Source of the DNA: an uncultured Pseudanabaenaceae cyanobacterium
GTDB lineage: Bacteria > Cyanobacteriota > Cyanobacteriia > Pseudanabaenales > Pseudanabaenaceae
Length of the DNA: 64,000 bases
Direction of reading: 5' to 3'
Assembly: GCA_937927915.1 (NCBI GenBank)
Contig: CALGKB010000001.1
Coordinates: 62,001 to 126,000 of the forward strand
This document shows positions 1 through 64,000 of the stretch, in pieces. How positions within the stretch are numbered: position 1 is the first letter of the stretch; each line of letters opens with the position of its first letter. The notes beneath the pieces were generated by a model. It searched no databases. It was not told the origin of the DNA and saw only the letters and a list, made by a program, of their open reading frames with translations. The translations under genes and the position numbers were made by a program.

Positions 1-109
1 TAAACAAATCCCCTGCCTTACAGATGCGGGAATCGGTCACCAACCCCCTCACTTCCTCCGTCTGACTGCATTCCAAACCAATCCGGTGCAACAACTGCGC
101 TAACAACAT
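1..109 (-). CDS. murE: UDP-N-acetylmuramoyl-tripeptide synthetase (MurE), N-terminal fragment
   Basis: The gene runs off the left edge; only about 36 N-terminal codons are present. Read from an ATG at 109-107 it gives a leucine-rich start, then TDSR followed by KAGDLF. TDSR-x(4)-GDLF is the conserved N-terminal signature of Mur ligases that bind the UDP moiety, and the Cys before KAGDLF resembles cyanobacterial MurE. MurE adds the third peptide residue to UDP-MurNAc-dipeptide in the cytoplasm for peptidoglycan. MurF shares the motif, so the paralogue is not certain. A TTG at 121-119 is an in-frame alternative start. The promoter must lie in 110-271, shared with the divergent small gene. Confidence 0.6.
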   Translation of the reverse strand, partial: MLLAQLLHRIGLECSQTEEVRGLVTDSRICKAGDLF

Positions 110-218
110 AATGGTCGGCAACTTTTAGAGAGAGATCATAGCGGATACGTGAACAAATGTTAAAAAAAATCTGCCTCTATCTAACGAAATATTGAGAAAA
201 AGACCCAAACTCTTCCTT

Positions 219-248
219 TTGGACTAAAGTAGGCACAGCCATTATACA
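219..248 (+). promoter_or_regulatory. Predicted sigma70-type promoter of the small membrane protein gene
   Basis: TTGGAC at 219-224 and TATACA at 243-248 are separated by 18 bases, and the start codon follows 23 bases later. Both hexamers match consensus only partly (about 4 of 6 each). This is the best -35/-10 pair in the 162-base gap between the divergent murE and the small gene. Inference from sequence only. Confidence 0.35.
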
Positions 249-271
249 AAACTTGATTTTAGTAAACTTTT

Positions 272-445
272 ATGTACAGAAACACCACGAAAGACCCTGT
301 TGTCGCGGCTGTTACTGCTGCCATTGGGGCAGGTACTGTTGCTGCCATTAGTGTTAGTCGAGGGCAGAATCTCTTTGTCGGGATTGCAGTGACTATCTTT
401 GCCACCGTTGCTGCCCTGGTTATTGATGCTTTGTTTTTTGAGTAA
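272..445 (+). CDS. Small two-helix membrane protein, function unknown
   Basis: A 57-residue protein, not assignable to a named family. It begins MYRNTTKDP, then has a small-residue-rich hydrophobic stretch (about residues 9-29, many Ala/Gly/Val), a short polar turn (SRGQN), and a second hydrophobic stretch (about residues 34-55) ending in FFE. This suggests two transmembrane helices joined by a short loop. It is supported as a gene by a promoter-like pair at 219-248, and by an intrinsic terminator 16 bases after the stop codon. No strong ribosome-binding site precedes the ATG. The size and shape resemble small thylakoid proteins, but no photosystem subunit signature is present. Confidence 0.55.
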   Translation: MYRNTTKDPVVAAVTAAIGAGTVAAISVSRGQNLFVGIAVTIFATVAALVIDALFFE

Positions 446-460
446 AAACCTTATCCACCC

Positions 461-493
461 AGAGGTGTCTGGTTGCAGGCATCTCTTTTTTTT
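461..493 (+). terminator. Intrinsic terminator of the small membrane protein gene
   Basis: AGAGGTG (461-467) pairs with CATCTCT (480-486), a 7-bp stem with one G-T pair and a 12-base loop, followed directly by a run of T. It works for plus-strand transcripts; on the minus strand the stem has no T tract. Confidence 0.7.
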
Positions 494-1319
494 ATTGCAC
501 ATAAATCGTGTCATAGCTGCCAAACACTTTTAGGGTTTCTGTAATATTTTGTAAAGCTGCCAGGGTAGTTTGCATTTGCCGATCGTTGACATTGGCTTCC
601 ACATCCACGAAAAAAATATATTCCCCCAGCCCCCGTTTGGAGGGACGGGACTCAATGCGACTGAGATTTATGCCCTGCAGGGCGAATAATTCCAACGCTG
701 CCACCAGACTACCAGGTCGATCGAGGACACTAAAGGCTAGAGAGGTACGGCGACCGGCGTGATGGGGTGACCGCGCCAAGACCCAAAAACAGGTGCAATT
801 GTCCCTATAGTCATTGATGGGGCAAGCTAGGATGGGGAGATGATGGAGACTAGCGGCACGGGGGGAGGCGATTACAGCAATCCTGGGGTCAGTTTGTACT
901 TGGGACAACATATCCGTTGTGGAGTGGGTGGCGATGCGTTGGGCGTGGGGCAAATGCTGTTCTAACCACTGTTCACACTGGGAGAGCGCTTGCCGGTGGG
1001 AATAAACTAGAGCAATATCTTTTATGGCAGTGGCACAACTGATCAAAGCATGGCGAATAGGTAAGACGATCGCTTGTTGAATTTGCAACTCTTCCCACTG
1101 CCACATTCCATCTAAAGTTGTAGTCACGCTCCCCTCCACGGAATTTTCTACGGGTACAATTGCCAGTTCTGCCTCTGCTGTTGCCACACTTTTCAGCACC
1201 TGGGGAATAGTTATGTGGGGGCAGAGTTGCCAATCCTCTCCAGGGTGTAATTCCTGATAGATCATTGCCACAATTTCTGACCAAGTACCCGTTGGTCCCA
1301 AAAATGCCAGTCTATTCAT
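492..1319 (-). CDS. pheA: Prephenate dehydratase with ACT domain
   Basis: 275 residues, the usual size of a monofunctional bacterial prephenate dehydratase. It converts prephenate to phenylpyruvate in phenylalanine synthesis. The N-terminal catalytic domain opens with FLGPTGTWSE; the usual TRFWVL motif appears as TCFWVL near residue 180. The C-terminal ACT domain (about residues 190-270) carries GSL (GALV in other family members) and ESRPSKRGLGEY, the phenylalanine-binding regulatory motif, so feedback inhibition by Phe is expected. It is the last gene of a minus-strand run. Its ATG lies inside the end of pcxA (8-base overlap), so translation is probably coupled. Confidence 0.93.
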   Translation of the reverse strand: MNRLAFLGPTGTWSEIVAMIYQELHPGEDWQLCPHITIPQVLKSVATAEAELAIVPVENSVEGSVTTTLDGMWQWEELQIQQAIVLPIRHALISCATAIKDIALVYSHRQALSQCEQWLEQHLPHAQRIATHSTTDMLSQVQTDPRIAVIASPRAASLHHLPILACPINDYRDNCTCFWVLARSPHHAGRRTSLAFSVLDRPGSLVAALELFALQGINLSRIESRPSKRGLGEYIFFVDVEANVNDRQMQTTLAALQNITETLKVFGSYDTIYVQ

Positions 1320-2616
1320 TCATCTCTTGGTAAATAGCAGAAGTGGAAGGAGAAGCCCGCCGTAAATATTGGAAAATCCAGAACTTAAACAAAGCATCTA
1401 AAAACACAGGCACCGTGGCAATAAAAATATCCGTGAGAATGATATTTTCCGGTAAGCCAAAGTGGTTAAATAAAACTTTAATCAGGGCATCCCAACCGTC
1501 GCTGGAGTGATAACCGACGAAGGTATCTGTACTCACAATAATTAAAAAGGCTTTGGCACTGTCACTTAACCCCGCTAAGGTTTCATAAATAAACTCTTTG
1601 ACAATTCTCACCTCCCGCCTGCCGAATATAACAATCCCATATACCACCACCGCACTGGTAAAGTCCGCTAACAGATTCTTGATCCCCTCTATGCTCTTGT
1701 AGTTGTAATCAAGGACTAATTTTTCCGCTGCCTTTTTTAACTTTTTCTCCCGCTCTTCCCCCTCCATCGGTTTTCCCTGCAATGCTGCTACCAGGGACTC
1801 CAGTTCAATTTCCTCCTGCAGCGATCGGAATTCCTCTAGTGCCTCGGTTTTGAAGTGGTCTTGGAATTTAATTTCTACCGTAGCAGGGTGCTGCCAGAGG
1901 TCAACAAGGGGAGAATAGATAAGAGTTTTACTCCCCCACTGCACGACAATTGCTAGGACAACTAGACTGGCAAAGAAGCGAAGGGCAATAAAGGCACGGC
2001 GGCGGGTTTTCTCCAATTCATCTACTATTTCCCGTTCAAGCCGAGCGGCATTACCAGCCAGCAAACTAGTAATTTGTTTGAAGGTAAACACCAGCGAGTC
2101 GGGCATAATGCTTATTTCTCTTTCCCGCTCTTGATTGAGAATTTGTCGCTTGAGGGGAGAAGGATTGATGTCTAGGGAAGGTTCTGCTGGCGCTGGGGGG
2201 CGGGAGTTTGTCTCCGTGGCGGGCGCAGTGGTCTTATTATCCTGATTGTTATAGCGCTGTAAATACTCATCTATGAGGGCTAGCTTTTCTAAAATTGTGG
2301 GACGATCAGCTGCATTTTCTGTTAATAAAACATTTTGTTGCCAGTTACCAGGAGCAAGATTAGTTAATTTATATTCTAGCAGTTTGAGGCGAATTGTGTT
2401 GAGGTGTTTCTGTAATTGCGTGGCAATCACTGTGTAGGTGCCGCTGCCATAGGTACCATCATCCCTGATCAGTTTTCCCCCAAAATATTCCGCCTCCAGG
2501 CGTTGGATTTGTAACGCTGCCCTGTAGGCATCCTCTAGTGCCTTAGCTGGTCTACTGTGATACCACTGTCGCAAACGCCGCCCTAGTTTTTTCCCCCATG
2601 AGAATTCCATAGCCAC
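1312..2616 (-). CDS. pcxA: Proton extrusion protein PcxA (CemA family)
   Basis: 434 residues. An N-terminal soluble region (ALEDAYRAALQIQRLE, EYFGGK) is followed by a charged segment and a C-terminal membrane domain with several hydrophobic helices (about residues 210-240, 315-335, 355-375, 390-420), including FGRREV and STDTFVGYHS, which are hallmarks of the PcxA/CemA (CotA) family. Members sit in the cytoplasmic membrane (or chloroplast envelope) and support light-driven Na+-dependent proton extrusion and inorganic carbon uptake. The start is followed by a second ATG two codons in (2610), which is equally possible. It follows the DUF1350 gene by 2 bases and overlaps pheA. Confidence 0.93.
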   Translation of the reverse strand: MAMEFSWGKKLGRRLRQWYHSRPAKALEDAYRAALQIQRLEAEYFGGKLIRDDGTYGSGTYTVIATQLQKHLNTIRLKLLEYKLTNLAPGNWQQNVLLTENAADRPTILEKLALIDEYLQRYNNQDNKTTAPATETNSRPPAPAEPSLDINPSPLKRQILNQEREREISIMPDSLVFTFKQITSLLAGNAARLEREIVDELEKTRRRAFIALRFFASLVVLAIVVQWGSKTLIYSPLVDLWQHPATVEIKFQDHFKTEALEEFRSLQEEIELESLVAALQGKPMEGEEREKKLKKAAEKLVLDYNYKSIEGIKNLLADFTSAVVVYGIVIFGRREVRIVKEFIYETLAGLSDSAKAFLIIVSTDTFVGYHSSDGWDALIKVLFNHFGLPENIILTDIFIATVPVFLDALFKFWIFQYLRRASPSTSAIYQEMNE

Positions 2617-2618
2617 GG

Positions 2619-3401
2619 TTAGGCAGTAGTTCTGATATTTAATAGTCTAATGCGGGATAGCCAACTGAGGAGTACTTTCTCTAAGATTTCGTTATTGCGG
2701 TAAGTTTCCTGCTTTAACCACTGGGCAAGAGCATCGATGGGGCTGAAGTTTCTCCCTACCCGCCAGTTAAATTCTACCCCCATTGCAGTTAAGTGATTGC
2801 CTGGTAGAGTTTCCACCTTGACCCTATCGGCAAATTTGTAGCGCAGGATGTTGGCTAAAACAGGAATTTCATCAATGTCATCATCCCAAAACTTGATCAG
2901 TAAATTGTGCGGCACAGCATAACGATCGGCAACTAGACTATTCAATTCATCAGGGGAGGGGCTAAATTCTGACTCCGCTAGTTCAGGCAAACTCTGTCCT
3001 AGTTCACGAAAGAAGGGAATCGATCGTTTAGCACTATAGTTGTTATAGGCAATGAAAATATTACCCGCCCGTTGGGGTTGAAATTGGCAGTTAATAATGA
3101 GATGAATTTTACAGCCCATACTGTGACCCATACCAAAGACAGGCAATCCCTCCCATCCCAACTCGGCTTGGGCAGTGGCAAATTCTGTGTAGACTTCCCG
3201 GGCAATTTGGTAGTGATCAAAAGAGCTATTCAAAAATGGAGTTGTGACCACCAGATAGCCCGCCTCTGCCACTTTCTCTAGCAAACGGTTGTAACTGACT
3301 TGGGGAGCTGCCGCGAAAAATGCCCCCCCTAAAAAATGCACTACTCCCTTTGCCCGGCGGGGAACTAAAACCCAATTGTTCCCGATCGCTGACCAGTTCA
3401 T
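2619..3401 (-). CDS. DUF1350 family alpha/beta-hydrolase-like protein
   Basis: 260 residues, typical of DUF1350, a family of cyanobacteria and plastids with an alpha/beta hydrolase fold and unknown substrate. VVHFLGGAFFAAAPQ near the N-terminus, PFLNSSFDH, and GHSMGCK (a GxSxG-type nucleophile elbow at about residue 92) are the family marks. A late GNHL could supply the catalytic His. It is cytosolic by sequence (no signal peptide). It lies between the SbcD-like gene (42 bases upstream) and pcxA (2 bases downstream), and is likely cotranscribed with both. Confidence 0.85.
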   Translation of the reverse strand: MNWSAIGNNWVLVPRRAKGVVHFLGGAFFAAAPQVSYNRLLEKVAEAGYLVVTTPFLNSSFDHYQIAREVYTEFATAQAELGWEGLPVFGMGHSMGCKIHLIINCQFQPQRAGNIFIAYNNYSAKRSIPFFRELGQSLPELAESEFSPSPDELNSLVADRYAVPHNLLIKFWDDDIDEIPVLANILRYKFADRVKVETLPGNHLTAMGVEFNWRVGRNFSPIDALAQWLKQETYRNNEILEKVLLSWLSRIRLLNIRTTA

Positions 3402-3443
3402 TGCTCTTTGTGAAATCTATGGTGTTATTGTAGCTTAACAAAA

Positions 3444-4553
3444 CTAAATTCTTTGTAAATATTCTAACCCTTGGCGGACAAAATCGGAGCGGCAGATGTC
3501 AGGGCGGAGGGGGCGAGTCTCTAAAAATTGCTTGGCTTCTTGGTAAAGTCCTCCCTGGGGTAGGGTAGGGGATTCTCTCTCGTTTTTCCTCAACTCTGTT
3601 GGTTTAGTCACTAACAAATAGTGCAGTGCCTGTCGTTGAAACTGCCGAATTTGCTTATAATCTAATTGATTCTGCAGAGAGCGGGGCAGGTTAATCACCC
3701 GTTGTCTTACCACTGCATCAGTAATATCAGTTTGGTGCACATTGTCAGCAATTAAATTATTCAACTCCTCGATCGTTTTGCCCGTTGCATCAATCATAGG
3801 TAGATCGATAGTTTTCCTGGTCTCTAGGGGATGAAAGAAAACTTTTTTATGTTCTAAATCAAACTCCACAAAACCCTTCTCCTCCTTTGCCTCTTTCCAA
3901 ATATCATTGCTTGTGCGTTCAATAGCCCCCGCATAGTAAATAAACCGATTGATGTGTCGAAAACTATGGAAATGACCACAGGCAACATAGTCCCAATCTT
4001 TTTGCAGTAATTCCTTGGGCACATGAGCACCACCGTAGTCATTTTCTAAGTCTTGATCGATCGTGCCATGCACAAGTAGAACATTGAAACGGCAATTTTT
4101 ATCAGGGCGCAAGTCCAGTTTATCTGCCTCCAAAAGGGCACTATGGGGCAAACAGGCTACTGTAACTTCTTTACTGGGGTAAACCACTACTTCAGCTTTA
4201 TGGGATACGACAGTAACGTGAGGGATGGATTTAAATAATTCCAAAATGCAGGCATTATCTTTAGTTTTCACGGCGTCGTGGTTGCCCGCAATAATGATGG
4301 TTTCTATACCTGTTTTCTGGGCAAATTCTTGCAACAGATTGTAGGTGTGTAGTAGAGTTAAGTTATCGGGGTGGTTTTTATGAAATACGTCCCCAGCAAT
4401 TAACAGCAAATTGGGGGCTAATGTGGCAATTTTGGTGAGGGCTTGTTGAAAGGCTTTGAACACATCTGCTTCCCTTTGATTAATACCCTTGTTGTTAGTG
4501 CGACTGTAGTTGCGAAAGCCTAGGTGCAAATCGGCAAGATGGACTAAGCGCAT
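3444..4553 (-). CDS. sbcD: SbcD/Mre11-like DNA repair exonuclease subunit
   Basis: 369 residues. It carries the calcineurin-like metallophosphoesterase motifs in order: DLHLG (residues 8-12), GDVFHK (about 54), GNHD (about 91), a late VHGT, and GHFHS (about 194), which supply the two-metal site. Those of SbcD/Mre11 nucleases have the same order. These process DNA ends and hairpins together with the SMC-like ATPase SbcC/Rad50. No sbcC lies beside it, so the partner must be elsewhere or absent. First gene of the minus-strand run ending in pheA. Confidence 0.82.
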   Translation of the reverse strand: MRLVHLADLHLGFRNYSRTNNKGINQREADVFKAFQQALTKIATLAPNLLLIAGDVFHKNHPDNLTLLHTYNLLQEFAQKTGIETIIIAGNHDAVKTKDNACILELFKSIPHVTVVSHKAEVVVYPSKEVTVACLPHSALLEADKLDLRPDKNCRFNVLLVHGTIDQDLENDYGGAHVPKELLQKDWDYVACGHFHSFRHINRFIYYAGAIERTSNDIWKEAKEEKGFVEFDLEHKKVFFHPLETRKTIDLPMIDATGKTIEELNNLIADNVHQTDITDAVVRQRVINLPRSLQNQLDYKQIRQFQRQALHYLLVTKPTELRKNERESPTLPQGGLYQEAKQFLETRPLRPDICRSDFVRQGLEYLQRI

Positions 4554-4645
4554 AACAAATACCTACCCCCTTTCCACTAAGTTTAGCCTAGCATATCGCC
4601 CCTCCCCAAGCTATGATCATCTGTCAATATTGGGCTGGTAACATT

Positions 4646-5722
4646 ATGACTGGTTTGTATGTCGCTGTCTCTGGGCATGGGTTTGGACACACCACCCGCA
4701 CTTGCTCTGTTGTCGCTGCTCTGCAACATCTTTTGCCGCACTTACCCATTACAATTGTGACGCCAGTGCCCCAGTGGCTGATCGATTCCTACGTGACGAA
4801 ACCCTATCACTATCGCCCTGTACGCTTAGATGTGGGGGTAGTACAAAGGGATGGCTTGCAAATGGATAAACCCGCTACTTTAACCCAACTAAAAGAGTTA
4901 CGGGCACAACAACAGATACTGGTCGCCCAGGAGGCGGAATATATTAAGTCCCAGGGGATTAATTTGGTCTTTGCTGATATGCCCCCCTTAGCTGTAGCAA
5001 TTGCCCGAGCGGTGGGGATTCCCTGTTGGTTGAGTTCCAATTTTGGCTGGGATTTAATTTACCAGGATTGGGTGGATGAACTGCCAGAGTTTGCCGAGAT
5101 GGTGGATTGGATACAAGGTTTGTATAAACAGGTGGATTTATTACTGCGCCAACCTTTTTGTGAAGAAATGCCTGCCTTTAGAAACAGAATCGATGTGGGT
5201 TTGACAGGGGGGACACCTAAATTTACAAAGGCAGAAATCTACGAGAAACTACAGTTAAACCCCGATCGTTCTACTGTGTTAATTAGCTTTGGGGGGTTGG
5301 GATTACGGGGAATTCCCTATGCCACTGTGGAGCAATATGCTGACTGGCAATTTATCACCTTTGACCAAGCCGCCCCTTCCTTTCCCAACCTGTTAGTTTT
5401 AAGTGGACGCCATATTAGACCAGTGGATGTCATGCCCATTTGTGACGCTGTGATTACTAAACCGGGCTATAGCACTATTGCCGAGGCTTGTCGTCTGGAG
5501 GTGGGGATTGTGTGTCTGACCCGATGGGGTTTTGCGGAGGGGAAATATCTGTTGGCAGGGGTGGAAAACTATATGCGCCATCACATCATCGATCCCGCCG
5601 ATTTCTACGAGGGCAATTGGCATTTCTTGCGCTCCCCTTTCACTATGCCCAAACTGCCAGATAAATTAGACCGGCAGGGGGAATGGACAATTGCCGCAAA
5701 GATTGCCAGCTATTTGGAGTAA
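4646..5722 (+). CDS. MurG-like glycosyltransferase family protein
   Basis: About 358 residues from this ATG. The N-terminus LYVAVSGHGFGHTTR is the glycine-rich loop of GT-B glycosyltransferases related to MurG and to the N-terminal half of plant-type arabinokinases. A C-terminal donor-binding half includes SFGGLG, then DAVITKPGYSTIAEA, the motif that binds nucleotide sugars in this group. Substrates cannot be read from sequence. I chose 4646 because the family begins a few residues before LYVAVSGHGFGH; an ATG at 4613 is in frame but adds unmatched residues. No strong ribosome-binding site is seen for either. Converges on rpsN. Confidence 0.8.
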   Translation: MTGLYVAVSGHGFGHTTRTCSVVAALQHLLPHLPITIVTPVPQWLIDSYVTKPYHYRPVRLDVGVVQRDGLQMDKPATLTQLKELRAQQQILVAQEAEYIKSQGINLVFADMPPLAVAIARAVGIPCWLSSNFGWDLIYQDWVDELPEFAEMVDWIQGLYKQVDLLLRQPFCEEMPAFRNRIDVGLTGGTPKFTKAEIYEKLQLNPDRSTVLISFGGLGLRGIPYATVEQYADWQFITFDQAAPSFPNLLVLSGRHIRPVDVMPICDAVITKPGYSTIAEACRLEVGIVCLTRWGFAEGKYLLAGVENYMRHHIIDPADFYEGNWHFLRSPFTMPKLPDKLDRQGEWTIAAKIASYLE

Positions 5723-5744
5723 AAATCCCCTAGGGGCTAGGGGA
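5721..5744 (-). terminator. Intrinsic terminator of rpsN
   Basis: TCCCCTAG (5726-5733) and CTAGGGGA (5737-5744) form an 8-bp stem with a three-base loop. On the minus strand the stem is followed by TTTTT (5725-5721), immediately after the rpsN stop, so it terminates rpsN. There is no T tract on the plus strand. Confidence 0.75.
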
Positions 5745-5751
5745 AGAAACT

Positions 5752-6057
5752 TTACCAACTGGATTTGACAACGCCGGGTAGCAAGCCCTGGTGTGCCATT
5801 TCCCGCAGCATATTGCGGCACAAACCAAAATCACGGTAATATGCCCTCGGTCTACCAGTGAGGCGACAGCGGTTGCGCAGACGGGTGGGGCTGCTATTGC
5901 GGGGTAGGCGCTGTAATTGGCGATGAATATCTAGAAGTTCCGATTGCGTCAGTTCCTCCGTCATCATCCGTTCTTTGAGTGCCTCCCGCTTGGCGGCGTA
6001 TTTTTCTACTAACTTTTGGCGCTTTTTCTCGCGCTCGATCATGCTCTTTTTAGCCAT
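5752..6057 (-). CDS. rpsN: 30S ribosomal protein S14
   Basis: 101 residues, the long zinc-free form of S14 (no CxxC pairs). [10 protein letters not shown] at the start, and [19 protein letters not shown] followed by REMAHQG and VKSSW at the end, are the standard S14 signature. It binds 16S rRNA in the head of the small subunit. It is a lone gene in cyanobacteria as here, with its own terminator downstream and a divergent gene 88 bases upstream. Confidence 0.97.
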
Positions 6058-6145
6058 AGACTAGGGATACTTAAGGGATTCTAATGATAGCTTAACTGGG
6101 CAGGGTAAATCAAATTATACTAGGAAAGCACACTTACCGATCGCT

Positions 6146-9100
6146 ATGGTCTACACTGCCAGTGTCGACATATCTAGTGGCAGACTGCTACAGCGCAGTT
6201 TGTTGCCCCAACGCTTGCCTAGTTATCCGGGCTTGGAAATTGCTGCGGATGTGTGGACAGCTGTGGACTTGGGGGGGGACTACTACCAGTTCCTGGAGCA
6301 ACCCGGTCTCTTGGCGGTAGCGATCGCTGATTCTTCAGGGAAATCGGTGGCGGGGGCAATCCATGCGGCTCTGTTTAAGGGGCAGTTAGATGCTTTGGCG
6401 CAGCAGGGCAAACTCCACAATCCCGTGCAGTTGTTGACTACCCTCAATAAATTGCTCTGTGAAACGCCAACAGGGGATGCCATTGCCCTTGCCTATGGGG
6501 TGCTGGATTTGAGTACCTATGAACTGCGGGTGAGCAATGCGGGGATTCCCGGTCCCCTCCTCTACTACGCCCAAAAACAACGCTGTGAGGAAATTATCAA
6601 CCCTGCCACTGCCCTGGGACGTTATGCCGAAGCGCAGTTTAAGGTCACCACCCGATCGTTGGAACCGGGGGATGTGGTAGTTTTTTTCAGCGACGGTCTC
6701 TCGGAGCAGATCAATCTCAGGGGGGAGGAATTTGGCGAATATGCCCTGCAACAAGCCCTAGCCCGCTCAGCCCATCTGCCAGCCCAGGGGATTCTGCAAA
6801 ATCTCAAACAGGAATTGGATGAATTTTCTGGGCGCACCGTCCCCGATGACGATGTCTCTATTGTGGTGATCAAGGTAATCAAAAAGGTCAAGTGGGACCA
6901 GTTACGGGATTGTCCCTACCAGGAGGCATTCCAGGCATGGATTCGCTCGGAGGAAAAGGATGAGTCCTGTCTGCTGCGGGGGATTAGACTGAAAGAAGCC
7001 CTAGCATGGGCAGAGGGTAGGGAGTTAAGCCGATCGGAGCGGGAATTTTTAGAGGCAAGTCAGCGGGTCAACGAGCGGGAGCAGCTGCAGGCACAACTCT
7101 TGGTGGAGGCACAAAAACGAGCAGAGGCAGCAGACCAGCTGGAGAAATTGGCGCAGGAACTAGCCCGCAGTCTGGAGGCGGAACGGCAGCATCGCCTGGC
7201 AGCGGAATTGGGAGAACTACGGGAACGCATAATTGCCTTGACAAAGTCGGCGGAAACCCTCTACCTCTCCAACAACCAAATTGAAGCCCTCATTGCCAGT
7301 GTGATTGCCGGTGTGCAACTCAAACGTCTGTCCGTCCAACTGGGGGATGAACTAGCTGCCAAGCTGGAAGATAAGGTAAAAATGCAAACGATCGTTACCC
7401 TAGAGCAGGTGGTGTACGGCATCCATGAGACGAACCGCCTGGAGGGGCACGGTTACTGGGTGAACAAGGTGCGCTTTAGTGCCGATGGCACAAGCATAGT
7501 TTCCGCCAGTAGCGATCGGACAATCCGCATTTGGAATACAGACGGCAGTCTCCGTCAGGTGTTGACAGGGCATACTAACTGGGTGACCAGCGTCGATTTT
7601 AGCCCAGACCAGCGGATTCTAGCTTCCGCCAGTCGCGACAATACGGCAAGGCTATGGTTTTTAGACCCAGAGACAGGACTGTACCGTACAGAGGGTTTTA
7701 TTGTCCTCAGGGGGCACGATGGGCCAGTGATGGATGTGCGTTTTAGCCCAGAGGGGGACATTGTCGCCACCGCTAGTGAAGACAACACGGTGAAATTGTG
7801 GAAGACTAACGGTACCCTTATAAAGACGCTGCGTAACGGTCACAGTAAGTGGGTAAGTTGTGTTGCCTTTAGCCCCAATGGCAAGCTGATTGCCTCCGGT
7901 AGCGCCGATCGCACGATCGTTTTATGGAATCGGGAGGGGGCTATCGTCCAGGTACTGAAGGGGCACGAGAGTTTTGTAGAGGATTTAGCCTTTGACCCCA
8001 AGGGACAAGCCCTGGCATCGGTGGGGCGCGATCGCACGGTGCGCCTGTGGAATACGGAGGGACTCCTGATCCAAACCTTTGAGGGGCACAAGGACAAGGT
8101 GTGGGGTGTTGCTTTTAGTACGGACGGGGAAATCATTGCCAGTGGCAGTGCCGATCGGACAGTCAAACTCTGGGACCTGCGGGGCAATCTCCTAAAAACC
8201 CTGAGGGGGCATGGGGACGTAGTGCAGAGTGTGGCATTCAGTCCCGATGGCAAAACCCTCATCTCCGGCAGCCGCGATACAACGGTAAAAATGTGGAATT
8301 TCCTGGGTACCCCCCTCAAAACTCTCACCGGACCCGAGGAAGGCATCAACTGCTGTGCTGTCAGCCCGGACGGCAAAATCATCGCTGCCGGCAGTCGGGA
8401 CCGCCAAGTGCAGGTGTGGATTGCCTCCGGCAAACCCGTCTATCGCATCAAGGAACATCACAACGATCGGGTGAACAGCGTTTGCTTTAGCCCCGACGGA
8501 CGCATGATTTTAACCGGTTGCGCCGATAACAGTGTGCGCCTGTGGGAAACCCGATCGGGTCGTCTCCTGTTGACCATGACCAGGCATCGGGGGGAAGTCT
8601 ACCAAGTGGCATTTCGTCCGGATGGGCAGGTGATGGCATCCTGTGGGGCAGATGGCACGATTCGCCTGTGGGACTTGCAGGGAGACTGCCTGGACAACCT
8701 GCAGGGGCATCTGGGGGACGTCTACACCGTAGCCTTCAGTCCTGACGGTACTAAGATGGCATCGGGGGGCAAAGACCGCAACATTGTAATTTGGAATTGG
8801 AACGGCAAGGTAGAACACAGCTTTGAAGCCCACAGTGCGGAGGTGTTGACGGTGGCATTTAGTCCCGATGGCAAGCTGCTTGCCTCTGGCAGCGCCGATC
8901 AGAGCGTGAAACTGTGGACATTGGAGGGGAAATTAATTAAGACCTTGAACGGGCACAGCGCGGAGGTGCATCAAGTGGCGTTTCATCCGGACGGTACTAC
9001 TTTGGTTTCGGCGGGAGATGACCATCTAGTACAGTTCTGGAGTATCGACGGCACCTTGCTGCGCTCCTTTGAAGGGCACCAGGGAGCGGTGCGGGGGGTA

Positions 9101-9316
9101 TGTTTCAGTCCCAACGGCAAGACCCTAATTTCCGCCAGCGCCGACCTGCGGGTGATCGTGTGGAACCTGGACCTGGAAAATCTGCTCACCAGGGGGTGTA
9201 CCTGGCTGCAGGAATACCTGCGCACTAATGGCTATGTCTCGGAACAGGACCGTCGCACCTGTTTGGGGGGCTGCAGTTGGTTTTTCAAATATCTCAGGGG
9301 GGAGAACACGAAATGA
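6146..9316 (+). CDS. SpoIIE-type PP2C phosphatase fused to 14 WD40 repeats
   Basis: 1056 residues. Residues 1-250 form a SpoIIE/RsbU PP2C domain with metal-site motifs intact: GGDYY, IADSSGKS, FSDGLSE and DDDVSIVV. Residues 270-440 hold LLRGIRLKEAL and a long coiled coil, then VVYGIHETNRLEGH; this linker type usually joins STAND NTPases to WD40 arrays. From about residue 432 there are 14 WD40 repeats (each GH...FSPDG...D-x-LW), enough for two seven-bladed propellers. The C-terminal WLQEYLRTNGYVSEQDR-type tail is common in cyanobacterial WD40 proteins. Probably a cytosolic Ser/Thr phosphatase in a partner-switching pathway, gated by the propellers; the role is inferred. First gene of a four-gene operon. 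Confidence 0.88.
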   Translation: MVYTASVDISSGRLLQRSLLPQRLPSYPGLEIAADVWTAVDLGGDYYQFLEQPGLLAVAIADSSGKSVAGAIHAALFKGQLDALAQQGKLHNPVQLLTTLNKLLCETPTGDAIALAYGVLDLSTYELRVSNAGIPGPLLYYAQKQRCEEIINPATALGRYAEAQFKVTTRSLEPGDVVVFFSDGLSEQINLRGEEFGEYALQQALARSAHLPAQGILQNLKQELDEFSGRTVPDDDVSIVVIKVIKKVKWDQLRDCPYQEAFQAWIRSEEKDESCLLRGIRLKEALAWAEGRELSRSEREFLEASQRVNEREQLQAQLLVEAQKRAEAADQLEKLAQELARSLEAERQHRLAAELGELRERIIALTKSAETLYLSNNQIEALIASVIAGVQLKRLSVQLGDELAAKLEDKVKMQTIVTLEQVVYGIHETNRLEGHGYWVNKVRFSADGTSIVSASSDRTIRIWNTDGSLRQVLTGHTNWVTSVDFSPDQRILASASRDNTARLWFLDPETGLYRTEGFIVLRGHDGPVMDVRFSPEGDIVATASEDNTVKLWKTNGTLIKTLRNGHSKWVSCVAFSPNGKLIASGSADRTIVLWNREGAIVQVLKGHESFVEDLAFDPKGQALASVGRDRTVRLWNTEGLLIQTFEGHKDKVWGVAFSTDGEIIASGSADRTVKLWDLRGNLLKTLRGHGDVVQSVAFSPDGKTLISGSRDTTVKMWNFLGTPLKTLTGPEEGINCCAVSPDGKIIAAGSRDRQVQVWIASGKPVYRIKEHHNDRVNSVCFSPDGRMILTGCADNSVRLWETRSGRLLLTMTRHRGEVYQVAFRPDGQVMASCGADGTIRLWDLQGDCLDNLQGHLGDVYTVAFSPDGTKMASGGKDRNIVIWNWNGKVEHSFEAHSAEVLTVAFSPDGKLLASGSADQSVKLWTLEGKLIKTLNGHSAEVHQVAFHPDGTTLVSAGDDHLVQFWSIDGTLLRSFEGHQGAVRGVCFSPNGKTLISASADLRVIVWNLDLENLLTRGCTWLQEYLRTNGYVSEQDRRTCLGGCSWFFKYLRGENTK

Positions 9317-9837
9317 TTGACAGACAAGGCAGATTGGGGGGCAAGGTGAGTATTCTAGACCTGGGGGCACTCTTAGTCATCCTGGGTGTATTGGTGGGGT
9401 TGCTGATTGTTCCAAGTAAAAGCGGCTATTCCATTGCCCAGGTCGCCACGGCAGTTACCAAGCCGGTAGAGATTGCCATAATGGTCAGGGGTTTGACAGT
9501 GAAGGAACCCGATCGGCTACTGCAGCCAGGGGAAAAGACCAGCATCCTCATCCGCAATCAGGAGCGGGGCAAGGTAGAGATTAAAAGGGTGGAAGTCCTG
9601 GTGCCCAAGATTCCTGTCCCCAAACTGGACGGCACAGTAGTCACCGTAGAAGACCCCCGTTTAGCAGATACCTATGTCAGGGATTTTGCCATTACCCTGG
9701 CTGGTAAGGCACAGGTGACGGGGGAGGAAGTGGTGATTGCCGGAGAGAAGGTCAAAATTGGCACACCGATCGAGATCGAGGGCGCGCGCTACTCCATTCG
9801 TGGTAGTGTGATGGGCATTGAGATTTTAGAGCGATAA
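9313..9837 (+). CDS. DUF4330 domain membrane-anchored protein
   Basis: 174 residues. MIDRQGRLGGKVSILDL, followed by one transmembrane helix (about residues 17-36), then a soluble domain with KISIL/RNQERG-type beta segments, matches DUF4330, a cyanobacterial family of unknown function. Translation starts at the ATG that overlaps the previous stop codon (ATGA at 9313-9316); an earlier in-frame start would lie inside the WD40 gene. The lpxD ATG begins directly after its stop. The tight packing indicates one transcript. Confidence 0.82.
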   Translation: MIDRQGRLGGKVSILDLGALLVILGVLVGLLIVPSKSGYSIAQVATAVTKPVEIAIMVRGLTVKEPDRLLQPGEKTSILIRNQERGKVEIKRVEVLVPKIPVPKLDGTVVTVEDPRLADTYVRDFAITLAGKAQVTGEEVVIAGEKVKIGTPIEIEGARYSIRGSVMGIEILER

Positions 9838-10857
9838 ATGCGCTTCCATGCCATTTTACAGACCCTCGGCATTGCCATCGGCGACACTCCCGATCTAGAA
9901 CTGACGGGCGTTAACACCTTAGAACAGGCACAGCCCACAGAACTCGCTTTTTTGGAAAACAAACGTTTTTACCCCCAACTACAGACGACCCAGGCAGGGG
10001 CACTCATTCTCCCCCAGGAGGCAACGGCACAAAAAATTGCCCAGGAGCGGCAGATTCCCCATGTCTGTGTTCCTAATCCCCGCTTGCTTTTTGCCAAGGT
10101 AATGACCTTGTTTCACCCCCCCCGCCGCCTACCACCAGGCATCCATCCCACCGCTGTACTCGGGGAAGGAGTGGAAATAGGGCAGGGAGTAGCGATCGGG
10201 GCATACGTCGTCATTGGCAACGGAGTCACGATCGGTAAAGATGTCCAGATTTATCCCCATGTCACTATCTACGATGGGGCAGTCATAGGCGATCGGACAA
10301 TCATTCATAGCCAATGCGTCATCCACAGCCAGTGCGTAATTGGGGCGGACTGTATCCTGCACAGCGGCGCCGTTATAGGAGATGAAGGCTTTGGTTTCGT
10401 CCCCCAGCCCGACGGCACTTGGTGGAAGATGCCCCAGGTAGGGCAAGTGGTGATTGAAGACGGCGTGGACATTGGCTGTCACACCTGCATCGATCGGGGC
10501 GCTTTGGGAGTAACCCGCATTGGCAAGGGGACCAAGATTGACAACCTCGTCCAGATTGGACATGGCTGTAGCATTGGAGAAAACTGCCTGTTGGCGGGGC
10601 AAGTGGGGTTAGCAGGGGGTGTAAAACTGGGGCGCAACGTCATCCTAGCGGGGCAGGTGGGAGTGACCAATCATGTGCAGATTGGCGATCAGTCCGTCAT
10701 CGCTGCCCAATCCGGTGTCTCGGAAGATGTGCCCCCTAAATCGGAATTAATGGGGTATCCCGCCTTCCACAGCAAAGACTTCTTCAAAGCCACCGTCCTC
10801 TTCCGTCGCCTGCCCGAACTCTATAAAATAATCAAGCAGTTACAGGAAAAGCTATGA
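9838..10857 (+). CDS. lpxD: UDP-3-O-acylglucosamine N-acyltransferase
   Basis: 339 residues, standard for LpxD. The N-terminal uridine-binding domain includes LAFLENKRFYPQL. It is followed by a left-handed beta-helix of hexapeptide repeats (about residues 105-300), with GDEGFGFV, IDRGALG, KIDNLVQIGHG (catalytic His) and the ending MGYPAF. It adds the N-linked hydroxyacyl chain in lipid A synthesis at the cytoplasmic side of the inner membrane. It abuts DUF4330 (TAAATG) and overlaps the TPR gene by 4 bases. lpxA/lpxC are not nearby. Confidence 0.96.
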   Translation: MRFHAILQTLGIAIGDTPDLELTGVNTLEQAQPTELAFLENKRFYPQLQTTQAGALILPQEATAQKIAQERQIPHVCVPNPRLLFAKVMTLFHPPRRLPPGIHPTAVLGEGVEIGQGVAIGAYVVIGNGVTIGKDVQIYPHVTIYDGAVIGDRTIIHSQCVIHSQCVIGADCILHSGAVIGDEGFGFVPQPDGTWWKMPQVGQVVIEDGVDIGCHTCIDRGALGVTRIGKGTKIDNLVQIGHGCSIGENCLLAGQVGLAGGVKLGRNVILAGQVGVTNHVQIGDQSVIAAQSGVSEDVPPKSELMGYPAFHSKDFFKATVLFRRLPELYKIIKQLQEKL

Positions 10858-11315
10858 GCAACGAGTCACTCAGCGAGGCTCGCGAGCCGTCCAACCTGAA
10901 AGTAGCAGAAGACCTCTTCCAACAGGGACTAGAGCGCTACAAAGCGGGGGAGGATGCCGCCAGTTTGATCCCCCTCTACAAAGAAATTACCGACCGCCAG
11001 CCCAAGGTAGGGAGTGGCTGGACTTGTCTCTCCTGGCTCTATCTGCTAAACAACCAAGCCCAGGAAGCGGTGAAGGCTGCCAAGCAAGCGGTCAAACTCA
11101 GCCCCGAAGACCCCCAAGCCCGCATCAACCTGGCAATAGCACTCCTGGAGACAGGGCAAAAAGGCGTACGGGAACAGGTAGAAGCCGCCCAAAACTGGCT
11201 GATGTTACTCAGCGACCTGCGCCAGGAAATCGAAGAAAACTTTGCCGAAGGTGCCCGCCGCCGCCCCAACTGGGAGGCATTGGAAAAAGTGCGCAAGTGG
11301 GTCTTAGAAGGTTAA
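10854..11315 (+). CDS. Tetratricopeptide repeat protein
   Basis: 153 residues. At least two TPR units are visible in the middle: WTCLSWLYLLNNQAQEAVK-like, then AVKLSPEDPQARINLA, flanked by helical segments. It has no signal peptide and is probably a cytosolic scaffold. It starts in the ATGA overlap with lpxD and ends overlapping the opposing HAD gene by 12 bases. Related short TPR proteins are conserved in cyanobacteria; no specific function can be assigned. Confidence 0.8.
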   Translation: MSNESLSEAREPSNLKVAEDLFQQGLERYKAGEDAASLIPLYKEITDRQPKVGSGWTCLSWLYLLNNQAQEAVKAAKQAVKLSPEDPQARINLAIALLETGQKGVREQVEAAQNWLMLLSDLRQEIEENFAEGARRRPNWEALEKVRKWVLEG

Positions 11316-12002
11316 ATCCCTTAACCGCCTGCATATCCGATCGGCTCCCCCTTGGGATAACGCCGCCGCGTAGTCAGCCTCTGCTGTCACATGGGGGGGA
11401 ATTACCCCGATCGCTTCATAGGTATGGCTTTTATCCTGTTCTCGCGCCCGCCCCACCGTCAACATATCCGCCACCGTATCTCCCACATAGAGGACATGGG
11501 GACGATCGAGTTGGTGGGCAATCTGGATCAAGCCCGTGGGGTCAGGTTTACCGGGGGCATCCTCCATCGCCACCAAGAGAGGGGCAGTCAAACCCAAACG
11601 CTTTAACACAAACATTGCCGAAGCCCGCGTTGCCCCACTAAAAAAACCCCAGGGAATCCCTGCTGCCTCCAGGCGTTGGAAAAACTCCCGCTCGACCAAG
11701 AGCGGTTCCTGCTGAATATAGCCATCCCAATTCTGCCCCCGATAGCGGGACTGGAAAAACGCCACCACCTGGGCATATTCCACCTGGACATGGGGTGCAA
11801 AGCGGCGGATCAGTTCCTGGGAAGCCTCCCAGTCATTGTTCCATAGCCCCTCCTGCTTCAAGCGATCGATTTCCGCCATAGTTGGTCGTCTGCCGCTAAA
11901 AAACTCCGCCGTATCAGCGAGGGCACGGCGATAGGACTGGCTCACATCGCGGATTACCCCATCAATATCCAAGACGAGGGCATAACTTTGCCGTGAAGTC
12001 AT
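11304..12002 (-). CDS. HAD-superfamily hydrolase, subfamily IA (TIGR01548-like)
   Basis: 232 residues. Motif I is LDIDGVIRD at residues 11-19, where D11 (of DxDG) is the nucleophile. Motif II is FFSGATR with the Thr/Ser, and motif III/IV is KPDPTGL followed by VGDTVADM. This matches a HAD IA clade limited mostly to cyanobacteria and plants (TIGR01548 type). It is likely a small-molecule phosphatase; the substrate is unknown. Divergent from the PSRP-3 gene with only 40 bases between the start codons. Converges on the TPR gene with 12 bases of overlap. Confidence 0.82.
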   Translation of the reverse strand: MTSRQSYALVLDIDGVIRDVSQSYRRALADTAEFFSGRRPTMAEIDRLKQEGLWNNDWEASQELIRRFAPHVQVEYAQVVAFFQSRYRGQNWDGYIQQEPLLVEREFFQRLEAAGIPWGFFSGATRASAMFVLKRLGLTAPLLVAMEDAPGKPDPTGLIQIAHQLDRPHVLYVGDTVADMLTVGRAREQDKSHTYEAIGVIPPHVTAEADYAAALSQGGADRICRRLRDLTF

Positions 12003-12027
12003 GGTAAATTAAAGAACTGCAACTACT

Positions 12028-12033
12028 GGAGGA
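12028..12033 (+). promoter_or_regulatory. Ribosome-binding site that decides a TTG start
   Basis: GGAGGA lies 9 bases upstream of TTG at 12043, in frame with the conserved PSRP-3 N-terminus. No ATG or GTG is available nearby in that frame, so TTG initiation is well supported. Confidence 0.7.
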
Positions 12034-12042
12034 TAAAACAAT

Positions 12043-12342
12043 TTGACCCAACTTGTGCTCAAAGTTCTGTGGCTGGAAGACAACGTCGCCCTAGCAGTAG
12101 ACCAGATTGTCGGCAAGGGCAATAGTCCCCTGACCAAGTATTTCTTTTGGCCCCGCGATGATGCCTGGGAACAGCTCAACGAGGAGATCAAATCCAAAAA
12201 GTGGATCAGCGACGAAGACCGCATCATGATCCTCAACAAAGCCACAGAAGTCATCAACTACTGGCAGGAGGAAGGGAAGGGCAAACCCATGTCGGAAGCG
12301 CAGCAAAGGTTCCCCGATGTCATTTTTACAGGCAGTTCTTAG
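12043..12342 (+). CDS. Ribosomal protein PSRP-3/Ycf65 (cS23)
   Basis: 99 residues. [25 protein letters not shown] and WISDEDRI...[11 protein letters not shown] are the hallmarks of the plastid-specific ribosomal protein 3/Ycf65 family, found in cyanobacteria and plastids and bound to the 30S subunit. Translation begins at TTG with a strong Shine-Dalgarno. The stop is 62 bases before the Cys-rich gene. Confidence 0.9.
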
Positions 12343-12404
12343 CCATTGCGGGGTCAGCAGAGACCTTGGCATATCATGGTAATAAAAGTGACGGTAGCTC
12401 CTCT

Positions 12405-12692
12405 ATGGCAAAGATCAAAGACTGCAACCGCTGTCGCTTCTATTCCCATAGCCACTTCTTGGTATGTGCTCTCCATCCTGACGGCGTAGAAACCTCTGTC
12501 TGCCCTGATTTTGAAAGTGCCGACCTCTGGGAACCAGAAGACATTAGCCACTACATCGTGCTGCGGGATTACGACTGGCACCCCCTCTTCACCGGTAGAT
12601 GCCCCGAATGTAATCGCCCCTTCTCCCGCCTAAAGCTGCCCCCTCTCCACTGGAGGTGTGAGTCCTGTGGTTGGGAAGACGATACTTTTTGA
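12405..12692 (+). CDS. Cys-rich small protein with two zinc-binding-type knots
   Basis: 95 residues from the ATG at 12405. An N-terminal CNRCRFYSHSHFLVC then CPDF unit precedes a C-terminal CPECNRPF and CESCGW pair. The eight Cys form two likely zinc sites. The N-terminal pattern (CRFYSH...C..HP...CPDF) recurs in uncharacterised cyanobacterial proteins. The reading frame stays open upstream to about 12201, but that part overlaps PSRP-3 and has no family look. The stop codon directly abuts the opposite-strand tRNA-Leu. Confidence 0.72.
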   Translation: MAKIKDCNRCRFYSHSHFLVCALHPDGVETSVCPDFESADLWEPEDISHYIVLRDYDWHPLFTGRCPECNRPFSRLKLPPLHWRCESCGWEDDTF

Positions 12693-12772
12693 TGCGGTCA
12701 GGGAGACTCGAACTCCCACGGTTGCCCACTACCACCTCAAAGTAGCGCGTATACCAATTCCGCCATGACCGC
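12693..12772 (-). tRNA. trnL-GAG: tRNA-Leu (anticodon GAG)
   Basis: 80 nt. The acceptor GCGGTCA pairs with TGACCGC plus discriminator A. D-arm GGCGGAATTGGTATACGC, anticodon stem CTACT/GGTAG with loop TTGAGGT (anticodon GAG), a class II variable arm of about 11 nt, and T-arm GGGAG-TTCGAGT-CTCCC are all present. It reads CUC and CUU codons. CCA is not encoded. No intron is seen. Confidence 0.96.
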
Positions 12773-12888
12773 AATTACAGTGCGTTATACATTATAACAA
12801 ACCCTCCCCATCGAGGCAAGTAGTTACCTCTTTTCCAATTCGTTTGCTGCTTTAGTCCTAAAAATTCTTCCCCGGCAAATTAGAGGCA

Positions 12889-13737
12889 ATGGTACTCCCT
12901 ATGTGCGACCAGTTGGAGGAATTGCGGCAGCGCATCCGCGCTCTAGAAGAACAAAAAGCTGATCTAGAGGCTGCTCTACAAGTTGCGATCGCCCATGGAG
13001 ACGCAGTGGAAGCGCAACTAATGGAGGCTAACAAACTCCTGCGCGAGGAAATTCAGCGCCGTTATCAGATGGAACTCTACCTGAGGAAGATAGCACAGGA
13101 TAGGGAGCAAGAAAAGCAAGACCTGATGATCATCCTGGAAACCCTGATTGCCCACGGAGACGCCCTCGAGAGCCAATGGCGGCAGGAAATGGCAATGGTC
13201 ACCCTCCTAGCGGAAACAGATGCCCTCACGATGATTGGCAATCGCCGCCGTTTTGATACCTATTTGCAGCAGCAATGGCAGTTAATGCAGGCAAAAATGG
13301 CGCCCCTCACCCTCATCCTTGCCGATGTGGACTACTTCAAGCTCTACAACGACAACTATGGTCACCTCCAGGGGGATGAATGCCTGCGAAAAATTGCCCA
13401 TGCCCTCAGTTCCGCAGTGCGCAGTAGTGCCGACCTGGTCTGCCGCTATGGTGGGGAAGAGTTTGCTATCATTCTCCCCTACACGGATGCCCAGCAAGGG
13501 GTGCTGGTTGCCGATCGCATCTGCCGTATTGTGCAGGAATTAGCTATTCCCCATGCCTACTCCCCTGTCGCTAACATTGTCACCCTCAGTCTCGGTATTG
13601 CTACGATCGTGCCCCATCCCCAAGTAGTGCTTCCCCAACTATTGCAACTAGCGGATGCCAAGCTTTATGAGGCAAAACGATCGGGACGCAATCGCTACGC
13701 TGTGCAAGATTTCACCGATCGGTGTAGAATGCAGTAA
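12889..13737 (+). CDS. GGDEF-domain diguanylate cyclase
   Basis: 282 residues. The N-terminal 100 residues are coiled coil, with the motif AHGDAxExQ present twice (about residues 34-43 and 87-95). The GGDEF domain (about 110-275) has TDALTMIGNRRRF, LILADVDYFKLYND, then GGEEF, so the active-site signature is intact and c-di-GMP synthesis is expected. The inhibitory I-site RxxD upstream of GGEEF reads SSAD, so product inhibition is probably lost. It has no sensory or membrane domain. The ATG at 12889 is followed by another at 12901; either could start. The DprA-like gene begins one base after the stop. Confidence 0.88.
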   Translation: MVLPMCDQLEELRQRIRALEEQKADLEAALQVAIAHGDAVEAQLMEANKLLREEIQRRYQMELYLRKIAQDREQEKQDLMIILETLIAHGDALESQWRQEMAMVTLLAETDALTMIGNRRRFDTYLQQQWQLMQAKMAPLTLILADVDYFKLYNDNYGHLQGDECLRKIAHALSSAVRSSADLVCRYGGEEFAIILPYTDAQQGVLVADRICRIVQELAIPHAYSPVANIVTLSLGIATIVPHPQVVLPQLLQLADAKLYEAKRSGRNRYAVQDFTDRCRMQ

Positions 13738-13738
13738 T

Positions 13739-14269
13739 GTGCGCATAGTTACAGGAACTGTCCCCTTGACCAAGTCGATCGACTTACCGAAAGTAGACGA
13801 ATTTTTACAAGAACTGGCGATGATCCAACAGCAGGGGTCAAAGCGCATTGCGATCCTGGGGTCTCGCCATGTGCCCATCACCCATCAGAATTTGATCGAG
13901 CTGTTGAGTTATGCCCTGGCTTTGGCGGGCAATCGCATCATCACCTCCGGTTCTACGGGCACTAATTTTGCCGTGATTCGGGGGGTACTACGGGCTGACC
14001 CCAACCTTTTGACAGTGATCTTGCCCCAGAGCCTATCCAAACAATCCCCGGACTCGCGGGAACAACTAGCCAATGTCATCCATCTGATCGAGCATGCGGA
14101 AAATAACCATCTCAGTCTGGGGGAAGCCAGTGCCCTGTGTAATCAGGAAATCATTATGAAGTGCCAGCAGTTGATTTGTTTTGCCTTCCACGATAGTCAT
14201 ACCCTCCTGCGGACTTGCCAAGAGGCAGAAGAACAGCGCAAAGTGGTCACCCTCTTCTACTTTGACTAG
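13739..14269 (+). CDS. DprA/Rossmann-like protein (DNA recombination-mediator protein A type)
   Basis: About 176 residues from GTG at 13739. RIAILGSRHVPITH, LAGNRIITSGSTGTN and ADPNLLTVILPQS form a Rossmann-like fold related to DprA/Smf and lysine-decarboxylase-like proteins. In cyanobacteria this family is annotated as recombination-mediator protein A, although the role rests on similarity. The C-terminus FAFHDSHTLL...VVTLFYFD is highly typical. I chose the GTG one base after the upstream stop because the family begins near VRIVTG and earlier starts lie within the cyclase gene. 5 bases separate it from the MBL gene. Confidence 0.78.
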   Translation: MRIVTGTVPLTKSIDLPKVDEFLQELAMIQQQGSKRIAILGSRHVPITHQNLIELLSYALALAGNRIITSGSTGTNFAVIRGVLRADPNLLTVILPQSLSKQSPDSREQLANVIHLIEHAENNHLSLGEASALCNQEIIMKCQQLICFAFHDSHTLLRTCQEAEEQRKVVTLFYFD

Positions 14270-14274
14270 GGTTT

Positions 14275-15060
14275 ATGCGGCGGCGATATTTTCTCTATGC
14301 AGGGGTAGGATGGGGGGCAAGCCTGTTACTTAACCCGGCGGCAGCAGCTAGTCCCCTCACAGTCACCTGGCTGGGGCACATGAGTTTTTTGTTCCAAGAC
14401 GGCAAGCGGCGGATTTTTACCCATCCCTTCAAGGCAGTGGGGTGTAACACAGGTCGTCCTACCCCCAAGCAGGCAGCGGATTTAGTCCTCGTCAGTTCCG
14501 CCCTCCTGGATGAAGGGTTTGTGGAGAATGTGCCTGACACTACGCCTGTCCTCTCCCAACCTGGTTCCTATAATTTGCTGGGGATTACCTTCCAGGGAAT
14601 TCGCATGGCGCACGATCGCTCTGGCGGTAGGCGGTTTGGGTTTAACGTAGCGTGGCGGTGGCAACAGGGGGGCATCAACATTTTGCATCTAGGGGGAGCG
14701 GCAGCCCCCTTTTTACCGGAGGAGCGGATTTTAATGGGTCGCCCTGACATTGCCATTGTGCCGGTGGGGGGAGGAGCCAAAGCTTATACTCCAGAGGAAG
14801 CCAAGACTGCTATTACTAATCTCAACCCCAGGATAGTGATTCCTGTGCACTATCGTCCCCCCAAGGCTAACCCCGCTACCTGTGACCTGCAGCCCCTCTC
14901 CGACTTCCTCAGTCTGTTCCCTGCCGAGATGGTCAACCGCCTCAAGGGCAACAGTACAAGTTGGACAGCAGCCCAGTTACCCCAGACAATGCAAATTGTT
15001 GTGTTCGGGGAGCCAGCGGCTCCTGCGCCCCAGCGAAATCCTACCCCCAAACGCTCCTGA
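14275..15060 (+). CDS. Exported MBL-fold (UlaG-like) protein lacking the HxHxDH motif
   Basis: 261 residues. MRRRYFLYAG followed by a hydrophobic stretch and AAAAS looks like a signal peptide, possibly Tat-type. The mature part begins TVTWLGHMSFLF, the first strand pair of the metallo-beta-lactamase fold. Where active members carry HxHxDH, this has LVSSALLDEG. Later LHLGG, and IPVHYR near residue 190, retain single His residues. Metal binding, if any, must be partial. A family of such exported MBL proteins occurs in cyanobacteria; substrate unknown. The C-terminus is Pro-rich. Confidence 0.75.
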   Translation: MRRRYFLYAGVGWGASLLLNPAAAASPLTVTWLGHMSFLFQDGKRRIFTHPFKAVGCNTGRPTPKQAADLVLVSSALLDEGFVENVPDTTPVLSQPGSYNLLGITFQGIRMAHDRSGGRRFGFNVAWRWQQGGINILHLGGAAAPFLPEERILMGRPDIAIVPVGGGAKAYTPEEAKTAITNLNPRIVIPVHYRPPKANPATCDLQPLSDFLSLFPAEMVNRLKGNSTSWTAAQLPQTMQIVVFGEPAAPAPQRNPTPKRS

Positions 15061-15077
15061 CATGGTAAAAAGTTCTT

Positions 15078-15488
15078 ATGGGCAAGGCATGGCGCTGGAA
15101 TGTGGGTCTGTTGTTTGTTCTAGGCGTGGCAGCCACGATCGGGGTCAACCTATGGCGTTTCCTGCAGCCCTATATGCAGCCTCCCCCCCGTCCTGAGTTC
15201 CCTACGGCTACCAAAGTAAAGACCCTCCCTCCCCCTCCTTCACCCCAGGCAGAAGAGGAAAAACCAGCAGCACCCCCCGCCATCGGCAAGGGCAAAGTAG
15301 TGCCCGACATTGGGCTAGTGTTAAGGGAATCTCCCTCTAGTGACAGTGGCGGCAGTAGTGGCGTGCCCTTCAATGCTGAAGTTTCCATCCTGGAAGAGAC
15401 AGGGGACGGGGAATGGCTAAAAATCCGCGATGATAGTACGGGGGCAACGGGCTGGGTGCGATCGGGGAATATCGATCGGGTTTTCTGA
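15078..15488 (+). CDS. Membrane-anchored bacterial SH3 domain protein
   Basis: 136 residues. An N-terminal transmembrane helix (about 8-27) is followed by a Pro/Glu-rich linker (PPPPSPQAEEEKPAAPP) and a C-terminal SH3b domain (about 78-135) with VLRESPS, LEETGDGEWLKIRD and GWVRSGNI. SH3b domains of this type are periplasmic and bind cell-wall peptides. 17 bases downstream of the MBL gene and likely cotranscribed. Confidence 0.8.
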   Translation: MGKAWRWNVGLLFVLGVAATIGVNLWRFLQPYMQPPPRPEFPTATKVKTLPPPPSPQAEEEKPAAPPAIGKGKVVPDIGLVLRESPSSDSGGSSGVPFNAEVSILEETGDGEWLKIRDDSTGATGWVRSGNIDRVF

Positions 15489-15532
15489 TACCATAGCGGT
15501 ATAGCTTTAACATCTAACCAAGGGAAAAAAAT

Positions 15533-15673
15533 ATGGACATTTTGAATAACTTAACTGATGCGTTGGCGGGTATCCCCTTTGACATTATCTTTCAGTTACT
15601 CTGTTTAACCCTGATTGTGTTGGCGGGTCCCATTGTGATTGCTGTCCTAGCCTTTCGGGGTGGCGATTTGTAG
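15533..15673 (+). CDS. psb30: Photosystem II subunit Psb30 (Ycf12)
   Basis: 46 residues, too short for most gene finders. One transmembrane helix (about residues 17-39) ends in [14 protein letters not shown] followed by LAFRGGDL at the C-terminus is the Ycf12 signature. Psb30 sits at the periphery of the photosystem II core near cytochrome b559 and PsbZ. AGGGA lies about 8 bases before the ATG. The last 27 bases, stop included, overlap the 3' end of the opposing GTPase gene. Confidence 0.93.
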
Positions 15674-16990
15674 ACTGGCTTCCTGGAGAAATGCCCGCAG
15701 CAGGGGCTGGCTGCCCATATCACGGTAGGTCTCCTCACACAAGACTTCTAGGGGCTGGGGCGGAGTCGTAGCGGGGGGAATTTCCTGTTCAATGTACTTC
15801 ATAAAGCTGATACCCCCCACCCTAGTCAAATAGGCAGCGGTAAATGCCTGCAGGGACCCCCCCAGGGCAAAGGTGAGGGTGTTGAATTTAATCAAATTGC
15901 CGATCGTGGTGGTCGCTAGTTCCACGATCCCTAATTTCAGCATTGCCTGCGCCAGGATCGTTGCCATTTCTTTAGCTTCCGTGATGGTAATAGGACGGTC
16001 GTAAGCCTGGCTTAGCTCTAACAGCATTTGTACATTGATTGCCGCATTTGCCAACAGATCGAGACCAGAGAGGGGATTGGCAAAGACCGTTGCCCCCGTA
16101 ATCCACTGATACTTTTGAATGATTTTTTCCCCCTCACGGCGGTAGTCCTGGCAGAGAGTTTGATAAGCCTGATTGTGTAACTGCTCCACCTGTTGTTGCA
16201 AATTCTTTACCTGTAAGCTGTCCCACTCTGTGGCGAGGATTTGTTCCAGGCGTTGTTTTACCCCTTTGACCTCTGCTGGTACAGGTTCTAACCACTGTTT
16301 GCCGTCGGGTTGTTTGACCTTGATGGGGCTAGGGGCACTGGCACAGACAAGAATATCCTGGGGAGCGAGAAAAGTAGCAGTGTGTTCCCCAATATCAGCC
16401 TTGATGATCGCAATTTCACTAGGTAGAAAAATGTCCGCTTTGTTGAGGATCACTAATACCCGCTTCTGTTGTTTATGTAGTTCCAATAACTCCCGATATT
16501 CTGCTGCTTTCAAAATACCGTCGATGACAAATAGAATGAGGTCAGCCCCCTGCAAAGCACTTAAATCCCTGCTCTCCAGAAAAACTAACTTGCGCGGTTC
16601 ACGCATTGTGGCAGGTTTGACTAACCCTTTTAGGGAGTTGACCAGGGCAGTTTTCCCCACCCCTTTGGTCCCATAAACACCGATCGTGAAGGTAGTATAG
16701 TTATCAATTTGACTATCTAATTTGCTTGCCTGTAATTGCAGCTGTTTTTGTACAGATAGGGAGCGGATTTTGGTAATCACTGTTTCCACATTTCTCAATT
16801 CCTCTCGAATTTCGGCGCGGGTAGGGGGCACTACAGGTACCTGGGGTTGTCGCCGCCATAGGAGCAAGAGGAGGGCTAATAGCATCAAGCTCGCCACTAA
16901 CTGCCAGCTGTGGAAGAAATTGCCCATCTGTCCCAGGAGCACCAATGCTGCTAGACCAGCTACACCGTAGAGTTGCCAATTTGCCTTCAT
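15647..16990 (-). CDS. Membrane GTPase with DUF697/YcjF-like C-terminus
   Basis: 447 residues. Two transmembrane helices at about 5-25 and 28-46 precede a Ras-like GTPase domain with P-loop GTKGVGKT (about 108-115), LILFVID, and G4 motif NKAD (about 183). The C-terminal part (about 280-420) holds helical hydrophobic segments such as [20 protein letters not shown], typical of the DUF697/YcjF-type proteins in cyanobacteria. Probably a cytoplasmic-membrane GTPase; role unknown. Starts 127 bases from the divergent Sua5 gene. Confidence 0.85.
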
Positions 16991-17117
16991 CTGTCATCGC
17001 CACGCATAACTACTTATTCTAAGTCATAGGCGTTGCAACAAATACACAAGCAGAGACTCAATTGCACCACAATATTCGGCAAAATATACAGGGTAGTGAG
17101 CGTATACTTACTTTCCT

Positions 17118-17759
17118 ATGGCAACCATTTTGACAGTACACCCCCAAAATCCGCAACAGAGAACGATCGAGCAAATTTGTCAGCAACTACGGCAGGGAGC
17201 AGTCATGCTTTACCCCACGGACACCGTCTATGGGATTGGCTGTGATTTACACTCTAAAGAAGGAGTGGCCAGAGTTAGACAAATCAAACAATTATCCAGT
17301 GATAAACCCTTGACTTTTCTGTGTTCTTCCCTATCTAACATTGCCCATTATGCTGTAGTGGATGACAACGCCTATCGTTTGATGAAGAGTTTGATTCCTG
17401 GACCCTACACCTTTATTTTACCGGCTACTAAACTGGTACCCAAGATAGTGATGAATCCCAAACGGAAAACAACAGGCATTCGTGTTCCTGACCACAAAAT
17501 CTGTCAAGCCTTATTACAAACTCTGGGCAATCCCATTATTTCCACTTCCGCTAATTGGCAGCAGGATGAAGTCTATCCCACCTATTTAAGCAAGGTAGAA
17601 TTATTTGATTATTTTGACAAAATGGTTGATTTAATTGTTGATGATGGTTTAGATTTGCAATATGAAACTTCTTCTGTTATTGACTTGAGCGGAGAAACGC
17701 CTATACTAGTACGGGCAGGGTTGGGGGATGTTAGCCATCTTGCCCTGGAAAATGATTAG
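17118..17759 (+). CDS. Sua5/YciO/YrdC family threonylcarbamoyl-AMP synthase-like protein
   Basis: 213 residues. MLYPTDTVYGIGCD is the first nucleotide-binding motif, IKQLSSDKPLTFLCSS follows, and KRKTTGIRVPDH plus STSAN complete the KxR...SxN signature of the family. TsaC/Sua5 forms threonylcarbamoyl-AMP for t6A37 on tRNA. The length and sequence are nearer YciO-type members, so the exact reaction is less sure. The downstream YdcF gene starts within about 20 bases. Confidence 0.88.
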   Translation: MATILTVHPQNPQQRTIEQICQQLRQGAVMLYPTDTVYGIGCDLHSKEGVARVRQIKQLSSDKPLTFLCSSLSNIAHYAVVDDNAYRLMKSLIPGPYTFILPATKLVPKIVMNPKRKTTGIRVPDHKICQALLQTLGNPIISTSANWQQDEVYPTYLSKVELFDYFDKMVDLIVDDGLDLQYETSSVIDLSGETPILVRAGLGDVSHLALEND

Positions 17760-17776
17760 GATTGGAGTTGGTCAGC

Positions 17777-18427
17777 GTGGGACAGAGAAAACAGCGTTGG
17801 TTAAATGCAATGAGTTTTTTTATCACGATCGGTTTGTTATTATTTACTCCCGCTTGGTATGTCAGTTTTGTGACGCAAAAATTACGGCACACCCGCATTG
17901 AGGACGTTAAGCCCACAAAGGTGGGAATTGTCTTTGGGGCAGCAGTTTATGCCGATGGTACACCCACACCCATGCTTGCTGATCGGTTAGACCAAGCCAT
18001 TAGACTATATGAGCGGGGTAAAATTCAAAAAATATTGATGAGTGGGGACAATGGCAGTGCTGACTACGATGAAGTGACTACTATGCAACGCTATGCCATC
18101 GATCGGGGTGTCCCTCCTAGTGCTATTACCTTGGACTATGCAGGATTTTCCACCTATGACACTTGTTACCGCGCCCGTGCTATTTTTGGTGTGGAAGAGG
18201 CGATTTTATTGACGCAATCTTTTCATTTACCCCGCGCTATTTATACCTGTGAAAAACTGGGTATTAAGGCACAGGGTCTGGGCACAGAGGATGGCAGTAA
18301 ATATAACCGATCGAGCTTAAACTATTACCAATTGCGGGAGACAATGGCGATTATAAAAGCCCTGTGGCAAATACATATAGTGCGAGCAAAACCAAGACTG
18401 CTGGGCAAATTTGAAGGCATCAAGTAA
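17777..18427 (+). CDS. YdcF/SanA family (DUF218) membrane protein
   Basis: About 216 residues. A transmembrane helix near the N-terminus is followed by GIVFGAAVYADGTPTPML, ILMSGDN, and TYDTCYRARAIFG...QSFHLPRA, the DUF218 core. Family members act at the envelope (SanA affects the vancomycin barrier in enterics). The start is a choice: TTG at 17762 is the longest, but GTG at 17777 has GGAG 9 bases upstream, and ATG at 17810 is also in frame. I favour 17777. Confidence 0.8.
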   Translation: MGQRKQRWLNAMSFFITIGLLLFTPAWYVSFVTQKLRHTRIEDVKPTKVGIVFGAAVYADGTPTPMLADRLDQAIRLYERGKIQKILMSGDNGSADYDEVTTMQRYAIDRGVPPSAITLDYAGFSTYDTCYRARAIFGVEEAILLTQSFHLPRAIYTCEKLGIKAQGLGTEDGSKYNRSSLNYYQLRETMAIIKALWQIHIVRAKPRLLGKFEGIK

Positions 18428-18509
18428 CGTAAATATTAAGATCTGCTTAGTTTTTTAGATGGGAGTAGCAAGTATGGATTAGAATTTTGTTACCGTTGCC
18501 TCTACTGCC

Positions 18510-21311
18510 ATGCTTACTATGACAGCAAACTTGTCTTCTGCCCTATCCAGACTGACCAAACTGCTGCTAGGTGATGTGGAGTTACCCTTAGAACAACGAC
18601 TACTGCACTTTTATACTCTGGCAGGATTTAGCTTTTGCTTATTGTCTTTCCTGTTCAATCGTTGGTTGGGGCTAAGCATTTTGATTGATATATTTATCAT
18701 ACTTGTAGCTCTAACATTTGGTATTCTATATTATCTCAGTCGGCGGCAACAGGTATATCGACATTGGTTAATAGCGCAGATAGTATTTTTATTTGTCTTA
18801 ATACCGATACTTTGGTGTGCAAACGGCGGGACAGAGGGACCTATATTTATAGTTGCCTTGAGTGCCATTCAGGGCCTGGCTACAGTTGTCAAGCCAAGAT
18901 GGTTTTCTCTCATTTTTGGTTTTGTATTTGTAATAACTACAGGTTTCATTAGGTTTGCGCATCCTGAATTGATTCTTCCCTATGCGACAGAGTCTATGCA
19001 GGCGACTGATATGTTTTTCTCTTTTATAGAGGCGGGTTTAGTAATTTTTTACAATAACGATTTTGTAATTACACAATACGAACGAGAAAGAAAGAACTTG
19101 CAAGATATGCAACTGCATTTACAGGCATCAGAGTTAAAATTTGCTACCATTTTCCGCGATAGTCCCCAACCAGCTTGGATTGCTACTTTAGATGGGGGTT
19201 ACTGTTTAGATGCCAATCAGAGCTTTTGTCATCTCATAGACATGGAAGTGGCAGATATAGTTGGGCAAAGTTATCGGGAGATAAATCTGTGGTGTGACTT
19301 ATCTGAGTTTTATCAATTACACAAGATGCTGCTGACAGTAAGACAAGTACAAAACTTAGAGGTAAAATGGCGCACCCGATCGGGGACTGTAAAAACTATT
19401 TTATTATCAGCGCGGGTCACTAATATCAATGACAAGGAATGTGTAATTGGTGTGGCGACAGATATTAGCGATCGGAAAGAGTTAGAAATTGGTCTGCGTC
19501 GCAGTGAGCAAAAGTATCGGCAGTTAACGGAAAATCTGCCTGGTGTAGTGCATCAATATTTTCTAGGGGTGGATGGGACAGAAAGATTTAATTACATGAG
19601 TCCGCAAGCAAAGGAAATATTGAGGTTAGAGCCAGCCGAAGTACTAAAAAATCCGCAATTAGCCTGGAGTGTAATACATCCTGACGATATGGACATGGTG
19701 AAAAGGGAGGTGGCAACAGCAATACAAGCGAGACAATCGTTACTGCAATTTGAGCATCGCCTGCTTACTCCCCTAGGCAAACTAAAATGGGTGTCTGTGA
19801 AGGCTTCTCTCACCTTTGATACGGTGGGCAATATGACTGCTGATGCTTTTGTTACAGATATAACCGATCGCCACTTATTAGCGGCGGCACTGCAAGAAAG
19901 TGAGGCAAGACTATTAGCCATTTCTGATATTTCTCCTTCTGGTCTTTATATTTTTGTGATGAAAGCCAATGGTAGCTACGAATTTGAACATATTAGCGCT
20001 GCCCACGAAACAATTTTGGAAATTCCCCTCTCAGAAATCTATGCTGATGCCTCTGTTGTCATTAAAATGATACACCCCAAAGACCTATCTAACTATCATG
20101 AGGCAGTCCAGAAAAGTTTAGAGACAGACTCTCCATTTTATTGTCAGTGGCGGATTATAACTCCTACGGGAAAGGTAAAATGGTTACAAGGTAGTTCCCG
20201 TCCTATTAAGCGTCCTAATGGTGATGTGGCTTGGTATGGTGTAGTAAGCGAAATTACTCAACTAAAAGAAGTGCAGGCGAGACTGCAAAATAAAATGGAA
20301 GAACTCGATCGTTTCTTTGCTGTGACGCCAGACTTACTCTGTATTGCTAACTATGAGGGAAAAATTATCAAAGTTAATTTACAGTGGGAGAGGACTTTAG
20401 GTTTTCCTGTGGAGTATTTGGAAGGCAAAAGCTACCTAGATGTCGTTCATCCTGACGATATAGAAGCAACTGTGGCTATGGCTAAAAGTATTACCTTAGG
20501 GGAGTCTGCCAATGGTTTTGTCAATCGCTATCGTACAAAGGATGGCAACTATCGCTATTTTGAATGGTGCGCTATTGCTTCCAATGGTCTTGTGTATGCA
20601 GCTGCCAGAGACATAACCGAAAGATATGAACTCGATCGGATGAAAGATGAGTTTATTGGCATTGTCAGTCACGAGATTCGTACACCTTTGACAGCAATTC
20701 AGGGTGCTTTAGAATTAGTGGCAGCGGGTGTGTATAATAAGCGTTTGGATAAACTGCAGGAGATGATTAAAATTGCCTATCAAAATTCTCAGCGTTTACT
20801 GGCTTTGGTGAATGACATCCTAGACCTAGAAAGACTAGAATCAGGACGGCAAAGATTGGAATTTACTACTTGTAATGTACAAGACCTGATAGAGGAAGCT
20901 GTCCATCTCCTGCAACCGATCGCTGACCAAAGCAATATTATCCTAGAGCAAAAAACGATCGATTTAGACATCACTGCTGCTTCCGATGGCATAATTAGAA
21001 TCTTGACCAATCTGATCGGCAATGCAATTAAGTTCTCATCACCCTGGAATACAGTAGTTGTGTCTGCCAGGCAAGAAAATGATGAGGCGTTGTTTAGCGT
21101 AACCGATAGCGGTCGTGGCATTCCCCCTGCATATATCAAGTTTCAACAGGTAGATAGCTCCGATCGGCGGGATAAGGGAGGCACAGGTCTAGGTCTAGCA
21201 ATTTGTAAAACGATCGTGGAACATCACAACGGTCGGATTTGGGTAGAGAGCACTTTAGGGGTGGGCAGTACCTTCTATTTTACGATTCCCATTGAGCGCA
21301 AATTCCTTTAA
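18510..21311 (+). CDS. Membrane PAS-domain hybrid-type sensor histidine kinase
   Basis: 933 residues. The N-terminal 190 residues hold about six transmembrane helices. Four PAS domains follow (about 211-330, 335-460, 462-590, 600-710; the first three end in a PAC-like DITDR or similar). HisKA comes next, with SHEIRTPL (H721), and then a HATPase with LIGNAIKFS, DSGRGIPP and GGTGLGLAICKTIVE. No receiver domain is attached. Between GIPPAYI and KFQQVD the usual 5-7 residue F-box of the ATP lid (as in ...LETIFERFQQ) is missing, so ATP binding may be altered. The 3' end overlaps the opposing helicase gene by 57 bases. AT-richer than neighbours. Confidence 0.9.
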   Translation: MLTMTANLSSALSRLTKLLLGDVELPLEQRLLHFYTLAGFSFCLLSFLFNRWLGLSILIDIFIILVALTFGILYYLSRRQQVYRHWLIAQIVFLFVLIPILWCANGGTEGPIFIVALSAIQGLATVVKPRWFSLIFGFVFVITTGFIRFAHPELILPYATESMQATDMFFSFIEAGLVIFYNNDFVITQYERERKNLQDMQLHLQASELKFATIFRDSPQPAWIATLDGGYCLDANQSFCHLIDMEVADIVGQSYREINLWCDLSEFYQLHKMLLTVRQVQNLEVKWRTRSGTVKTILLSARVTNINDKECVIGVATDISDRKELEIGLRRSEQKYRQLTENLPGVVHQYFLGVDGTERFNYMSPQAKEILRLEPAEVLKNPQLAWSVIHPDDMDMVKREVATAIQARQSLLQFEHRLLTPLGKLKWVSVKASLTFDTVGNMTADAFVTDITDRHLLAAALQESEARLLAISDISPSGLYIFVMKANGSYEFEHISAAHETILEIPLSEIYADASVVIKMIHPKDLSNYHEAVQKSLETDSPFYCQWRIITPTGKVKWLQGSSRPIKRPNGDVAWYGVVSEITQLKEVQARLQNKMEELDRFFAVTPDLLCIANYEGKIIKVNLQWERTLGFPVEYLEGKSYLDVVHPDDIEATVAMAKSITLGESANGFVNRYRTKDGNYRYFEWCAIASNGLVYAAARDITERYELDRMKDEFIGIVSHEIRTPLTAIQGALELVAAGVYNKRLDKLQEMIKIAYQNSQRLLALVNDILDLERLESGRQRLEFTTCNVQDLIEEAVHLLQPIADQSNIILEQKTIDLDITAASDGIIRILTNLIGNAIKFSSPWNTVVVSARQENDEALFSVTDSGRGIPPAYIKFQQVDSSDRRDKGGTGLGLAICKTIVEHHNGRIWVESTLGVGSTFYFTIPIERKFL

Positions 21312-23363
21312 CTGATCAAACAAAAGGGATGATGCCTGTTCTTTGCCCCAGCGAGTAGTAGCGACAGATAAGGTGAGATATTTTTTTGCCCTTGTAATTA
21401 CCACATACAGCAACCTTGCTCTTTCTTCTACTAGTTCTTGCCAGGTAATTGCCTCAAAATCCTCCCTAGTTTGTTTTTTTTCTACTTGCTGCCACTGATA
21501 GAGAATTTCTCTTTCCAAATCAAAGGGACTATTTCTATCCCCCACCAGGACTGGAAATTGGTAGGCGCTGCAGTTAATCAAAAATACTTCATCCCATTCT
21601 AAGCCCTTAGCACGGTGGGCAGTGAGGACAGTAATTGTGCCTGGTTTTGGTTCGTAGCTCTGTATTTCTTTAGGCAAATTCCTGAGGGGACTATCGGTTA
21701 TTAAACTTATTTCATAGCTCAATTCTCCCCAATCGACGAATAATCTAGGACTAAAACATTTTTCTAGTTGGGCGATTAAACAGTTACCCACATATAGTTC
21801 ATCGAGGGAAGGCTGTAGCTGTTGCATAATTAGTCGGAGCATATCACTCCAAGGCAAGCCTGCCTGTTCTAACCATTGCCGTAATAGTTGTAAAATGTCT
21901 AGGGTTGCTTCTCTCACCTGTGTCTCCAGATTAGGAATTACAGGTAGAAATATAGACTGCTCTTCCCCGCAATAGAGTAGGTCTTCGGGATAAAAACTAC
22001 CTACTTTATTGGTAATTAAATCAATTTGCTCTGCACTGATATTCTGTCTTGCTAACACACTGGCTAAAACATCGATGAGGCAGGTTATTTCTGTGGGTGA
22101 GGTAAGGAATTTAGTGATGTAAAAAATGGTCAATAACCACTCCTTATCTGCTCGATTGTAGCGTAGTAAATCAAGGGGCTTTACCCCCTTGCACCGTAAA
22201 ACTTTCAGCACATCGTTGCCCTCTTCATTGGAGAGAACTAAAATAGCAATGCTATGGTCAGGTCGGTCTTTTAGGGCTTGAATTGCCCGATCGGTGATTT
22301 CCTCAATTTCTGCGTTCAAGTCCCCTGGCACCCGAATAAAGTTAATTTCTGATTGGCAGTTGGGAGGATTATCGCCAGCAGGTTTGATATATTGCAGGGT
22401 GAGGGCATCTTGTAATTCAGGGGGACTATCAGCGCTATTTGTCCAGGTAACTAAATAGTTGGCTGAATCTATAATCTTGGGGCTACTACGACTGGATTCC
22501 TGTAGAGTATGGCGTTGATATTTCTGGCAAAAACTGCGAAAAAGATGGGGGTCAGAATTAGTAAATGTGCTCGTAATACATTGATTGGGGTCACCAACTT
22601 TAATTAAATTCCCCGATCGTTCACTTAAAATCTCTAACATATCTGCCTGGAGGGGGGAACTGTCCTGTGCCTCATCTTCCAATAAATAGTCAAACCAATT
22701 TTGGACGACTCTGCGAATATATCTACTTTCTGTCAATAGCTGCACTGCTTGGACAACCATATCATCATAGTCAAGCAACTGCTGTTCTTCTAGATTGCGC
22801 TGATAACGATCGTATAGTTCTACTACTGCTGCCAGGGGAGAACCAGGGGGGGCAGAAATCTGATAGGGACGCAGACGTTTTTGCTTTGCTTTGCTAATAA
22901 CTGCATCTGTGGCTTTGCCCAGTCCTGCTCTGATGTTCTCTACTTTTCTTTCCTTTGGTGATAACTGCCAAGTTTGCCAAACTTCCCTGTAGCGATCGAG
23001 CCAGGTTGTCACTAGTTCATTGAGCATTCTCTGCCGCTGATAGCTCTCTAACACATTGCAGCTAAAACCGCCAGGGTGGACTTCTTGTAAAATCTGTAAA
23101 GACAAAGAATGGAGGGTGAAGACTCTGACTCTGCCATATTGCGCAAATTTACTGGCTAGATGACTCTGGGCAGAACGCATATAAGTCCCTACGCCAATCC
23201 GATCGGCGGGCACACCATCTTCTGTGATTAACTTGATGACCAAATGTTGAATAATTGTAGTCTTACCCGCCCCCGGCACAGCGGCAATCCCCATCCTACC
23301 CCCTTGATAGGTCAATACTTCCGCTTGACTCGGTCTTAACTTAAGATCAGATGGGACAACCAC
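21255..23363 (-). CDS. UvrD/Rep-family superfamily I DNA helicase
   Basis: 702 residues. Motifs in order: Walker A AAVPGAGKTT (about 28-36), Walker B LLEDEAQDSSPLQ (about 230), GDPNQCI (III), TLQESSRSS (IV), TVLTAHRAKGLEWDEVF (V) and LYVVITRAKKYL (VI). These define an SF1A 3'-5' helicase. It is a shorter, divergent member than UvrD/PcrA, probably a cyanobacterial repair helicase. Its first codon sits 15 bases from the divergent start at 23378, so the promoters must overlap the coding ends. The C-terminal end overlaps the histidine kinase. Confidence 0.9.
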   Translation of the reverse strand: MVVPSDLKLRPSQAEVLTYQGGRMGIAAVPGAGKTTIIQHLVIKLITEDGVPADRIGVGTYMRSAQSHLASKFAQYGRVRVFTLHSLSLQILQEVHPGGFSCNVLESYQRQRMLNELVTTWLDRYREVWQTWQLSPKERKVENIRAGLGKATDAVISKAKQKRLRPYQISAPPGSPLAAVVELYDRYQRNLEEQQLLDYDDMVVQAVQLLTESRYIRRVVQNWFDYLLEDEAQDSSPLQADMLEILSERSGNLIKVGDPNQCITSTFTNSDPHLFRSFCQKYQRHTLQESSRSSPKIIDSANYLVTWTNSADSPPELQDALTLQYIKPAGDNPPNCQSEINFIRVPGDLNAEIEEITDRAIQALKDRPDHSIAILVLSNEEGNDVLKVLRCKGVKPLDLLRYNRADKEWLLTIFYITKFLTSPTEITCLIDVLASVLARQNISAEQIDLITNKVGSFYPEDLLYCGEEQSIFLPVIPNLETQVREATLDILQLLRQWLEQAGLPWSDMLRLIMQQLQPSLDELYVGNCLIAQLEKCFSPRLFVDWGELSYEISLITDSPLRNLPKEIQSYEPKPGTITVLTAHRAKGLEWDEVFLINCSAYQFPVLVGDRNSPFDLEREILYQWQQVEKKQTREDFEAITWQELVEERARLLYVVITRAKKYLTLSVATTRWGKEQASSLLFDQLKEFALNGNRKIEGTAHP

Positions 23364-23377
23364 ACTCTTCTCTGCCC

Positions 23378-24043
23378 ATGACTCTTCACATTAAAGCAAA
23401 CATCCGATCGGTTTATCAATCTTTTTGTGCTGCTTTTGTGGCGATTTTCCAGGAAATGCCCAACCTGGATGAAAAACAAGCCCTGGAAATGCTCACGCGT
23501 CTAGTAGAGGGAAAACAAGTGGCGGAGAATAGTCTGATGGCAGTTGCCGCTGGTCTCTATTGGCACCAGGCACCCCAGGTATTACAGGAGTTGTTTAGTG
23601 CACCGGAGCCGATAGTGGTTGCCCATGCTGTTGCCCTTGCCTGTAGTGATAAACTCTCCCCCCGTACTTTGATTAACTACCTCTGTCAACAACTGCCCCC
23701 TAGCCAGGAAAGCTTTGCTCGCTCTCTCCAACTTGCCTATTCTCTGGCAGAACAGGGACAAAGTAGTAGTATTGCCTTTCGGCGTCTGCACACCTGCCCC
23801 CTCGCCTTTGGCTTTTACTGCTTTCTTATGGCTCCCTATATAACAGAATGGACAATGCTTCTGCTGAAAAAATATGTCTCCCAAAACAGTCACCTCATGT
23901 CCCTGCGCAGTATTGCTGCCATCTATAACCAGGACTACGCCTACCATGCTTTGGGAGATTGGCTCTATCGCCGTTGGGCTGGCAGTTATGGTGAAACACC
24001 CCCCATCGTTACCGCCCCCGATTTCCTAGGCAGAAGGATTTAG
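23378..24043 (+). CDS. Conserved helical protein, function unknown
   Basis: 221 residues from the ATG at 23378 (MTLHIKANIR). Not recognised. Mostly predicted alpha-helical with one hydrophobic stretch near residues 145-160 (FGFYCFLMAPY). Possibly a degenerate member of the ADP-ribosylglycohydrolase-like helical families seen in cyanobacteria, but I see no Asp metal-site motifs. An ATG at 23351 is in frame but would overlap the helicase start. The 3' end overlaps the YbjN gene by 18 bases. Confidence 0.6.
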   Translation: MTLHIKANIRSVYQSFCAAFVAIFQEMPNLDEKQALEMLTRLVEGKQVAENSLMAVAAGLYWHQAPQVLQELFSAPEPIVVAHAVALACSDKLSPRTLINYLCQQLPPSQESFARSLQLAYSLAEQGQSSSIAFRRLHTCPLAFGFYCFLMAPYITEWTMLLLKKYVSQNSHLMSLRSIAAIYNQDYAYHALGDWLYRRWAGSYGETPPIVTAPDFLGRRI

Positions 24044-24496
24044 AGGCGGGAATTTCTCTTTTAACTCTTCGTCGTATTCGTCGGCAATGCTGGCAACTAT
24101 GGCAATGATGCGGGAGATTTCGGCTGCGGAAAGGTCTTCCACCGATCGGGAACTGACCACAATCACTTGGTCTGCCTCAATGGCAAAGCGGGCTTCAAAG
24201 GTATCTGTGGCGTTTTTCTCCAACAGCAGACGGAATAGCTCTAGTTCATTTTGCACTGGTAGGGGCATGACTGTAGCGACGACGGTAAAGGTATCAGTGG
24301 CTTCTTCCCCTGTCAAGCTGACCATGACATCCACTGTGCCATAGCGAAATTTCCAGCCGGTTTTTGCCTGATTGACCATGGCCGTCCCCTCTTCTGCCAT
24401 ACTGGCAATGACGGTCTCGATCGTGTCTCTGTGACTAACGGTCTCCTCTACTTCCTCGATTAGCTCTTCCGTCTCTTGGGCAGTGATTGTGGTCAT
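24026..24496 (-). CDS. YbjN domain protein
   Basis: 156 residues from ATG at 24496. The core, AKTGWKFRYGTVDVMVSLTG, is followed by TFTVVATVMPLP, ELELFRLLLEKN and TFEARFAIEADQVIVVSSR, matching YbjN/type III secretion chaperone-like domains frequent in cyanobacteria. The N-terminal 30 residues are Glu-rich. An in-frame ATG at 24577 exists but would overlap the aldo/keto reductase gene and lies outside the family alignment. Last gene of the minus-strand string from the polymerase-like gene. Confidence 0.78.
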   Translation of the reverse strand: MTTITAQETEELIEEVEETVSHRDTIETVIASMAEEGTAMVNQAKTGWKFRYGTVDVMVSLTGEEATDTFTVVATVMPLPVQNELELFRLLLEKNATDTFEARFAIEADQVIVVSSRSVEDLSAAEISRIIAIVASIADEYDEELKEKFPPLNPSA

Positions 24497-24530
24497 ATTT
24501 GGGTGGAGAACTCTTCCAGGCTTAAATATA

Positions 24531-25463
24531 CTACAGATAGCTGCCCGTCGCCCGATCGAGTTGTGCCATTTCCACATCCGTCAGTTCCCAGCCTAGCGCC
24601 CCGGCGTTTTGTAGCGCTTGATCGCCGTTTTTTGCCCCTGGAATGGGAATCGCCCCCTTGCGGATCACCCAGTTGAGAGCGACTTGGGCGGGGGTACGTC
24701 CCTGTTGGTTGGCAATATCTTGCAGGAGGCGAAACAAGGGTTGCAGTTGATCTAATCCTTTGGGACCAAAACGACCATCCAGTTGCCTTGCCCCCTTGGG
24801 GGGATTAGTGTTTTTGTACTTGCAGGTGAGCAAGCCCTGCGCCAGGGGACTGTAGGCAATAATTTTAATACCCAATTCCTGGGCTGCGTCTAACACACCA
24901 TTGCTCTCAATTTTACGCACCAGAAGGGAGTAATTGACTTGATTACTCACCAGGGGAACACCCAAATCCGCCAGAATTTTGTGGGCAGTGCGCATCTGAC
25001 TAGCAGAGTAGTTACTGACTCCAAGGTATTTGATCTTCCCCTCCTTGACTGCCTTTGCCAAAGTTTTTAGGAGAGTCTTCTCGGGGATCAGGAGATGGAG
25101 GGGCCAGTGAATCTGGTAGAGGTCTATACGTTTGACCTGCAGTCGCGCCAGACTGTTATCGATCGCTTTTTCAATCACCGCTGTGCCAAAGCGCCAGGGG
25201 AAGGGGAAGTATTTGGTGGCTATAAACAGAGGGCGGTTTACCCTGCGGCTGAATTCCCCTAGGAGCCGTTCTGATTCGCCGTTGCCATAGATTTCTGCGG
25301 TGTCAAAGAAGGTCAAACCCGCTGCCACAGCATTGTCAAAGGCTGCCTTCACCTGGGGAACACCGTAGTCCTTGCCGTAGGTCCAAAACAAATTGTCCCC
25401 CCATTGCCAAGTCCCCACCCCCACAGCAGGGATAGTGTCGCTACCGATCGTGACTGTCTGCAT
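24531..25463 (-). CDS. Aldo/keto reductase
   Basis: 310 residues, a (beta/alpha)8 NADPH-dependent oxidoreductase. The catalytic tetrad is visible: DTAEIYG (Asp and Tyr), ATKYFPFPW (Lys) and YQIHWP (His). GVSNYSASQMR, and IPIPGAK near the C-terminus (NADP-binding), are also typical. Substrate unknown; related cyanobacterial enzymes reduce small aldehydes or ketones. 39 bases after the Omp85 gene. Confidence 0.9.
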   Translation of the reverse strand: MQTVTIGSDTIPAVGVGTWQWGDNLFWTYGKDYGVPQVKAAFDNAVAAGLTFFDTAEIYGNGESERLLGEFSRRVNRPLFIATKYFPFPWRFGTAVIEKAIDNSLARLQVKRIDLYQIHWPLHLLIPEKTLLKTLAKAVKEGKIKYLGVSNYSASQMRTAHKILADLGVPLVSNQVNYSLLVRKIESNGVLDAAQELGIKIIAYSPLAQGLLTCKYKNTNPPKGARQLDGRFGPKGLDQLQPLFRLLQDIANQQGRTPAQVALNWVIRKGAIPIPGAKNGDQALQNAGALGWELTDVEMAQLDRATGSYL

Positions 25464-25502
25464 TTCCCCCCCTCTCTCTATGCCTTACTTTAGCATTTTC
25501 GC

Positions 25503-27404
25503 CTAGAATTTTTCCCCAATGCCGAAACTGATTTGCGTATTGCCATCTTCTGCCACACCGTAGTCAATGCGAATGGCACCCAAGGGCGATCGGATACGAA
25601 TGCCGCCCCCATAGCCAAAACCGCTGCCGGGTTTTCCCCGCACAATGGCGGGACTGCCTATAACTTGGTTGCCTGTACCCAGGTCTGTGCCATAGTCGGC
25701 AAAAATGACGCCGTTGAGGATGGAGAAAATGGGGAAGCGATATTCCGCTGAGAGGAGGGCAAAACTCTTCCCGCTGCCAATTCTACCTTCGTCGTAACCC
25801 CGCACGGAGTTGGTGCCGCCAATGCGAAATGCCTCGTAGGGGGGAAACTCCCCGATGATTGTGCCCCCCTGGATGTTGAAGGCAAGGGCTTGGGGACCAG
25901 GGGTGAAATTCACCAGTTGCACAGGGATATAAAAACTATAGCTGGCGCGCAGACGATTGAAAAGGGCACTGCTCCCCCCAAACACAAGGGCTTGCTCCGT
26001 CGCTACCCGCAAAAGGGAACCGGTGGTGGGCTGGAGGGGGTCATCCCGCCGATCGGTGGCATAGGCGATTTGAGCGATCGCCAGACTGTCCTCCCCCGTG
26101 CCGCTAAAACTGAGGGGATTCCCTAGACCATCTGTTGCCACTGTGCCCCCCGGGACATCGGAAATACGCACCTGCTCAAACCGCAGACCAATGGAGCCGC
26201 TGTTGCCATCCCCTAGGGGACGGGAAAAACTAAAACTTGCCCCTAAACGATTTTCCCTGGGGGTCTCCAGTTTGCTTTCCCCAACCCCAATACCTGGGGG
26301 AGCAGTAGGAGGGTTGTCAAAGATGTAACTAAAGAGACGGCGACTAAAAATATTGGCACTGAAGGAGGTACGGAAGGGGTCGCCCGCTAACCAGGGGTCA
26401 GTAAAACTGAGGTCAAACAGCAGTTCCCGTTCCCCCACCTGGGCATCAAAGCCCACTTTTTGGTTATTGCCGCCAAAGTTGGTCTGCTGAAAACTAACAC
26501 CCCCAAATAGCCCTGTTGCTGAACTCAAGCCCGCTGCCAGGGAGATAGAACCTGTACTTCTCTCTTTGACGTTGACGTTGACGATCACCTGTTTGGGGTC
26601 AGTGCCAGGGTTGAGATTGACATTGACATCTTCAAAAATACCCAAGCCAAAGACCCTCTGCAGGTCTGCCTGCAGGGTGTTGCGGTTAAGGACATCTCCT
26701 GGCTTGGTGGTCAGTTCCCTGGTGATAATAAATTCCCTGGTGTTGCCGCGAATCGGTTTCCCCTCTTTGTCTTCTGTCTTTCCTTCTTCGTTGAGAAAAC
26801 CTACCCTGATCTCTTCAATCACACCCTCTGCTACAACTAAGGTAATTGTACCGTCAGGTGCCGATCGAATGTCTGCTACCTGAGCCAAGACAAAACCATT
26901 GTCCTGATAGAGTTTTTCTAGGGCTTTGACGGCTTCCTGCAAACTTAAAAGATTGATGGTTTTGTTGAACTGGTCGCCAAACAGACTCTGAATAATTTGC
27001 TCTTTCGTCTGCAGTTTGCCCTGGCTGTCCTTTAGTCCGTTGTCTAAAACCTGGCTGTTTTCCGTCACGATCGCTTTTAGGGGAGGGTTAGGCTGTGCCA
27101 CAAACTTGAGGCGAATGCCCAGGGGGGTGTTTTCCGGTTGTGCTTGTACGTTGCTAAAAAACCCTGTCCCAAAGACGGCGTTGGCAGCTTTTTCGACGTC
27201 TGAGCGGCTAATAATTGCCCCAGGGCGGATAGGAATGGCATCATAGGCAGCTTTTTCCAATTCGGGGCTGAGTGCCTTCCCTTCTCCATCTACCACCAAC
27301 ACTTCCACAACTTGGATTCTTGCTTCCCCGTTAGTTTGCGCTAGGAGCGGCAGACAGGGAGAAATACACCACAAAAGAGGTAACAATATAGCCAGAGAAC
27401 GCAT
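25503..27404 (-). CDS. Omp85/BamA-family outer membrane assembly protein
   Basis: 633 residues. A signal peptide (about 1-22, ending LLAQ) precedes three POTRA domains (about 28-290), the cyanobacterial/Toc75 arrangement. These include GTGFFSNVQA, DNGFVLAQV and VFGLGIFEDVNV. The C-terminal barrel (about 310-633) has ATDRRDDPLQPTTGS, the lid-loop motif SVRGYDEG and the terminal FGIGEKF, ending in Phe as outer-membrane barrels do. It inserts beta-barrel proteins in the outer membrane. Essential in studied cyanobacteria. Confidence 0.93.
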   Translation of the reverse strand: MRSLAILLPLLWCISPCLPLLAQTNGEARIQVVEVLVVDGEGKALSPELEKAAYDAIPIRPGAIISRSDVEKAANAVFGTGFFSNVQAQPENTPLGIRLKFVAQPNPPLKAIVTENSQVLDNGLKDSQGKLQTKEQIIQSLFGDQFNKTINLLSLQEAVKALEKLYQDNGFVLAQVADIRSAPDGTITLVVAEGVIEEIRVGFLNEEGKTEDKEGKPIRGNTREFIITRELTTKPGDVLNRNTLQADLQRVFGLGIFEDVNVNLNPGTDPKQVIVNVNVKERSTGSISLAAGLSSATGLFGGVSFQQTNFGGNNQKVGFDAQVGERELLFDLSFTDPWLAGDPFRTSFSANIFSRRLFSYIFDNPPTAPPGIGVGESKLETPRENRLGASFSFSRPLGDGNSGSIGLRFEQVRISDVPGGTVATDGLGNPLSFSGTGEDSLAIAQIAYATDRRDDPLQPTTGSLLRVATEQALVFGGSSALFNRLRASYSFYIPVQLVNFTPGPQALAFNIQGGTIIGEFPPYEAFRIGGTNSVRGYDEGRIGSGKSFALLSAEYRFPIFSILNGVIFADYGTDLGTGNQVIGSPAIVRGKPGSGFGYGGGIRIRSPLGAIRIDYGVAEDGNTQISFGIGEKF

Positions 27405-27412
27405 AGGAAAAG

Positions 27413-28120
27413 TTAGGTAGATTCTACAACGCGACGCAGGACTTCCGCATAGGCGGCACTTTCACCCCCTAGGTCTTGTCTAAACCGGTCTTTGTCTAAT
27501 ACCCGATCGGTGTCCCAGTCCCACAGGCGACAGGTATCGGGGCTAATTTCATCTGCTAATATTACCGCACCATGTCCATTTATCCCAAATTCCAACTTAA
27601 AATCCACTAACTTTAGACGACGGCTTTGGAAAAAAGGTTGCAAACGATCGTTTACTGCCAAGGCTTGCTGGCGCAGTAGTTCTACCTGCTCTGGCGTGGC
27701 TACCTGTAAGAGGGCAATATGGTCGTTGTTGACGAGGGGGTCACCGAGGTCGTCGTTTTTGTAATAAAACTCCACGATCGGTTGGGGCAAAACCCGTCCC
27801 TGTTCTATCCCTAGGCGTTGGCAGAGACTGCCGGCGGCGATATTGCGCACGACCACTTCCAGGGGCAAAATTTTGACTGCCTGCACCAGCATCTGCTGGG
27901 GGGCAACTTGGCGGAGAAAGTGATTGGCAATCCCCTGTTGCTGCAAATACTGCAGGATATGGCTGGCAATAGTGCAGTTGTACTCCCCCTTGCGGGCAAT
28001 AATGCCTTTCTTTTGGGCGTTAAATGCCGTTGCCTCGTCTTTGAAATGCACTAACAGGACAGCGGGATCAGCAGTGCGGTAGAGAATCTTTGCCTTGCCT
28101 TCGTATAAAACTTCCTGCAT
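27413..28120 (-). CDS. purC: Phosphoribosylaminoimidazole-succinocarboxamide synthase
   Basis: 235 residues from ATG at 28120. LYEGKAKILY, FKDEATAFNAQKKG, VVRNIAAGSLCQRLGI, LVDFKLEFG and LADEISPDTCRLWD are canonical SAICAR synthetase motifs. It joins aspartate to CAIR using ATP in purine synthesis. A longer in-frame start at 28252 would overlap the nuclease gene and is not needed. Packed 8 bases before the Omp85 gene. Confidence 0.96.
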   Translation of the reverse strand: MQEVLYEGKAKILYRTADPAVLLVHFKDEATAFNAQKKGIIARKGEYNCTIASHILQYLQQQGIANHFLRQVAPQQMLVQAVKILPLEVVVRNIAAGSLCQRLGIEQGRVLPQPIVEFYYKNDDLGDPLVNNDHIALLQVATPEQVELLRQQALAVNDRLQPFFQSRRLKLVDFKLEFGINGHGAVILADEISPDTCRLWDWDTDRVLDKDRFRQDLGGESAAYAEVLRRVVEST

Positions 28121-28140
28121 GTACCTCCTCCCTAGCGATT

Positions 28141-29937
28141 TCACGATAACACAGAAAGGGAATTTTGGCGGCTGAGATGGTGCCAGTGCCACCACACCAC
28201 TACCATAGCGATCGTGTCTAAGCGACAGTATTGTTCTAGCAACTTCTCCCACAGAGGGTCACCTTGGGCGCTGCCGTAGTGAAATTCCTGGTAGGCAAGG
28301 GCAGCTTCCATCCCCTCCTGGACCACCACCTCCCGATCGGGCAACTGATAGCGATCGAGTTGGGCATAGGGGTTAGCAATAGTTTCCTTGACGTACTCCT
28401 GCAGCCAGGGAATAGTGTGAAGGTAGGGGTTGGTCTGCCAGATGGCGGGAAAGACGCGTTTGAGGGAAGTGCGCCCTCCCATAAGGGGATGGAAATAGTA
28501 TTTGAGGGTGAGGGCATGGAGGTCTACCAGGGGCGGGAGGTGGGCAAGCCAGTCTCTCGTGGAGCGATCGGGGTGGTCCGTGCGTGCCATTTGGCTGGCA
28601 ATCTCCTTGAGGACAGTATGCTCATGCATCCCCCAACTAAACACAGTCCCCCCTGTCCCCAGGCAGTGTTTGAGGGTGCGGGCAAATTCCCAGTTGGGAA
28701 AGTCCAGTTCCAGACAAAGCCAACTGCGGTGCTGGGGCGGTTCCTGGGGGGCAAAAATGGTGTGACAACTCCATTGAAACGCCACGATCGTGTAGGGACT
28801 TAACCCCCGCCGGGGCGGCAGGGCGAGACGAGCAGTCTCAAAATCGACAAAATGAAGGGGATAGGCAAAACTGGCTAGCAGGGGACAAATGTCAGGGGAG
28901 AGCCACTCCTGGTCGTGGGCAGTGTAGTGTAACTGAATCCGCTGTCGCTGCCCGTGAAAATTCTCCTCCAGGGACTCCAGGGGTACAGCAAACATACTCG
29001 CCTGTCCCTGCTCCACCAGATGCCGCACGATCGTTTTACTGCCATTGTAGAGACGCGTGCCGTGATAGAAATCAAAGATGTGATGCTTGACCTGCGCCAG
29101 CTCCCCCCAACACTCACGGAAGCCATCCTTCTCTCCCTGCCCCCCTCTGAATTCACAATCTTTACAGTGTTTGTCAATGGGGACATGGGGTTTAGGTAGC
29201 CCCGCTGCCAACAGTTGCAGGAGGTGATTTACTTCCGGCTGGATGTCGGAGCGCACCGCCACCACTGCTTCTGTCACATCCACCCAGTTAAAGAAATCCC
29301 CCAGGGGTAGGGGGTGTCCTGGTTCTAGCTCTAACCTGACACCGCTGAAACGGGATAAAGCTTCTCCCCTGGCATGCCGATACAGCCGAAAGCCGCGATG
29401 ATAGTTATCTGCCTGGGCAACAAAGTCCCGATCGGGGAGCAACAGCAGGCATCTGGTTTCTGCCCTGGGCACCATTTCCGCCAAAACTAGCTGTTGAAAG
29501 GCTAGGGAAATAAAAACAGAGAGCCACTCGCTGTGGACTTTATGACTCCTGGGATGGCGCAGGGTTTTCCCCCCCTTAGTGGCTATGTAGATCAACTCAT
29601 ACACTTGGTCAGCCTTGCGCAGGACAAAGGGGCGAGTGACTTTCCCCCCTGCTAAGAGCACTGGTTCCCATAAATTCACCTGGGGCGCTTGCAAGAGAGA
29701 CAGGGTTAACTGGGCACCCCGCTCTAGATCAGTGCCACACTCCACCGCCACCAGGGGCTGCAAATAGGACTGAGCCAGGGCGTACATCATAAACACCCCG
29801 TCCGTCAGACACCGATCGTAGGCAGTAGTAGCGTTATTGGTGGGGTAGTTGTTCTTTTTGTAGTAAAGCTTGGTGAGACAGGAGCGAGCTAATTTGTAGT
29901 CAGATTCCGACAGCAAGTTGGATGCAGACCCTGCCAT
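28141..29937 (-). CDS. RecB-like nuclease with DUF2779 domain
   Basis: 598 residues. The N-terminus LSESDYKLARSCLTKLYYKKN is the RecB/Cas4-like nuclease opening seen in DUF2779 proteins; a Cys pair (HCKDCEF) near residue 258 may hold part of an iron-sulfur or zinc site. The C-terminal half begins with LHFVDFETARLALP (about 370), an Asp-x-Glu like DEDD exonucleases, and ends with YCRLDTIAM. Predicted DNA nuclease in the cytosol; partner unknown. Lies 36 bases downstream of the polymerase-like gene on the same strand, and 20 bases upstream of purC. Confidence 0.78.
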   Translation of the reverse strand: MAGSASNLLSESDYKLARSCLTKLYYKKNNYPTNNATTAYDRCLTDGVFMMYALAQSYLQPLVAVECGTDLERGAQLTLSLLQAPQVNLWEPVLLAGGKVTRPFVLRKADQVYELIYIATKGGKTLRHPRSHKVHSEWLSVFISLAFQQLVLAEMVPRAETRCLLLLPDRDFVAQADNYHRGFRLYRHARGEALSRFSGVRLELEPGHPLPLGDFFNWVDVTEAVVAVRSDIQPEVNHLLQLLAAGLPKPHVPIDKHCKDCEFRGGQGEKDGFRECWGELAQVKHHIFDFYHGTRLYNGSKTIVRHLVEQGQASMFAVPLESLEENFHGQRQRIQLHYTAHDQEWLSPDICPLLASFAYPLHFVDFETARLALPPRRGLSPYTIVAFQWSCHTIFAPQEPPQHRSWLCLELDFPNWEFARTLKHCLGTGGTVFSWGMHEHTVLKEIASQMARTDHPDRSTRDWLAHLPPLVDLHALTLKYYFHPLMGGRTSLKRVFPAIWQTNPYLHTIPWLQEYVKETIANPYAQLDRYQLPDREVVVQEGMEAALAYQEFHYGSAQGDPLWEKLLEQYCRLDTIAMVVVWWHWHHLSRQNSLSVLS

Positions 29938-29973
29938 ACTGTGACGCTTACTACCCTATCTCTATCATAGCCC

Positions 29974-31188
29974 CTACCCTTCCGCTACCTTCCTCTGCAA
30001 AGGCAACTGGAGACGGCGACTCAAGCGTGACTGCTGTAACTGTTGCATACCCGCCTCCGCAATCTCCACCGCACTCGTACCCATGCGTTGATTGACACTA
30101 TCCATCCGCCGCATTGTCGATTCTGACTGCCGCACCGCTGCCCCTAGAGGTAGGGTAGAACTCAGCCCACCACAAACTATACGCAGCTGATCATAGCTAT
30201 CTGCTACTGTAAAAGCATCCCTGAGGGCTTGTTGTGCTTGATTGACCAATTCCTGGGGGGTGTTGAGGGGAACTGGCAACTTCAACAGTGTGGTGGTAAT
30301 ATTTTGCTGCGTGGCAGTGGGATAGAGGGAAATCGCCATTAACCGCGTCACTAAGTGCTGTGCCTGCAGCTGCTGCGCCATCAGAGAGACTGTTAACCCG
30401 ATCGTTTCCTGCAACTGCTCCCACTTGGTAAGGGGCTGGGCAAATTTCCGCCAGCTCAAAATTTCCGGCACCAGAGCGGGAAAATCCGGCGGCTCCAAAC
30501 AGGAGATATTGCGCAATTCCAGGGCAAGACGCAGACCCACAACCCCCATGACTTGCCGTACCACCTGGTCATCTGCCTCTCGCAGGTCAAAAGCTGTGTG
30601 AATGCCCACCGCCCGCAGAAACTCCTTGTAGGTAGGGCTAACCCCCCACACACTCCCCACCCCCAAGCGCTGCAGCATCTCCTCCTGTAATTGCCGATTG
30701 GTAAAGTCCTTAAAGCCCAAGCAAGCCGCCATTTGGGCTAACGTGCGTGTCGGAGCAATCCCCACATGGGCGTACATCCCTGTCCCTACCTTCACTGTTG
30801 CCAACAGTTGCTCGGCTATCCAAGTCACCTTGTCCCCCCTTCGATAGTCTACGGGGTCAAACAGGGGAATAAACAGCCGACCCGGTGCCCACACTTCGAG
30901 GGGGTCACCAAAGTTTTGCAGCATCTCCTGCAGGCGTTTCATCATGTCCTGGCAGAGGAGTTCGTTGATATGATAAACTACTACTCCCTGTTGTCGTACC
31001 CGATCGGCGTAGAGAAACAAAGGGACTCCCCGCTGCAATCCCAACTGCCGCGCCTCCGCCGAGAGCGCCTGGATACATTCATTTTCATCCAGCAAAACCA
31101 CCGGCTTGCCCTCTAGGCTGGGATTGTAGTTGCGCTCACAGGTAATGTAAAAATCCCGACAAGCAACAAAAGCAAATAGGGGGGTCAT
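29974..31188 (-). CDS. Inactive Y-family DNA polymerase homologue (UmuC-like pseudo-enzyme)
   Basis: 404 residues, open throughout. FYITCERNYNPSLEGKPVVLL and SAEARQLGL match the UmuC/DinB palm, and the later thumb and little-finger regions, including MDSVNQRMG near the end, also fit UmuC. The three catalytic carboxylates are gone: motif FALxD reads FAFVACRDFY (Ala 9 in place of Asp), and YSIDEAF reads WAPGRLF (Gly 103, Arg 104 in place of Asp-Glu). Polymerase activity is therefore not expected. ImuB of other phyla is a comparable non-catalytic Y-family protein. No clear LexA box is seen upstream. Confidence 0.85.
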   Translation of the reverse strand: MTPLFAFVACRDFYITCERNYNPSLEGKPVVLLDENECIQALSAEARQLGLQRGVPLFLYADRVRQQGVVVYHINELLCQDMMKRLQEMLQNFGDPLEVWAPGRLFIPLFDPVDYRRGDKVTWIAEQLLATVKVGTGMYAHVGIAPTRTLAQMAACLGFKDFTNRQLQEEMLQRLGVGSVWGVSPTYKEFLRAVGIHTAFDLREADDQVVRQVMGVVGLRLALELRNISCLEPPDFPALVPEILSWRKFAQPLTKWEQLQETIGLTVSLMAQQLQAQHLVTRLMAISLYPTATQQNITTTLLKLPVPLNTPQELVNQAQQALRDAFTVADSYDQLRIVCGGLSSTLPLGAAVRQSESTMRRMDSVNQRMGTSAVEIAEAGMQQLQQSRLSRRLQLPLQRKVAEG

Positions 31189-31365
31189 GTTTGCTCCTCG
31201 CGGACAGCGTGACTATGTTATACCGCAGTCAGCCCCTTTGTGGTAGAACTGTAACTAGAAATCTGTCCACTTCCGTCACTAAAAGATTTGTTCACGATCA
31301 TTTCTGACACCTGATCTCCCCCACCACCTTGTAAGATAGTTTACATTCCACAAGGGCAAAGCGCT

Positions 31366-31617
31366 ATGGAGACTCCCTACATTTACTACATTCCCATCTA
31401 CCCTGACGATGACTGCAGCGAAACTCTCATGCATCTGTTCATGGGGCAGCCCGGGCTGGATAAACAGATCCTCGCACTCTTGGATGAACTCGATCGGCGG
31501 GAGCAGGCAGGGGAAGGGGTAGACTACCTCCAGGAATTGGAAGACAAACTAGGACTGAAGCGGGTGTCAGTCCATCAACTCAACCGCGATCGTAAATTTG
31601 CCCCCATCAATACCTAG
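31366..31617 (+). CDS. Small acidic protein, function unknown
   Basis: 83 residues, not recognised. It starts METPYIYYIPIYPDDDC, then has a helical Glu/Leu-rich part (LDELDRREQAGEGVDYLQELEDKLGLK). No motif points to a function. The stop codon directly abuts the stop codon of the opposing SpoIID-like gene at 31618. The 177-base gap before it, 31189-31365, separates two divergent genes and shows no structure I recognise. Confidence 0.55.
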   Translation: METPYIYYIPIYPDDDCSETLMHLFMGQPGLDKQILALLDELDRREQAGEGVDYLQELEDKLGLKRVSVHQLNRDRKFAPINT

Positions 31618-32418
31618 TTAAGGCGACTTGATAGGACGGGTGCGGTACCACCAGCCGAGAATCTGCAGCCAGTTCCAACCGCGATTTGCCATTTGGTTAC
31701 TCATCTCCTGGTCTAGGTGCTGCCCGTCGGAAATAGGCATATAGCCATTGCCCCAGCTGATCCACTCCCGTTTTAGTCTAGCACGGTAGTAACCCTTGAA
31801 TTCCGGACTGAGTATATAGCCCTCTGTAGCGGCAACTGCCTGGTCACTGCGGGGGTGGATCACAGCTTTGGTCGTGCCCGTTTGGGGGTCAAAACGATAA
31901 AAGCCCTTGTATACCTGGTCTCTGGTGTCACTGACAAGGTCATAGGGGGCATTCCCCCACTTCCGCTGTCGTTGCGTGTTCATGGCATAGCTGCGGGCGG
32001 CGACTGCCTGCGCCATCAGAGCGTCTAGGTGCCAACTAGCCGGCATCTCACTCGGAACAACACTGCGCAAATACTGCTCCAGGGGCAGGACATTGACAGC
32101 GATCGCTTGGTTGCGCCACCGCGTGATGTGCATTTCCCCAGGATAGAGGGTATCCTTGATTTGAATAAACCCATGGTTGTCAGTGGTAATGCGGGCGGGG
32201 GGAAAGGCGGGAATAGAGTACCACTGTCCTGGATTGAGGGGAGTGACCTGACCACCTATCTCCAGGCGACCAGGCTGATTGACCGCCACCTTGATTTCTT
32301 CCCCTGGCTCTTCGTGCACTAGTACTCGTATCATGCCACTGGCAAAGGCAGGTGACAACCTAGACACAAAGGTTAGCAGGAGCGCTAGGAGTACCGATCG
32401 AATCGTCGTTTTTACCAT
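31618..32418 (-). CDS. SpoIID/LytB domain cell-wall protein
   Basis: 266 residues. A signal peptide (about 1-27, ending FASG) precedes a SpoIID domain with NVLPLEQYLRSVVPSEMPASW, then MAQAVAARSYAM and a Thr-Glu-Gly segment (AVAATEGYI). SpoIID-type proteins are lytic transglycosylases acting on denuded glycan strands in the periplasm. In non-sporulating cyanobacteria they have general cell-wall roles. A 158-base leader (32419-32576) separates it from the fur-like gene on the same strand. Confidence 0.88.
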   Translation of the reverse strand: MVKTTIRSVLLALLLTFVSRLSPAFASGMIRVLVHEEPGEEIKVAVNQPGRLEIGGQVTPLNPGQWYSIPAFPPARITTDNHGFIQIKDTLYPGEMHITRWRNQAIAVNVLPLEQYLRSVVPSEMPASWHLDALMAQAVAARSYAMNTQRQRKWGNAPYDLVSDTRDQVYKGFYRFDPQTGTTKAVIHPRSDQAVAATEGYILSPEFKGYYRARLKREWISWGNGYMPISDGQHLDQEMSNQMANRGWNWLQILGWWYRTRPIKSP

Positions 32419-32576
32419 GTTTCACTCACACCAGTACGTCTTCTTACGGCGTTGCTTTCCCGTTTATTTGCCCCAGGCGGCCGGGAATACCGGCTCAGTT
32501 GCCGAATCCTGTAAGAGGATAGTCCGATCGGGGGGCGTTTGTCTAGCTTGGGCGGAAAATACCCCTAGATTCCTGA
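32419..32576 (-). other. 158-base intergenic leader before the SpoIID-like gene, self-complementary
   Basis: Gap between two co-directional genes. Read on the minus strand it holds several short inverted repeats close together: CGGC...GCCG, GCCGG...CCGGC and TTCCCG...CGGGAA. I do not recognise a known riboswitch. It should contain the promoter of the SpoIID-like gene. No intrinsic terminator for the fur-like gene is visible. Confidence 0.3.
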
Positions 32577-32993
32577 TTATTTCTGGAAATTAACTGACTC
32601 TTGTTTCTTTTGCCAGCAAGCACCGCAGATGCCGTAAAAGTCCAGGCTGTGATAGTAAATATGGAAGTTGTAGTCGGGGGGCAGTTGCATATTCAGGGCA
32701 GTGAGGGGACAGGTATCAATGGGAAAGGAGCGTCCACAGCTTAGGCAATAGAGGTGATGGCGATCGAGTAACAAAGGGCTATAGACGGTCTCGCCGCTGG
32801 GGGTAATGATGGCTTTGATGGCACCCTGTTGTTTGAGAGTTTCTAAACCGCGGTAGACTGTCGCCAAACCCATGCTGTAGCCCCGATTTTTCAATCGTCG
32901 ATGCAGTTCCTGGGCAGAGATTGCTTCGTTCAGTTCCTGCAAAAGATTGAGGATGAGGGTCTGTTTTTTAGTGATGGGCAGCGAAGATGTCAT
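32577..32993 (-). CDS. Fur-family metalloregulator (Fur/Zur/PerR type)
   Basis: 138 residues. An N-terminal winged helix (LHRRLKNRGYSMGLATVYRGLETLKQQG) is followed by a dimerisation domain with DRHHLYCLSCG and CGACW, the two CxxC pairs of the structural zinc site. The HxHx cluster of metal-sensing residues is reduced to DRHH and later HS. Which of Fur, Zur or PerR it is cannot be decided; the lack of a C-terminal His-rich tail and the context give no help. It represses target genes with bound metal. Confidence 0.85.
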   Translation of the reverse strand: MTSSLPITKKQTLILNLLQELNEAISAQELHRRLKNRGYSMGLATVYRGLETLKQQGAIKAIITPSGETVYSPLLLDRHHLYCLSCGRSFPIDTCPLTALNMQLPPDYNFHIYYHSLDFYGICGACWQKKQESVNFQK

Positions 32994-33017
32994 AGACCAA
33001 CTCCAGGGACTGATACC

Positions 33018-33893
33018 TCAATTATCAACGATGATTCGTTCTGCAACTCGCAGTTTGGCAGAGCGGGCACGGGGGTTCTGGGCAATTTCTGCTGCGGAAG
33101 GCACGATCGGTTTTTTATTCACCATTACTAGGCGGGGGTCAGTTTTATAGGCGGTTTTCACCAGGCGGTCTTCCAGGGAATGAAAGGTGATGATTACTAA
33201 TCTACCCCCCCCTTCTAGCCAATCTGGTACGGCTTGTAACCAAGTCTGCAGGGATGCCAGTTCCTGATTGACCGCCAGGCGCAGGGCTTGGAAGGTACGG
33301 GTGGCGCAGTGGATACGGCCATAGCGATAGGCAGGGGGCACCGATCGGCTAATTACCTCTGCTAGTTCCGTTGTAGTCGTGAGGGGACGGCAGCGTACAA
33401 TTCCCCTGGCAATGGCACGGCTATAGCGTTCTTCCCCCAAGGTAAAAATTAAATCTGCCAGGGCGGTTTCCGAGTAGGTGTTGACAATGTGGGCAGCGGT
33501 TAGCTCTTGCCTTTGGTCCATGCGCATATCCAGGGGGGCGGGGTGGCGAAAACTAAAACCCCGCTGGGGAGTGTCCAACTGGGCAGAACTGACTCCCAAA
33601 TCCGCCAGGATACCGTGAAACCTATGGGGGGGCACAAACTCGCTAAAATTGCCATGCCAAAACTGCACCCGATCGCCATACTCCTGCAGACGGGCTTGGG
33701 CGAAATTGAGGGCAGTAGCGTCCCGATCGATGGCAGTAACCCTGGTACCCTGGTGGGAGAGGATCAGAGCAGTGTGTCCACCACCCCCCACCGTACAATC
33801 CAGATAGCTGCCCCCTACTTGTAATTTCAGTCCTGCAATTACCTCAGCAGCCAGGACAGGAATGTGGTAACTATTCAGGTTTGGACAGCTCAA
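33018..33893 (-). CDS. rsmH: 16S rRNA (cytosine1402-N4)-methyltransferase
   Basis: 291 residues. HIPVLAAEVIAGL, then LDCTVGGGGHT (SAM-binding), ILADLGVSSAQLD, RGFSFR, MDQRQELTAAHIVN and ITFHSLEDRLVK are the RsmH/MraW signature. It methylates C1402 in the decoding centre. In many bacteria it heads the dcw cluster, but no division genes are next to it here. Its start overlaps the upstream gene by 23 bases, so the two are translationally linked. Confidence 0.96.
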   Translation of the reverse strand: MSCPNLNSYHIPVLAAEVIAGLKLQVGGSYLDCTVGGGGHTALILSHQGTRVTAIDRDATALNFAQARLQEYGDRVQFWHGNFSEFVPPHRFHGILADLGVSSAQLDTPQRGFSFRHPAPLDMRMDQRQELTAAHIVNTYSETALADLIFTLGEERYSRAIARGIVRCRPLTTTTELAEVISRSVPPAYRYGRIHCATRTFQALRLAVNQELASLQTWLQAVPDWLEGGGRLVIITFHSLEDRLVKTAYKTDPRLVMVNKKPIVPSAAEIAQNPRARSAKLRVAERIIVDN

Positions 33894-34257
33894 TGCGGAA
33901 GAGTTTACTGTAGAAGATGGTGGGGAAGTCGATCAGTTGTTTTTCCTTGTAGAGGTTGATGACATCAATCAGGTAACTGACAAATTCATTGTTGACCATC
34001 TGCAGTTCGTAGCTGAGTTCGGGCTGGTTGTCAAAGATAAATTTGCATAGGGTGAAGTCCAGGGGCGTGTTTGCTACCCGCCAGGTCGCCACAAAGGGGA
34101 CACTTGGTCCCCCTTCAATTAACCGTTCCCCCACTAACTCCCCTGTTTTGTATAGCCCCAAGGCATAGGGCAGTTGGGCACGGCGATTTACATCCCGTAC
34201 GTAGGGGGCATACATAGCTACTTCTTGGGGGGGAGCTTCCCGCAGTTCCAGTCCCAT
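33871..34257 (-). CDS. Conserved cyanobacterial protein, function unknown
   Basis: 128 residues. The sequence (YVRDVNRRAQLPYALGLYKTGELVGER, then VATWRVANTPLDFTLCKFIFD) looks like a conserved cyanobacterial hypothetical family, but I cannot name it. No signal peptide or transmembrane helix. Overlaps the start of rsmH by 23 bases, so the two are likely expressed together. Confidence 0.65.
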   Translation of the reverse strand: MGLELREAPPQEVAMYAPYVRDVNRRAQLPYALGLYKTGELVGERLIEGGPSVPFVATWRVANTPLDFTLCKFIFDNQPELSYELQMVNNEFVSYLIDVINLYKEKQLIDFPTIFYSKLFRIELSKPE

Positions 34258-34287
34258 AACCTTCCGTCTCTAGGTACACCTAAAAGT

Positions 34288-35577
34288 TTAAGCGGAAATG
34301 CGGTCAACTACTTTGATTTTTCCATCTGCTTCCACTGTCCACACGTCGTAGGCACCCTGCACATCCCCATTGCTGTCGAGGTCAACATTGCCGCTTACCC
34401 CCTGGTAGTTGATCTCCTGTCCTTCCCGCACTAGTTTCAGTGCCTCACAGAGGTTGGAGACTTCCGTACCCGGTGGGGCTGCCACTGCCCGAATCTTGGT
34501 CTTGATCTGGGCACCCTGGTTAGACTTGGCGGCTTCTGCCCCCAACAGAATCAAGGTCGTAGCATCGTAGGCATGGGGAACAAAGGCACCGATGGGTTGG
34601 TTGTACTTTGCTTGGTAGTCTTTTTGGAACTGCTCTAGCCCTTTGCCGTCTGCTCCCGGCACTGTCCCCAGGGCCCCCGCAATGATCATCTTGCCATCGG
34701 GTTTTGTCCCCACTGCTTTGGGGAATGCCTCTGTCTGGACGCCGTCGGTTAGCAGGAGTTGCACACCCTCTAGTAAGCCCAGTTCGTAGGCAGATTTCAG
34801 GACAGCTGCCCCCGTATCCGGATAGAGAGCAGCAGCTACTGCTTCCGGTTTGTTACCAAAGGCTTTGCGCACCTCCGCTTCAAAGGTGGTGGCTTTGGGG
34901 TCATAGCGGCTGGGGTCTTGCTCATTGAGAATTTGTCCCCCCAGTGCCTTAAAGGTTTCCACAAACACTTTTTCAAAGCTCACCCCGTAGTCGTTGTTGA
35001 TGACAATGGTGCTGACTTTGCGGAATCCCTTGTTGTAGGCAAGTTTAGCGAGGGCTGCCGCTTGGTAGGTGTCGGGGGGAGCAGTACGGTTCCAAAAATC
35101 TTGAAATTCTCCCTTCTTGGCGCGCTCTGTAAATACGGTACTGGTACTAGCAGGAGAGACCATCACCACCTGATTGGGCACAGCTACTGCCAAGGCAGCA
35201 CTGGAGATACCACTGCCAAAGGCGCCTACCACCGCTCCTACCTTATCGATCGTGGCTAACTTGTTCATTGCCTCTGCCCCTGCTGTTTCCGAGGTGCGGT
35301 CGTCTTCTTTTACCAGTTGCACCGGCTGCCCTAAAACTCCCCCACAGCTGTTTGCCGTTTCTACCGCCATCTCGATCGCTTTTACCATTGGTTGCCCAAA
35401 GGCAGACAGGTCACCCGTTACAGGCAGCAGTACTCCTACCTTGAGACCCTGCCCCCCCCCAGGATTACCCCCCGTCGTCGGGGTATTTGTCCCTTGGTTA
35501 CAGGCCACCACAACGATCGTGGTCAGTGCCGCCAACAGTATTAGCCAGAGTCGCGTCAGCCAGCGTCCTAAGCTCAT
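34288..35577 (-). CDS. ABC transporter substrate-binding lipoprotein (branched-chain amino acid type)
   Basis: 429 residues. A lipoprotein signal peptide ends in the lipobox VVAC (Cys 26), followed by a Gly/Thr-rich linker. The mature part, KVGVLLPVTGDLSAFGQPM and VVSPASTS-like segments, is a Leu/Ile/Val-binding type periplasmic protein (NatB/LivJ class). It would deliver neutral amino acids to a membrane permease that is not encoded nearby. The linker contains a run of 9 G (35452-35460). Confidence 0.88.
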   Translation of the reverse strand: MSLGRWLTRLWLILLAALTTIVVVACNQGTNTPTTGGNPGGGQGLKVGVLLPVTGDLSAFGQPMVKAIEMAVETANSCGGVLGQPVQLVKEDDRTSETAGAEAMNKLATIDKVGAVVGAFGSGISSAALAVAVPNQVVMVSPASTSTVFTERAKKGEFQDFWNRTAPPDTYQAAALAKLAYNKGFRKVSTIVINNDYGVSFEKVFVETFKALGGQILNEQDPSRYDPKATTFEAEVRKAFGNKPEAVAAALYPDTGAAVLKSAYELGLLEGVQLLLTDGVQTEAFPKAVGTKPDGKMIIAGALGTVPGADGKGLEQFQKDYQAKYNQPIGAFVPHAYDATTLILLGAEAAKSNQGAQIKTKIRAVAAPPGTEVSNLCEALKLVREGQEINYQGVSGNVDLDSNGDVQGAYDVWTVEADGKIKVVDRISA

Positions 35578-35662
35578 ATTTCCTACGGTAGATTGCCTTT
35601 TGCGCTATTGTGACACATCTTTTTGCCAGGATAGTAAAATTTTTTGACACTGAGAGGGGGTT

Positions 35663-36205
35663 ATGCTGGGCAAGTTTTCTTTGGGGAAGTGGGGATTGAT
35701 CGGGGGAGCGGTGTTGACCATAGTAGGGATAGTAGCCTATGCCACCAACAATCCCACCTTGAACTTGGTAGGCTTTTTCTACGGCATTCCCCTGTTGTTG
35801 GGAGGGGCAGCCCTCAAGGCGGCGGAACTCAAACCTGTCCCTCTCCTTACCCCTACCTCTCCAGAAGTACTACAACTGCGGCAAGCCCAAGCCACCCCTA
35901 CCCTCAAACAGCTCTATGCCGATGTCACCCGCTATCGCTACGGCACGGAAGCCCATCTCGTGGAAACTCTGCAACGGCTGCAACTATCTCCCAACGATAA
36001 GGAGCGCCCTGTGTTAGTGGGTATCTATGAAACCGATCGCTCTGGCAGATATGCCTTGGTTTTGCGGTTTGAGTCGCCCTATTTTGACCTAGAGGCATGG
36101 CAGGCAAGGCAGGACAAGATTAGCAGGTTTTTCGGACCTGGGGTCACAGCGGAGATCAGCAGCCCTGGACCCAACACGATCGATGTTGCCCTGGTAGTAG
36201 CTTAA
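35663..36205 (+). CDS. DUF2854 membrane protein
   Basis: 180 residues. Two transmembrane helices (about 9-28 and 33-52) come first, then a soluble domain with EVLQLRQAQATPTLKQLYADVTRYRYG and LFFESP-like strands, matching DUF2854, a family of cyanobacteria and chloroplasts with unknown role. GAGAGGGGG before the ATG supplies a ribosome-binding site. Divergent from the ABC substrate-binding gene (85 bases). Confidence 0.8.
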   Translation: MLGKFSLGKWGLIGGAVLTIVGIVAYATNNPTLNLVGFFYGIPLLLGGAALKAAELKPVPLLTPTSPEVLQLRQAQATPTLKQLYADVTRYRYGTEAHLVETLQRLQLSPNDKERPVLVGIYETDRSGRYALVLRFESPYFDLEAWQARQDKISRFFGPGVTAEISSPGPNTIDVALVVA

Positions 36206-36257
36206 TTGTGACACTTCTCTACTATCATGCTTAGGTGGGAGGCTAGGGGAAGAGAGC

Positions 36258-38312
36258 ATGGAAAAGCGTTACTTCAATCGGGAACTGAGTTGGCTGGCTT
36301 TTAACGATCGGGTATTGTGTGAAGGGATTGACCCCCGTACGCCGTTGTTAGAACGGGTAAAGTTTGTTTCCATTTTTAGCAGCAACCTGGATGAATTTTT
36401 TATGGTGCGGGTAGCAAACGTCAAAAGAGCGATCGCCCGCTGCTTGGACACACGCACAGATGACGGCTTAACGCCTACAGAGCAACTGCAAGCCATTCGC
36501 ACTGCCCTGGTACCCCTGGTGCAAAAGCAACAGGATTTTTTTGAACATACCCTCCGTCCCGCCCTGGAAAAAGAGGGGATTTTCATTTTTGACTACCAAA
36601 GTTTAGACGAAAAAAACAAAAAAGCGCTGGCGGAATACTACCAAAAACAGGTCTTTCCCGTCTTGACTCCCCTTGCCATTGACCCCAGTGACCCTGGGCA
36701 TCCCTTTCCCTACATCTCCAATCTCAGTTTGAATTTGGCGGTAGAAATTGCCGATGAAGAAGGAAATCGCTATGCCGCCCGCGTCAAAGTCCCCACTGTT
36801 TTGCCCCGTTTTGTCCCTCTGCCCCACCCCCAACCTGGTACCTATGCCTTTATTCCCCTAGAGGAAGTGATCGGTGCCCATCTGCCTACCCTCTTCCCCG
36901 GCATGGAGATATTGGAATACCATCCCTTTCGCATTACCCGCGATGCCGAATTAGATATTCAAGAAGACGAGGCGGATGACCTTATCTCTGCCCTGAAAGA
37001 GGAATTGCGCAAACAAAAATTTGGTCCTGTTACCAGGTTAGAAATCTCCGATCGTGCTCCTGCCGCCACCCGCCAACGCCTAAAGGAACAACTGGGTTTA
37101 GGGGAAGAGGACATCTATGACATCAATGGTCTGGTAGGTTTGGGCAGTTTGATGGCGTTAACTGACTTGCCTTTACCCCATCTGAAGGACAAGCCCTGGC
37201 GCACAAGCAGTCACCCCCGTTTGAAAGACAAAGACATCAGTATTTTTGATGTGATCAAAGCAGGGGACTTACTTGTTCACCATCCCTACCAGTCTTTTAC
37301 GACTACCGTGCAACGTTTGATTGAAGAAGCAGCGGATGACCCCCAAGTGTTGGCAATTAAACAGACTTTGTATCGCACCTCCGGCGATTCTCCCATCGTG
37401 CATGCCCTGATTAGAGCGGCAGAAAATGGCAAACAGGTAGCTGTGCTAGTGGAATTAAAAGCCCGTTTTGATGAAGCTAACAACATTGCCTGGGCAAAGA
37501 AATTAGAAGATACAGGCGTCCACGTTGTCTATGGCATTAAATACTTAAAAACCCACACTAAAACCGCCCTAGTTGTGCGCAAGGAAGGGGACGAAATCGT
37601 GCGCTATTGTCACATTGGCACAGGCAACTATAACCCCCGCACCGCTAGGTTTTACAGTGATTTAGGCATTCTCACCTGCAATGAACAATTGGCAGCGGAT
37701 TTGACCGATCTATTTAACTACCTCACGGGCTATTCGCGGCAAAGGGAATATCGTAAAATTTTGGTTGCCCCTGTCACGATGCGGCAGCGCTTTTTGGAGT
37801 TGATCGATCGGGAGAAGCAGTTTGGCAAAGAGGGGAGAATAATTGCCAAGATGAACGCCCTCGTTGACCCCCAAGTGATTGACCATCTCTACGATGCTGC
37901 CCAGGCGGGGGTAGAAATTGATTTAATTGTGCGGGGTATTTGTTGTTTGCGTCCAGGGGTGCCAGGCTTAAGTGAGACAATTCGGGTAGTGAGTATCATT
38001 GGGCGTTTTTTGGAACATTCCCGTATCTTTTACTTTGGCAATGGTGGCACACCTGAAATATACATTGGCAGTGCAGACTGGATGCCCCGCAATCTCGATG
38101 CTAGGGTAGAAGTGGTGACCCCTGTCCTTGACCCCCAAATTCAGCAGGAGTTAAAGAAGATCATCGATACTACTCTGGCAGACAATCGCCAGGCGTGGGA
38201 TTTACAGCCCGACGGCAAATACATTCAAAGGCATCCTGCCCCTGGAGAACCAGAGCGGGCTTCCCAAGTGCAATTTATGTTGATGGCAAGACCGGACTTT
38301 TTTGACCAATGA
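36258..38312 (+). CDS. ppk: Polyphosphate kinase 1
   Basis: 684 residues, the usual size. RYFNRELSWLAFNDRVL, SNLDEFFMVRV, PYQSFTTTVQ, VELKARFDEANN, YCHIGTGNYNPRTA (catalytic His of the HTGNYN-type motif) and LEHSRIFYFGNG (second His) are all present, so it should be active. It makes long-chain polyphosphate from ATP at the inner membrane/cytosol. The cobA-hemD start codon overlaps its stop (ATGA at 38309-38312). Confidence 0.97.
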   Translation: MEKRYFNRELSWLAFNDRVLCEGIDPRTPLLERVKFVSIFSSNLDEFFMVRVANVKRAIARCLDTRTDDGLTPTEQLQAIRTALVPLVQKQQDFFEHTLRPALEKEGIFIFDYQSLDEKNKKALAEYYQKQVFPVLTPLAIDPSDPGHPFPYISNLSLNLAVEIADEEGNRYAARVKVPTVLPRFVPLPHPQPGTYAFIPLEEVIGAHLPTLFPGMEILEYHPFRITRDAELDIQEDEADDLISALKEELRKQKFGPVTRLEISDRAPAATRQRLKEQLGLGEEDIYDINGLVGLGSLMALTDLPLPHLKDKPWRTSSHPRLKDKDISIFDVIKAGDLLVHHPYQSFTTTVQRLIEEAADDPQVLAIKQTLYRTSGDSPIVHALIRAAENGKQVAVLVELKARFDEANNIAWAKKLEDTGVHVVYGIKYLKTHTKTALVVRKEGDEIVRYCHIGTGNYNPRTARFYSDLGILTCNEQLAADLTDLFNYLTGYSRQREYRKILVAPVTMRQRFLELIDREKQFGKEGRIIAKMNALVDPQVIDHLYDAAQAGVEIDLIVRGICCLRPGVPGLSETIRVVSIIGRFLEHSRIFYFGNGGTPEIYIGSADWMPRNLDARVEVVTPVLDPQIQQELKKIIDTTLADNRQAWDLQPDGKYIQRHPAPGEPERASQVQFMLMARPDFFDQ

Positions 38313-39802
38313 GCAAGGGGTTTGTCTATGTAGTGGGAGCAGGGGTAGGGGGGATTGGGGGTCTCACTGTCCGTGCCAAGGAGTTATTGGAGACAGCAGA
38401 AGTTGTCGTGGCAGATGACCTAGTCGATGGGAGTCTAAGGACGTTAATTCCCCCTGGTTGTAGCTGGCAAACGGTCGGGAAGCGGGGGGGCAAACCCAGC
38501 GTCAGTCAAACGGAAATCAATGAGATGTTGGTTGCTTTGGCAAGTAGTGGCAAAACGGTGATTCGCTTAAAGAGTGGTGATCCCTGGGTCTTTGGCAGAG
38601 TGGGGCAGGAAATCGCTGCTTTGCAGGCACACAACATTGGTTGGGCAGTTATCCCTGGTCTTTCTAGTGCTTTGATTTCGCCTCTGTTAGCCGGCATTCC
38701 TTTGACAGACACCGATCGTTCTGCCTGTTTTGTCGTCGCTACGGGCCATGACCCCGATCGTTTACCCTGGCAGGCTTTGGCAGCAATACCGACCCTTGTT
38801 ATTCTCATGGGGACTAGATGTTTAGATGACATTCGCAGTCGTTTGCAGGTCTATCGTTCTCCCACCACTCCCATAGCTGTCATTCACAGGGCGGGCACTT
38901 GGCAACAGCGGGTATGGACGGGCACTTTGGCAGATTTATCTCTACCAAATATTGATCTTTCTCCTGCTGTTATTGTCATTGGTGAGACAGTAAATGACCG
39001 ATCGTTATTCATCAGTTCTCTACCCCTAGCAGACAAAAAGATATTGGTTACCCGTGCCGCCAGTCAGTCCTCGGAGTTTGTGCAAGACCTGGAGAGATTG
39101 GGTGCCTATGTCTTAGAAATGCCCACCCTGGAAATTACCCCCCCCAGCAGCTGGGAAGCCCTCGATCGAGCAATTGGGGAAATCGATCGTTATGACTGGT
39201 TAATTCTCACTTCTGCCAACGCCATTGAGTCATTTTTTAATCGTCTATTTCTACAGGGCAAAGACCTACGGGTCTTATATCGCCTGAAAATTGCTGTGGT
39301 GGGCAACAAGACAAAAGAGATATTACAGACCTATGGTCTTATAGCTGACCTCGTTCCCCCTAACTTTGTGGCTGACAGTTTAGTAGAAGTTTTTCCTGAC
39401 GTGAAAGGGCAGATCATTCTCTTTCCCCGTGTTGAATCCGGCGGTCGTGATGTGTTAATCAAAGAACTGACAGCCAAGGGAGCCACAATTGACAGTGTCC
39501 CTGCCTACGAATCTGCCTGCCCCCAGACCATTCCTCCTGCCGTCCTTGCCGCCCTAGAACAAAAAGCGATCGATGTGATCACCTTTGCCAGTTCCAAAAC
39601 CGTCTTACACTTTGCCCAGCTGTTAGATAAAATCACCGATCGTTCTACCTGGCAGGATTGGTTACAAAACGCCAAGATTGCCTCCATCGGTCCGCAGACT
39701 TCCCGCACCTGTCAGGAGATTTTCCAACGTGTGGACATAGAAGCCGAGGAATTTACCCTCGCGGGCTTGCAAAAAGCGATCGTTGCCCATTTTCAGCCCT
39801 AG
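38309..39802 (+). CDS. cobA-hemD: Uroporphyrinogen-III C-methyltransferase/uroporphyrinogen-III synthase fusion
   Basis: 497 residues in two domains. Residues 1-235 are SUMT: VYVVGAGVGG, VADDLV, VGKRGG, RLKSGDPWVFGR and IPGLSSAL. These methylate uroporphyrinogen III at C2 and C7 towards sirohaem and cobalamin. Residues 243-497 are HemD: KILVTRAASQSSEFVQDLERLGA, LTSANAIESFF and TFASSKTV, which closes the tetrapyrrole ring. The fusion links ring closure to the branch away from haem and chlorophyll. Translationally coupled to ppk by a 4-base overlap. Confidence 0.93.
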   Translation: MSKGFVYVVGAGVGGIGGLTVRAKELLETAEVVVADDLVDGSLRTLIPPGCSWQTVGKRGGKPSVSQTEINEMLVALASSGKTVIRLKSGDPWVFGRVGQEIAALQAHNIGWAVIPGLSSALISPLLAGIPLTDTDRSACFVVATGHDPDRLPWQALAAIPTLVILMGTRCLDDIRSRLQVYRSPTTPIAVIHRAGTWQQRVWTGTLADLSLPNIDLSPAVIVIGETVNDRSLFISSLPLADKKILVTRAASQSSEFVQDLERLGAYVLEMPTLEITPPSSWEALDRAIGEIDRYDWLILTSANAIESFFNRLFLQGKDLRVLYRLKIAVVGNKTKEILQTYGLIADLVPPNFVADSLVEVFPDVKGQIILFPRVESGGRDVLIKELTAKGATIDSVPAYESACPQTIPPAVLAALEQKAIDVITFASSKTVLHFAQLLDKITDRSTWQDWLQNAKIASIGPQTSRTCQEIFQRVDIEAEEFTLAGLQKAIVAHFQP

Positions 39803-39803
39803 C

Positions 39804-40433
39804 CTAAATCCGCCAGAAGCTTTGCGTCTCTGTCCAGATATAATCCAAGACATTCCCTAAGCTATGGTCGTCTGCCACCAAACGCACAGTCACATAGGGG
39901 CGCCCTTCAGCAAATTCCAGACTCCGCTGGGGTAAAACCACGTCATCATATTTACCGTGAATGATTAAGATGGGCAATTCTCTTTGCAAGTTGTTTTCAT
40001 TCTGTTGACAGGCATCGACAAAAAAGGCATAGTGGAGGGGCAGTTCTTCGCCGTAACCATAGTGATAAAAATTGCGTCTTCCCCTGTGACGCCAACTAGC
40101 CATCTCCTCTGCCCCTAACATTTCTACCAGGGACTCACTAAAGCGAAAAGCGGGAGCTAGCAAAATTAAACTCTGCACATTTGTATTGGCACTTGCCCAC
40201 AAAGTTGCCAACAATCCTCCTAAACTAGACCCCAGGACATAGCAGGGAGTATCGCCATAATTTGCCTGTAAAAATGCCAACTGTTTAGATAGCGTAATTG
40301 TCGTGAAATCCCCTAGATTGAGGTCAGGCGTGAGCAAATTTAAGCCCCGTTCCCCAAACCGATCTCTGAGGTAATTAGCCTTACGGGATTGCACCCCCGA
40401 CCCAAACCCATGCAGATAGATATAGTGCGCCAT
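39804..40433 (-). CDS. YqiA/YcfP-type alpha/beta hydrolase
   Basis: 209 residues. YIYLHGFGSG at the N-terminus, YVLGSSLGGLLA (nucleophile elbow GSSLG), IIHGKYDDVV (acid) and VADDHSLGN (His) complete a Ser-Asp-His triad. This is the small esterase family of YqiA/YcfP. Physiological substrate unknown. Ends 1 base from the cobA-hemD stop and follows the second kinase gene by 14 bases. Confidence 0.85.
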   Translation of the reverse strand: MAHYIYLHGFGSGVQSRKANYLRDRFGERGLNLLTPDLNLGDFTTITLSKQLAFLQANYGDTPCYVLGSSLGGLLATLWASANTNVQSLILLAPAFRFSESLVEMLGAEEMASWRHRGRRNFYHYGYGEELPLHYAFFVDACQQNENNLQRELPILIIHGKYDDVVLPQRSLEFAEGRPYVTVRLVADDHSLGNVLDYIWTETQSFWRI

Positions 40434-40447
40434 AGTAATTCCTTTAC

Positions 40448-41809
40448 TCAGTCTTCATCTAATTCTAGGAAATGATTGATTTCAGTGGCTAACCAATCTG
40501 CTAGTTGCAATGGTATACCAAGTTTTTCATCAAACAAAACCTCTGTGGTAACGCCATAGTAAACCTCCACACGCCAGATATCATATGACGCAGCGACATG
40601 CACCCCACTGATCTCAGGACTGTCGAGACTGCACCTTATACCTCTGCCAGTGAAATTTAATTTTTCCCGATCCAGTGACAACTCGAACAACCATAATTCT
40701 TTACTAGAGGTTTTACCGAAGTAGATTATATTTGCCAAAGCTGACAAGGCAAACCAAATTAGGACGATTAATATTAAAGGCAGTCCAAATAAGTTAGAGA
40801 AGGGTAAACCTGATCTTAATAAAATAACTATCAGTGTAACTGTGATTATGTTAATTGCAATGGTAAAGATACCCGTCGGTGGGACAAAATAGTTTTTTCT
40901 TTTAATTTTTTTACCCACAACGACAAAACTTTCACGATTTCTTGTTATCTCTATTTTTACATTCTCTAGGTTAGGTACTTGAGATTTCAAACCCAAGGTG
41001 CTCTTCCCCTTCTGTAGCAGACTATCCAGCACAGCTTGGGAGTTAAAGGCTCTCTTTTCCGGTATCGGTTCTAGCAGAGAATCTAGCCAATTGCCGAACT
41101 CACGGGATATTGCCACTGTTGCTAATCTACGCCAGTCAATCACCATACGTTTTTGCGGTATATCGGCGGGATTCATACCTGTAATGAGATAGACAATTGT
41201 GGCAGCTAAGCTATAGAGATCACTGGCAAAGCTAACTTGACCTGTATACTGTTCTGGGGCGATAAAACCCATGGTCCCTACAAAAGTTAGACCGTGACTA
41301 AAAGTATTGCGATAGACATCCTGCACAGTACCAAAATCAATGAGAAAAGCTTTTTGCGTATCAGGTTGATAGATGATATTTTGTGGTTTAATATCGCGAT
41401 GGATGACAGGTGGATTCAGACTGTGCAAGTAAACTAGAGCTGTCATAACTTGCTGGGCAATCTTTTTCAGTTCCCTTTCTTGGGGTCGCCAGCCTTCAGC
41501 ATATAACTTATCTAAAGATTTACCAGGTGCTAATTCCTGCCCTAGACAAAAATAAATATCTTCTGCTGTTTCTATGGTGAAATGGTCAACATACTTAGGT
41601 ATATTGGGATGATTTAAGTTAGATAACACTTTTGCCTCTCGTGTGAACAGTTCTATAACTTTCCAGTCCCTTACTTGCCGCAGGGAGATAACTTTGAGAG
41701 CAATAGCTCGGTCTGTAGCTAACATCCTACAGTGATAGGTAGTACCTGTTGCCCCTCTACCCAGTTCCTCTACAATTTGGTACCCTTTTTCTCTGAGTAA
41801 TTCATCCAT
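40448..41809 (-). CDS. Serine/threonine protein kinase with membrane-spanning C-terminal domain
   Basis: 453 residues. An N-terminal eukaryotic-type kinase domain (about 10-265) has ELGRGATGTTY (Gly loop), ALKVIS (Lys), HRDIKPQNIIY, LIDFGTV and GFIAPEQ, all intact. A C-terminal part follows with two transmembrane helices (about 315-360) and a soluble tail. Probably an active Ser/Thr kinase whose tail senses or anchors at the membrane. Separated by 7 bases from a paralogue upstream. Confidence 0.88.
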   Translation of the reverse strand: MDELLREKGYQIVEELGRGATGTTYHCRMLATDRAIALKVISLRQVRDWKVIELFTREAKVLSNLNHPNIPKYVDHFTIETAEDIYFCLGQELAPGKSLDKLYAEGWRPQERELKKIAQQVMTALVYLHSLNPPVIHRDIKPQNIIYQPDTQKAFLIDFGTVQDVYRNTFSHGLTFVGTMGFIAPEQYTGQVSFASDLYSLAATIVYLITGMNPADIPQKRMVIDWRRLATVAISREFGNWLDSLLEPIPEKRAFNSQAVLDSLLQKGKSTLGLKSQVPNLENVKIEITRNRESFVVVGKKIKRKNYFVPPTGIFTIAINIITVTLIVILLRSGLPFSNLFGLPLILIVLIWFALSALANIIYFGKTSSKELWLFELSLDREKLNFTGRGIRCSLDSPEISGVHVAASYDIWRVEVYYGVTTEVLFDEKLGIPLQLADWLATEINHFLELDED

Positions 41810-41816
41810 AGGCTGT

Positions 41817-43313
41817 CTAGGATTTAATGGATTTTGGGGTATGTTGCTCTAGTTGTCTGTATAAAAAACCTAACTCTGCTGCTTTTAAATGGAGGGTTCT
41901 GTCCTTTCTTGTATACAAAGATTCTCCTGATGTAGCTAATATTTGCATTAATGTCTTTTGGTACCCCCATTTATCTATCTGATTGATTTTGATAGACCTA
42001 CATAACTTGCTTGTGTACATTGCCTCCTTTTGGATAACAACTTGGTCGAGGCTAACTTCTAATATTTTCTCGGCAGAGGGTTGTTTCCGTCGAAACAAGC
42101 TTCTAATCAGAGTATTGTCCACTACTTCATATACCTTGAGTAGTTTATGGTCAATAGAAATATATATCCAACCATTTGTTTCCGATGGCTTTTTCCAATC
42201 TTTAGTGATCTTAGTAATGATCCCACCAGTGACCCAATCAATGATCCTAGCAATGATCCCAGCGATCCAATCTTCAATGAAGTTAATGATAAGAATTGGC
42301 ACGATCACAGGAATAAGCGGTACAATTAAGAAACCCCCAAATAAAAATAAATTTAATAATACACGCCCATCCTCTGACATACCGTCTCCAAAAAAAGAAG
42401 AGCCTATATTGATCTGCCAAGAGTTTTGCAAATAACAGGGAATATGAATTTCTAATTTAGTGTCATCAATGGCAGTAGATATTTTTGACCCGACAGGCGG
42501 TTGTGCCTTCTGGTGCATCTGAGACTGCAACTTCTGCAAAGCTTCCCTGGCTGAGGTAAACCTGTCCTCTGGTATGGGCGCATTGGCACGGTCTATCCAC
42601 TCCAACAAATGAGCCGACGCATTCACCTTCAACGAACGTAAATTTAACCGCAACGCCTTGCGCGGTAACTCAGATGGCTCCCGCCCTGTCAACAAAAATG
42701 CTACTGTCATCGCCACACTGTAAATATCTGATTTAGCACTGGCTTCCCCCCGCAACTGTTCAGGGGCAATGTAACCATAGGTGCCCACAAACGTCCCCAT
42801 CCCACTCACTGTGCCCGTTGCTAAAAATACTGACCCAAAATCAATCAAAAATACACTGCCATTGTCGGGCTGATAAATGATGTTAGAAGGTTTGATGTCC
42901 CGATGAATGACGGGGGGATTGAGTTCGTGTAAGTAGATGAGAATTTCTAAGAGTTGAGCGGTGATGTCTCTGATTTCTGCTTCCTGTGCCCGCCAGCCCT
43001 GCTTAATGAGGTTTGCCAGGGATTCCCCCACCACCAGCTCCCGCACAAGGTAGAAAGTCCGATCGGTTTCTGTGTCTTCGTGGAAGGAGGTGATATATTT
43101 GGGGATGCCGGGGTGGTCGAGCTGAGCAAGGATAGAGGCTTCCCGCTGGAAGAAGTCGAGGGATTGCCAGTCCTGCATTTGTCGGAGGGAGATGGTTTTG
43201 ATGGCGACTGGTCTGCCTGTCTCCCTGTCAATACCTGCGTAGGTCTTACCAAATCCCCCCTCTCCCAGAAGGGATGTCACCTCGTACCTTTGCTGCAACA
43301 GCCGACCATTCAT
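41817..43313 (-). CDS. Serine/threonine protein kinase, tandem paralogue
   Basis: 498 residues. The kinase domain has LLGEGGFGKTY, AIKTISLRQMQDWQ, HRDIKPSNIIY, LIDFGSV and GYIAPEQ, again with all catalytic residues. The C-terminal region has a hydrophobic membrane segment (about 330-390) and a soluble tail. The QDWQ/RDWK and HRDIKP contexts shared with the next gene show the two arose by duplication. The tails differ more than the kinase domains. Divergent from atpD (98 bases). Confidence 0.88.
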   Translation of the reverse strand: MNGRLLQQRYEVTSLLGEGGFGKTYAGIDRETGRPVAIKTISLRQMQDWQSLDFFQREASILAQLDHPGIPKYITSFHEDTETDRTFYLVRELVVGESLANLIKQGWRAQEAEIRDITAQLLEILIYLHELNPPVIHRDIKPSNIIYQPDNGSVFLIDFGSVFLATGTVSGMGTFVGTYGYIAPEQLRGEASAKSDIYSVAMTVAFLLTGREPSELPRKALRLNLRSLKVNASAHLLEWIDRANAPIPEDRFTSAREALQKLQSQMHQKAQPPVGSKISTAIDDTKLEIHIPCYLQNSWQINIGSSFFGDGMSEDGRVLLNLFLFGGFLIVPLIPVIVPILIINFIEDWIAGIIARIIDWVTGGIITKITKDWKKPSETNGWIYISIDHKLLKVYEVVDNTLIRSLFRRKQPSAEKILEVSLDQVVIQKEAMYTSKLCRSIKINQIDKWGYQKTLMQILATSGESLYTRKDRTLHLKAAELGFLYRQLEQHTPKSIKS

Positions 43314-43351
43314 CGTTCTGGGAAACTAGGGGCAAAGAGCGGACAAAATGA

Positions 43352-44845
<1,494 letters not shown>

Positions 44846-44871
44846 TTGCCGCGGGGTTAATTACACTAAAA

Positions 44872-44900
44872 GATGGGGTTTTTACCCTGTCTTTATTTTG
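44872..44900 (+). terminator. Weak intrinsic terminator after atpD
   Basis: GGGT (44876-44879) and ACCC (44884-44887) pair over a TTTT loop, with a T-rich tail (CTTTATTTT). The stem is short, so part of transcription may run on into cpcE. Confidence 0.35.
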
Positions 44901-44912
44901 GGAAGGGCAGAG

Positions 44913-45704
44913 ATGAACACGGGGGAACAACTGACGATCGAGCAAGCAATTGCCAATCTAGCGGGGGATGACCTGGGTTTGCGTCTCTACAGTGCCTGGT
45001 GGTTGGGACGGTTTCGGGTCAGGGAGGAGAGAGCAATACAGGCTTTGGTGCAAGCTCTGCAAGATGAGGACGATCGCACTCCCAACGGTGGCTATCCCCT
45101 GCGCAGGAATGCGGCGCGGGCCTTGGGGAAGGTGGGGGATGGGCGGGTTGTGCCCCATTTGATGGAATGTCTGTACTGTGAGGATTTTTATGTGCGGGAG
45201 GCGGCTGCCCAAGCCTTGGAAATGCTAAAAGACCCTGCCTGTGTACCCTCTCTTTTACAGCTGTTAGCAGAGCCAGAATCGGTACCCCACCCGGCGCCGG
45301 AATTGCCCTACCTTGCCCAACCTTTTGATGCGATTATCGAGGCTTTGGGGACTTTGGGAGCGAAGGAGGCAGTGGGGTTAATCTCCTCCTACTTGGAACA
45401 TGAGGTGCCCCGTATTCGTTTTGCCGCTGCCCGTGCTCTCTATCAACTCACTACCGATCGGGAACGCTATGGGGAAATTTTAATTGCTGGTCTGCGTAGC
45501 CCGGATTTGCAACTGCGGCGGGCGGTATTGGCGGATATTGGTGCCATTGGTTATTTGGGGGCGGCACAACCTGTGGCAGATACTTTGGCGGAAAACAGTC
45601 TTAAGTTGCTGGCACTCAAGGGCATTCTGGAGCAAAATCTTCCCCCTGATTATTTGACGGCGGACACGATCGGGGTGATGAATCTAATGGACTCTCTACT
45701 GTAG
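44913..45704 (+). CDS. cpcE: Phycocyanin alpha-subunit phycocyanobilin lyase, CpcE subunit
   Basis: 263 residues of HEAT/armadillo-like repeats. LTIEQAIANLAGDDLGLRLY, AWWLGRFRVRE, GGYPLRRNAARALGKVGDGR, DFYVREAAAQALEML and AENSLKLLALKGILE match CpcE. With CpcF it attaches phycocyanobilin to Cys 84 of phycocyanin alpha. ATG at 44913 has GGAAGG 6 bases upstream; a TTG at 44898 is in frame but less likely. Unlike the usual cpcBA-cpcEF cluster, no phycocyanin gene or cpcF is near. The 3' end overlaps the opposing gene by 89 bases. Confidence 0.92.
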   Translation: MNTGEQLTIEQAIANLAGDDLGLRLYSAWWLGRFRVREERAIQALVQALQDEDDRTPNGGYPLRRNAARALGKVGDGRVVPHLMECLYCEDFYVREAAAQALEMLKDPACVPSLLQLLAEPESVPHPAPELPYLAQPFDAIIEALGTLGAKEAVGLISSYLEHEVPRIRFAAARALYQLTTDRERYGEILIAGLRSPDLQLRRAVLADIGAIGYLGAAQPVADTLAENSLKLLALKGILEQNLPPDYLTADTIGVMNLMDSLL

Positions 45705-46188
45705 GTGGTTGCTTTCCCTGCAGGAGGGGGAAATTCTGTAACCTGTCCCGCTGCCAGAGTAAGGTCATGCTGCCCAGGGAGAGAACGATCGTGATAATGA
45801 GGGAACCGGTGAGGAGGCGGACTTGTTGTTTGAGTTTGTGAACTTCTTCTTGGTTAGGTAGCTCGACCGTGGCAGTTGCAGGGGGAGGAAATTCTACTAG
45901 GCTATATAGCCAGTCAGTGATCAGTTTGGGGCATTTGGGTTGCAGGTACAGCTTCAAGCCCAGATACTGCGCCAGCCCCCTGGGATATTTCGCCAGGTAT
46001 TTGAGGAGGGGGTTGAAGGGGGGAGGGACATGACGGTTCACCCAGTTGATCACAGCAATATCATAGAGGCAGCCAATCACCCGCTTGCCTGTAGCCCCCT
46101 CTCGTTGGAAGAGTTCTTCCAAAACTATGAGAATTTCTGCCAGCCGCTCCTGTTCTAGCTGCTGCTCCTGCGGTGTTTTGATTTTCAC
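45616..46188 (-). CDS. Conserved membrane-anchored protein, function unknown
   Basis: 190 residues from GTG at 46188 (VKIKTPQEQQ). The conserved-looking core (GKRVIGCLYDIAVINWVNRHVPPP, then LITDWLYSLV) precedes a single C-terminal transmembrane helix (about residues 140-160) and a Pro/Ser-rich tail. I do not recognise a named family. A longer reading frame to 46365 exists but its N-terminal part overlaps panB and looks unlike protein. The last 89 bases overlap cpcE. Confidence 0.6.
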   Translation of the reverse strand: MKIKTPQEQQLEQERLAEILIVLEELFQREGATGKRVIGCLYDIAVINWVNRHVPPPFNPLLKYLAKYPRGLAQYLGLKLYLQPKCPKLITDWLYSLVEFPPPATATVELPNQEEVHKLKQQVRLLTGSLIITIVLSLGSMTLLWQRDRLQNFPLLQGKQPPTVESPLDSSPRSCPPSNNQGEDFAPECP

Positions 46189-46246
46189 GTTTGTTCTCAG
46201 CCCGTTATTTGTCAACCTACAATAGGAATTGGCTTTTTTCAAGGTT

Positions 46247-47035
46247 ATGCCCCTTTCCATCCCTAGTCTGTCTGCCCGTAAACAACAGAAACAACCGATC
46301 GTTGCCCTCACTGCCTGGGAATATGCCATAGCCCAGATTATCGATCGGGCGGGGGTGGATGTCATTTTGGTGGGGGATTCCCTGGGGATGGTTGCCCTAG
46401 GCTACAGAAATACGCTGCCTGTGACCCTAGAGGAAATCATTCACCATGCTAAGGCGGTGGGACGGGGGGTAGAGCAGGCGCTACTAGTGGTGGATTTGCC
46501 CTTTATGAGTTACCAGGTCAGTCCGCAACAGGCACTGCGATCGGCGGGGCGCATTTTGAAGGAGACCCCTGCCCAGGGGGTAAAACTAGAAGGTGGTTCC
46601 CCCGCCATGGTGGCAACGGTGGCAAAGTTGGTGCAAGCGGGAATTCCGGTCATGGGTCATGTGGGCTTAACACCACAGTCGGTATATCTCATGGGGTATC
46701 GGCAACAGGGCAAGGCACCGGAGATGGCGGAGAAAATTTACCAAGAAGCCCTAGCTCTAGCGGCAGCGGGGGTGTTTGCTCTCATCCTGGAACATATCCC
46801 CAGTGACTTGGCACAGAAAATTACAGAGAGGGTGACGGTGCCTACGATCGGGATTGGGGCTGGTCCCTACTGCGATGGACAGATTTTGGTTACCCATGAT
46901 TTACTAGGCTTGTCAGAAACTCAACCGCCCTTTGCCCCTAAGTACATTGATCTGCGCCAGTTAATTACAACAGCAGTGACCCAGTTTAGCCAGGATGTCA
47001 AAACTCATAAATTCCCAGGGATGCCCCAGAGTTGA
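46247..47035 (+). CDS. panB: 3-methyl-2-oxobutanoate hydroxymethyltransferase
   Basis: 262 residues from ATG at 46247. [61 protein letters not shown] and [14 protein letters not shown] are the PanB signature. It makes ketopantoate with 5,10-methylene-THF in pantothenate/CoA synthesis. A TTG at 46229 is in frame; ATG is preferred. The 3' end overlaps the WD40 gene by 31 bases. Confidence 0.95.
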
Positions 47036-48159
47036 AGGGTGTAGTCGTCGCCGCCACTGACTAACAACATCTGTGCGGGTACAAAGGCAAGGGTATTGAT
47101 GACGTTGAGGTGCCCCCGCAGGGTGTGGATGTCCTGGTAGGTGGTCAAGTCCCAAATTTTAATCTCGCGAAAGCTGGCGCTGATCAAATACCGATCGTCG
47201 GGGGTGATGACCAGTGCCCGTACTTCCCCCTTGTGCCCCTCTAGTTCCCGCCAGTATTTGCCCTCCACGATGTCCCAAATTCTAATCGTGCGATCGCGGC
47301 TGCCGCTGAACAAAAATCTGCCGCAGTGACTGACCGCAAATGCCCACACCCTGGCGCTATGCCCCACCAACTCCCACCTGAGCCTACCTGTTTCTCTATC
47401 CCAGACGCGAATCATGGTGTTCCAACTGCAACTGACGATCGTTTTGCCATCGGGACTGAGGGCAACCGCATTCACTAGATTGGTGTGAGCCTTGATGGTG
47501 CGGATTTCTGTCCCCGTCCGTACCCGCCACAGTTTGATAGTGGAGTCCTGACTGCCCGTGACGATCGTTTCGCCATCGGGACTGATTGCCACAGAGTTGA
47601 CATAGCCGCAGTGCCCCGTCAGCGTTTGTCTCACTTCCCCCGTCGGTAGGTGCCAAATTTTAATCGTCCGATCGCGGCTGCCACTGACCAGAGTTTCTTG
47701 ATCGGGGCTGAGGGCAATACCTGTCACCAGGTCGCTATGCTCTTTGAGTTTTTGTACCATCTGGTGGGTTGCCCTGTCCCACAGGCGGATAGTGCGATCG
47801 TAGCCACAGCTGATGATATAACTACCCTCGCGATTACACAACACACCACTGACTGCCTTGGTGTGCCCCCGCAGTGTCCCCAGGTGGTCCATGAGCCAGT
47901 AACTATCTCTCTGTTCCCCCGTCCACAGTAATTGCAATGCCCGCCGCCGCACTAGGGGAGAACTATCCGTCGTTGCCGCCTGCACCAGGGCTAACCCCTC
48001 TGCCCCAAACTGTAAAGCCTGCGTCAAAATCTCCGCCCGCTCCTGAGGTGTACCGACTTGCCAACGCTGCTTGATTCCCAGCCACCCCCCCAGAACAGCT
48101 GTACCACTGTCTGCCTGTCCTCCCCCTAGTACCACATCAAACGATCGGGGTGTAGCCAT
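47005..48159 (-). CDS. WD40 repeat protein with cyanobacterial N-terminal domain
   Basis: 384 residues. The N-terminus DVVLGGGQ...[13 protein letters not shown] and [18 protein letters not shown] is a leader found in several cyanobacterial WD40 proteins. Seven WD40 repeats (starting about residue 97) follow, each beginning GH or EH and ending LW/IW, enough for one propeller. Cytosolic, probably a protein-interaction scaffold. It does not share the SpoIIE domain of the 14-repeat protein at 6146-9316. Confidence 0.85.
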
Positions 48160-48182
48160 CTCCCACTTCAGAAAACTTTACT

Positions 48183-49691
48183 TTAGTATACCCCTGCAAC
48201 CCGATCGCGTCCTGCCCCGAAACTCCAACCCTCCCATTGACGGCGGGCGCGGAAGTCCTGCCCAGGCGGGAAATTCTGCCAGATTTCGTACAACCCCAAC
48301 CCCAGGTAGTGCTTAAACCAATCCAAGACCGTTCCCATACCCACTTGGGCTACAACCTGGGCAATCAAAAGGGGGTCCGCCAGAAGCATCCGCACCATTG
48401 TTTGGGTAAGGGCAGGGAACTGCACCACATCCTGCAGAAAAGTGCGCATCACGGCGGGGGGCAGCTGCGACATCTCTCGAAAAACCAAATCTAAAATCCG
48501 ATTCACACTATGGGGAGCAACCTCTCTACCCATCTCTACTCGCATCACCCTTTGGAAGAGCCAAGTGACGGCAATATTGGGTTGGTAGGGCTGCACGTAG
48601 CACAAGTCGGCGCGCGCGAGGTAATTTCCCTCCAGGGCTTCCGTTAAAGCCTGTACCAGACGGGGGAGGTGGCGCACCATTGCCCCAAAACCACTGAAAC
48701 TGAGGGGAGATTGATAGCCCCCACTATCTCCCAGGGACAAAATGCGGTCCCAGGCGGGCAGGAGAGGATTAGTGCGATAGGCAGGGAAAAATCCCCCCAA
48801 CACCCGGTGGAATTTAATCTCAGCGGGGTCCGTATCCTGGTATTGGGGCAACAGACGGCAGTAGGCAGCCCATAGCTCCTGTATCCCCCCCCGATCGGGA
48901 TGGAGGTCGCCATAGGTAAACAGGTAGGTAGTCCGTCCATCCAAGGCAGGGAAAGCCTCCCAAAAATATTGATAATGATTCTCGATCGCTGTAAAGGTAT
49001 AAATCAAATCCCCCCAACTACAGGGCTTGATCCCCGTAGCGCAACCCCCCACCACCAGACAAATACCGTCGGGACGATCGTGACCATAGAGTTGATAGCG
49101 CGTCTGGCGACTGATGGGGGAAAAATAGCCCATACAATCCAGGAGTAATCTGCCCCGATAGGTTAGCCCCGCTGTGACTGCTACGCCGTCGGGATGGACT
49201 ATTGCCCCTGTAAAGGGAGAATTTTCCCGCACTTGCCCCCCCAAATGCAGAAATTTTCCCTTGAGGTGGTCGAGCAAAATACGGGGACTGACCCCCAAAT
49301 TCAAAACATCCTTGACCCAGTACTCGCCCCCACCGTGAAACCCCACCCGCCCAGGATTATACTCTGTCACGATCGCCTCTGCCAGCGCCTCTGCTGGGAG
49401 TAGTTCCAACTCCAGGAGGTTGTCTAGTTCAGCGCGGGAGATATTCCACTCCTGTTCCCGTCCCTGGAGGGTACCCCGTTCCACAATGAGAGTCGCCCAT
49501 CCCCGCTGCTGCAGCGCCGTTCCCACCAGTAGCCCCAATGTCCCCCCGCAGATAACCACATCCACATCGGTCTGCCCCAGGGGAGTGCTAGCAGTTCTAA
49601 TCACCTGCGGTTGCGGCAGCCCCGAGCGGTAATCCCGCCAGAACTGGTCAAGGTGGGCAATTTTGCTGTCTGTTGCGGGGGGAAAGAGCAT
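48183..49691 (-). CDS. cruP: CruP-type FAD-dependent lycopene cyclase homologue
   Basis: 502 residues. DVDVVICGGTLGLLVGTAL is the FAD-binding Rossmann motif, followed by VERGTLQGREQEWNISRAEL, then GDSGGYQSPLSFSGFG near residue 330. These match the CruA/CruP family; GREQEWNISR is nearer the CruP branch. CruA is a lycopene cyclase; CruP is a paralogue with weaker or different activity. Its ATG overlaps the rpsJ stop by 1 base (TAATG), so the two are translationally linked. 23 bases separate it from the WD40 gene. Confidence 0.8.
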   Translation of the reverse strand: MLFPPATDSKIAHLDQFWRDYRSGLPQPQVIRTASTPLGQTDVDVVICGGTLGLLVGTALQQRGWATLIVERGTLQGREQEWNISRAELDNLLELELLPAEALAEAIVTEYNPGRVGFHGGGEYWVKDVLNLGVSPRILLDHLKGKFLHLGGQVRENSPFTGAIVHPDGVAVTAGLTYRGRLLLDCMGYFSPISRQTRYQLYGHDRPDGICLVVGGCATGIKPCSWGDLIYTFTAIENHYQYFWEAFPALDGRTTYLFTYGDLHPDRGGIQELWAAYCRLLPQYQDTDPAEIKFHRVLGGFFPAYRTNPLLPAWDRILSLGDSGGYQSPLSFSGFGAMVRHLPRLVQALTEALEGNYLARADLCYVQPYQPNIAVTWLFQRVMRVEMGREVAPHSVNRILDLVFREMSQLPPAVMRTFLQDVVQFPALTQTMVRMLLADPLLIAQVVAQVGMGTVLDWFKHYLGLGLYEIWQNFPPGQDFRARRQWEGWSFGAGRDRVAGVY

Positions 49692-50008
49692 TAGAGTTTT
49701 ACTTCAATATCCACCCCCGCCGCCAGGTCTAGCTTCATCAGAGCATCGATCGTTTTTGCCGAGGGCTGGTAGATGTCAATGATGCGACTATGGGTACGAG
49801 TTTCAAAATGTTCGCGGGAGTCCTTGTCCACGTGGGGGGAGCGCAACACGCAATAAATCCGCCGTCTGGTGGGCAGGGGAATGGGACCGATAGCAGTAGC
49901 ATTAGTGCGATTCGCCGTTTCCACAATCTTTTCGCAAGAGGCATCCAGGAGACGATGGTCAAAAGCCCGCAGGCGGATGCGAATTTTTTGTTGTTGCAGA
50001 GTAGCCAC
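49691..50008 (-). CDS. rpsJ: 30S ribosomal protein S10
   Basis: 105 residues from GTG at 50008, preceded by [22 protein letters not shown], then [30 protein letters not shown] and [13 protein letters not shown] are diagnostic for S10, which also acts as NusE in transcription antitermination. In most cyanobacteria it follows tufA in the str operon; here no elongation factor gene lies upstream within the window and cruP follows. A longer frame to 50284 runs through the opposing gene and is a shadow. Confidence 0.96.
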
Positions 50009-50129
50009 AATCCTTCCTAAAATTTCAGCGTTCCCTATTTTAGCACTTTGCCAAGGGGTGGGGAGTAGCTTTGAAAAAAAGGGAATTTTGCGATAAAGTA
50101 CAACATGGGCATATTCAGGGGAAAAGCTA

Positions 50130-50729
50130 GTGACAGCGCACAAGATTCTCGTAATTGATGACAGCCGCGTTATCCGCAACATGGTTAGGGATATGTTGCC
50201 GCCAGAAAATTTCGAGGTGTTGGAGGCAAAAGATGGGGTCCAGGGGCTGGAAATGGTACAAAAGGAGAAGCCTTGGATGATCATGCTGGATTTCCTCCTG
50301 CCGAAAATGAGCGGTTACGAGGTGTATGAGCACATCCAGCAACACCCGGAACTCAGCCGCATTCCCATTATCCTCATGTCGGGGCGCAAAGAAGAGGTCA
50401 CTAACAAAATCCCCGAACCCTTTGAGGACAAGTATTTGGTGTTTATTGAGAAGCCTTTTGAACAGCGGGAACTCCTGCTTGCCATCAAAAAAGCAATGAC
50501 CCTTGCCCAACGCCGCCCCCCCGTAACTGGCATAGGCGCAACCACAGCCCCCTCCACTGCCCCTCAAGGGGTAGACCAGAACCTCATCGATCGGGTTGCC
50601 AAGCTGGAGGCAGAAATCGCCAAGTACGAGAAACTGGAAGAAAAAATCAGGACATTGGAGCAACAACTGGTCGTACAGCACAAACAGTTACAACAGTTGG
50701 TAAACTTCATCAAACAAAAGATGCAATAA
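50130..50729 (+). CDS. Response regulator with receiver domain and C-terminal coiled coil
   Basis: 199 residues from GTG at 50130 (AGGGG 8 bases upstream). The receiver domain (about 3-130) has [23 protein letters not shown] (phosphoacceptor Asp about 55), LMSGR and IEKPF. A Pro/Thr linker leads to a coiled coil (about 150-199, [21 protein letters not shown]). There is no DNA-binding or enzymatic output domain, so it probably acts by binding partners. It is 12 bases before the FAH gene and close to a histidine-kinase-like gene. Confidence 0.88.
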
Positions 50730-50741
50730 AAGAAGGGAGCT

Positions 50742-51536
50742 ATGGCAGAGCGCTACGTGCGTGTGCAGGGGGAGGGGGGGGTCTACTATGGCTTATTGGA
50801 GGTCAATCTATCCGTACAGGTGCTCTCAGAGGCGCCCTGGCTAGGCGGCAAGCCAACGGGGAAAGTCCTACCACCGGAGACCTATACCCTCTTACCCCCC
50901 TGTGAACCCCAAAAGATCGTGGGGGTGGGAAAGAACTACCGTGCCCATGCCCTGGAACTGGGGACAGAGCCGCCCAAGGAACCCCTGATTTTCCTGAAAC
51001 CCACGAGCGCTCTCATTGCCTGCCAGCAGCCCATCCTCCTACCCCCCCAGTCCAATCGGGTGGAATACGAAGGGGAACTTGCCCTAGTCATGGGCAAAAC
51101 CTGCCACCACGTCAGCCCCGATCAAGCCCTTGCCTATGTTTGGGGTTATACAATTGCTAACGATGTAACCGCTCGGGACCTCCAGCGCAAGGATGGGCAG
51201 TGGACACGCGCCAAGGGATTTGATACCTTTTGCCCCCTCGGTCCTTGGATTGTGCGGGATATAAGCCCAACAGCCCTACTACAAACGATTTTGAACGACG
51301 ATTCCGTGCCTGTGCAGAGTGCCACGATCGATGAAATGTTGTTTCCCCCTGAGGTGTTGGTTTCCTTTATCAGTGGGGTGATGACCCTTTATCCTGGGGA
51401 TGTGATTTTAACAGGTACTCCGGCTGGCGTAGGCAGGATTGCCCCAGGGGATCAAGTGGCGGTGGAGATAGAGGGCATAGGGCGGTTACAAAATCCTGTG
51501 GCGGTGGCGGCGACTCTAGGGGAGAGGGAGGAGTGA
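50742..51536 (+). CDS. Fumarylacetoacetate hydrolase family protein
   Basis: 264 residues. VGVGKNYRAHA, IFLKPTSA, VEYEGELALVMGK (metal-binding Glu-x-Glu) and NDVTARDLQRKDGQW (metal Asp), then SFISGVMTLYPGDVILTGTPAGVG, are the FAH signature. Hydrolases and decarboxylases of this family act on 2-oxo acids; the substrate is not defined. GGGAG precedes the ATG. A run of 8 G (50774-50781) lies near the 5' end. Confidence 0.92.
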   Translation: MAERYVRVQGEGGVYYGLLEVNLSVQVLSEAPWLGGKPTGKVLPPETYTLLPPCEPQKIVGVGKNYRAHALELGTEPPKEPLIFLKPTSALIACQQPILLPPQSNRVEYEGELALVMGKTCHHVSPDQALAYVWGYTIANDVTARDLQRKDGQWTRAKGFDTFCPLGPWIVRDISPTALLQTILNDDSVPVQSATIDEMLFPPEVLVSFISGVMTLYPGDVILTGTPAGVGRIAPGDQVAVEIEGIGRLQNPVAVAATLGEREE

Positions 51537-52691
51537 TTGTTTTGGCAGCTACTACAGGGGGAAAGGGAAGTAAATCTCTGTCAGCCGCACCAGAGCGGTG
51601 AATTTTGGCAAAAGTGGGAGGCAGCCCTGGGGCAGGAACTCCAGGCAGGCGTTCTCCTGAGTAATCAATCCCTGTTTTTAGCTGATCATCCCCACTTAGA
51701 ACGATGGGTATTTGCTCCCGTCCGTCTCGCCGCTGCCCAACCCCAGACCTTTGAGTTTGTCCCCTTCAACGCCGAGGACGCCACAGAACGATGGGCGATG
51801 ATTTTAACAGAAAAATGGCAACTATGTCTAGTTAGTCGCGGTGACCAGGCTCTCTTTTCCTTTCACCCTCAAATAAGCAAACTAGTCCTAGATATATTGC
51901 TCACACAGCCGCAAACAGAAAAACTACAAACAAAACTGCAGTCTTTGACCTTCCAACTGCCAGAATACGGGGTGATGGCAAACATGATGGCGACCTTTCT
52001 CTCTCTCTGTCATCCTAGGGAAGTGGTCTTACCAGAATTGGCAGATATTGACATCCTGCAGAGTATGATCCACGAAGTGCGTACACCCCTGACTACTATC
52101 CGCACCCTGGTCAGCTCCCTCTTAAAACGATCGGATATTAACCCGCTTGTCCGCCAAAGGCTAGAACAAATCGAGCGGGAAACCAAGATGCAAATCGATC
52201 GGCTCAATCTCATCTTTCAAATTGTCGACCACGCCCAACCCCTCCTGCAGGAGCCATTGCAACTGGAAGAACTGGTACTAGAGGAATTACCCCAATGGCA
52301 GTGGCAGACCGATCGGCGCAATCTTACCTTGGAATATATCCCCAGTCAGACTAGCTTACCCCCTGTCCTGACCAATCGAGAACTATTGCAGCAGTTGTTG
52401 AATGGTTTGATCGATCGTTTACTACGTCTTTTACCCTCTGAGAGCAAAATCAAGGTGCAACTCCATCCCGCTGGCAGCTATCTCAAACTGGAAATTATCA
52501 CTTCCTCCCACACCAGTGGGGGACTACAACCGATCGGGCGGTGGCTAGCATGGCAACCAGAAACCGGCGTAGTGAGTTTAAGCTTGGTAGTGACAAAGGC
52601 ACTCTTTCAGGCATTGGGGGGGAAATTTACCTTGAAAACCCTACCCACAGAGGAAATCATCGTCGTCTATTTGCCCGTCTTGCCTGGCTAG
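51537..52691 (+). CDS. Degenerate sensor histidine kinase
   Basis: 384 residues from TTG at 51537, directly after the FAH stop; GGAGGAG lies just upstream. The HisKA-like box [14 protein letters not shown] carries His 179. The following HATPase region has only [17 protein letters not shown] in place of the N-box Asn motif, and no DxGxG or GxGLG. A DHp-only protein or a phosphotransfer partner is more likely than an active kinase. Its 38-base gap to valS suggests one transcript with the response regulator and FAH. Confidence 0.75.
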
Positions 52692-52729
52692 TTGCCCATG
52701 TGGCACAATACAAGAGCCGTTTTCCTCAG

Positions 52730-55459
52730 ATGTCCATGGCTGTTCCCCTCCTAGACAAACAGTACAATCCCTTTGCCACAGAAACAAAATGGCAGCAGTT
52801 ATGGGAAGCTAAGGGCATATTCCGGGCAGCGGCCCCCTCCCAGCGGGAAACCTTTACGGTGATGATTCCCCCCCCCAACGTGACGGGGAGTTTGCACATG
52901 GGACATGCCTTCGAGGAAACTATTATCGATGCCCTGGTGCGCTGGAAACGGATGATGGGGTACAACACCCTGTGGCTACCTGGCACTGACCATGCCAGTA
53001 TCGCAGTGCAGACGCTGTTGGAAAAACAACTCAAAGCAGAAAAGATCAAGAAAGAGGACTTGGGGAGAGAGAAATTTCTGGAGCGGGCTTGGCAGTGGAA
53101 AGCGGAATCGGGGGGCACGATCGTTAAACAACTGCGGCAGTTGGGGGTATCAGTGGACTGGTCGCGGGAACGATTTACCATGGATGAGGGTTTGTCGCGG
53201 GCGGTGACGGAAGCCTTTGTACGACTCTATGAAGATGGTTTGATCTACCGCGGCGAATATCTGGTCAATTGGTGTCCCTCTTCCCAGTCAGCGGTGTCTG
53301 ATTTGGAAGTAGAAAACCAGGAAGTGAAGGGCAATCTCTGGCATTTACGCTATCCCGTTGTCGGGACGGAGGAGTATTTGGTGGTGGCAACTACCCGCCC
53401 TGAAACCATGCTGGGGGATACAGCGGTGGCTGTTCATCCTGAGGATGAAAGATACAAACACTTGATTGGCAAATCGGTCTTATTACCCTTGGTGAAGCGA
53501 GAAATTCCCATTATTGCCGATGAATACGTCGATCGTTCTTTTGGCAGTGGCTGTGTGAAGATTACGCCTGCCCATGACCACAACGACTTTGAGATTGGCA
53601 AACGCCATCATTTGCCCCTAATCAATGTATTAAACAAAGACGGCACGATTAACGAACAGGGGGGAGAATTTGCCGGGCAAGACCGTTTTGTGGCGCGCAA
53701 GAATATAGTGGAACAGCTGACGGCTTTGGGATTGCTGGAAAAGATTGAAGACTACGTGCATACGGTGCCCTACTCGGAGCGGGGGAAAGTGCCCATAGAG
53801 CCGTTTTTATCCTCACAGTGGTTTGTCAAAATCACGCCCTTGGCAGCAATAGCCCTAGATCACTTCGATCGATTACACTCTCCTCGTTTTATTCCTGAGC
53901 GGTGGGGGAAGGTCTATCGGGATTGGTTGGTGAAGTTAAAGGACTGGTGTATTTCGCGGCAGTTGTGGTGGGGACATCAGATTCCCGCTTGGTATGTAGT
54001 CAGCAAAACAAATGGTGTCATAGAAAAAGATACGCCCTTTGTAGTGGCAAGGAATGCGCAAGAGGCAGAGGAGAAAGCAAAGGCTCTCTATGGGGAGGAC
54101 ATCCAACTACAGCAAGACCCCGATGTTTTAGACACCTGGTTTTCCTCCGGCTTGTGGTGTTTTTCTACCCTGGGCTGGCCCGAAGACACGATCGATTTAC
54201 AGACGTTTTATCCTACGTCGGTGTTGGTTACAGGTTTTGACATTATTTTCTTTTGGGTAGCGCGGATGACCATGCTATCGGGGTATCTGACAGGGAAGAT
54301 GCCTTTTCACACTGTTTATATTCATGGTCTGGTAAGGGATGAAAACAACCAGAAGATGTCCAAGTCCAAAAACAACGGCATTGACCCCCTGGTGTTGATC
54401 AACAAATATGGCACGGATGCTCTGCGCTTTATGCTGATCAAGGAAGTAATTGGGGCGGGGCAAGATATTCGCATGGATTACAATCGCAAAACCCAGGAAA
54501 GCAGCAGCGTAGAAGCCGCTCGCAATTTTGCTAACAAATTATGGAATGCTGCCCGTTTTGTCTTGATGCATCTGACAGAAACTCCCACTGCTCACTATAA
54601 TCCTGCTAATCTCACAAGAGACGATCGGTGGATTCTCTCCCGTTATCATCAAACAGTCAAAGAGGTAAACGAGTTATTCAATAATTTTCTGTTTGGGGAA
54701 GCTGCCCGCGCCCTCTATGAGTTCATTTGGGGGGACTTCTGCGACTACTACATTGAATTGGTCAAACCTCGTCTGACGGGGGCAGATGGTGTTTCCAAGG
54801 AGACAGCCCGATCGGTGTTGGTACAAGTCCTAGACGGTATTTTGCATCTCCTCCATCCCTTTATGCCCCACATTACAGAGGAGATATGGCATGGTCTGTG
54901 GCAGAAAACAGAAGAAGAGTTTTTAGCCCTGCAGCCCTATCCCCAGGCGGATGTAACCATGATTGATACAGACCTAGAGGCGGAGTTCCAGGTGACTTTT
55001 GCTGTCATACGGGTTATGCGCAATTTGCGGGCAGAAGCAGAGGTGAAACCAGGACAAAAAGTCAAATTCTATTTGGTCTCTGAGCAGGCAAGAGAGAGGG
55101 AAATCTTGCAGCAAAACCAGGGGGCTATTGAACTTCTCGCCAAGGCAGAAAATCTGGAAATCCTAGCGCAGGTACCGACGGGTGTAGGACAGACAATGAC
55201 GGGGGTAGTAGAAACGGTGCAGGTGATTTTACCCCTGGCGGGGGTGGTGGATTTGGAGCAAGTGAAGGCTAAGATCGAACGATCGTTGCAAAAATTAGAA
55301 CCCTTGATTGCCAACATCACCAGTCGTCTGCAAAATGAGTCCTATTTACAGAAAGCTCCCCCAGAGAAAGTAGCCCAGGACAGAACAGAGCTGGCGGAAT
55401 ATGAATACCAGGTAAGAGTTTTAAAGGAGCGTTTACAAGCGTTGCAACAACAAAAATAA
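52730..55459 (+). CDS. valS: Valyl-tRNA synthetase
   Basis: About 909 residues from ATG at 52730 (another ATG at 52736). [15 protein letters not shown] is the HIGH motif, [18 protein letters not shown] marks the editing region and [12 protein letters not shown] the KMSKS loop. A C-terminal coiled coil (about the last 65 residues) fits ValRS. Class I synthetase that charges tRNA-Val. A frame open from 52541 overlaps the previous gene and is not used. The 3' end overlaps cbiB by 27 bases. A run of 9 C lies at 52868-52876 in PPPN. Confidence 0.97.
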
Positions 55460-56395
55460 ACTCCACAGTAGCAGCCAGGTGAGACAACACCAGCGGGTGA
55501 GGGAGAGGGCAGCCGAGATGACGGCGGGGGTAATGGGCTGCAGGTTATCACCGAGGAGGGGTTTGGGTTTAACCTGCCCCTTGTAACGATTTTCGCCCCC
55601 CAGTTGTACACCCAAAATAGCGGCATAGATACACTCACTCCAACCGGAATTAGGACTGGGGTCATGCACAGCATCCCGTTGACAAATGCGCCAGACAGAC
55701 AGAGGGCGACCAGATAAAAGACCTAAAGTAAAGACAGTTAAACGACAGGGCAGCCATGTCAAGAGGTCCTCCGTCTTAGCGCTAAACCAGCCCAGGTCGG
55801 TAAAAGGTGGTGTCTTGTAGCCAAGCATGGAATCCAAGGTGCTACTGGCTTTGTAGGCGAGGGCAAGTAAAACACCGCCATAGGGGGGAAAGAGAAAAGA
55901 ACCAAGCAAAGCATAAAACAAAGGAGCAGTGACACCATCCACACTGTTTTCTGTCACTGTCTCCATCACTGCCCGCAATATCTCCTTCTCGTCTAAATCC
56001 TCTGTATCTCTGCCCACATAACGACGCAATCTCTGTCTGGCTGTGGGTAAATCTGCCAAAACCGCTAGTACATCTGCTGCCGCCTGTCTTAAACTACGAC
56101 CTGCCAAACAACTAGCTAGTAAAATGACTGCTCCCATGTCACCGCAAAGACGATCGACCCTTGCTAAACCCAGGCAAAGCAACCACCCGATCGTGCCACT
56201 GCCAATAATGACGAGAATTCCCAAAACCACACCCCAAAGGCGCATGACCAAGGGAGGAAAACGGGGCTGGGAGTTGGCATCTATTGCCAATTGCATACCC
56301 AGAGAAATGACCCCACCGATGACTTGCACAGGATGAAGCCAACCGATCGGGTCACCCACCAAATAGTCCAGGAAAGCAGCCCAGAGAACCAGCAA
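55433..56395 (-). CDS. cbiB: Adenosylcobinamide-phosphate synthase (CbiB/CobD)
   Basis: 320 residues with about five transmembrane helices. FLDYLVGDP near the N-terminus, [23 protein letters not shown]-type sequence, [47 protein letters not shown] and YKGQVKPKP are the CbiB signature. It condenses adenosylcobyric acid with aminopropanol or its phosphate in B12 synthesis at the inner membrane. Directly after ndhB (3 bases). Confidence 0.95.
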
Positions 56396-56398
56396 AGC

Positions 56399-57931
56399 CT
56401 AGGGCAGAGATTGCACAATGACGGGGGGGGAAACACTGGCTTGCAGGAAGCGCGACCCCGTGACCGCATCGTTGACAATGCCAAACAGGGGATTAGCAGC
56501 AATGCCGGCGATAGAAGTGATGACCAAAGTCGAAACCATAGCCACCTGCAGAGGACGCATACCAGGTTCTACCCAACTGATCTGGGGATAGCGCATCACT
56601 GCCTCGGACATCTCCTGCGGTTCTTTCACCACCATCTGCTTGACAACGCGGATGTAGTAGTAGATGGAGACCACGCTCATCACCAAGCCCAGGATGACCA
56701 GACCGTAGGCACCCGCCTGCCAGCCAGCCCAGAAAATGTATAACTTCCCAAAGAAGCCCGCCAAGGGGGGAATGCCGCCCAAAGACAGCAGACAGATACT
56801 CAAACAGAGGGTAAGTAGGGGGTCTTTCTGGTACAAGCCGCTGTAGGCACTGATTTGGTCCGTCCCTGTCCGCAGAGCAAACAAAATCACACAGGCAAAC
56901 GCCCCCATATTCATAAACAGATAGACCAACAGATAAAAGATCATGCTGGCATACCCCGCCTCCGTATCGACAATCATAGCGAGCATAACAAAGCCCGCCT
57001 GCCCGATGGAGGAATAAGCCAACATCCGTTTCATACTGGTCTGGGCGATCGCCACCACATTCCCCAAGACCATACTGAGGATAGTCAAAATGACAAAGAC
57101 ATAGTGCCACTCAGGCTCGATCGTGTGGAAGACGGTCACCAAGAAACGCACCGCCAGGGCAAACCCCGCCGCCTTTGACCCCACAGACAGGAAAGCCACC
57201 ACAGGGGTAGGGGAACCTTCATAGACATCGGGCGTCCACTGGTGGAAAGGTACCGCCGACAACTTGAAGGCAATCCCCGCCACGATAAACACCATCGCCA
57301 GCACTACTGCCAACTCTGGGTGACGGATAGCAGCCGCAATCCGCAGTAAATTCGTCTCCCCCGCCGACAGACCGTAGAGCAAGGACATCCCATACAAAAA
57401 GATGGCGGAACTGGAAGCACCAATGAGTAAATATTTGAGAGCAGCTTCATTCGATCGGGGGTCACGTTTGGTATAGCCAGATAGGAGATAGGAAGCAATA
57501 CTGAGGGTTTCGAGGGAGACAAAAATAGTCACCATTTCATTTGCCCCCGCTAGAAACATACCCCCCACAGTAGCGGTTAATAAAATTACTAAATATTCCC
57601 CTAAAGCTACTCCCGCCTGTAACAAATAACGTTCGGAAATCAGACTAGTCAGCAACGCCGAAAAAGCTATAATCCCCCGAAATACTAAACTTAAACGATC
57701 GCTATCAAACGTACCCAAAAATGCCAAGGTACTAGTTTGGGGATGCAACCACTGCCAGACAATCGCCCCTAGAGCAGCCGTCAATCCCAAATTGGTGAGC
57801 GTAGGCAACGATCGGTTAGAGCGACCAGAAACGAGGTCAACAATCAGCACTACTACCAAAGTGAGAATGACGATTAACTCTGGTACGATGGTGGCAGTTT
57901 TAAGCACTGCAACAGCAGATAAAAAATTCAT
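56399..57931 (-). CDS. ndhB: NAD(P)H-quinone oxidoreductase subunit 2
   Basis: 510 residues from ATG at 57931; an ATG at 57946 is in frame but family members begin nearer the second. Fourteen or so transmembrane helices are expected; [34 protein letters not shown]-type sequence, [28 protein letters not shown] and [19 protein letters not shown] are the NdhB/NuoN proton-pumping motifs. Part of NDH-1 in the thylakoid membrane, for cyclic electron flow and CO2 uptake. A run of 8 G (56423-56430) lies near its 3' end. Confidence 0.96.
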
Positions 57932-57984
57932 AGGCAAGTCGTCCATGTCTTTGTGTATTTTAGTTTAAGTTGGGGTAAGACTAC

Positions 57985-58698
57985 ATGGGTAGCTATAGAA
58001 TTGATGTGCTGGGGGTTCCCCTCGATATTGCCACTGACTACCTGCAACTAGCGCAGTCCCTAGGGAGCGGGCACATAGTCACCCTCAATGCCGAAATGGT
58101 CATGGCAGCGCGGCGGCACCCCCGCCTGAGGACGGTTATTCAAGGGGCAGAACTGGTAGTACCCGATGGGGCAGGCGTTGTTCTCTACGGAAGATGGCGT
58201 GGGCACAAGATCGATCGTTGTCCTGGTATTGATCTGGCTGCCCGTTTACTAGAGTCCGCTAGGGAGAAGGGGCAAAAGGTCTTCTTTTTGGGTGCTAAGC
58301 CCGATGTGATTCCCCGCACGGTCGCCCATTGGCAACAGCAACTCCCCTCCCTGCAGATAGTAGGCTGGCATCACGGTTATTTTGACGCCCCAGCAGAGGG
58401 AGAAATCCTACAAACCCTGCACCAGACCCAACCCCACCTCATCCTCGTTGCCCTAGGTGTCCCTAAACAAGAGATATGGATTGCCGAACACCGATCGCTA
58501 TGTCCCCATGCTCTGTGGATGGGCGTAGGCGGTAGTTTTGACATTTGGGCAGGTGTAAAGAAGCGGGCGCCCCAGTGGTTAGGCAGAATGCACTTAGAAT
58601 GGCTCTACCGTCTGCTACAAGAACCCAGCCGCTGGCGACGGATGGCAGTTTTACCCCAATTCCTATGGCTCGCCCTCTGGGACAGAAAGATTGGCTAA
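57985..58698 (+). CDS. WecG/TagA/CpsF-family glycosyltransferase
   Basis: 237 residues. IVTLNAEMVMAARRHP, VVPDGAGVVLYGR, RCPGIDL, VFFLGAKPDV, LVALGVPKQEIWI and WMGVGGSFDIWAG, then RMHLEWLYRLLQEP are the GT26 signature. It transfers a sugar (ManNAc(A)-like in studied members) to a lipid-linked acceptor for surface polysaccharide at the membrane. Divergent from ndhB by 54 bases. The last 36 bases overlap the WYL pseudogene. Confidence 0.92.
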   Translation: MGSYRIDVLGVPLDIATDYLQLAQSLGSGHIVTLNAEMVMAARRHPRLRTVIQGAELVVPDGAGVVLYGRWRGHKIDRCPGIDLAARLLESAREKGQKVFFLGAKPDVIPRTVAHWQQQLPSLQIVGWHHGYFDAPAEGEILQTLHQTQPHLILVALGVPKQEIWIAEHRSLCPHALWMGVGGSFDIWAGVKKRAPQWLGRMHLEWLYRLLQEPSRWRRMAVLPQFLWLALWDRKIG

Positions 58699-59600
58699 TC
58701 CTGCTTGCACAACCCTACAAATCCTATGCCGTAACCAGTCGGGGAAGAGAATCTGAAAATTGGGCAGATAGCGCAAAATACGCTGTTGAAACCAAAAAGA
58801 GCTAATCTCTGCACTCTCTACAATGACATACTGCTCTGTCTTTTCTACTATTTTTTCCTGGGGACGGCGAGGTTGGTAATTTTTCAAATCCCCCTGTAGA
58901 CGGTATTGCACGGTCAGGGTGGGAAATTCCCGTCGATACCAGGGAATGTCGGTACTAGTTCTAATTTCCTGTATGCGATCGAGACGAAAAGAAAAGTTGC
59001 GGGCAGTGGGGTCTTCTTGCCAGTTACAGGTGACAGGGGGAGTAGGCACATGGGCAAAGAGAAAGAGAATGCCGTCATGTAAATGTAACTCCGCTAAATC
59101 CACATCCCAAATCTGTTCTTGCCCCTTGGAGTTGCGATAACGGATGACAAATCTTCTTTTACTGGCTAAGTGATCGCGCAGAATGGCTATTTTCTCCCGC
59201 AGGGAAGGGTCGCTGTAGGGAAGGGGGGGTCAAAGTTGCTAGAAAAGCAGGGTATTGCCACTGGTTCGCTACTGTGCAACAGAATTTCCCCCAGATGGGC
59301 ACCCTCCGCTACAAAACCTAAATTCTCCAAGAGCTTACTCCCCAGCGCAATCGCCTGTTTCTGTTCCTCTGACAGGAGGAGGGGCAAATTGGTTTTACGC
59401 AAGATGTAGGGAGTCTGGTTACTGCTTTTAATCTCACAACCCCGATCGCGCCAGCGTTTGATACTGCGACTGATCTGCTGATAGATGTCTTTTGAGTGGG
59501 GAAACTCAGGTTGCAAAATCGCCGCCAATTCCTGCCGCCTGTAGGGACGCTGGCATAGAAGCTGCAATAACCGCAGATCAAACTCCATTGTGTTACTCAT
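58663..59600 (-). pseudogene. WYL-domain regulator of the type I-D CRISPR-Cas locus, frameshifted
   Basis: Two frames that together make one about 312-residue protein. The N-terminal part (MEFDLRLLQLLCQRPYRRQ-type helix-turn-helix, ATG at 59600 or 59588) is open to a TAG after the tract GACCCCCCCTTC (C7 at 59229-59223, minus strand). The C-terminal part (RRFVIRYRNSKGQEQIWDVDLAELHLHDG, then IPWYRREF, VVQAGLANL) is the WYL domain in the other frame. The second frame has a TGA immediately before the C7 run, so the shift must lie in or just after it. Eight C would restore one frame. Such WYL genes stand next to type I-D loci in cyanobacteria and repress them. Divergent from cas3. Confidence 0.85.
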
Positions 59601-59620
59601 GGTATCACTTTTTGATAACC
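59601..59620. promoter_or_regulatory. Imperfect inverted repeat, candidate operator of the WYL regulator
   Basis: GGTATCA and TGATAACC flank a short T-rich spacer; the half-sites match except for one extra T. It lies in the short gap between the divergent WYL gene and cas3, where a repressor for both promoters would bind. Inference from position and symmetry. Confidence 0.45.
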
Positions 59621-59669
59621 ACCCCAAATTTTACAGTAATAGAATAGCTCCAGATTTAGGAATGGCGTT

Positions 59670-61788
59670 ATGGAGATCAAAGTTAAACCCATCTACTCCC
59701 AGTTGAACTATGCCCCCTGCCCCCTGGGCTGTAGCGATCGGTGTGTAGTCAAGGACAAAGCGCCCAATTTAGGTGTGTCTCCTTGTCCCCTATCCCGTCA
59801 TCAGGCAGAGACCTGTGGGGCGGTTTTGAGCAAGGAATACGACATCATCATCAACATTGCTCGCACGGGAGATGGCAAATCTTTAGCTGGTTATTTACCC
59901 GCCTTACTCAATAAAGATTTTCGGATCATGGGTCTTTATCCCACGATCGAGTTAGCGGCTGACCAGGCAAGGCAACAGGAGCACTACCATCATTCATTTA
60001 TTTGGTTTTAGTCCTGAAAAGACAAGGCAGAGAGTAGATCATCTCTACGGCGCCGAACTAGCCAGACGCAGTGCCGGTGGCTCCAAGTTTGTGGAATTGC
60101 TGACAGCGATCGAGCAGAAATCCATCTTGTTAACTAATCCTGACATCTTTCATTATATTACCCATGTCTTCTACCGCAACCCTGCCTACAGTACTCAGAA
60201 TCTCCTTGCCAGCTTATCCCGTTTTCCCGACCTGTGGCTAGTGGATGAATTTCATATTTTTGCTGCCCACCAAGAAACCTCCTTGTTAAACAGTATCTTT
60301 CTACTACGTGCCCTCTATCAAAACACCGAGCGCCCCCGCCAATTTTTATTTACCACCGCCACCCCTAAGGAAAGTTTCATCCATTTACTGGAGAAAACAG
60401 GGCTGCGGATTAAAAAGATAGTAGGGAATTATACAGATGTAGACCATGCTGGTTATCGCATCATCAGTCAAGAGATTAGTTTACAATTTATCCCTCTGAG
60501 TACCGACCAAAACGCCGTAGACTGGCTACTGGCAAATGAAACAACCATTGCCACCTATCTACAAAGAGAGAAGAAGGGGCGAGGACTAGTTATCCTCAAC
60601 TCTGTCGCTGCCATTAGAAGACTAACTAACAAACTGCAAATACCTGACGTAGAAATTATCTGTATCACCGGTCAAATTGACAGCAGACAAAGAGGCGAAA
60701 ATCGCCAAATATTACTTAACAGTGAAAAACCTGTCTTAGTCCTTGCTACTTCCGCTGTGGATGTGGGTGTGGATTTTGCTATCCATCTCCTTATCTTTGA
60801 AGTTAGCGACTTATCTGTCTTTATCCAACGTCTTGGTCGTTTAGGTCGGCATCCAGGTTTTAGTCATTACCAAGGAATTGCTTTGATCCCCTCCACCATG
60901 CCCTGGGTAGAAGCAAGACTGCAAGAACAATTCACAGTAGGAGCCAGTTACGATCGCTCAGAGTTGCAAACCAAAATGGCAGAAGTCTTGACAGACAAAT
61001 GGGAATACGACGAGTACCGCAGCCGCTGGGGAGGCTTGCAGATGGAAGGGTTAGTAGAGCAGTTATTTACCCTCAAGGAAGACCAATCGGTTTTACGCCC
61101 TGTCATTGATGACTTACTAGAGAGTCTGCAACCCATTTATGGTGAAAGCATGGACCACTATCGCAAACAATGGCATGCCATCGGACAAAAGAGAGAAGGA
61201 AAACAAATACAAGAGGAACTATTACAGTTTCGTAGTAGCTGTGATTTACAGGTAGGAGTGTGGGATGGACAGCAGTTTTACACCTACGACCTCCTGCGGT
61301 TATTGCCTCATATTAAAGGCAAAGTAATCAATCGGGAGGAGTTCTTGACTCAAGCGAAGACACGGGGTTTTACAGAGTATGAATTTGCAGCAGACTATTT
61401 AATTGGCTACATCAAAGTAGAACAATGGCTAGACAGGCGACAAGATATAAATCTCTTTACATCCCAAGATAGTGAAGACCTGAAAACCTGTGAACTGACC
61501 CTCATCAGCAATCTACACATTGATGGTCCCTTGCAGGGAGAACTAAGGAATATCATCAAGTCACATAAATTGCTAGCATTCCTTGTTCCCCTGGGCAGAC
61601 GGGGGAGCGATCGGTATTGGCAGTTAGTAAGGACTCTACGCTTACCTGCTACTTTTGGATTGTATAAATTATTTACATCCGACAACCAAGTACTTGCCTG
61701 TACTTTTAACCAAAATGCATTAACAATGGAGGCATTGAAGTATAGAATAGCTAAAGAATTTTGTCGCCATCAGTCTTATATTTACTAG
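59670..61788 (+). pseudogene. cas3: Type I-D CRISPR helicase Cas3, frameshifted near the 5' end
   Basis: About 705 codons in two frames. Part one (59670-60011) has a Cys-rich start (CPLGCSDRC, CPLSRHQ) and Walker A RTGDGKSLAG, then stops at TAG. Part two is open from 59956 to 61788 and continues without its own plausible start: ILLTNPDIFHYI, DEFH box LWLVDEFHIF, LFTTATPKE, SAVDVGVDF and QRLGRLGRHPG. The shift must lie between 59956 and 60011 and needs one base skipped. Cas3 of type I-D lacks the HD nuclease, which is in Cas10d. Ribosome-binding AGGA precedes 59670. Sequencing error or real decay cannot be told apart here. Confidence 0.85.
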
Positions 61789-61797
61789 GAGGAAACC

Positions 61798-64000
61798 ATG
61801 ACACTATTACAGTCACTGCTACTCAAGAGTGTGGGCGAGGAAGAGATAGTATTACGCCAGTTTATCGACAAGGTATTACCCTGCGTCGAGCAAAAGTTTA
61901 GAGATGTTTTAGCTTTGGGAGGTACCTATATCTATCATCGGGAAAAGTTGCAAAAGAAATACGGCAGTAAAAAGTCCCCCCAGGAGATAGAAGAAATAGC
62001 CCGCTCCTACAGCAATAGACCAGAGCAAAGTCTATTATTCCATGTTGTGAATGGGCTAATGATCGCCTGGAATCTTTCCAAATACCTAGATGAACCCTTG
62101 ACTGAGGTAGAACAACGGCTGCTTTGCCTAGCTATGATTCTGCACGACTACGGTAAGTTTTTGTACGACCTGGAAGTAGAAGAACAAATTACAGCGGCAA
62201 CAGTAGATAGAATTATAAATATTTGTAGGCAACTAGGGGAGGAATTACACTTTGGAGATTTTTGGTCTGACTGGCATTTCTACCTGACGGATATTGCTTA
62301 TCTTGCCCAAAACACCCAGGCAAAAGTAGGGGCAAATTTGGTAGGTAGTAACTGGCAAAAGGTAGCGAAATTTGGCAGCGATGACCGTCGCCTCGATAAT
62401 CCCCTCCGTCACCTATTGAGCTTTGGAGATGTTGCTGTCCATCTAACTAACCCTGGTGAAATTCTCACAGATACGATCGGAACAAGATTAAACGAGCGGT
62501 TACAGTACTTAGGTATAGACAGGAGATTGTCCTATCATCGGTTACGGGATAGCAGGGGAATTATCACTAACATTATTCACAACCAAGTCATTTCCTATCT
62601 CCGTAACAAAGGTTATGAGCCAATCATTTTTCTTGCCGACGGAGTAGTTTATCTGACCCCGTTAGAAAATTCTAATGTGGATATGACAGAAATTAAATGC
62701 CGGATTTGGCAAGCCATAGAGAGGACACTAAGCGAGAAATTTAGCAAGGGACAGATTGGTTTTGTCAGGGATGGTAAGGGACTGAAGTGTGCACCTTTCG
62801 TCAAAGAATTACTGTCCTCAAAAGCATTGCTGGAGTGCTTACCTCAGGTAGTAGAGTTAAAAGTGGCGAATGTGGAAAAACCCGCTACCGAAAAACGTCT
62901 GCAAAAGATGCCCACCTTTGAGAAAAACGAACTGGAACAATATGCAGATATTCGTGCCGATCGGGTAGCTGAATTTATTATCTTTGCACAGCGAGAAGTA
63001 TTCAAAAACAATTCGCAATTTACCAAGGTGGTTTTGGATTTTCTGGGCTTATCTAACCAGTTCAAAGAAGAAGATACCCAGATAGAGAGGGGAGGAGTTA
63101 ATTATGGCTGGTATTGGGTAGCTGCTCACTATGTGCGCCAAAATGCTACCTTAGATAATCAGCAAATGTGTGCTAGATTAGCAGATTTAGCACGACGTCT
63201 TGTAGAGTTATGCCAGCAAGAGTCGAGAGCTACAGAATACACAAGGCAGGAATTTGATCAATACTTGGACAGTTACCTAGAGGTTAGGGGGAGTCTGGTA
63301 CTGAACAAAATTTTTCTGCAGGAGCTGACAAATTACATAAGAAGTAAAGCAGAAAAAAATAAGCTTCTATGCTCTCTCAGTTCTGCTGAGTTTGTAGGGG
63401 TAGAACAACTAGATACTGTAGTTTTATTTAAGCCCCAACAGTACAGTAATAAAAACCCCCTGGGTGGTAGTCGATTGAAGAGGGGGATTTGCCGTATCTG
63501 GGCATTGGAAATGATCTTGAGACGATCGAACTGGGCAAATGATGTGAACCGACTAAAGGATGGCAAGCTTGTGTTTTTGTACATCTATCCTGCCTATACC
63601 TATTCTCCACAGTTGACCAAAGTAGTTAGGGTTTTAGTGTCTGAGTTCAGGCGTATTGATTTTAAGAAGGTGCGGGAGCATTGGATTGACAGTCGCCATC
63701 AAATTGATGCAATCGCCAAGGGAATACAGATAGCAGAAGATGGGCAAAATGATAGTAAATACTCTGAGAAGGAGTTGCCATTTTTAGCTATAATTCCCCT
63801 TGCTACTAAAAGTGATACGCTAAGTGGTAGCTGGGTAGAACCCATTTTACTCTCTCTCAGTTTGCCCCTGTTTTTGGGTGTAAAAGTTGTTGCGTCATTT
63901 AGTCCTATTCCTCTGTATAATAGTGATAGGGAACTACAAGAATATGTCAGTATAGACGGGGGGTCAGTGTTCGCTAATCTATTAGGATATGGCTCCAACT
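61798..64000 (+). CDS. csc3: Type I-D Cas10d (Csc3) with HD nuclease, cut by right edge
   Basis: 734 codons, fully open to the window end. AGGAGG overlaps the cas3 stop just before the ATG. The HD site is intact: FHVVNG (His) and AMILHDYGKF (His-Asp) at about residues 82-128. Later segments are palm/helical, with few recognisable motifs. Cas10d carries the DNA-cleaving HD domain of type I-D effectors, acting with Cas3, Csc1, Csc2 and Cas6. The lack of frame breaks contrasts with the two genes before it. Confidence 0.85.
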   Translation, partial: MTLLQSLLLKSVGEEEIVLRQFIDKVLPCVEQKFRDVLALGGTYIYHREKLQKKYGSKKSPQEIEEIARSYSNRPEQSLLFHVVNGLMIAWNLSKYLDEPLTEVEQRLLCLAMILHDYGKFLYDLEVEEQITAATVDRIINICRQLGEELHFGDFWSDWHFYLTDIAYLAQNTQAKVGANLVGSNWQKVAKFGSDDRRLDNPLRHLLSFGDVAVHLTNPGEILTDTIGTRLNERLQYLGIDRRLSYHRLRDSRGIITNIIHNQVISYLRNKGYEPIIFLADGVVYLTPLENSNVDMTEIKCRIWQAIERTLSEKFSKGQIGFVRDGKGLKCAPFVKELLSSKALLECLPQVVELKVANVEKPATEKRLQKMPTFEKNELEQYADIRADRVAEFIIFAQREVFKNNSQFTKVVLDFLGLSNQFKEEDTQIERGGVNYGWYWVAAHYVRQNATLDNQQMCARLADLARRLVELCQQESRATEYTRQEFDQYLDSYLEVRGSLVLNKIFLQELTNYIRSKAEKNKLLCSLSSAEFVGVEQLDTVVLFKPQQYSNKNPLGGSRLKRGICRIWALEMILRRSNWANDVNRLKDGKLVFLYIYPAYTYSPQLTKVVRVLVSEFRRIDFKKVREHWIDSRHQIDAIAKGIQIAEDGQNDSKYSEKELPFLAIIPLATKSDTLSGSWVEPILLSLSLPLFLGVKVVASFSPIPLYNSDRELQEYVSIDGGSVFANLLGYGSN

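Follow-up and report, generated by a model that had tools for sequence, protein, structure and literature searches.

What can a Y-family polymerase homologue be kept for once its catalytic residues have gone? The question is raised by a umuC-like gene at positions 29974-31188 (minus strand) of the window, a stretch of 64,000 nucleotides on contig CALGKB010000001.1 from an uncultured Pseudanabaenaceae cyanobacterium. It is the only IMS-family gene of the genome (G000; a 2.40-Mb assembly, 98.9% complete). Inactive Y-family proteins are already known, and the groups described so far mostly pair with DnaE2. By gene content this dead UmuC cannot do so, yet it is strongly selected and is the sole Y-family protein of its genome. 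A natural setting is thus provided in which one can test whether UmuC has a selected function apart from DNA synthesis. In our interpretation, the sole lesion-bypass polymerase gene of a small genus of hot-spring cyanobacteria is without its catalytic site and most attachments of a polymerase, and its protein is nonetheless guarded by selection, probably for a non-enzymatic job such as RecA binding.

Family assignment and the altered active site

The open reading frame starts with ATG, encodes 404 residues and has zero internal stops. Its product scored 74.1 bits with Pfam IMS (cut-off 23.2) and 29.1 bits with IMS_C, the little-finger domain (cut-off 20.7). The AF2 model, built with 30 sequences, had a mean pLDDT of 81, with values below 50 in the last 32 residues (373-404), and its top Foldseek matches were without exception Y-family polymerases, in agreement with the Y-family fold given by the two Pfam domains. 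UmuC (NF002955) was the top NCBIfam match, but with 150 bits, far short of the 431 required, the protein falls outside the curated UmuC subfamily; by sequence, the nearest solved structures were DNA polymerase IV chains. The frame, the Pfam domains and the top NCBIfam match bear out the first-pass annotation, which had described a UmuC-like protein with an intact 404-residue frame.

We aligned the protein to E. coli UmuC and to 65 active cyanobacterial UmuCs. The motif I aspartate (D6 of UmuC) is replaced by A9 (codon at 31162..31164, minus strand), and the Asp-Glu pair of motif III (D101-E102) by G103-R104 (30877..30882, minus strand), so the residues of an active polymerase are not in place; the alignment to E. 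coli UmuC agrees with the earlier reading of these positions. Motif III now reads WAPGRLF, and UmuC N8 corresponds to R11. Two invariant arginines therefore stand where UmuC has the active-site residues Asn8 and Glu102. The annotation had allowed that other acidic residues might occupy the metal site. No acidic replacement was found at the metal positions of the window protein, and no invariant acid aligns there in the three-species alignment, so the substitutions stand. The nearest invariant acid, D12, aligns to UmuC A9, one residue ahead of the conserved Phe-Tyr pair, and is not, by alignment, at a metal position. The tyrosine at the steric-gate position (Y14) is retained. Judged from these alignments, the loss of catalysis in the window protein is supported.

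Two further species of the genus carry orthologues with intact frames. The G002 protein is 89% identical to that of the window and has Ala, Gly and Arg at the three positions. The protein of Cyanobacteria bacterium M5B4 (G001; PHFO01000014), handled as a Pseudanabaenaceae member from an Indian hot spring (PMC9600594), is 70% identical and has Ala, Asp and Arg. The replacements of Asp9 and Glu104 are common to all three species, while that of Asp103 is found in G000 and G002 only and therefore probably came later. The earlier statement that all three carboxylates are replaced is thus true for two of the three species, because M5B4 keeps D103. As A9 and R104 recur in intact frames in two other species of the genus, the inactivation, on present sequences, is neither a sequencing error nor the lone mutation that the annotation had considered.

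A wider survey for the same substitutions had also been proposed there. We inspected these positions in 129 UmuCs of cyanobacteria, mostly out of a class-wide sample of 390 genomes. Asp, Asp and Glu were intact in 124 and four proteins were inactivated; A9 and R104 occurred in the three species of this one genus. The remaining UmuC (L193; G239, C383:1920-3280) has a broken or divergent N-terminus, and another copy is present on the same contig. The fourth inactivated protein belongs to another genus of the family (G004, L177:1479-2834). It has 451 residues, with Tyr in motif I and His-Ala in motif III; it is without RecA-NT and clamp motifs, and a umuD-like S24 protease gene lies 412 bp upstream. 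In the tree, the three genus proteins formed one clade (support 100/100, stem 2.45) with the G004 protein placed apart. A single origin for all four was rejected because the tree needs two changes, although G004 sits on a very long branch whose placement is unsure. The G004 protein suggests an independent inactivation elsewhere in the family, and hence that this route may have been taken more than once. All of the 80 viral UmuCs sampled were intact at the three catalytic positions, and no close relative of the dead clade was found on viral contigs.

Partner sites and the possible role

As a reference for lost sites we took the 84 columns conserved across the 65 active cyanobacterial UmuCs. Besides D6, N8, D101 and E102 of the active site, the changed columns include the lysines K143, K147 and K154 after motif III, described as triphosphate-side lysines, the basic residues K277, R279 and K342 of the little finger, Q357 and L360 of the clamp motif, and S408, T412 and W415 of the UmuD-binding C-terminal tail. 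Most of the conserved basic residues of the little finger are thereby lost, and with them its DNA-binding charge: the net charge of this domain is -2, 0 and -3 in the three genus proteins, whereas active proteins have a median of +5. The UmuC beta-clamp motif Q-L-x-L-F is missing from region 342-352 (30133..30165, minus strand), where it has been deleted relative to UmuC, and a search of the dead proteins found no QLxLF-type motif left. The annotation had proposed a check for this motif; with the motif deleted, recruitment through the clamp in the manner of ImuB is not supported.

What is left in part is a RecA-NT-like motif at residues 353-383 (30040..30132, minus strand). Pfam DUF4113, a family of the UmuC C-terminus, matched residues 359-388 of the window protein over positions 4-33 of its 51-position profile, and matched the G002 protein over the same profile positions (E = 1.4e-4 and 2.1e-4); the scores of 22.2 and 21.7 bits were just below the gathering score of 24, and the third species gave no match. 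An active relative was matched over positions 2-51, whereas the dead proteins were matched only over the RecA-NT half. With region boundaries that were set by the analyst, and a profile alignment that itself contains the dead proteins, residues 353-383 were identical between G000 and M5B4 at 27 of 31 positions, compared to 15 of 31 in the adjoining linker and tail (Fisher p = 0.002), and the RecA-NT region kept 50, 49 and 31% of the active profile score in the three species, compared to 52-68% for motif I, 62-67% for the thumb, 2-10% for the little finger and values below zero for the clamp and tail regions. Within the motif, Thr stands in place of a conserved Leu, and GxG has Ser instead of its second Gly. 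By these comparisons, no known adaptor site other than the RecA-NT motif remains, and this one in part; other regions of the protein are better kept.

Because this one adaptor site is partly retained, RecA appears to be the likeliest of the partners left. According to Timinskas and Venclovas, the N-terminus of RecA and the RecA-NT motif of UmuC are homologous; their modelling puts the motif at the 3' end of a RecA filament, where UmuC was proposed to attach by means of it (PMC6511836). Binding of ImuB to a RecA homologue requires the RecA-NT motif (PMC11791113). RecA-mediated recombination in E. coli is suppressed when UmuDC is in excess through unnaturally high expression, and mutations that confer resistance to the suppression map to the RecA surface 112-117 (PMC4374754). 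Our leading, and still tentative, suggestion is that the dead UmuC binds RecA and modulates its filament. The former catalytic subunit of Pol V, no longer a polymerase, would be kept as a non-enzymatic protein; it would bind RecA through the retained motif, sit on the exposed 3' end of the filament, as is thought for UmuC, and there limit or shape filament growth and recombination. Such a role would correspond to the anti-recombination effect already known for UmuDC, minus DNA synthesis. More generally, and with the same reserve, this may be a Y-family protein wholly outside DNA synthesis, with neither its own nor a recruited polymerase and no contact to the clamp or UmuD, which acts as a regulator of the RecA filament or through a metal-free pocket for a ligand, formed out of the former active site; LexA, too, has been lost in this lineage.

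More of the active profile survives in motif I and the thumb than in RecA-NT, and the constraint may therefore be due to some other partner. A repurposed Y-family scaffold, in which the remodelled palm (A9, R11, R104, R148) and the thumb form a new surface for a protein or ligand, the partner being neither RecA nor a translesion polymerase, seems nearly as likely to us as RecA binding. Despite the loss of catalysis, the three species show little or no variation in the former motif I region and in the stretch GMYAHVGIAPTRTLA, the thumb and motif I are the most active-like parts of the sequence, and the two invariant arginines occupy active-site positions. However, neither a partner nor a ligand suggests itself for such a surface, core packing alone could account for the conservation, and the RecA-NT stretch is also conserved between variable flanks.

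Gene content, selection and the less likely readings

Peptidase_S24, the family of UmuD and LexA, was not detected in the three genus genomes (90-99% complete), and it was present in all six other family genomes tested; UmuD and LexA are thus taken to be absent from these three genomes. Each of the three genomes has one DnaE gene, and therefore no DnaE2, and one ordinary RecA. The RecA family search gave no second match in G000 and M5B4 and one weak extra in G002; ImuA, the RecA-like partner of ImuB, can escape the RecA model.

This gene content bears on the role which the annotation had favoured, that of an ImuB-like mutasome scaffold bringing another polymerase of the DnaE2 type to the clamp. 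Like ImuB, the dead UmuC is an inactive member of the Y family and has a RecA-NT motif, kept in part, and in other lineages an association of inactive Y-family proteins with DnaE2 is frequent (PMC12926913). We nevertheless disfavour this role as unlikely, with the clamp motif deleted, a single DnaE in each genome, no second Y-family protein, no protease of the UmuD/LexA type and, in the window genome, one ordinary RecA without a second match in its family.

Less likely still is that the gene is dying, an incipient pseudogene that looks intact for the time being. Depletion of Y-family genes is common in thermophiles and cyanobacteria (PMC12926913), 23 of the 58 relatives searched gave no Y-family match, and UmuD and LexA have gone. 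Against this, the frame is intact in three species although their synonymous divergence is high (pS 0.61-0.75), and synonymous sites are saturated in the comparison with M5B4 though 70% of the residues are identical. The dN/dS of the closest pair, G000 and G002, is 0.055 for the dead umuC and 0.059 for the adjacent SpoIID gene. A 27-bp leader, TATAACATAGTCACGCTnTCCGCGAGG (31196..31222, minus strand), is also conserved directly ahead of the start codon and is the same in the three species bar one base. It occurs once per genome, always ahead of the dead umuC, and a regulon that shares it was rejected on this count; a -10 box and a ribosome-binding site are possible within it. The substitution rates and the leader show strong purifying selection on the reading frame, the fold and this gene-specific leader, and by such measures the gene is not decaying. 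The earlier view that selection has kept the fold and not catalysis is well matched by the dN/dS, the AF2 model and its Y-family Foldseek matches, and the missing catalytic residues.

A residual or altered polymerase with other metal ligands is the least credible reading, in spite of D103 in M5B4 and the steric-gate tyrosine, for all three species have lost the Asp of motif I and the Glu of motif III, no acid aligns to a metal position, Arg has been introduced at two active-site positions, K143 and K147 have become R and Q/H in the dead proteins, and the little-finger charge is lost.

Known systems and neighbouring genes

Of the known systems, Pol V is represented by UmuC, to which the window protein has full-length homology with the same domain order, its top family match and a partly kept RecA-NT motif. 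It differs from UmuC in the loss of three catalytic carboxylates (two in M5B4), of the clamp motif and of the UmuD-binding tail, in a genome without UmuD, and in its score of 150 against the cut-off of 431. Like ImuB it belongs to the Y family, is dead as a catalyst and has a RecA-NT motif, here kept in part, but by family match it is nearest to UmuC, it has no clamp motif and no ImuB-C extension, ending soon past RecA-NT, and its genome is without DnaE2. The inactive PolYs of the DnaE2B-iPolY-RecA type, such as DinB2 of Streptomyces and of Geobacter bemidjiensis, are likewise inactive Y-family proteins with predicted RecA binding; they are tied to DnaE2, which the window genome lacks, and belong to other Y-family groups (PMC12926913). 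RecX, a protein that caps RecA filaments, resembles the dead UmuC in the proposed effect on the filament 3' end only, and there is no homology. The RecX family was undetected in the window genome and in four other Pseudanabaenaceae genomes tested; the idea of the dead UmuC as a replacement for RecX was uninformative, as RecX is likewise undetected in relatives with an active UmuC. In the literature searched, a search that left most subscription papers outside, we found no description of an inactivated UmuC without DnaE2, UmuD and a clamp motif.

The neighbourhood offered no gene partner conserved across the three species. A DUF2779 gene (28141-29937, minus strand) lies 36 bp downstream of the dead umuC and is possibly co-transcribed with it in two species. 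It was rejected as a partner: minC takes its place in the third species, and DUF2779 is single-copy in each of the eight family genomes tested, among them genomes with an active UmuC and genomes with none. Membership in a defence system was rejected since PADLOC gave no match, and an SRAP partner is absent in the genus. On the other side, divergent from the dead umuC, an 83-aa ORF (31366-31617, plus strand) has no Pfam or PHROG match and is very strongly conserved in the three species, with a dN/dS of 0.019 in the closest pair.

Follow-up and report, generated by a model that had tools for sequence, protein, structure and literature searches.

The question raised by this locus is why the gene of a WYL-domain regulator, standing beside the type I-D CRISPR-Cas operon of a small-genome cyanobacterium, is coded in two reading frames, and whether this split reflects a regulatory device, an error in the data or the decay of the system. 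The evidence is best accounted for by ordinary CRISPR erosion, in which the break in the WYL gene is one of three lesions, and the type I-D locus is probably at an early stage of this process. The window, i.e., the whole stretch of 64,000 nucleotides that was analyzed, corresponds to G000:C1:62001-126000 of a 2.4-Mb genome (G000; 13 contigs, 98.9% complete), and coordinates given without a contig or locus label refer to it.

The WYL gene lies on the minus strand, from a start at 59600 to a stop at 58663, and its frame changes at a run of seven C, which reads GGGGGGG on the plus strand at 59223-59229. The N-terminal half (59187-59600, minus strand) comprises 126 homologous residues, which by analogy would represent the DNA-binding region and a linker, followed by an out-of-frame tail ending in TAG (59189-59187); the C-terminal half (58663-59220, minus strand) carries the WYL and WCX domains, and its frame has a TGA (59232-59230) immediately ahead of the C run. 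In the ORF listing the two halves appear as minus-strand frames at 59187-59627 and, from the first listed start, at 58663-59103. The C run, the TGA and the TAG agree with the original prediction, as does the restoration, by a script adding one C to the run, of one frame from the start through the stop at 58663. The congeneric genome G002 has an intact homologue (L005:10365-11312, 315 aa) with six C in frame, of which residues 1-126 match the window in one frame (71%) and residues 129-315 in the other (68%); since both halves are homologous to this single intact protein, they belong to one gene, whose two frames are joined by a 1-nt change alone. At the junction, 5 nt are present in the window where 6 are expected from G002. 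A slip of a single base, as had been proposed, is therefore confirmed, while the identity of the lost base as a C is the simplest reading and a likely one, not a certain one: the codons following the conserved Pro-Pro differ among relatives, so that C is not a unique solution, and a base may instead have been lost within the TTCCC that follows the run.

The assignment of the protein to the WYL family relies on profile searches, in which the G002 protein matched the PADLOC WYL profile (4.9e-14) and the Pfam WYL (3.2e-05) and WCX (3.6e-06) profiles, and the two halves from the window matched PADLOC WYL at 3.5e-08 and 1.5e-04; with Pfam, the WCX match of the C-terminal half fell below the cut-off of that profile, and the N-terminal half gave no WYL match. 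This WYL gene was found in 2 of 38 genomes (G000 and G002) at the level of the order (E<=1e-20) and in 24 of 388 at the level of the class (E<=1e-12). The divergent arrangement of WYL and cas3' is common to the window and its relatives: cas3' is encoded on the strand opposite to WYL in 20 of 26 loci other than the window, within fetched flanks of about 1.5 kb or less, and was not seen within such flanks in the remaining six (L095, L097, L100, L113, L114, and L115). The region between the two genes (59601-59669) contains an inverted repeat, GGTATCA-ctttt-TGATAACC, partly common to G002, which is a possible candidate for the operator of the WYL protein. In these respects the window resembles Synechocystis PCC 6803, where passages of two reports describe Sll7009, a WYL protein adjoining cas3' of a type I-D locus, as a repressor, and its knockout as leading to more mature crRNA (PMC6604393, PMC10212523). 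The repressor role expected for WYL regulators at cyanobacterial I-D loci is thus reported for Sll7009; the gene of the window is likened to it by position and family, not by comparison with the Sll7009 sequence, and differs from it in being split in two frames.

The divergent neighbor of the WYL gene, cas3' (59670-61788, plus strand), is frameshifted too, which had been overlooked. Its N-terminal piece (59670-60011), containing the first helicase motif of Cas3d, ends at the frameshift stop, and the remainder of about 597 residues (59995-61788) lies in another frame; correspondingly, residues 1-110 of the G002 protein match one frame and residues 108-704 another. The junction (59992-59999) reads CATTCATT, a repeat that G002 does not have, and the net gain, calculated from the coordinates of the pieces, is 4 nt, so that the lesion looks like a 4-nt tandem duplication. 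The break falls inside the match to the N-terminal DEAD domain, of which the short piece retains only the first part, and the gene thus encodes no intact helicase. The next gene, cas10d (csc3), is open from 61798 to the end of the window at 64000 on the plus strand and is whole (968 aa) at G000:C1:123798-126704; cas10d, csc2, csc1, and cas6 are intact, each in a single frame and with 98-100% of the G002 length.

The third lesion lies beyond the window, at G000:C1:129350-129705 (L003:17350-17705), where about 1.5 kb comprising the greater part of cas4 and the whole of cas1 has been deleted. Compared with G002, 1,511 bp are missing from cas4 to the first base of cas2; the cas4 match ends after 21 codons, cas1 is absent, and cas2 is kept in a frame that can start at TTG, leaving no Cas1-Cas2 integrase. 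The array has seven repeats and six spacers, the first and fourth of which (L003:17948-17983 and 18165-18200) are identical, a sign of duplication within the array. The cores (30-34 nt) of the five distinct spacers gave no exact match in viral_contigs. Self-targeting was considered as a cause of the decay and rejected, since in the 656 kb searched (27% of the 2.4-Mb genome) the spacers occur solely within their own array. The locus of G002 has its genes in the same order and a near-identical repeat, and the proteins of the whole genes retained in G000 are 68-86% identical to their G002 counterparts, but in G002 WYL, cas3', cas4, and cas1 are intact, and its locus possesses all nine genes, eight exact repeats and a ninth degenerate copy.

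Read together, these observations probably trace back to three events: a base dropped out of the divergent WYL repressor gene at a C run liable to slip, cas3' was extended by 4 nt through a tandem duplication, and a deletion took cas4 from codon 22 together with all of cas1. What remains is Cas10d, Csc2, Csc1, Cas6, Cas2 and a short array, predicted to be incapable of helicase-driven interference and of spacer uptake via an integrase of its own; ligand-controlled repression has probably been lost as well, and any derepression would find hardly a target beyond Cascade. The helicase is part of the interference model set out in the relevant passages for type I-D systems (PMC10212523, PMC6604393).

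The most serious competitor of erosion is an error of sequencing or assembly, i.e., a single-base miscall within the run of C plus a second error in cas3', with both genes whole in the organism. Homopolymers are the usual place of single-base errors, and both genes look constrained. The frequency of frameshifts was surveyed by comparing 656 kb of G000 (27%) with 980 kb of G002 (most of one contig), using 304 G002 ORFs of at least 150 aa with a match of at least 50% identity in the surveyed part of G000. Adjacent pieces in different frames were found for six of them. Four require deletions of 19 to 1,393 nt, as calculated from the coordinates of the pieces, with one, a 380-aa gene, read in detail (G000:C1:196874-197930, L017; broken where about 60 nt, apparently flanked by short repeats, have been deleted). 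The sole frameshifts of 1-4 nt on the G000 side are those in WYL (-1) and cas3' (+4), two neighboring genes whose adjacency by chance is estimated at about 2/304. When G000 ORFs were in turn compared with G002, four of the 305 gave a flag; one of these is an ORF-start artefact at the overlap of csc2 with cas10d, leaving at most three small breaks in G002 by their coordinates, and small indels are consequently not unique to the I-D locus. Runs of at least seven C or G are ordinary in this genome, with 311 in 656 kb and, by arithmetic, about 0.4 expected per gene of the length of WYL, and the conserved coding part of G000 (286 kb) contains 140 such runs unbroken, a count that was made within matched frames by construction and therefore measures unbroken runs. 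Since only two frameshifts of 1-4 nt were found, in neighboring genes, and 140 runs are unbroken, generic sequencing error explains the data poorly: random error would have to strike just twice, both times in neighbors and once as a 4-nt repeat outside any homopolymer, beside a 1.5-kb loss of cas4 and cas1 that affects the same operon independently. An error in the data is, on this balance, unlikely.

If the lesions are genuine, they are young. The dN/dS ratios between G000 and G002, rough because dS is high, are 0.04-0.15 for all genes of the I-D locus, with 0.146 and 0.149 (0.186/1.245) for the two WYL halves and 0.044 and 0.062 for the two cas3' pieces. Where at least 90% of outgroup sequences agree at a column, departures specific to G000 and to G002 number three and three in WYL (86 columns), and one and three in cas3' (73 columns). 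Neither dN/dS nor conserved-column departures reveal any sign of relaxed selection in the genes of the G000 locus, which dates the lesions as recent relative to the split between G000 and G002, unless, as the error explanation would have it, they are not real; the same absence is what error would produce.

Erosion of WYL-linked I-D loci is common in other cyanobacteria. When 24 such loci were compared and five truncated where a contig or the fetched sequence ends (G305, G114, G333, G123, and G234) were set aside, 13 of the remaining 19 had all nine genes and six were partial (G000, G197, G050, G369, G162, and G277); WYL is broken in two of the six partial loci vs. none of the 13 full ones (Fisher p about 0.09, in a small sample with two cases). 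The closest parallels to G000 are G197 and G050, cyanobacteria of other families in which cas4 and cas1 are damaged or lost and the Cascade genes remain. In G197, cas4 is reduced to 34%, cas1 and cas2 are absent, and WYL is cut at residue 153, so that its C-terminal half is missing as well; in G050 (L132:9241-10260), cas4 is at 38%, cas1 at 29%, cas2 is whole and an array of 25 repeats is present. Unlike in G000, cas3' is intact in both of them, and WYL is intact in G050. In G369 (L130:942-4716) and, by tblastn, in G162, WYL is followed by csc2, csc1, and cas6 only, with neither cas3' nor cas10d; the 20 kb fetched from G369 contain no CRISPR array, and csc2 of G369 seems to be devoid of an internal stretch. 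The locus of G277 has 65% of cas10d and no later genes. Among the nine-gene loci, that of G083 (L134:8848-9650) has cas6 in two frames, with the break close to consecutive Lys codons.

Among the explanations that take the WYL break as real and functional, one supposes that the N-terminal half has been retained as a ligand-blind, DNA-binding repressor. This half and its start codon are intact, and the unrelated G197 likewise has an N-terminal half only, beside intact cas3' and cas10d; the C-terminal half of the window, however, has accumulated no excess of changes, and the break is thus too recent to reveal selection for a short form, which makes such a repressor very improbable. Comparably little credence can be given to the idea that the locus has been stripped to a derepressed type I-D Cascade, free of helicase and integrase, with a fixed array, which would perform crRNA-guided binding or single-strand cutting and leave immunity to a type I-B system. 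Type I-D Cascade alone is described, in a passage of one report, as binding dsDNA, with its Cas7d cutting ssDNA (PMC10212523). The I-B system of G000, on contig 5 (L069:2238-12505), is apparently complete, as judged from its genes: it comprises cas6, cas3, cas8, cas7, cas5, a cas4-cas1 fusion and 16 repeats, and the open frame after the fusion is cas2-like by reading, with no profile score. Its array has 13 distinct spacers out of 15. Contig 3 (L008:1258-3151) harbors fragments of a type I-E system, with pieces of cas3e, cas6e, and cas1e, so that the genome would seem to combine an older I-E relic, a freshly eroded I-D locus and a working-looking I-B system.

The original prediction also held that loss of the regulator, or its phase-switching by slippage, would change CRISPR expression, and here it is not borne out, the same locus carrying the frameshifted cas3' and the cas4-cas1 deletion. 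Slippage of the C run toggling the repressor within the population is hardly credible. Seven C could slip, and three intact homologues (L092, L095, and L102) have an in-frame run of seven at the same motif. Aligned at the conserved Phe-x-Pro-Pro motif, all 21 WYL homologues other than that of the window are in a single frame; within the surrounding 90 nt, the longest C or G run is seven in those three, six in L088, L096, L105, and L108, and at most five in the other fourteen. The run overlies the motif and codes for its Pro-Pro, other aligned homologues having runs of 2-6, so that C runs are common and in frame there: the site is prone to slip, but no switch tract is conserved. Moreover, the run length is ordinary for G000 and, cas3' being broken as well, the switch would govern an incapable system. 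Another way of making full-length WYL protein from the split gene, programmed ribosomal frameshifting by -1 at the heptamer C CCC CCC, can likewise be dismissed almost entirely. The heptamer has the X XXY YYZ phasing relative to the zero frame, and slipping back by one base on it would yield the product obtained with an extra C; but the downstream RNA has no stable structure (z +0.50, with 143 of 200 shuffles folding equally well), all 21 aligned homologues do without the shift, and cas3' would be left unexplained.

Literature searches returned no report of a pseudogenized WYL gene at cyanobacterial type I-D loci, nor of pseudogenization of CRISPR-Cas with cas3 and CRISPR loss, and nothing on-topic by title on frameshifted or degenerate cas genes in cyanobacteria or on homopolymer phase variation of cas genes.

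Erosion of the type I-D locus is of mild interest for the coincidence of the loss of a likely repressor with that of helicase and integrase. It corrects a tempting reading, given that a broken repressor near a CRISPR system resembles a regulatory switch and that here the helicase and the integrase are broken too; damage to a WYL gene is to be judged alongside the state of the entire operon. The two congeners, one with an intact and one with a freshly eroded locus, form a pair suited to studying in which order CRISPR genes are lost and with what effect.
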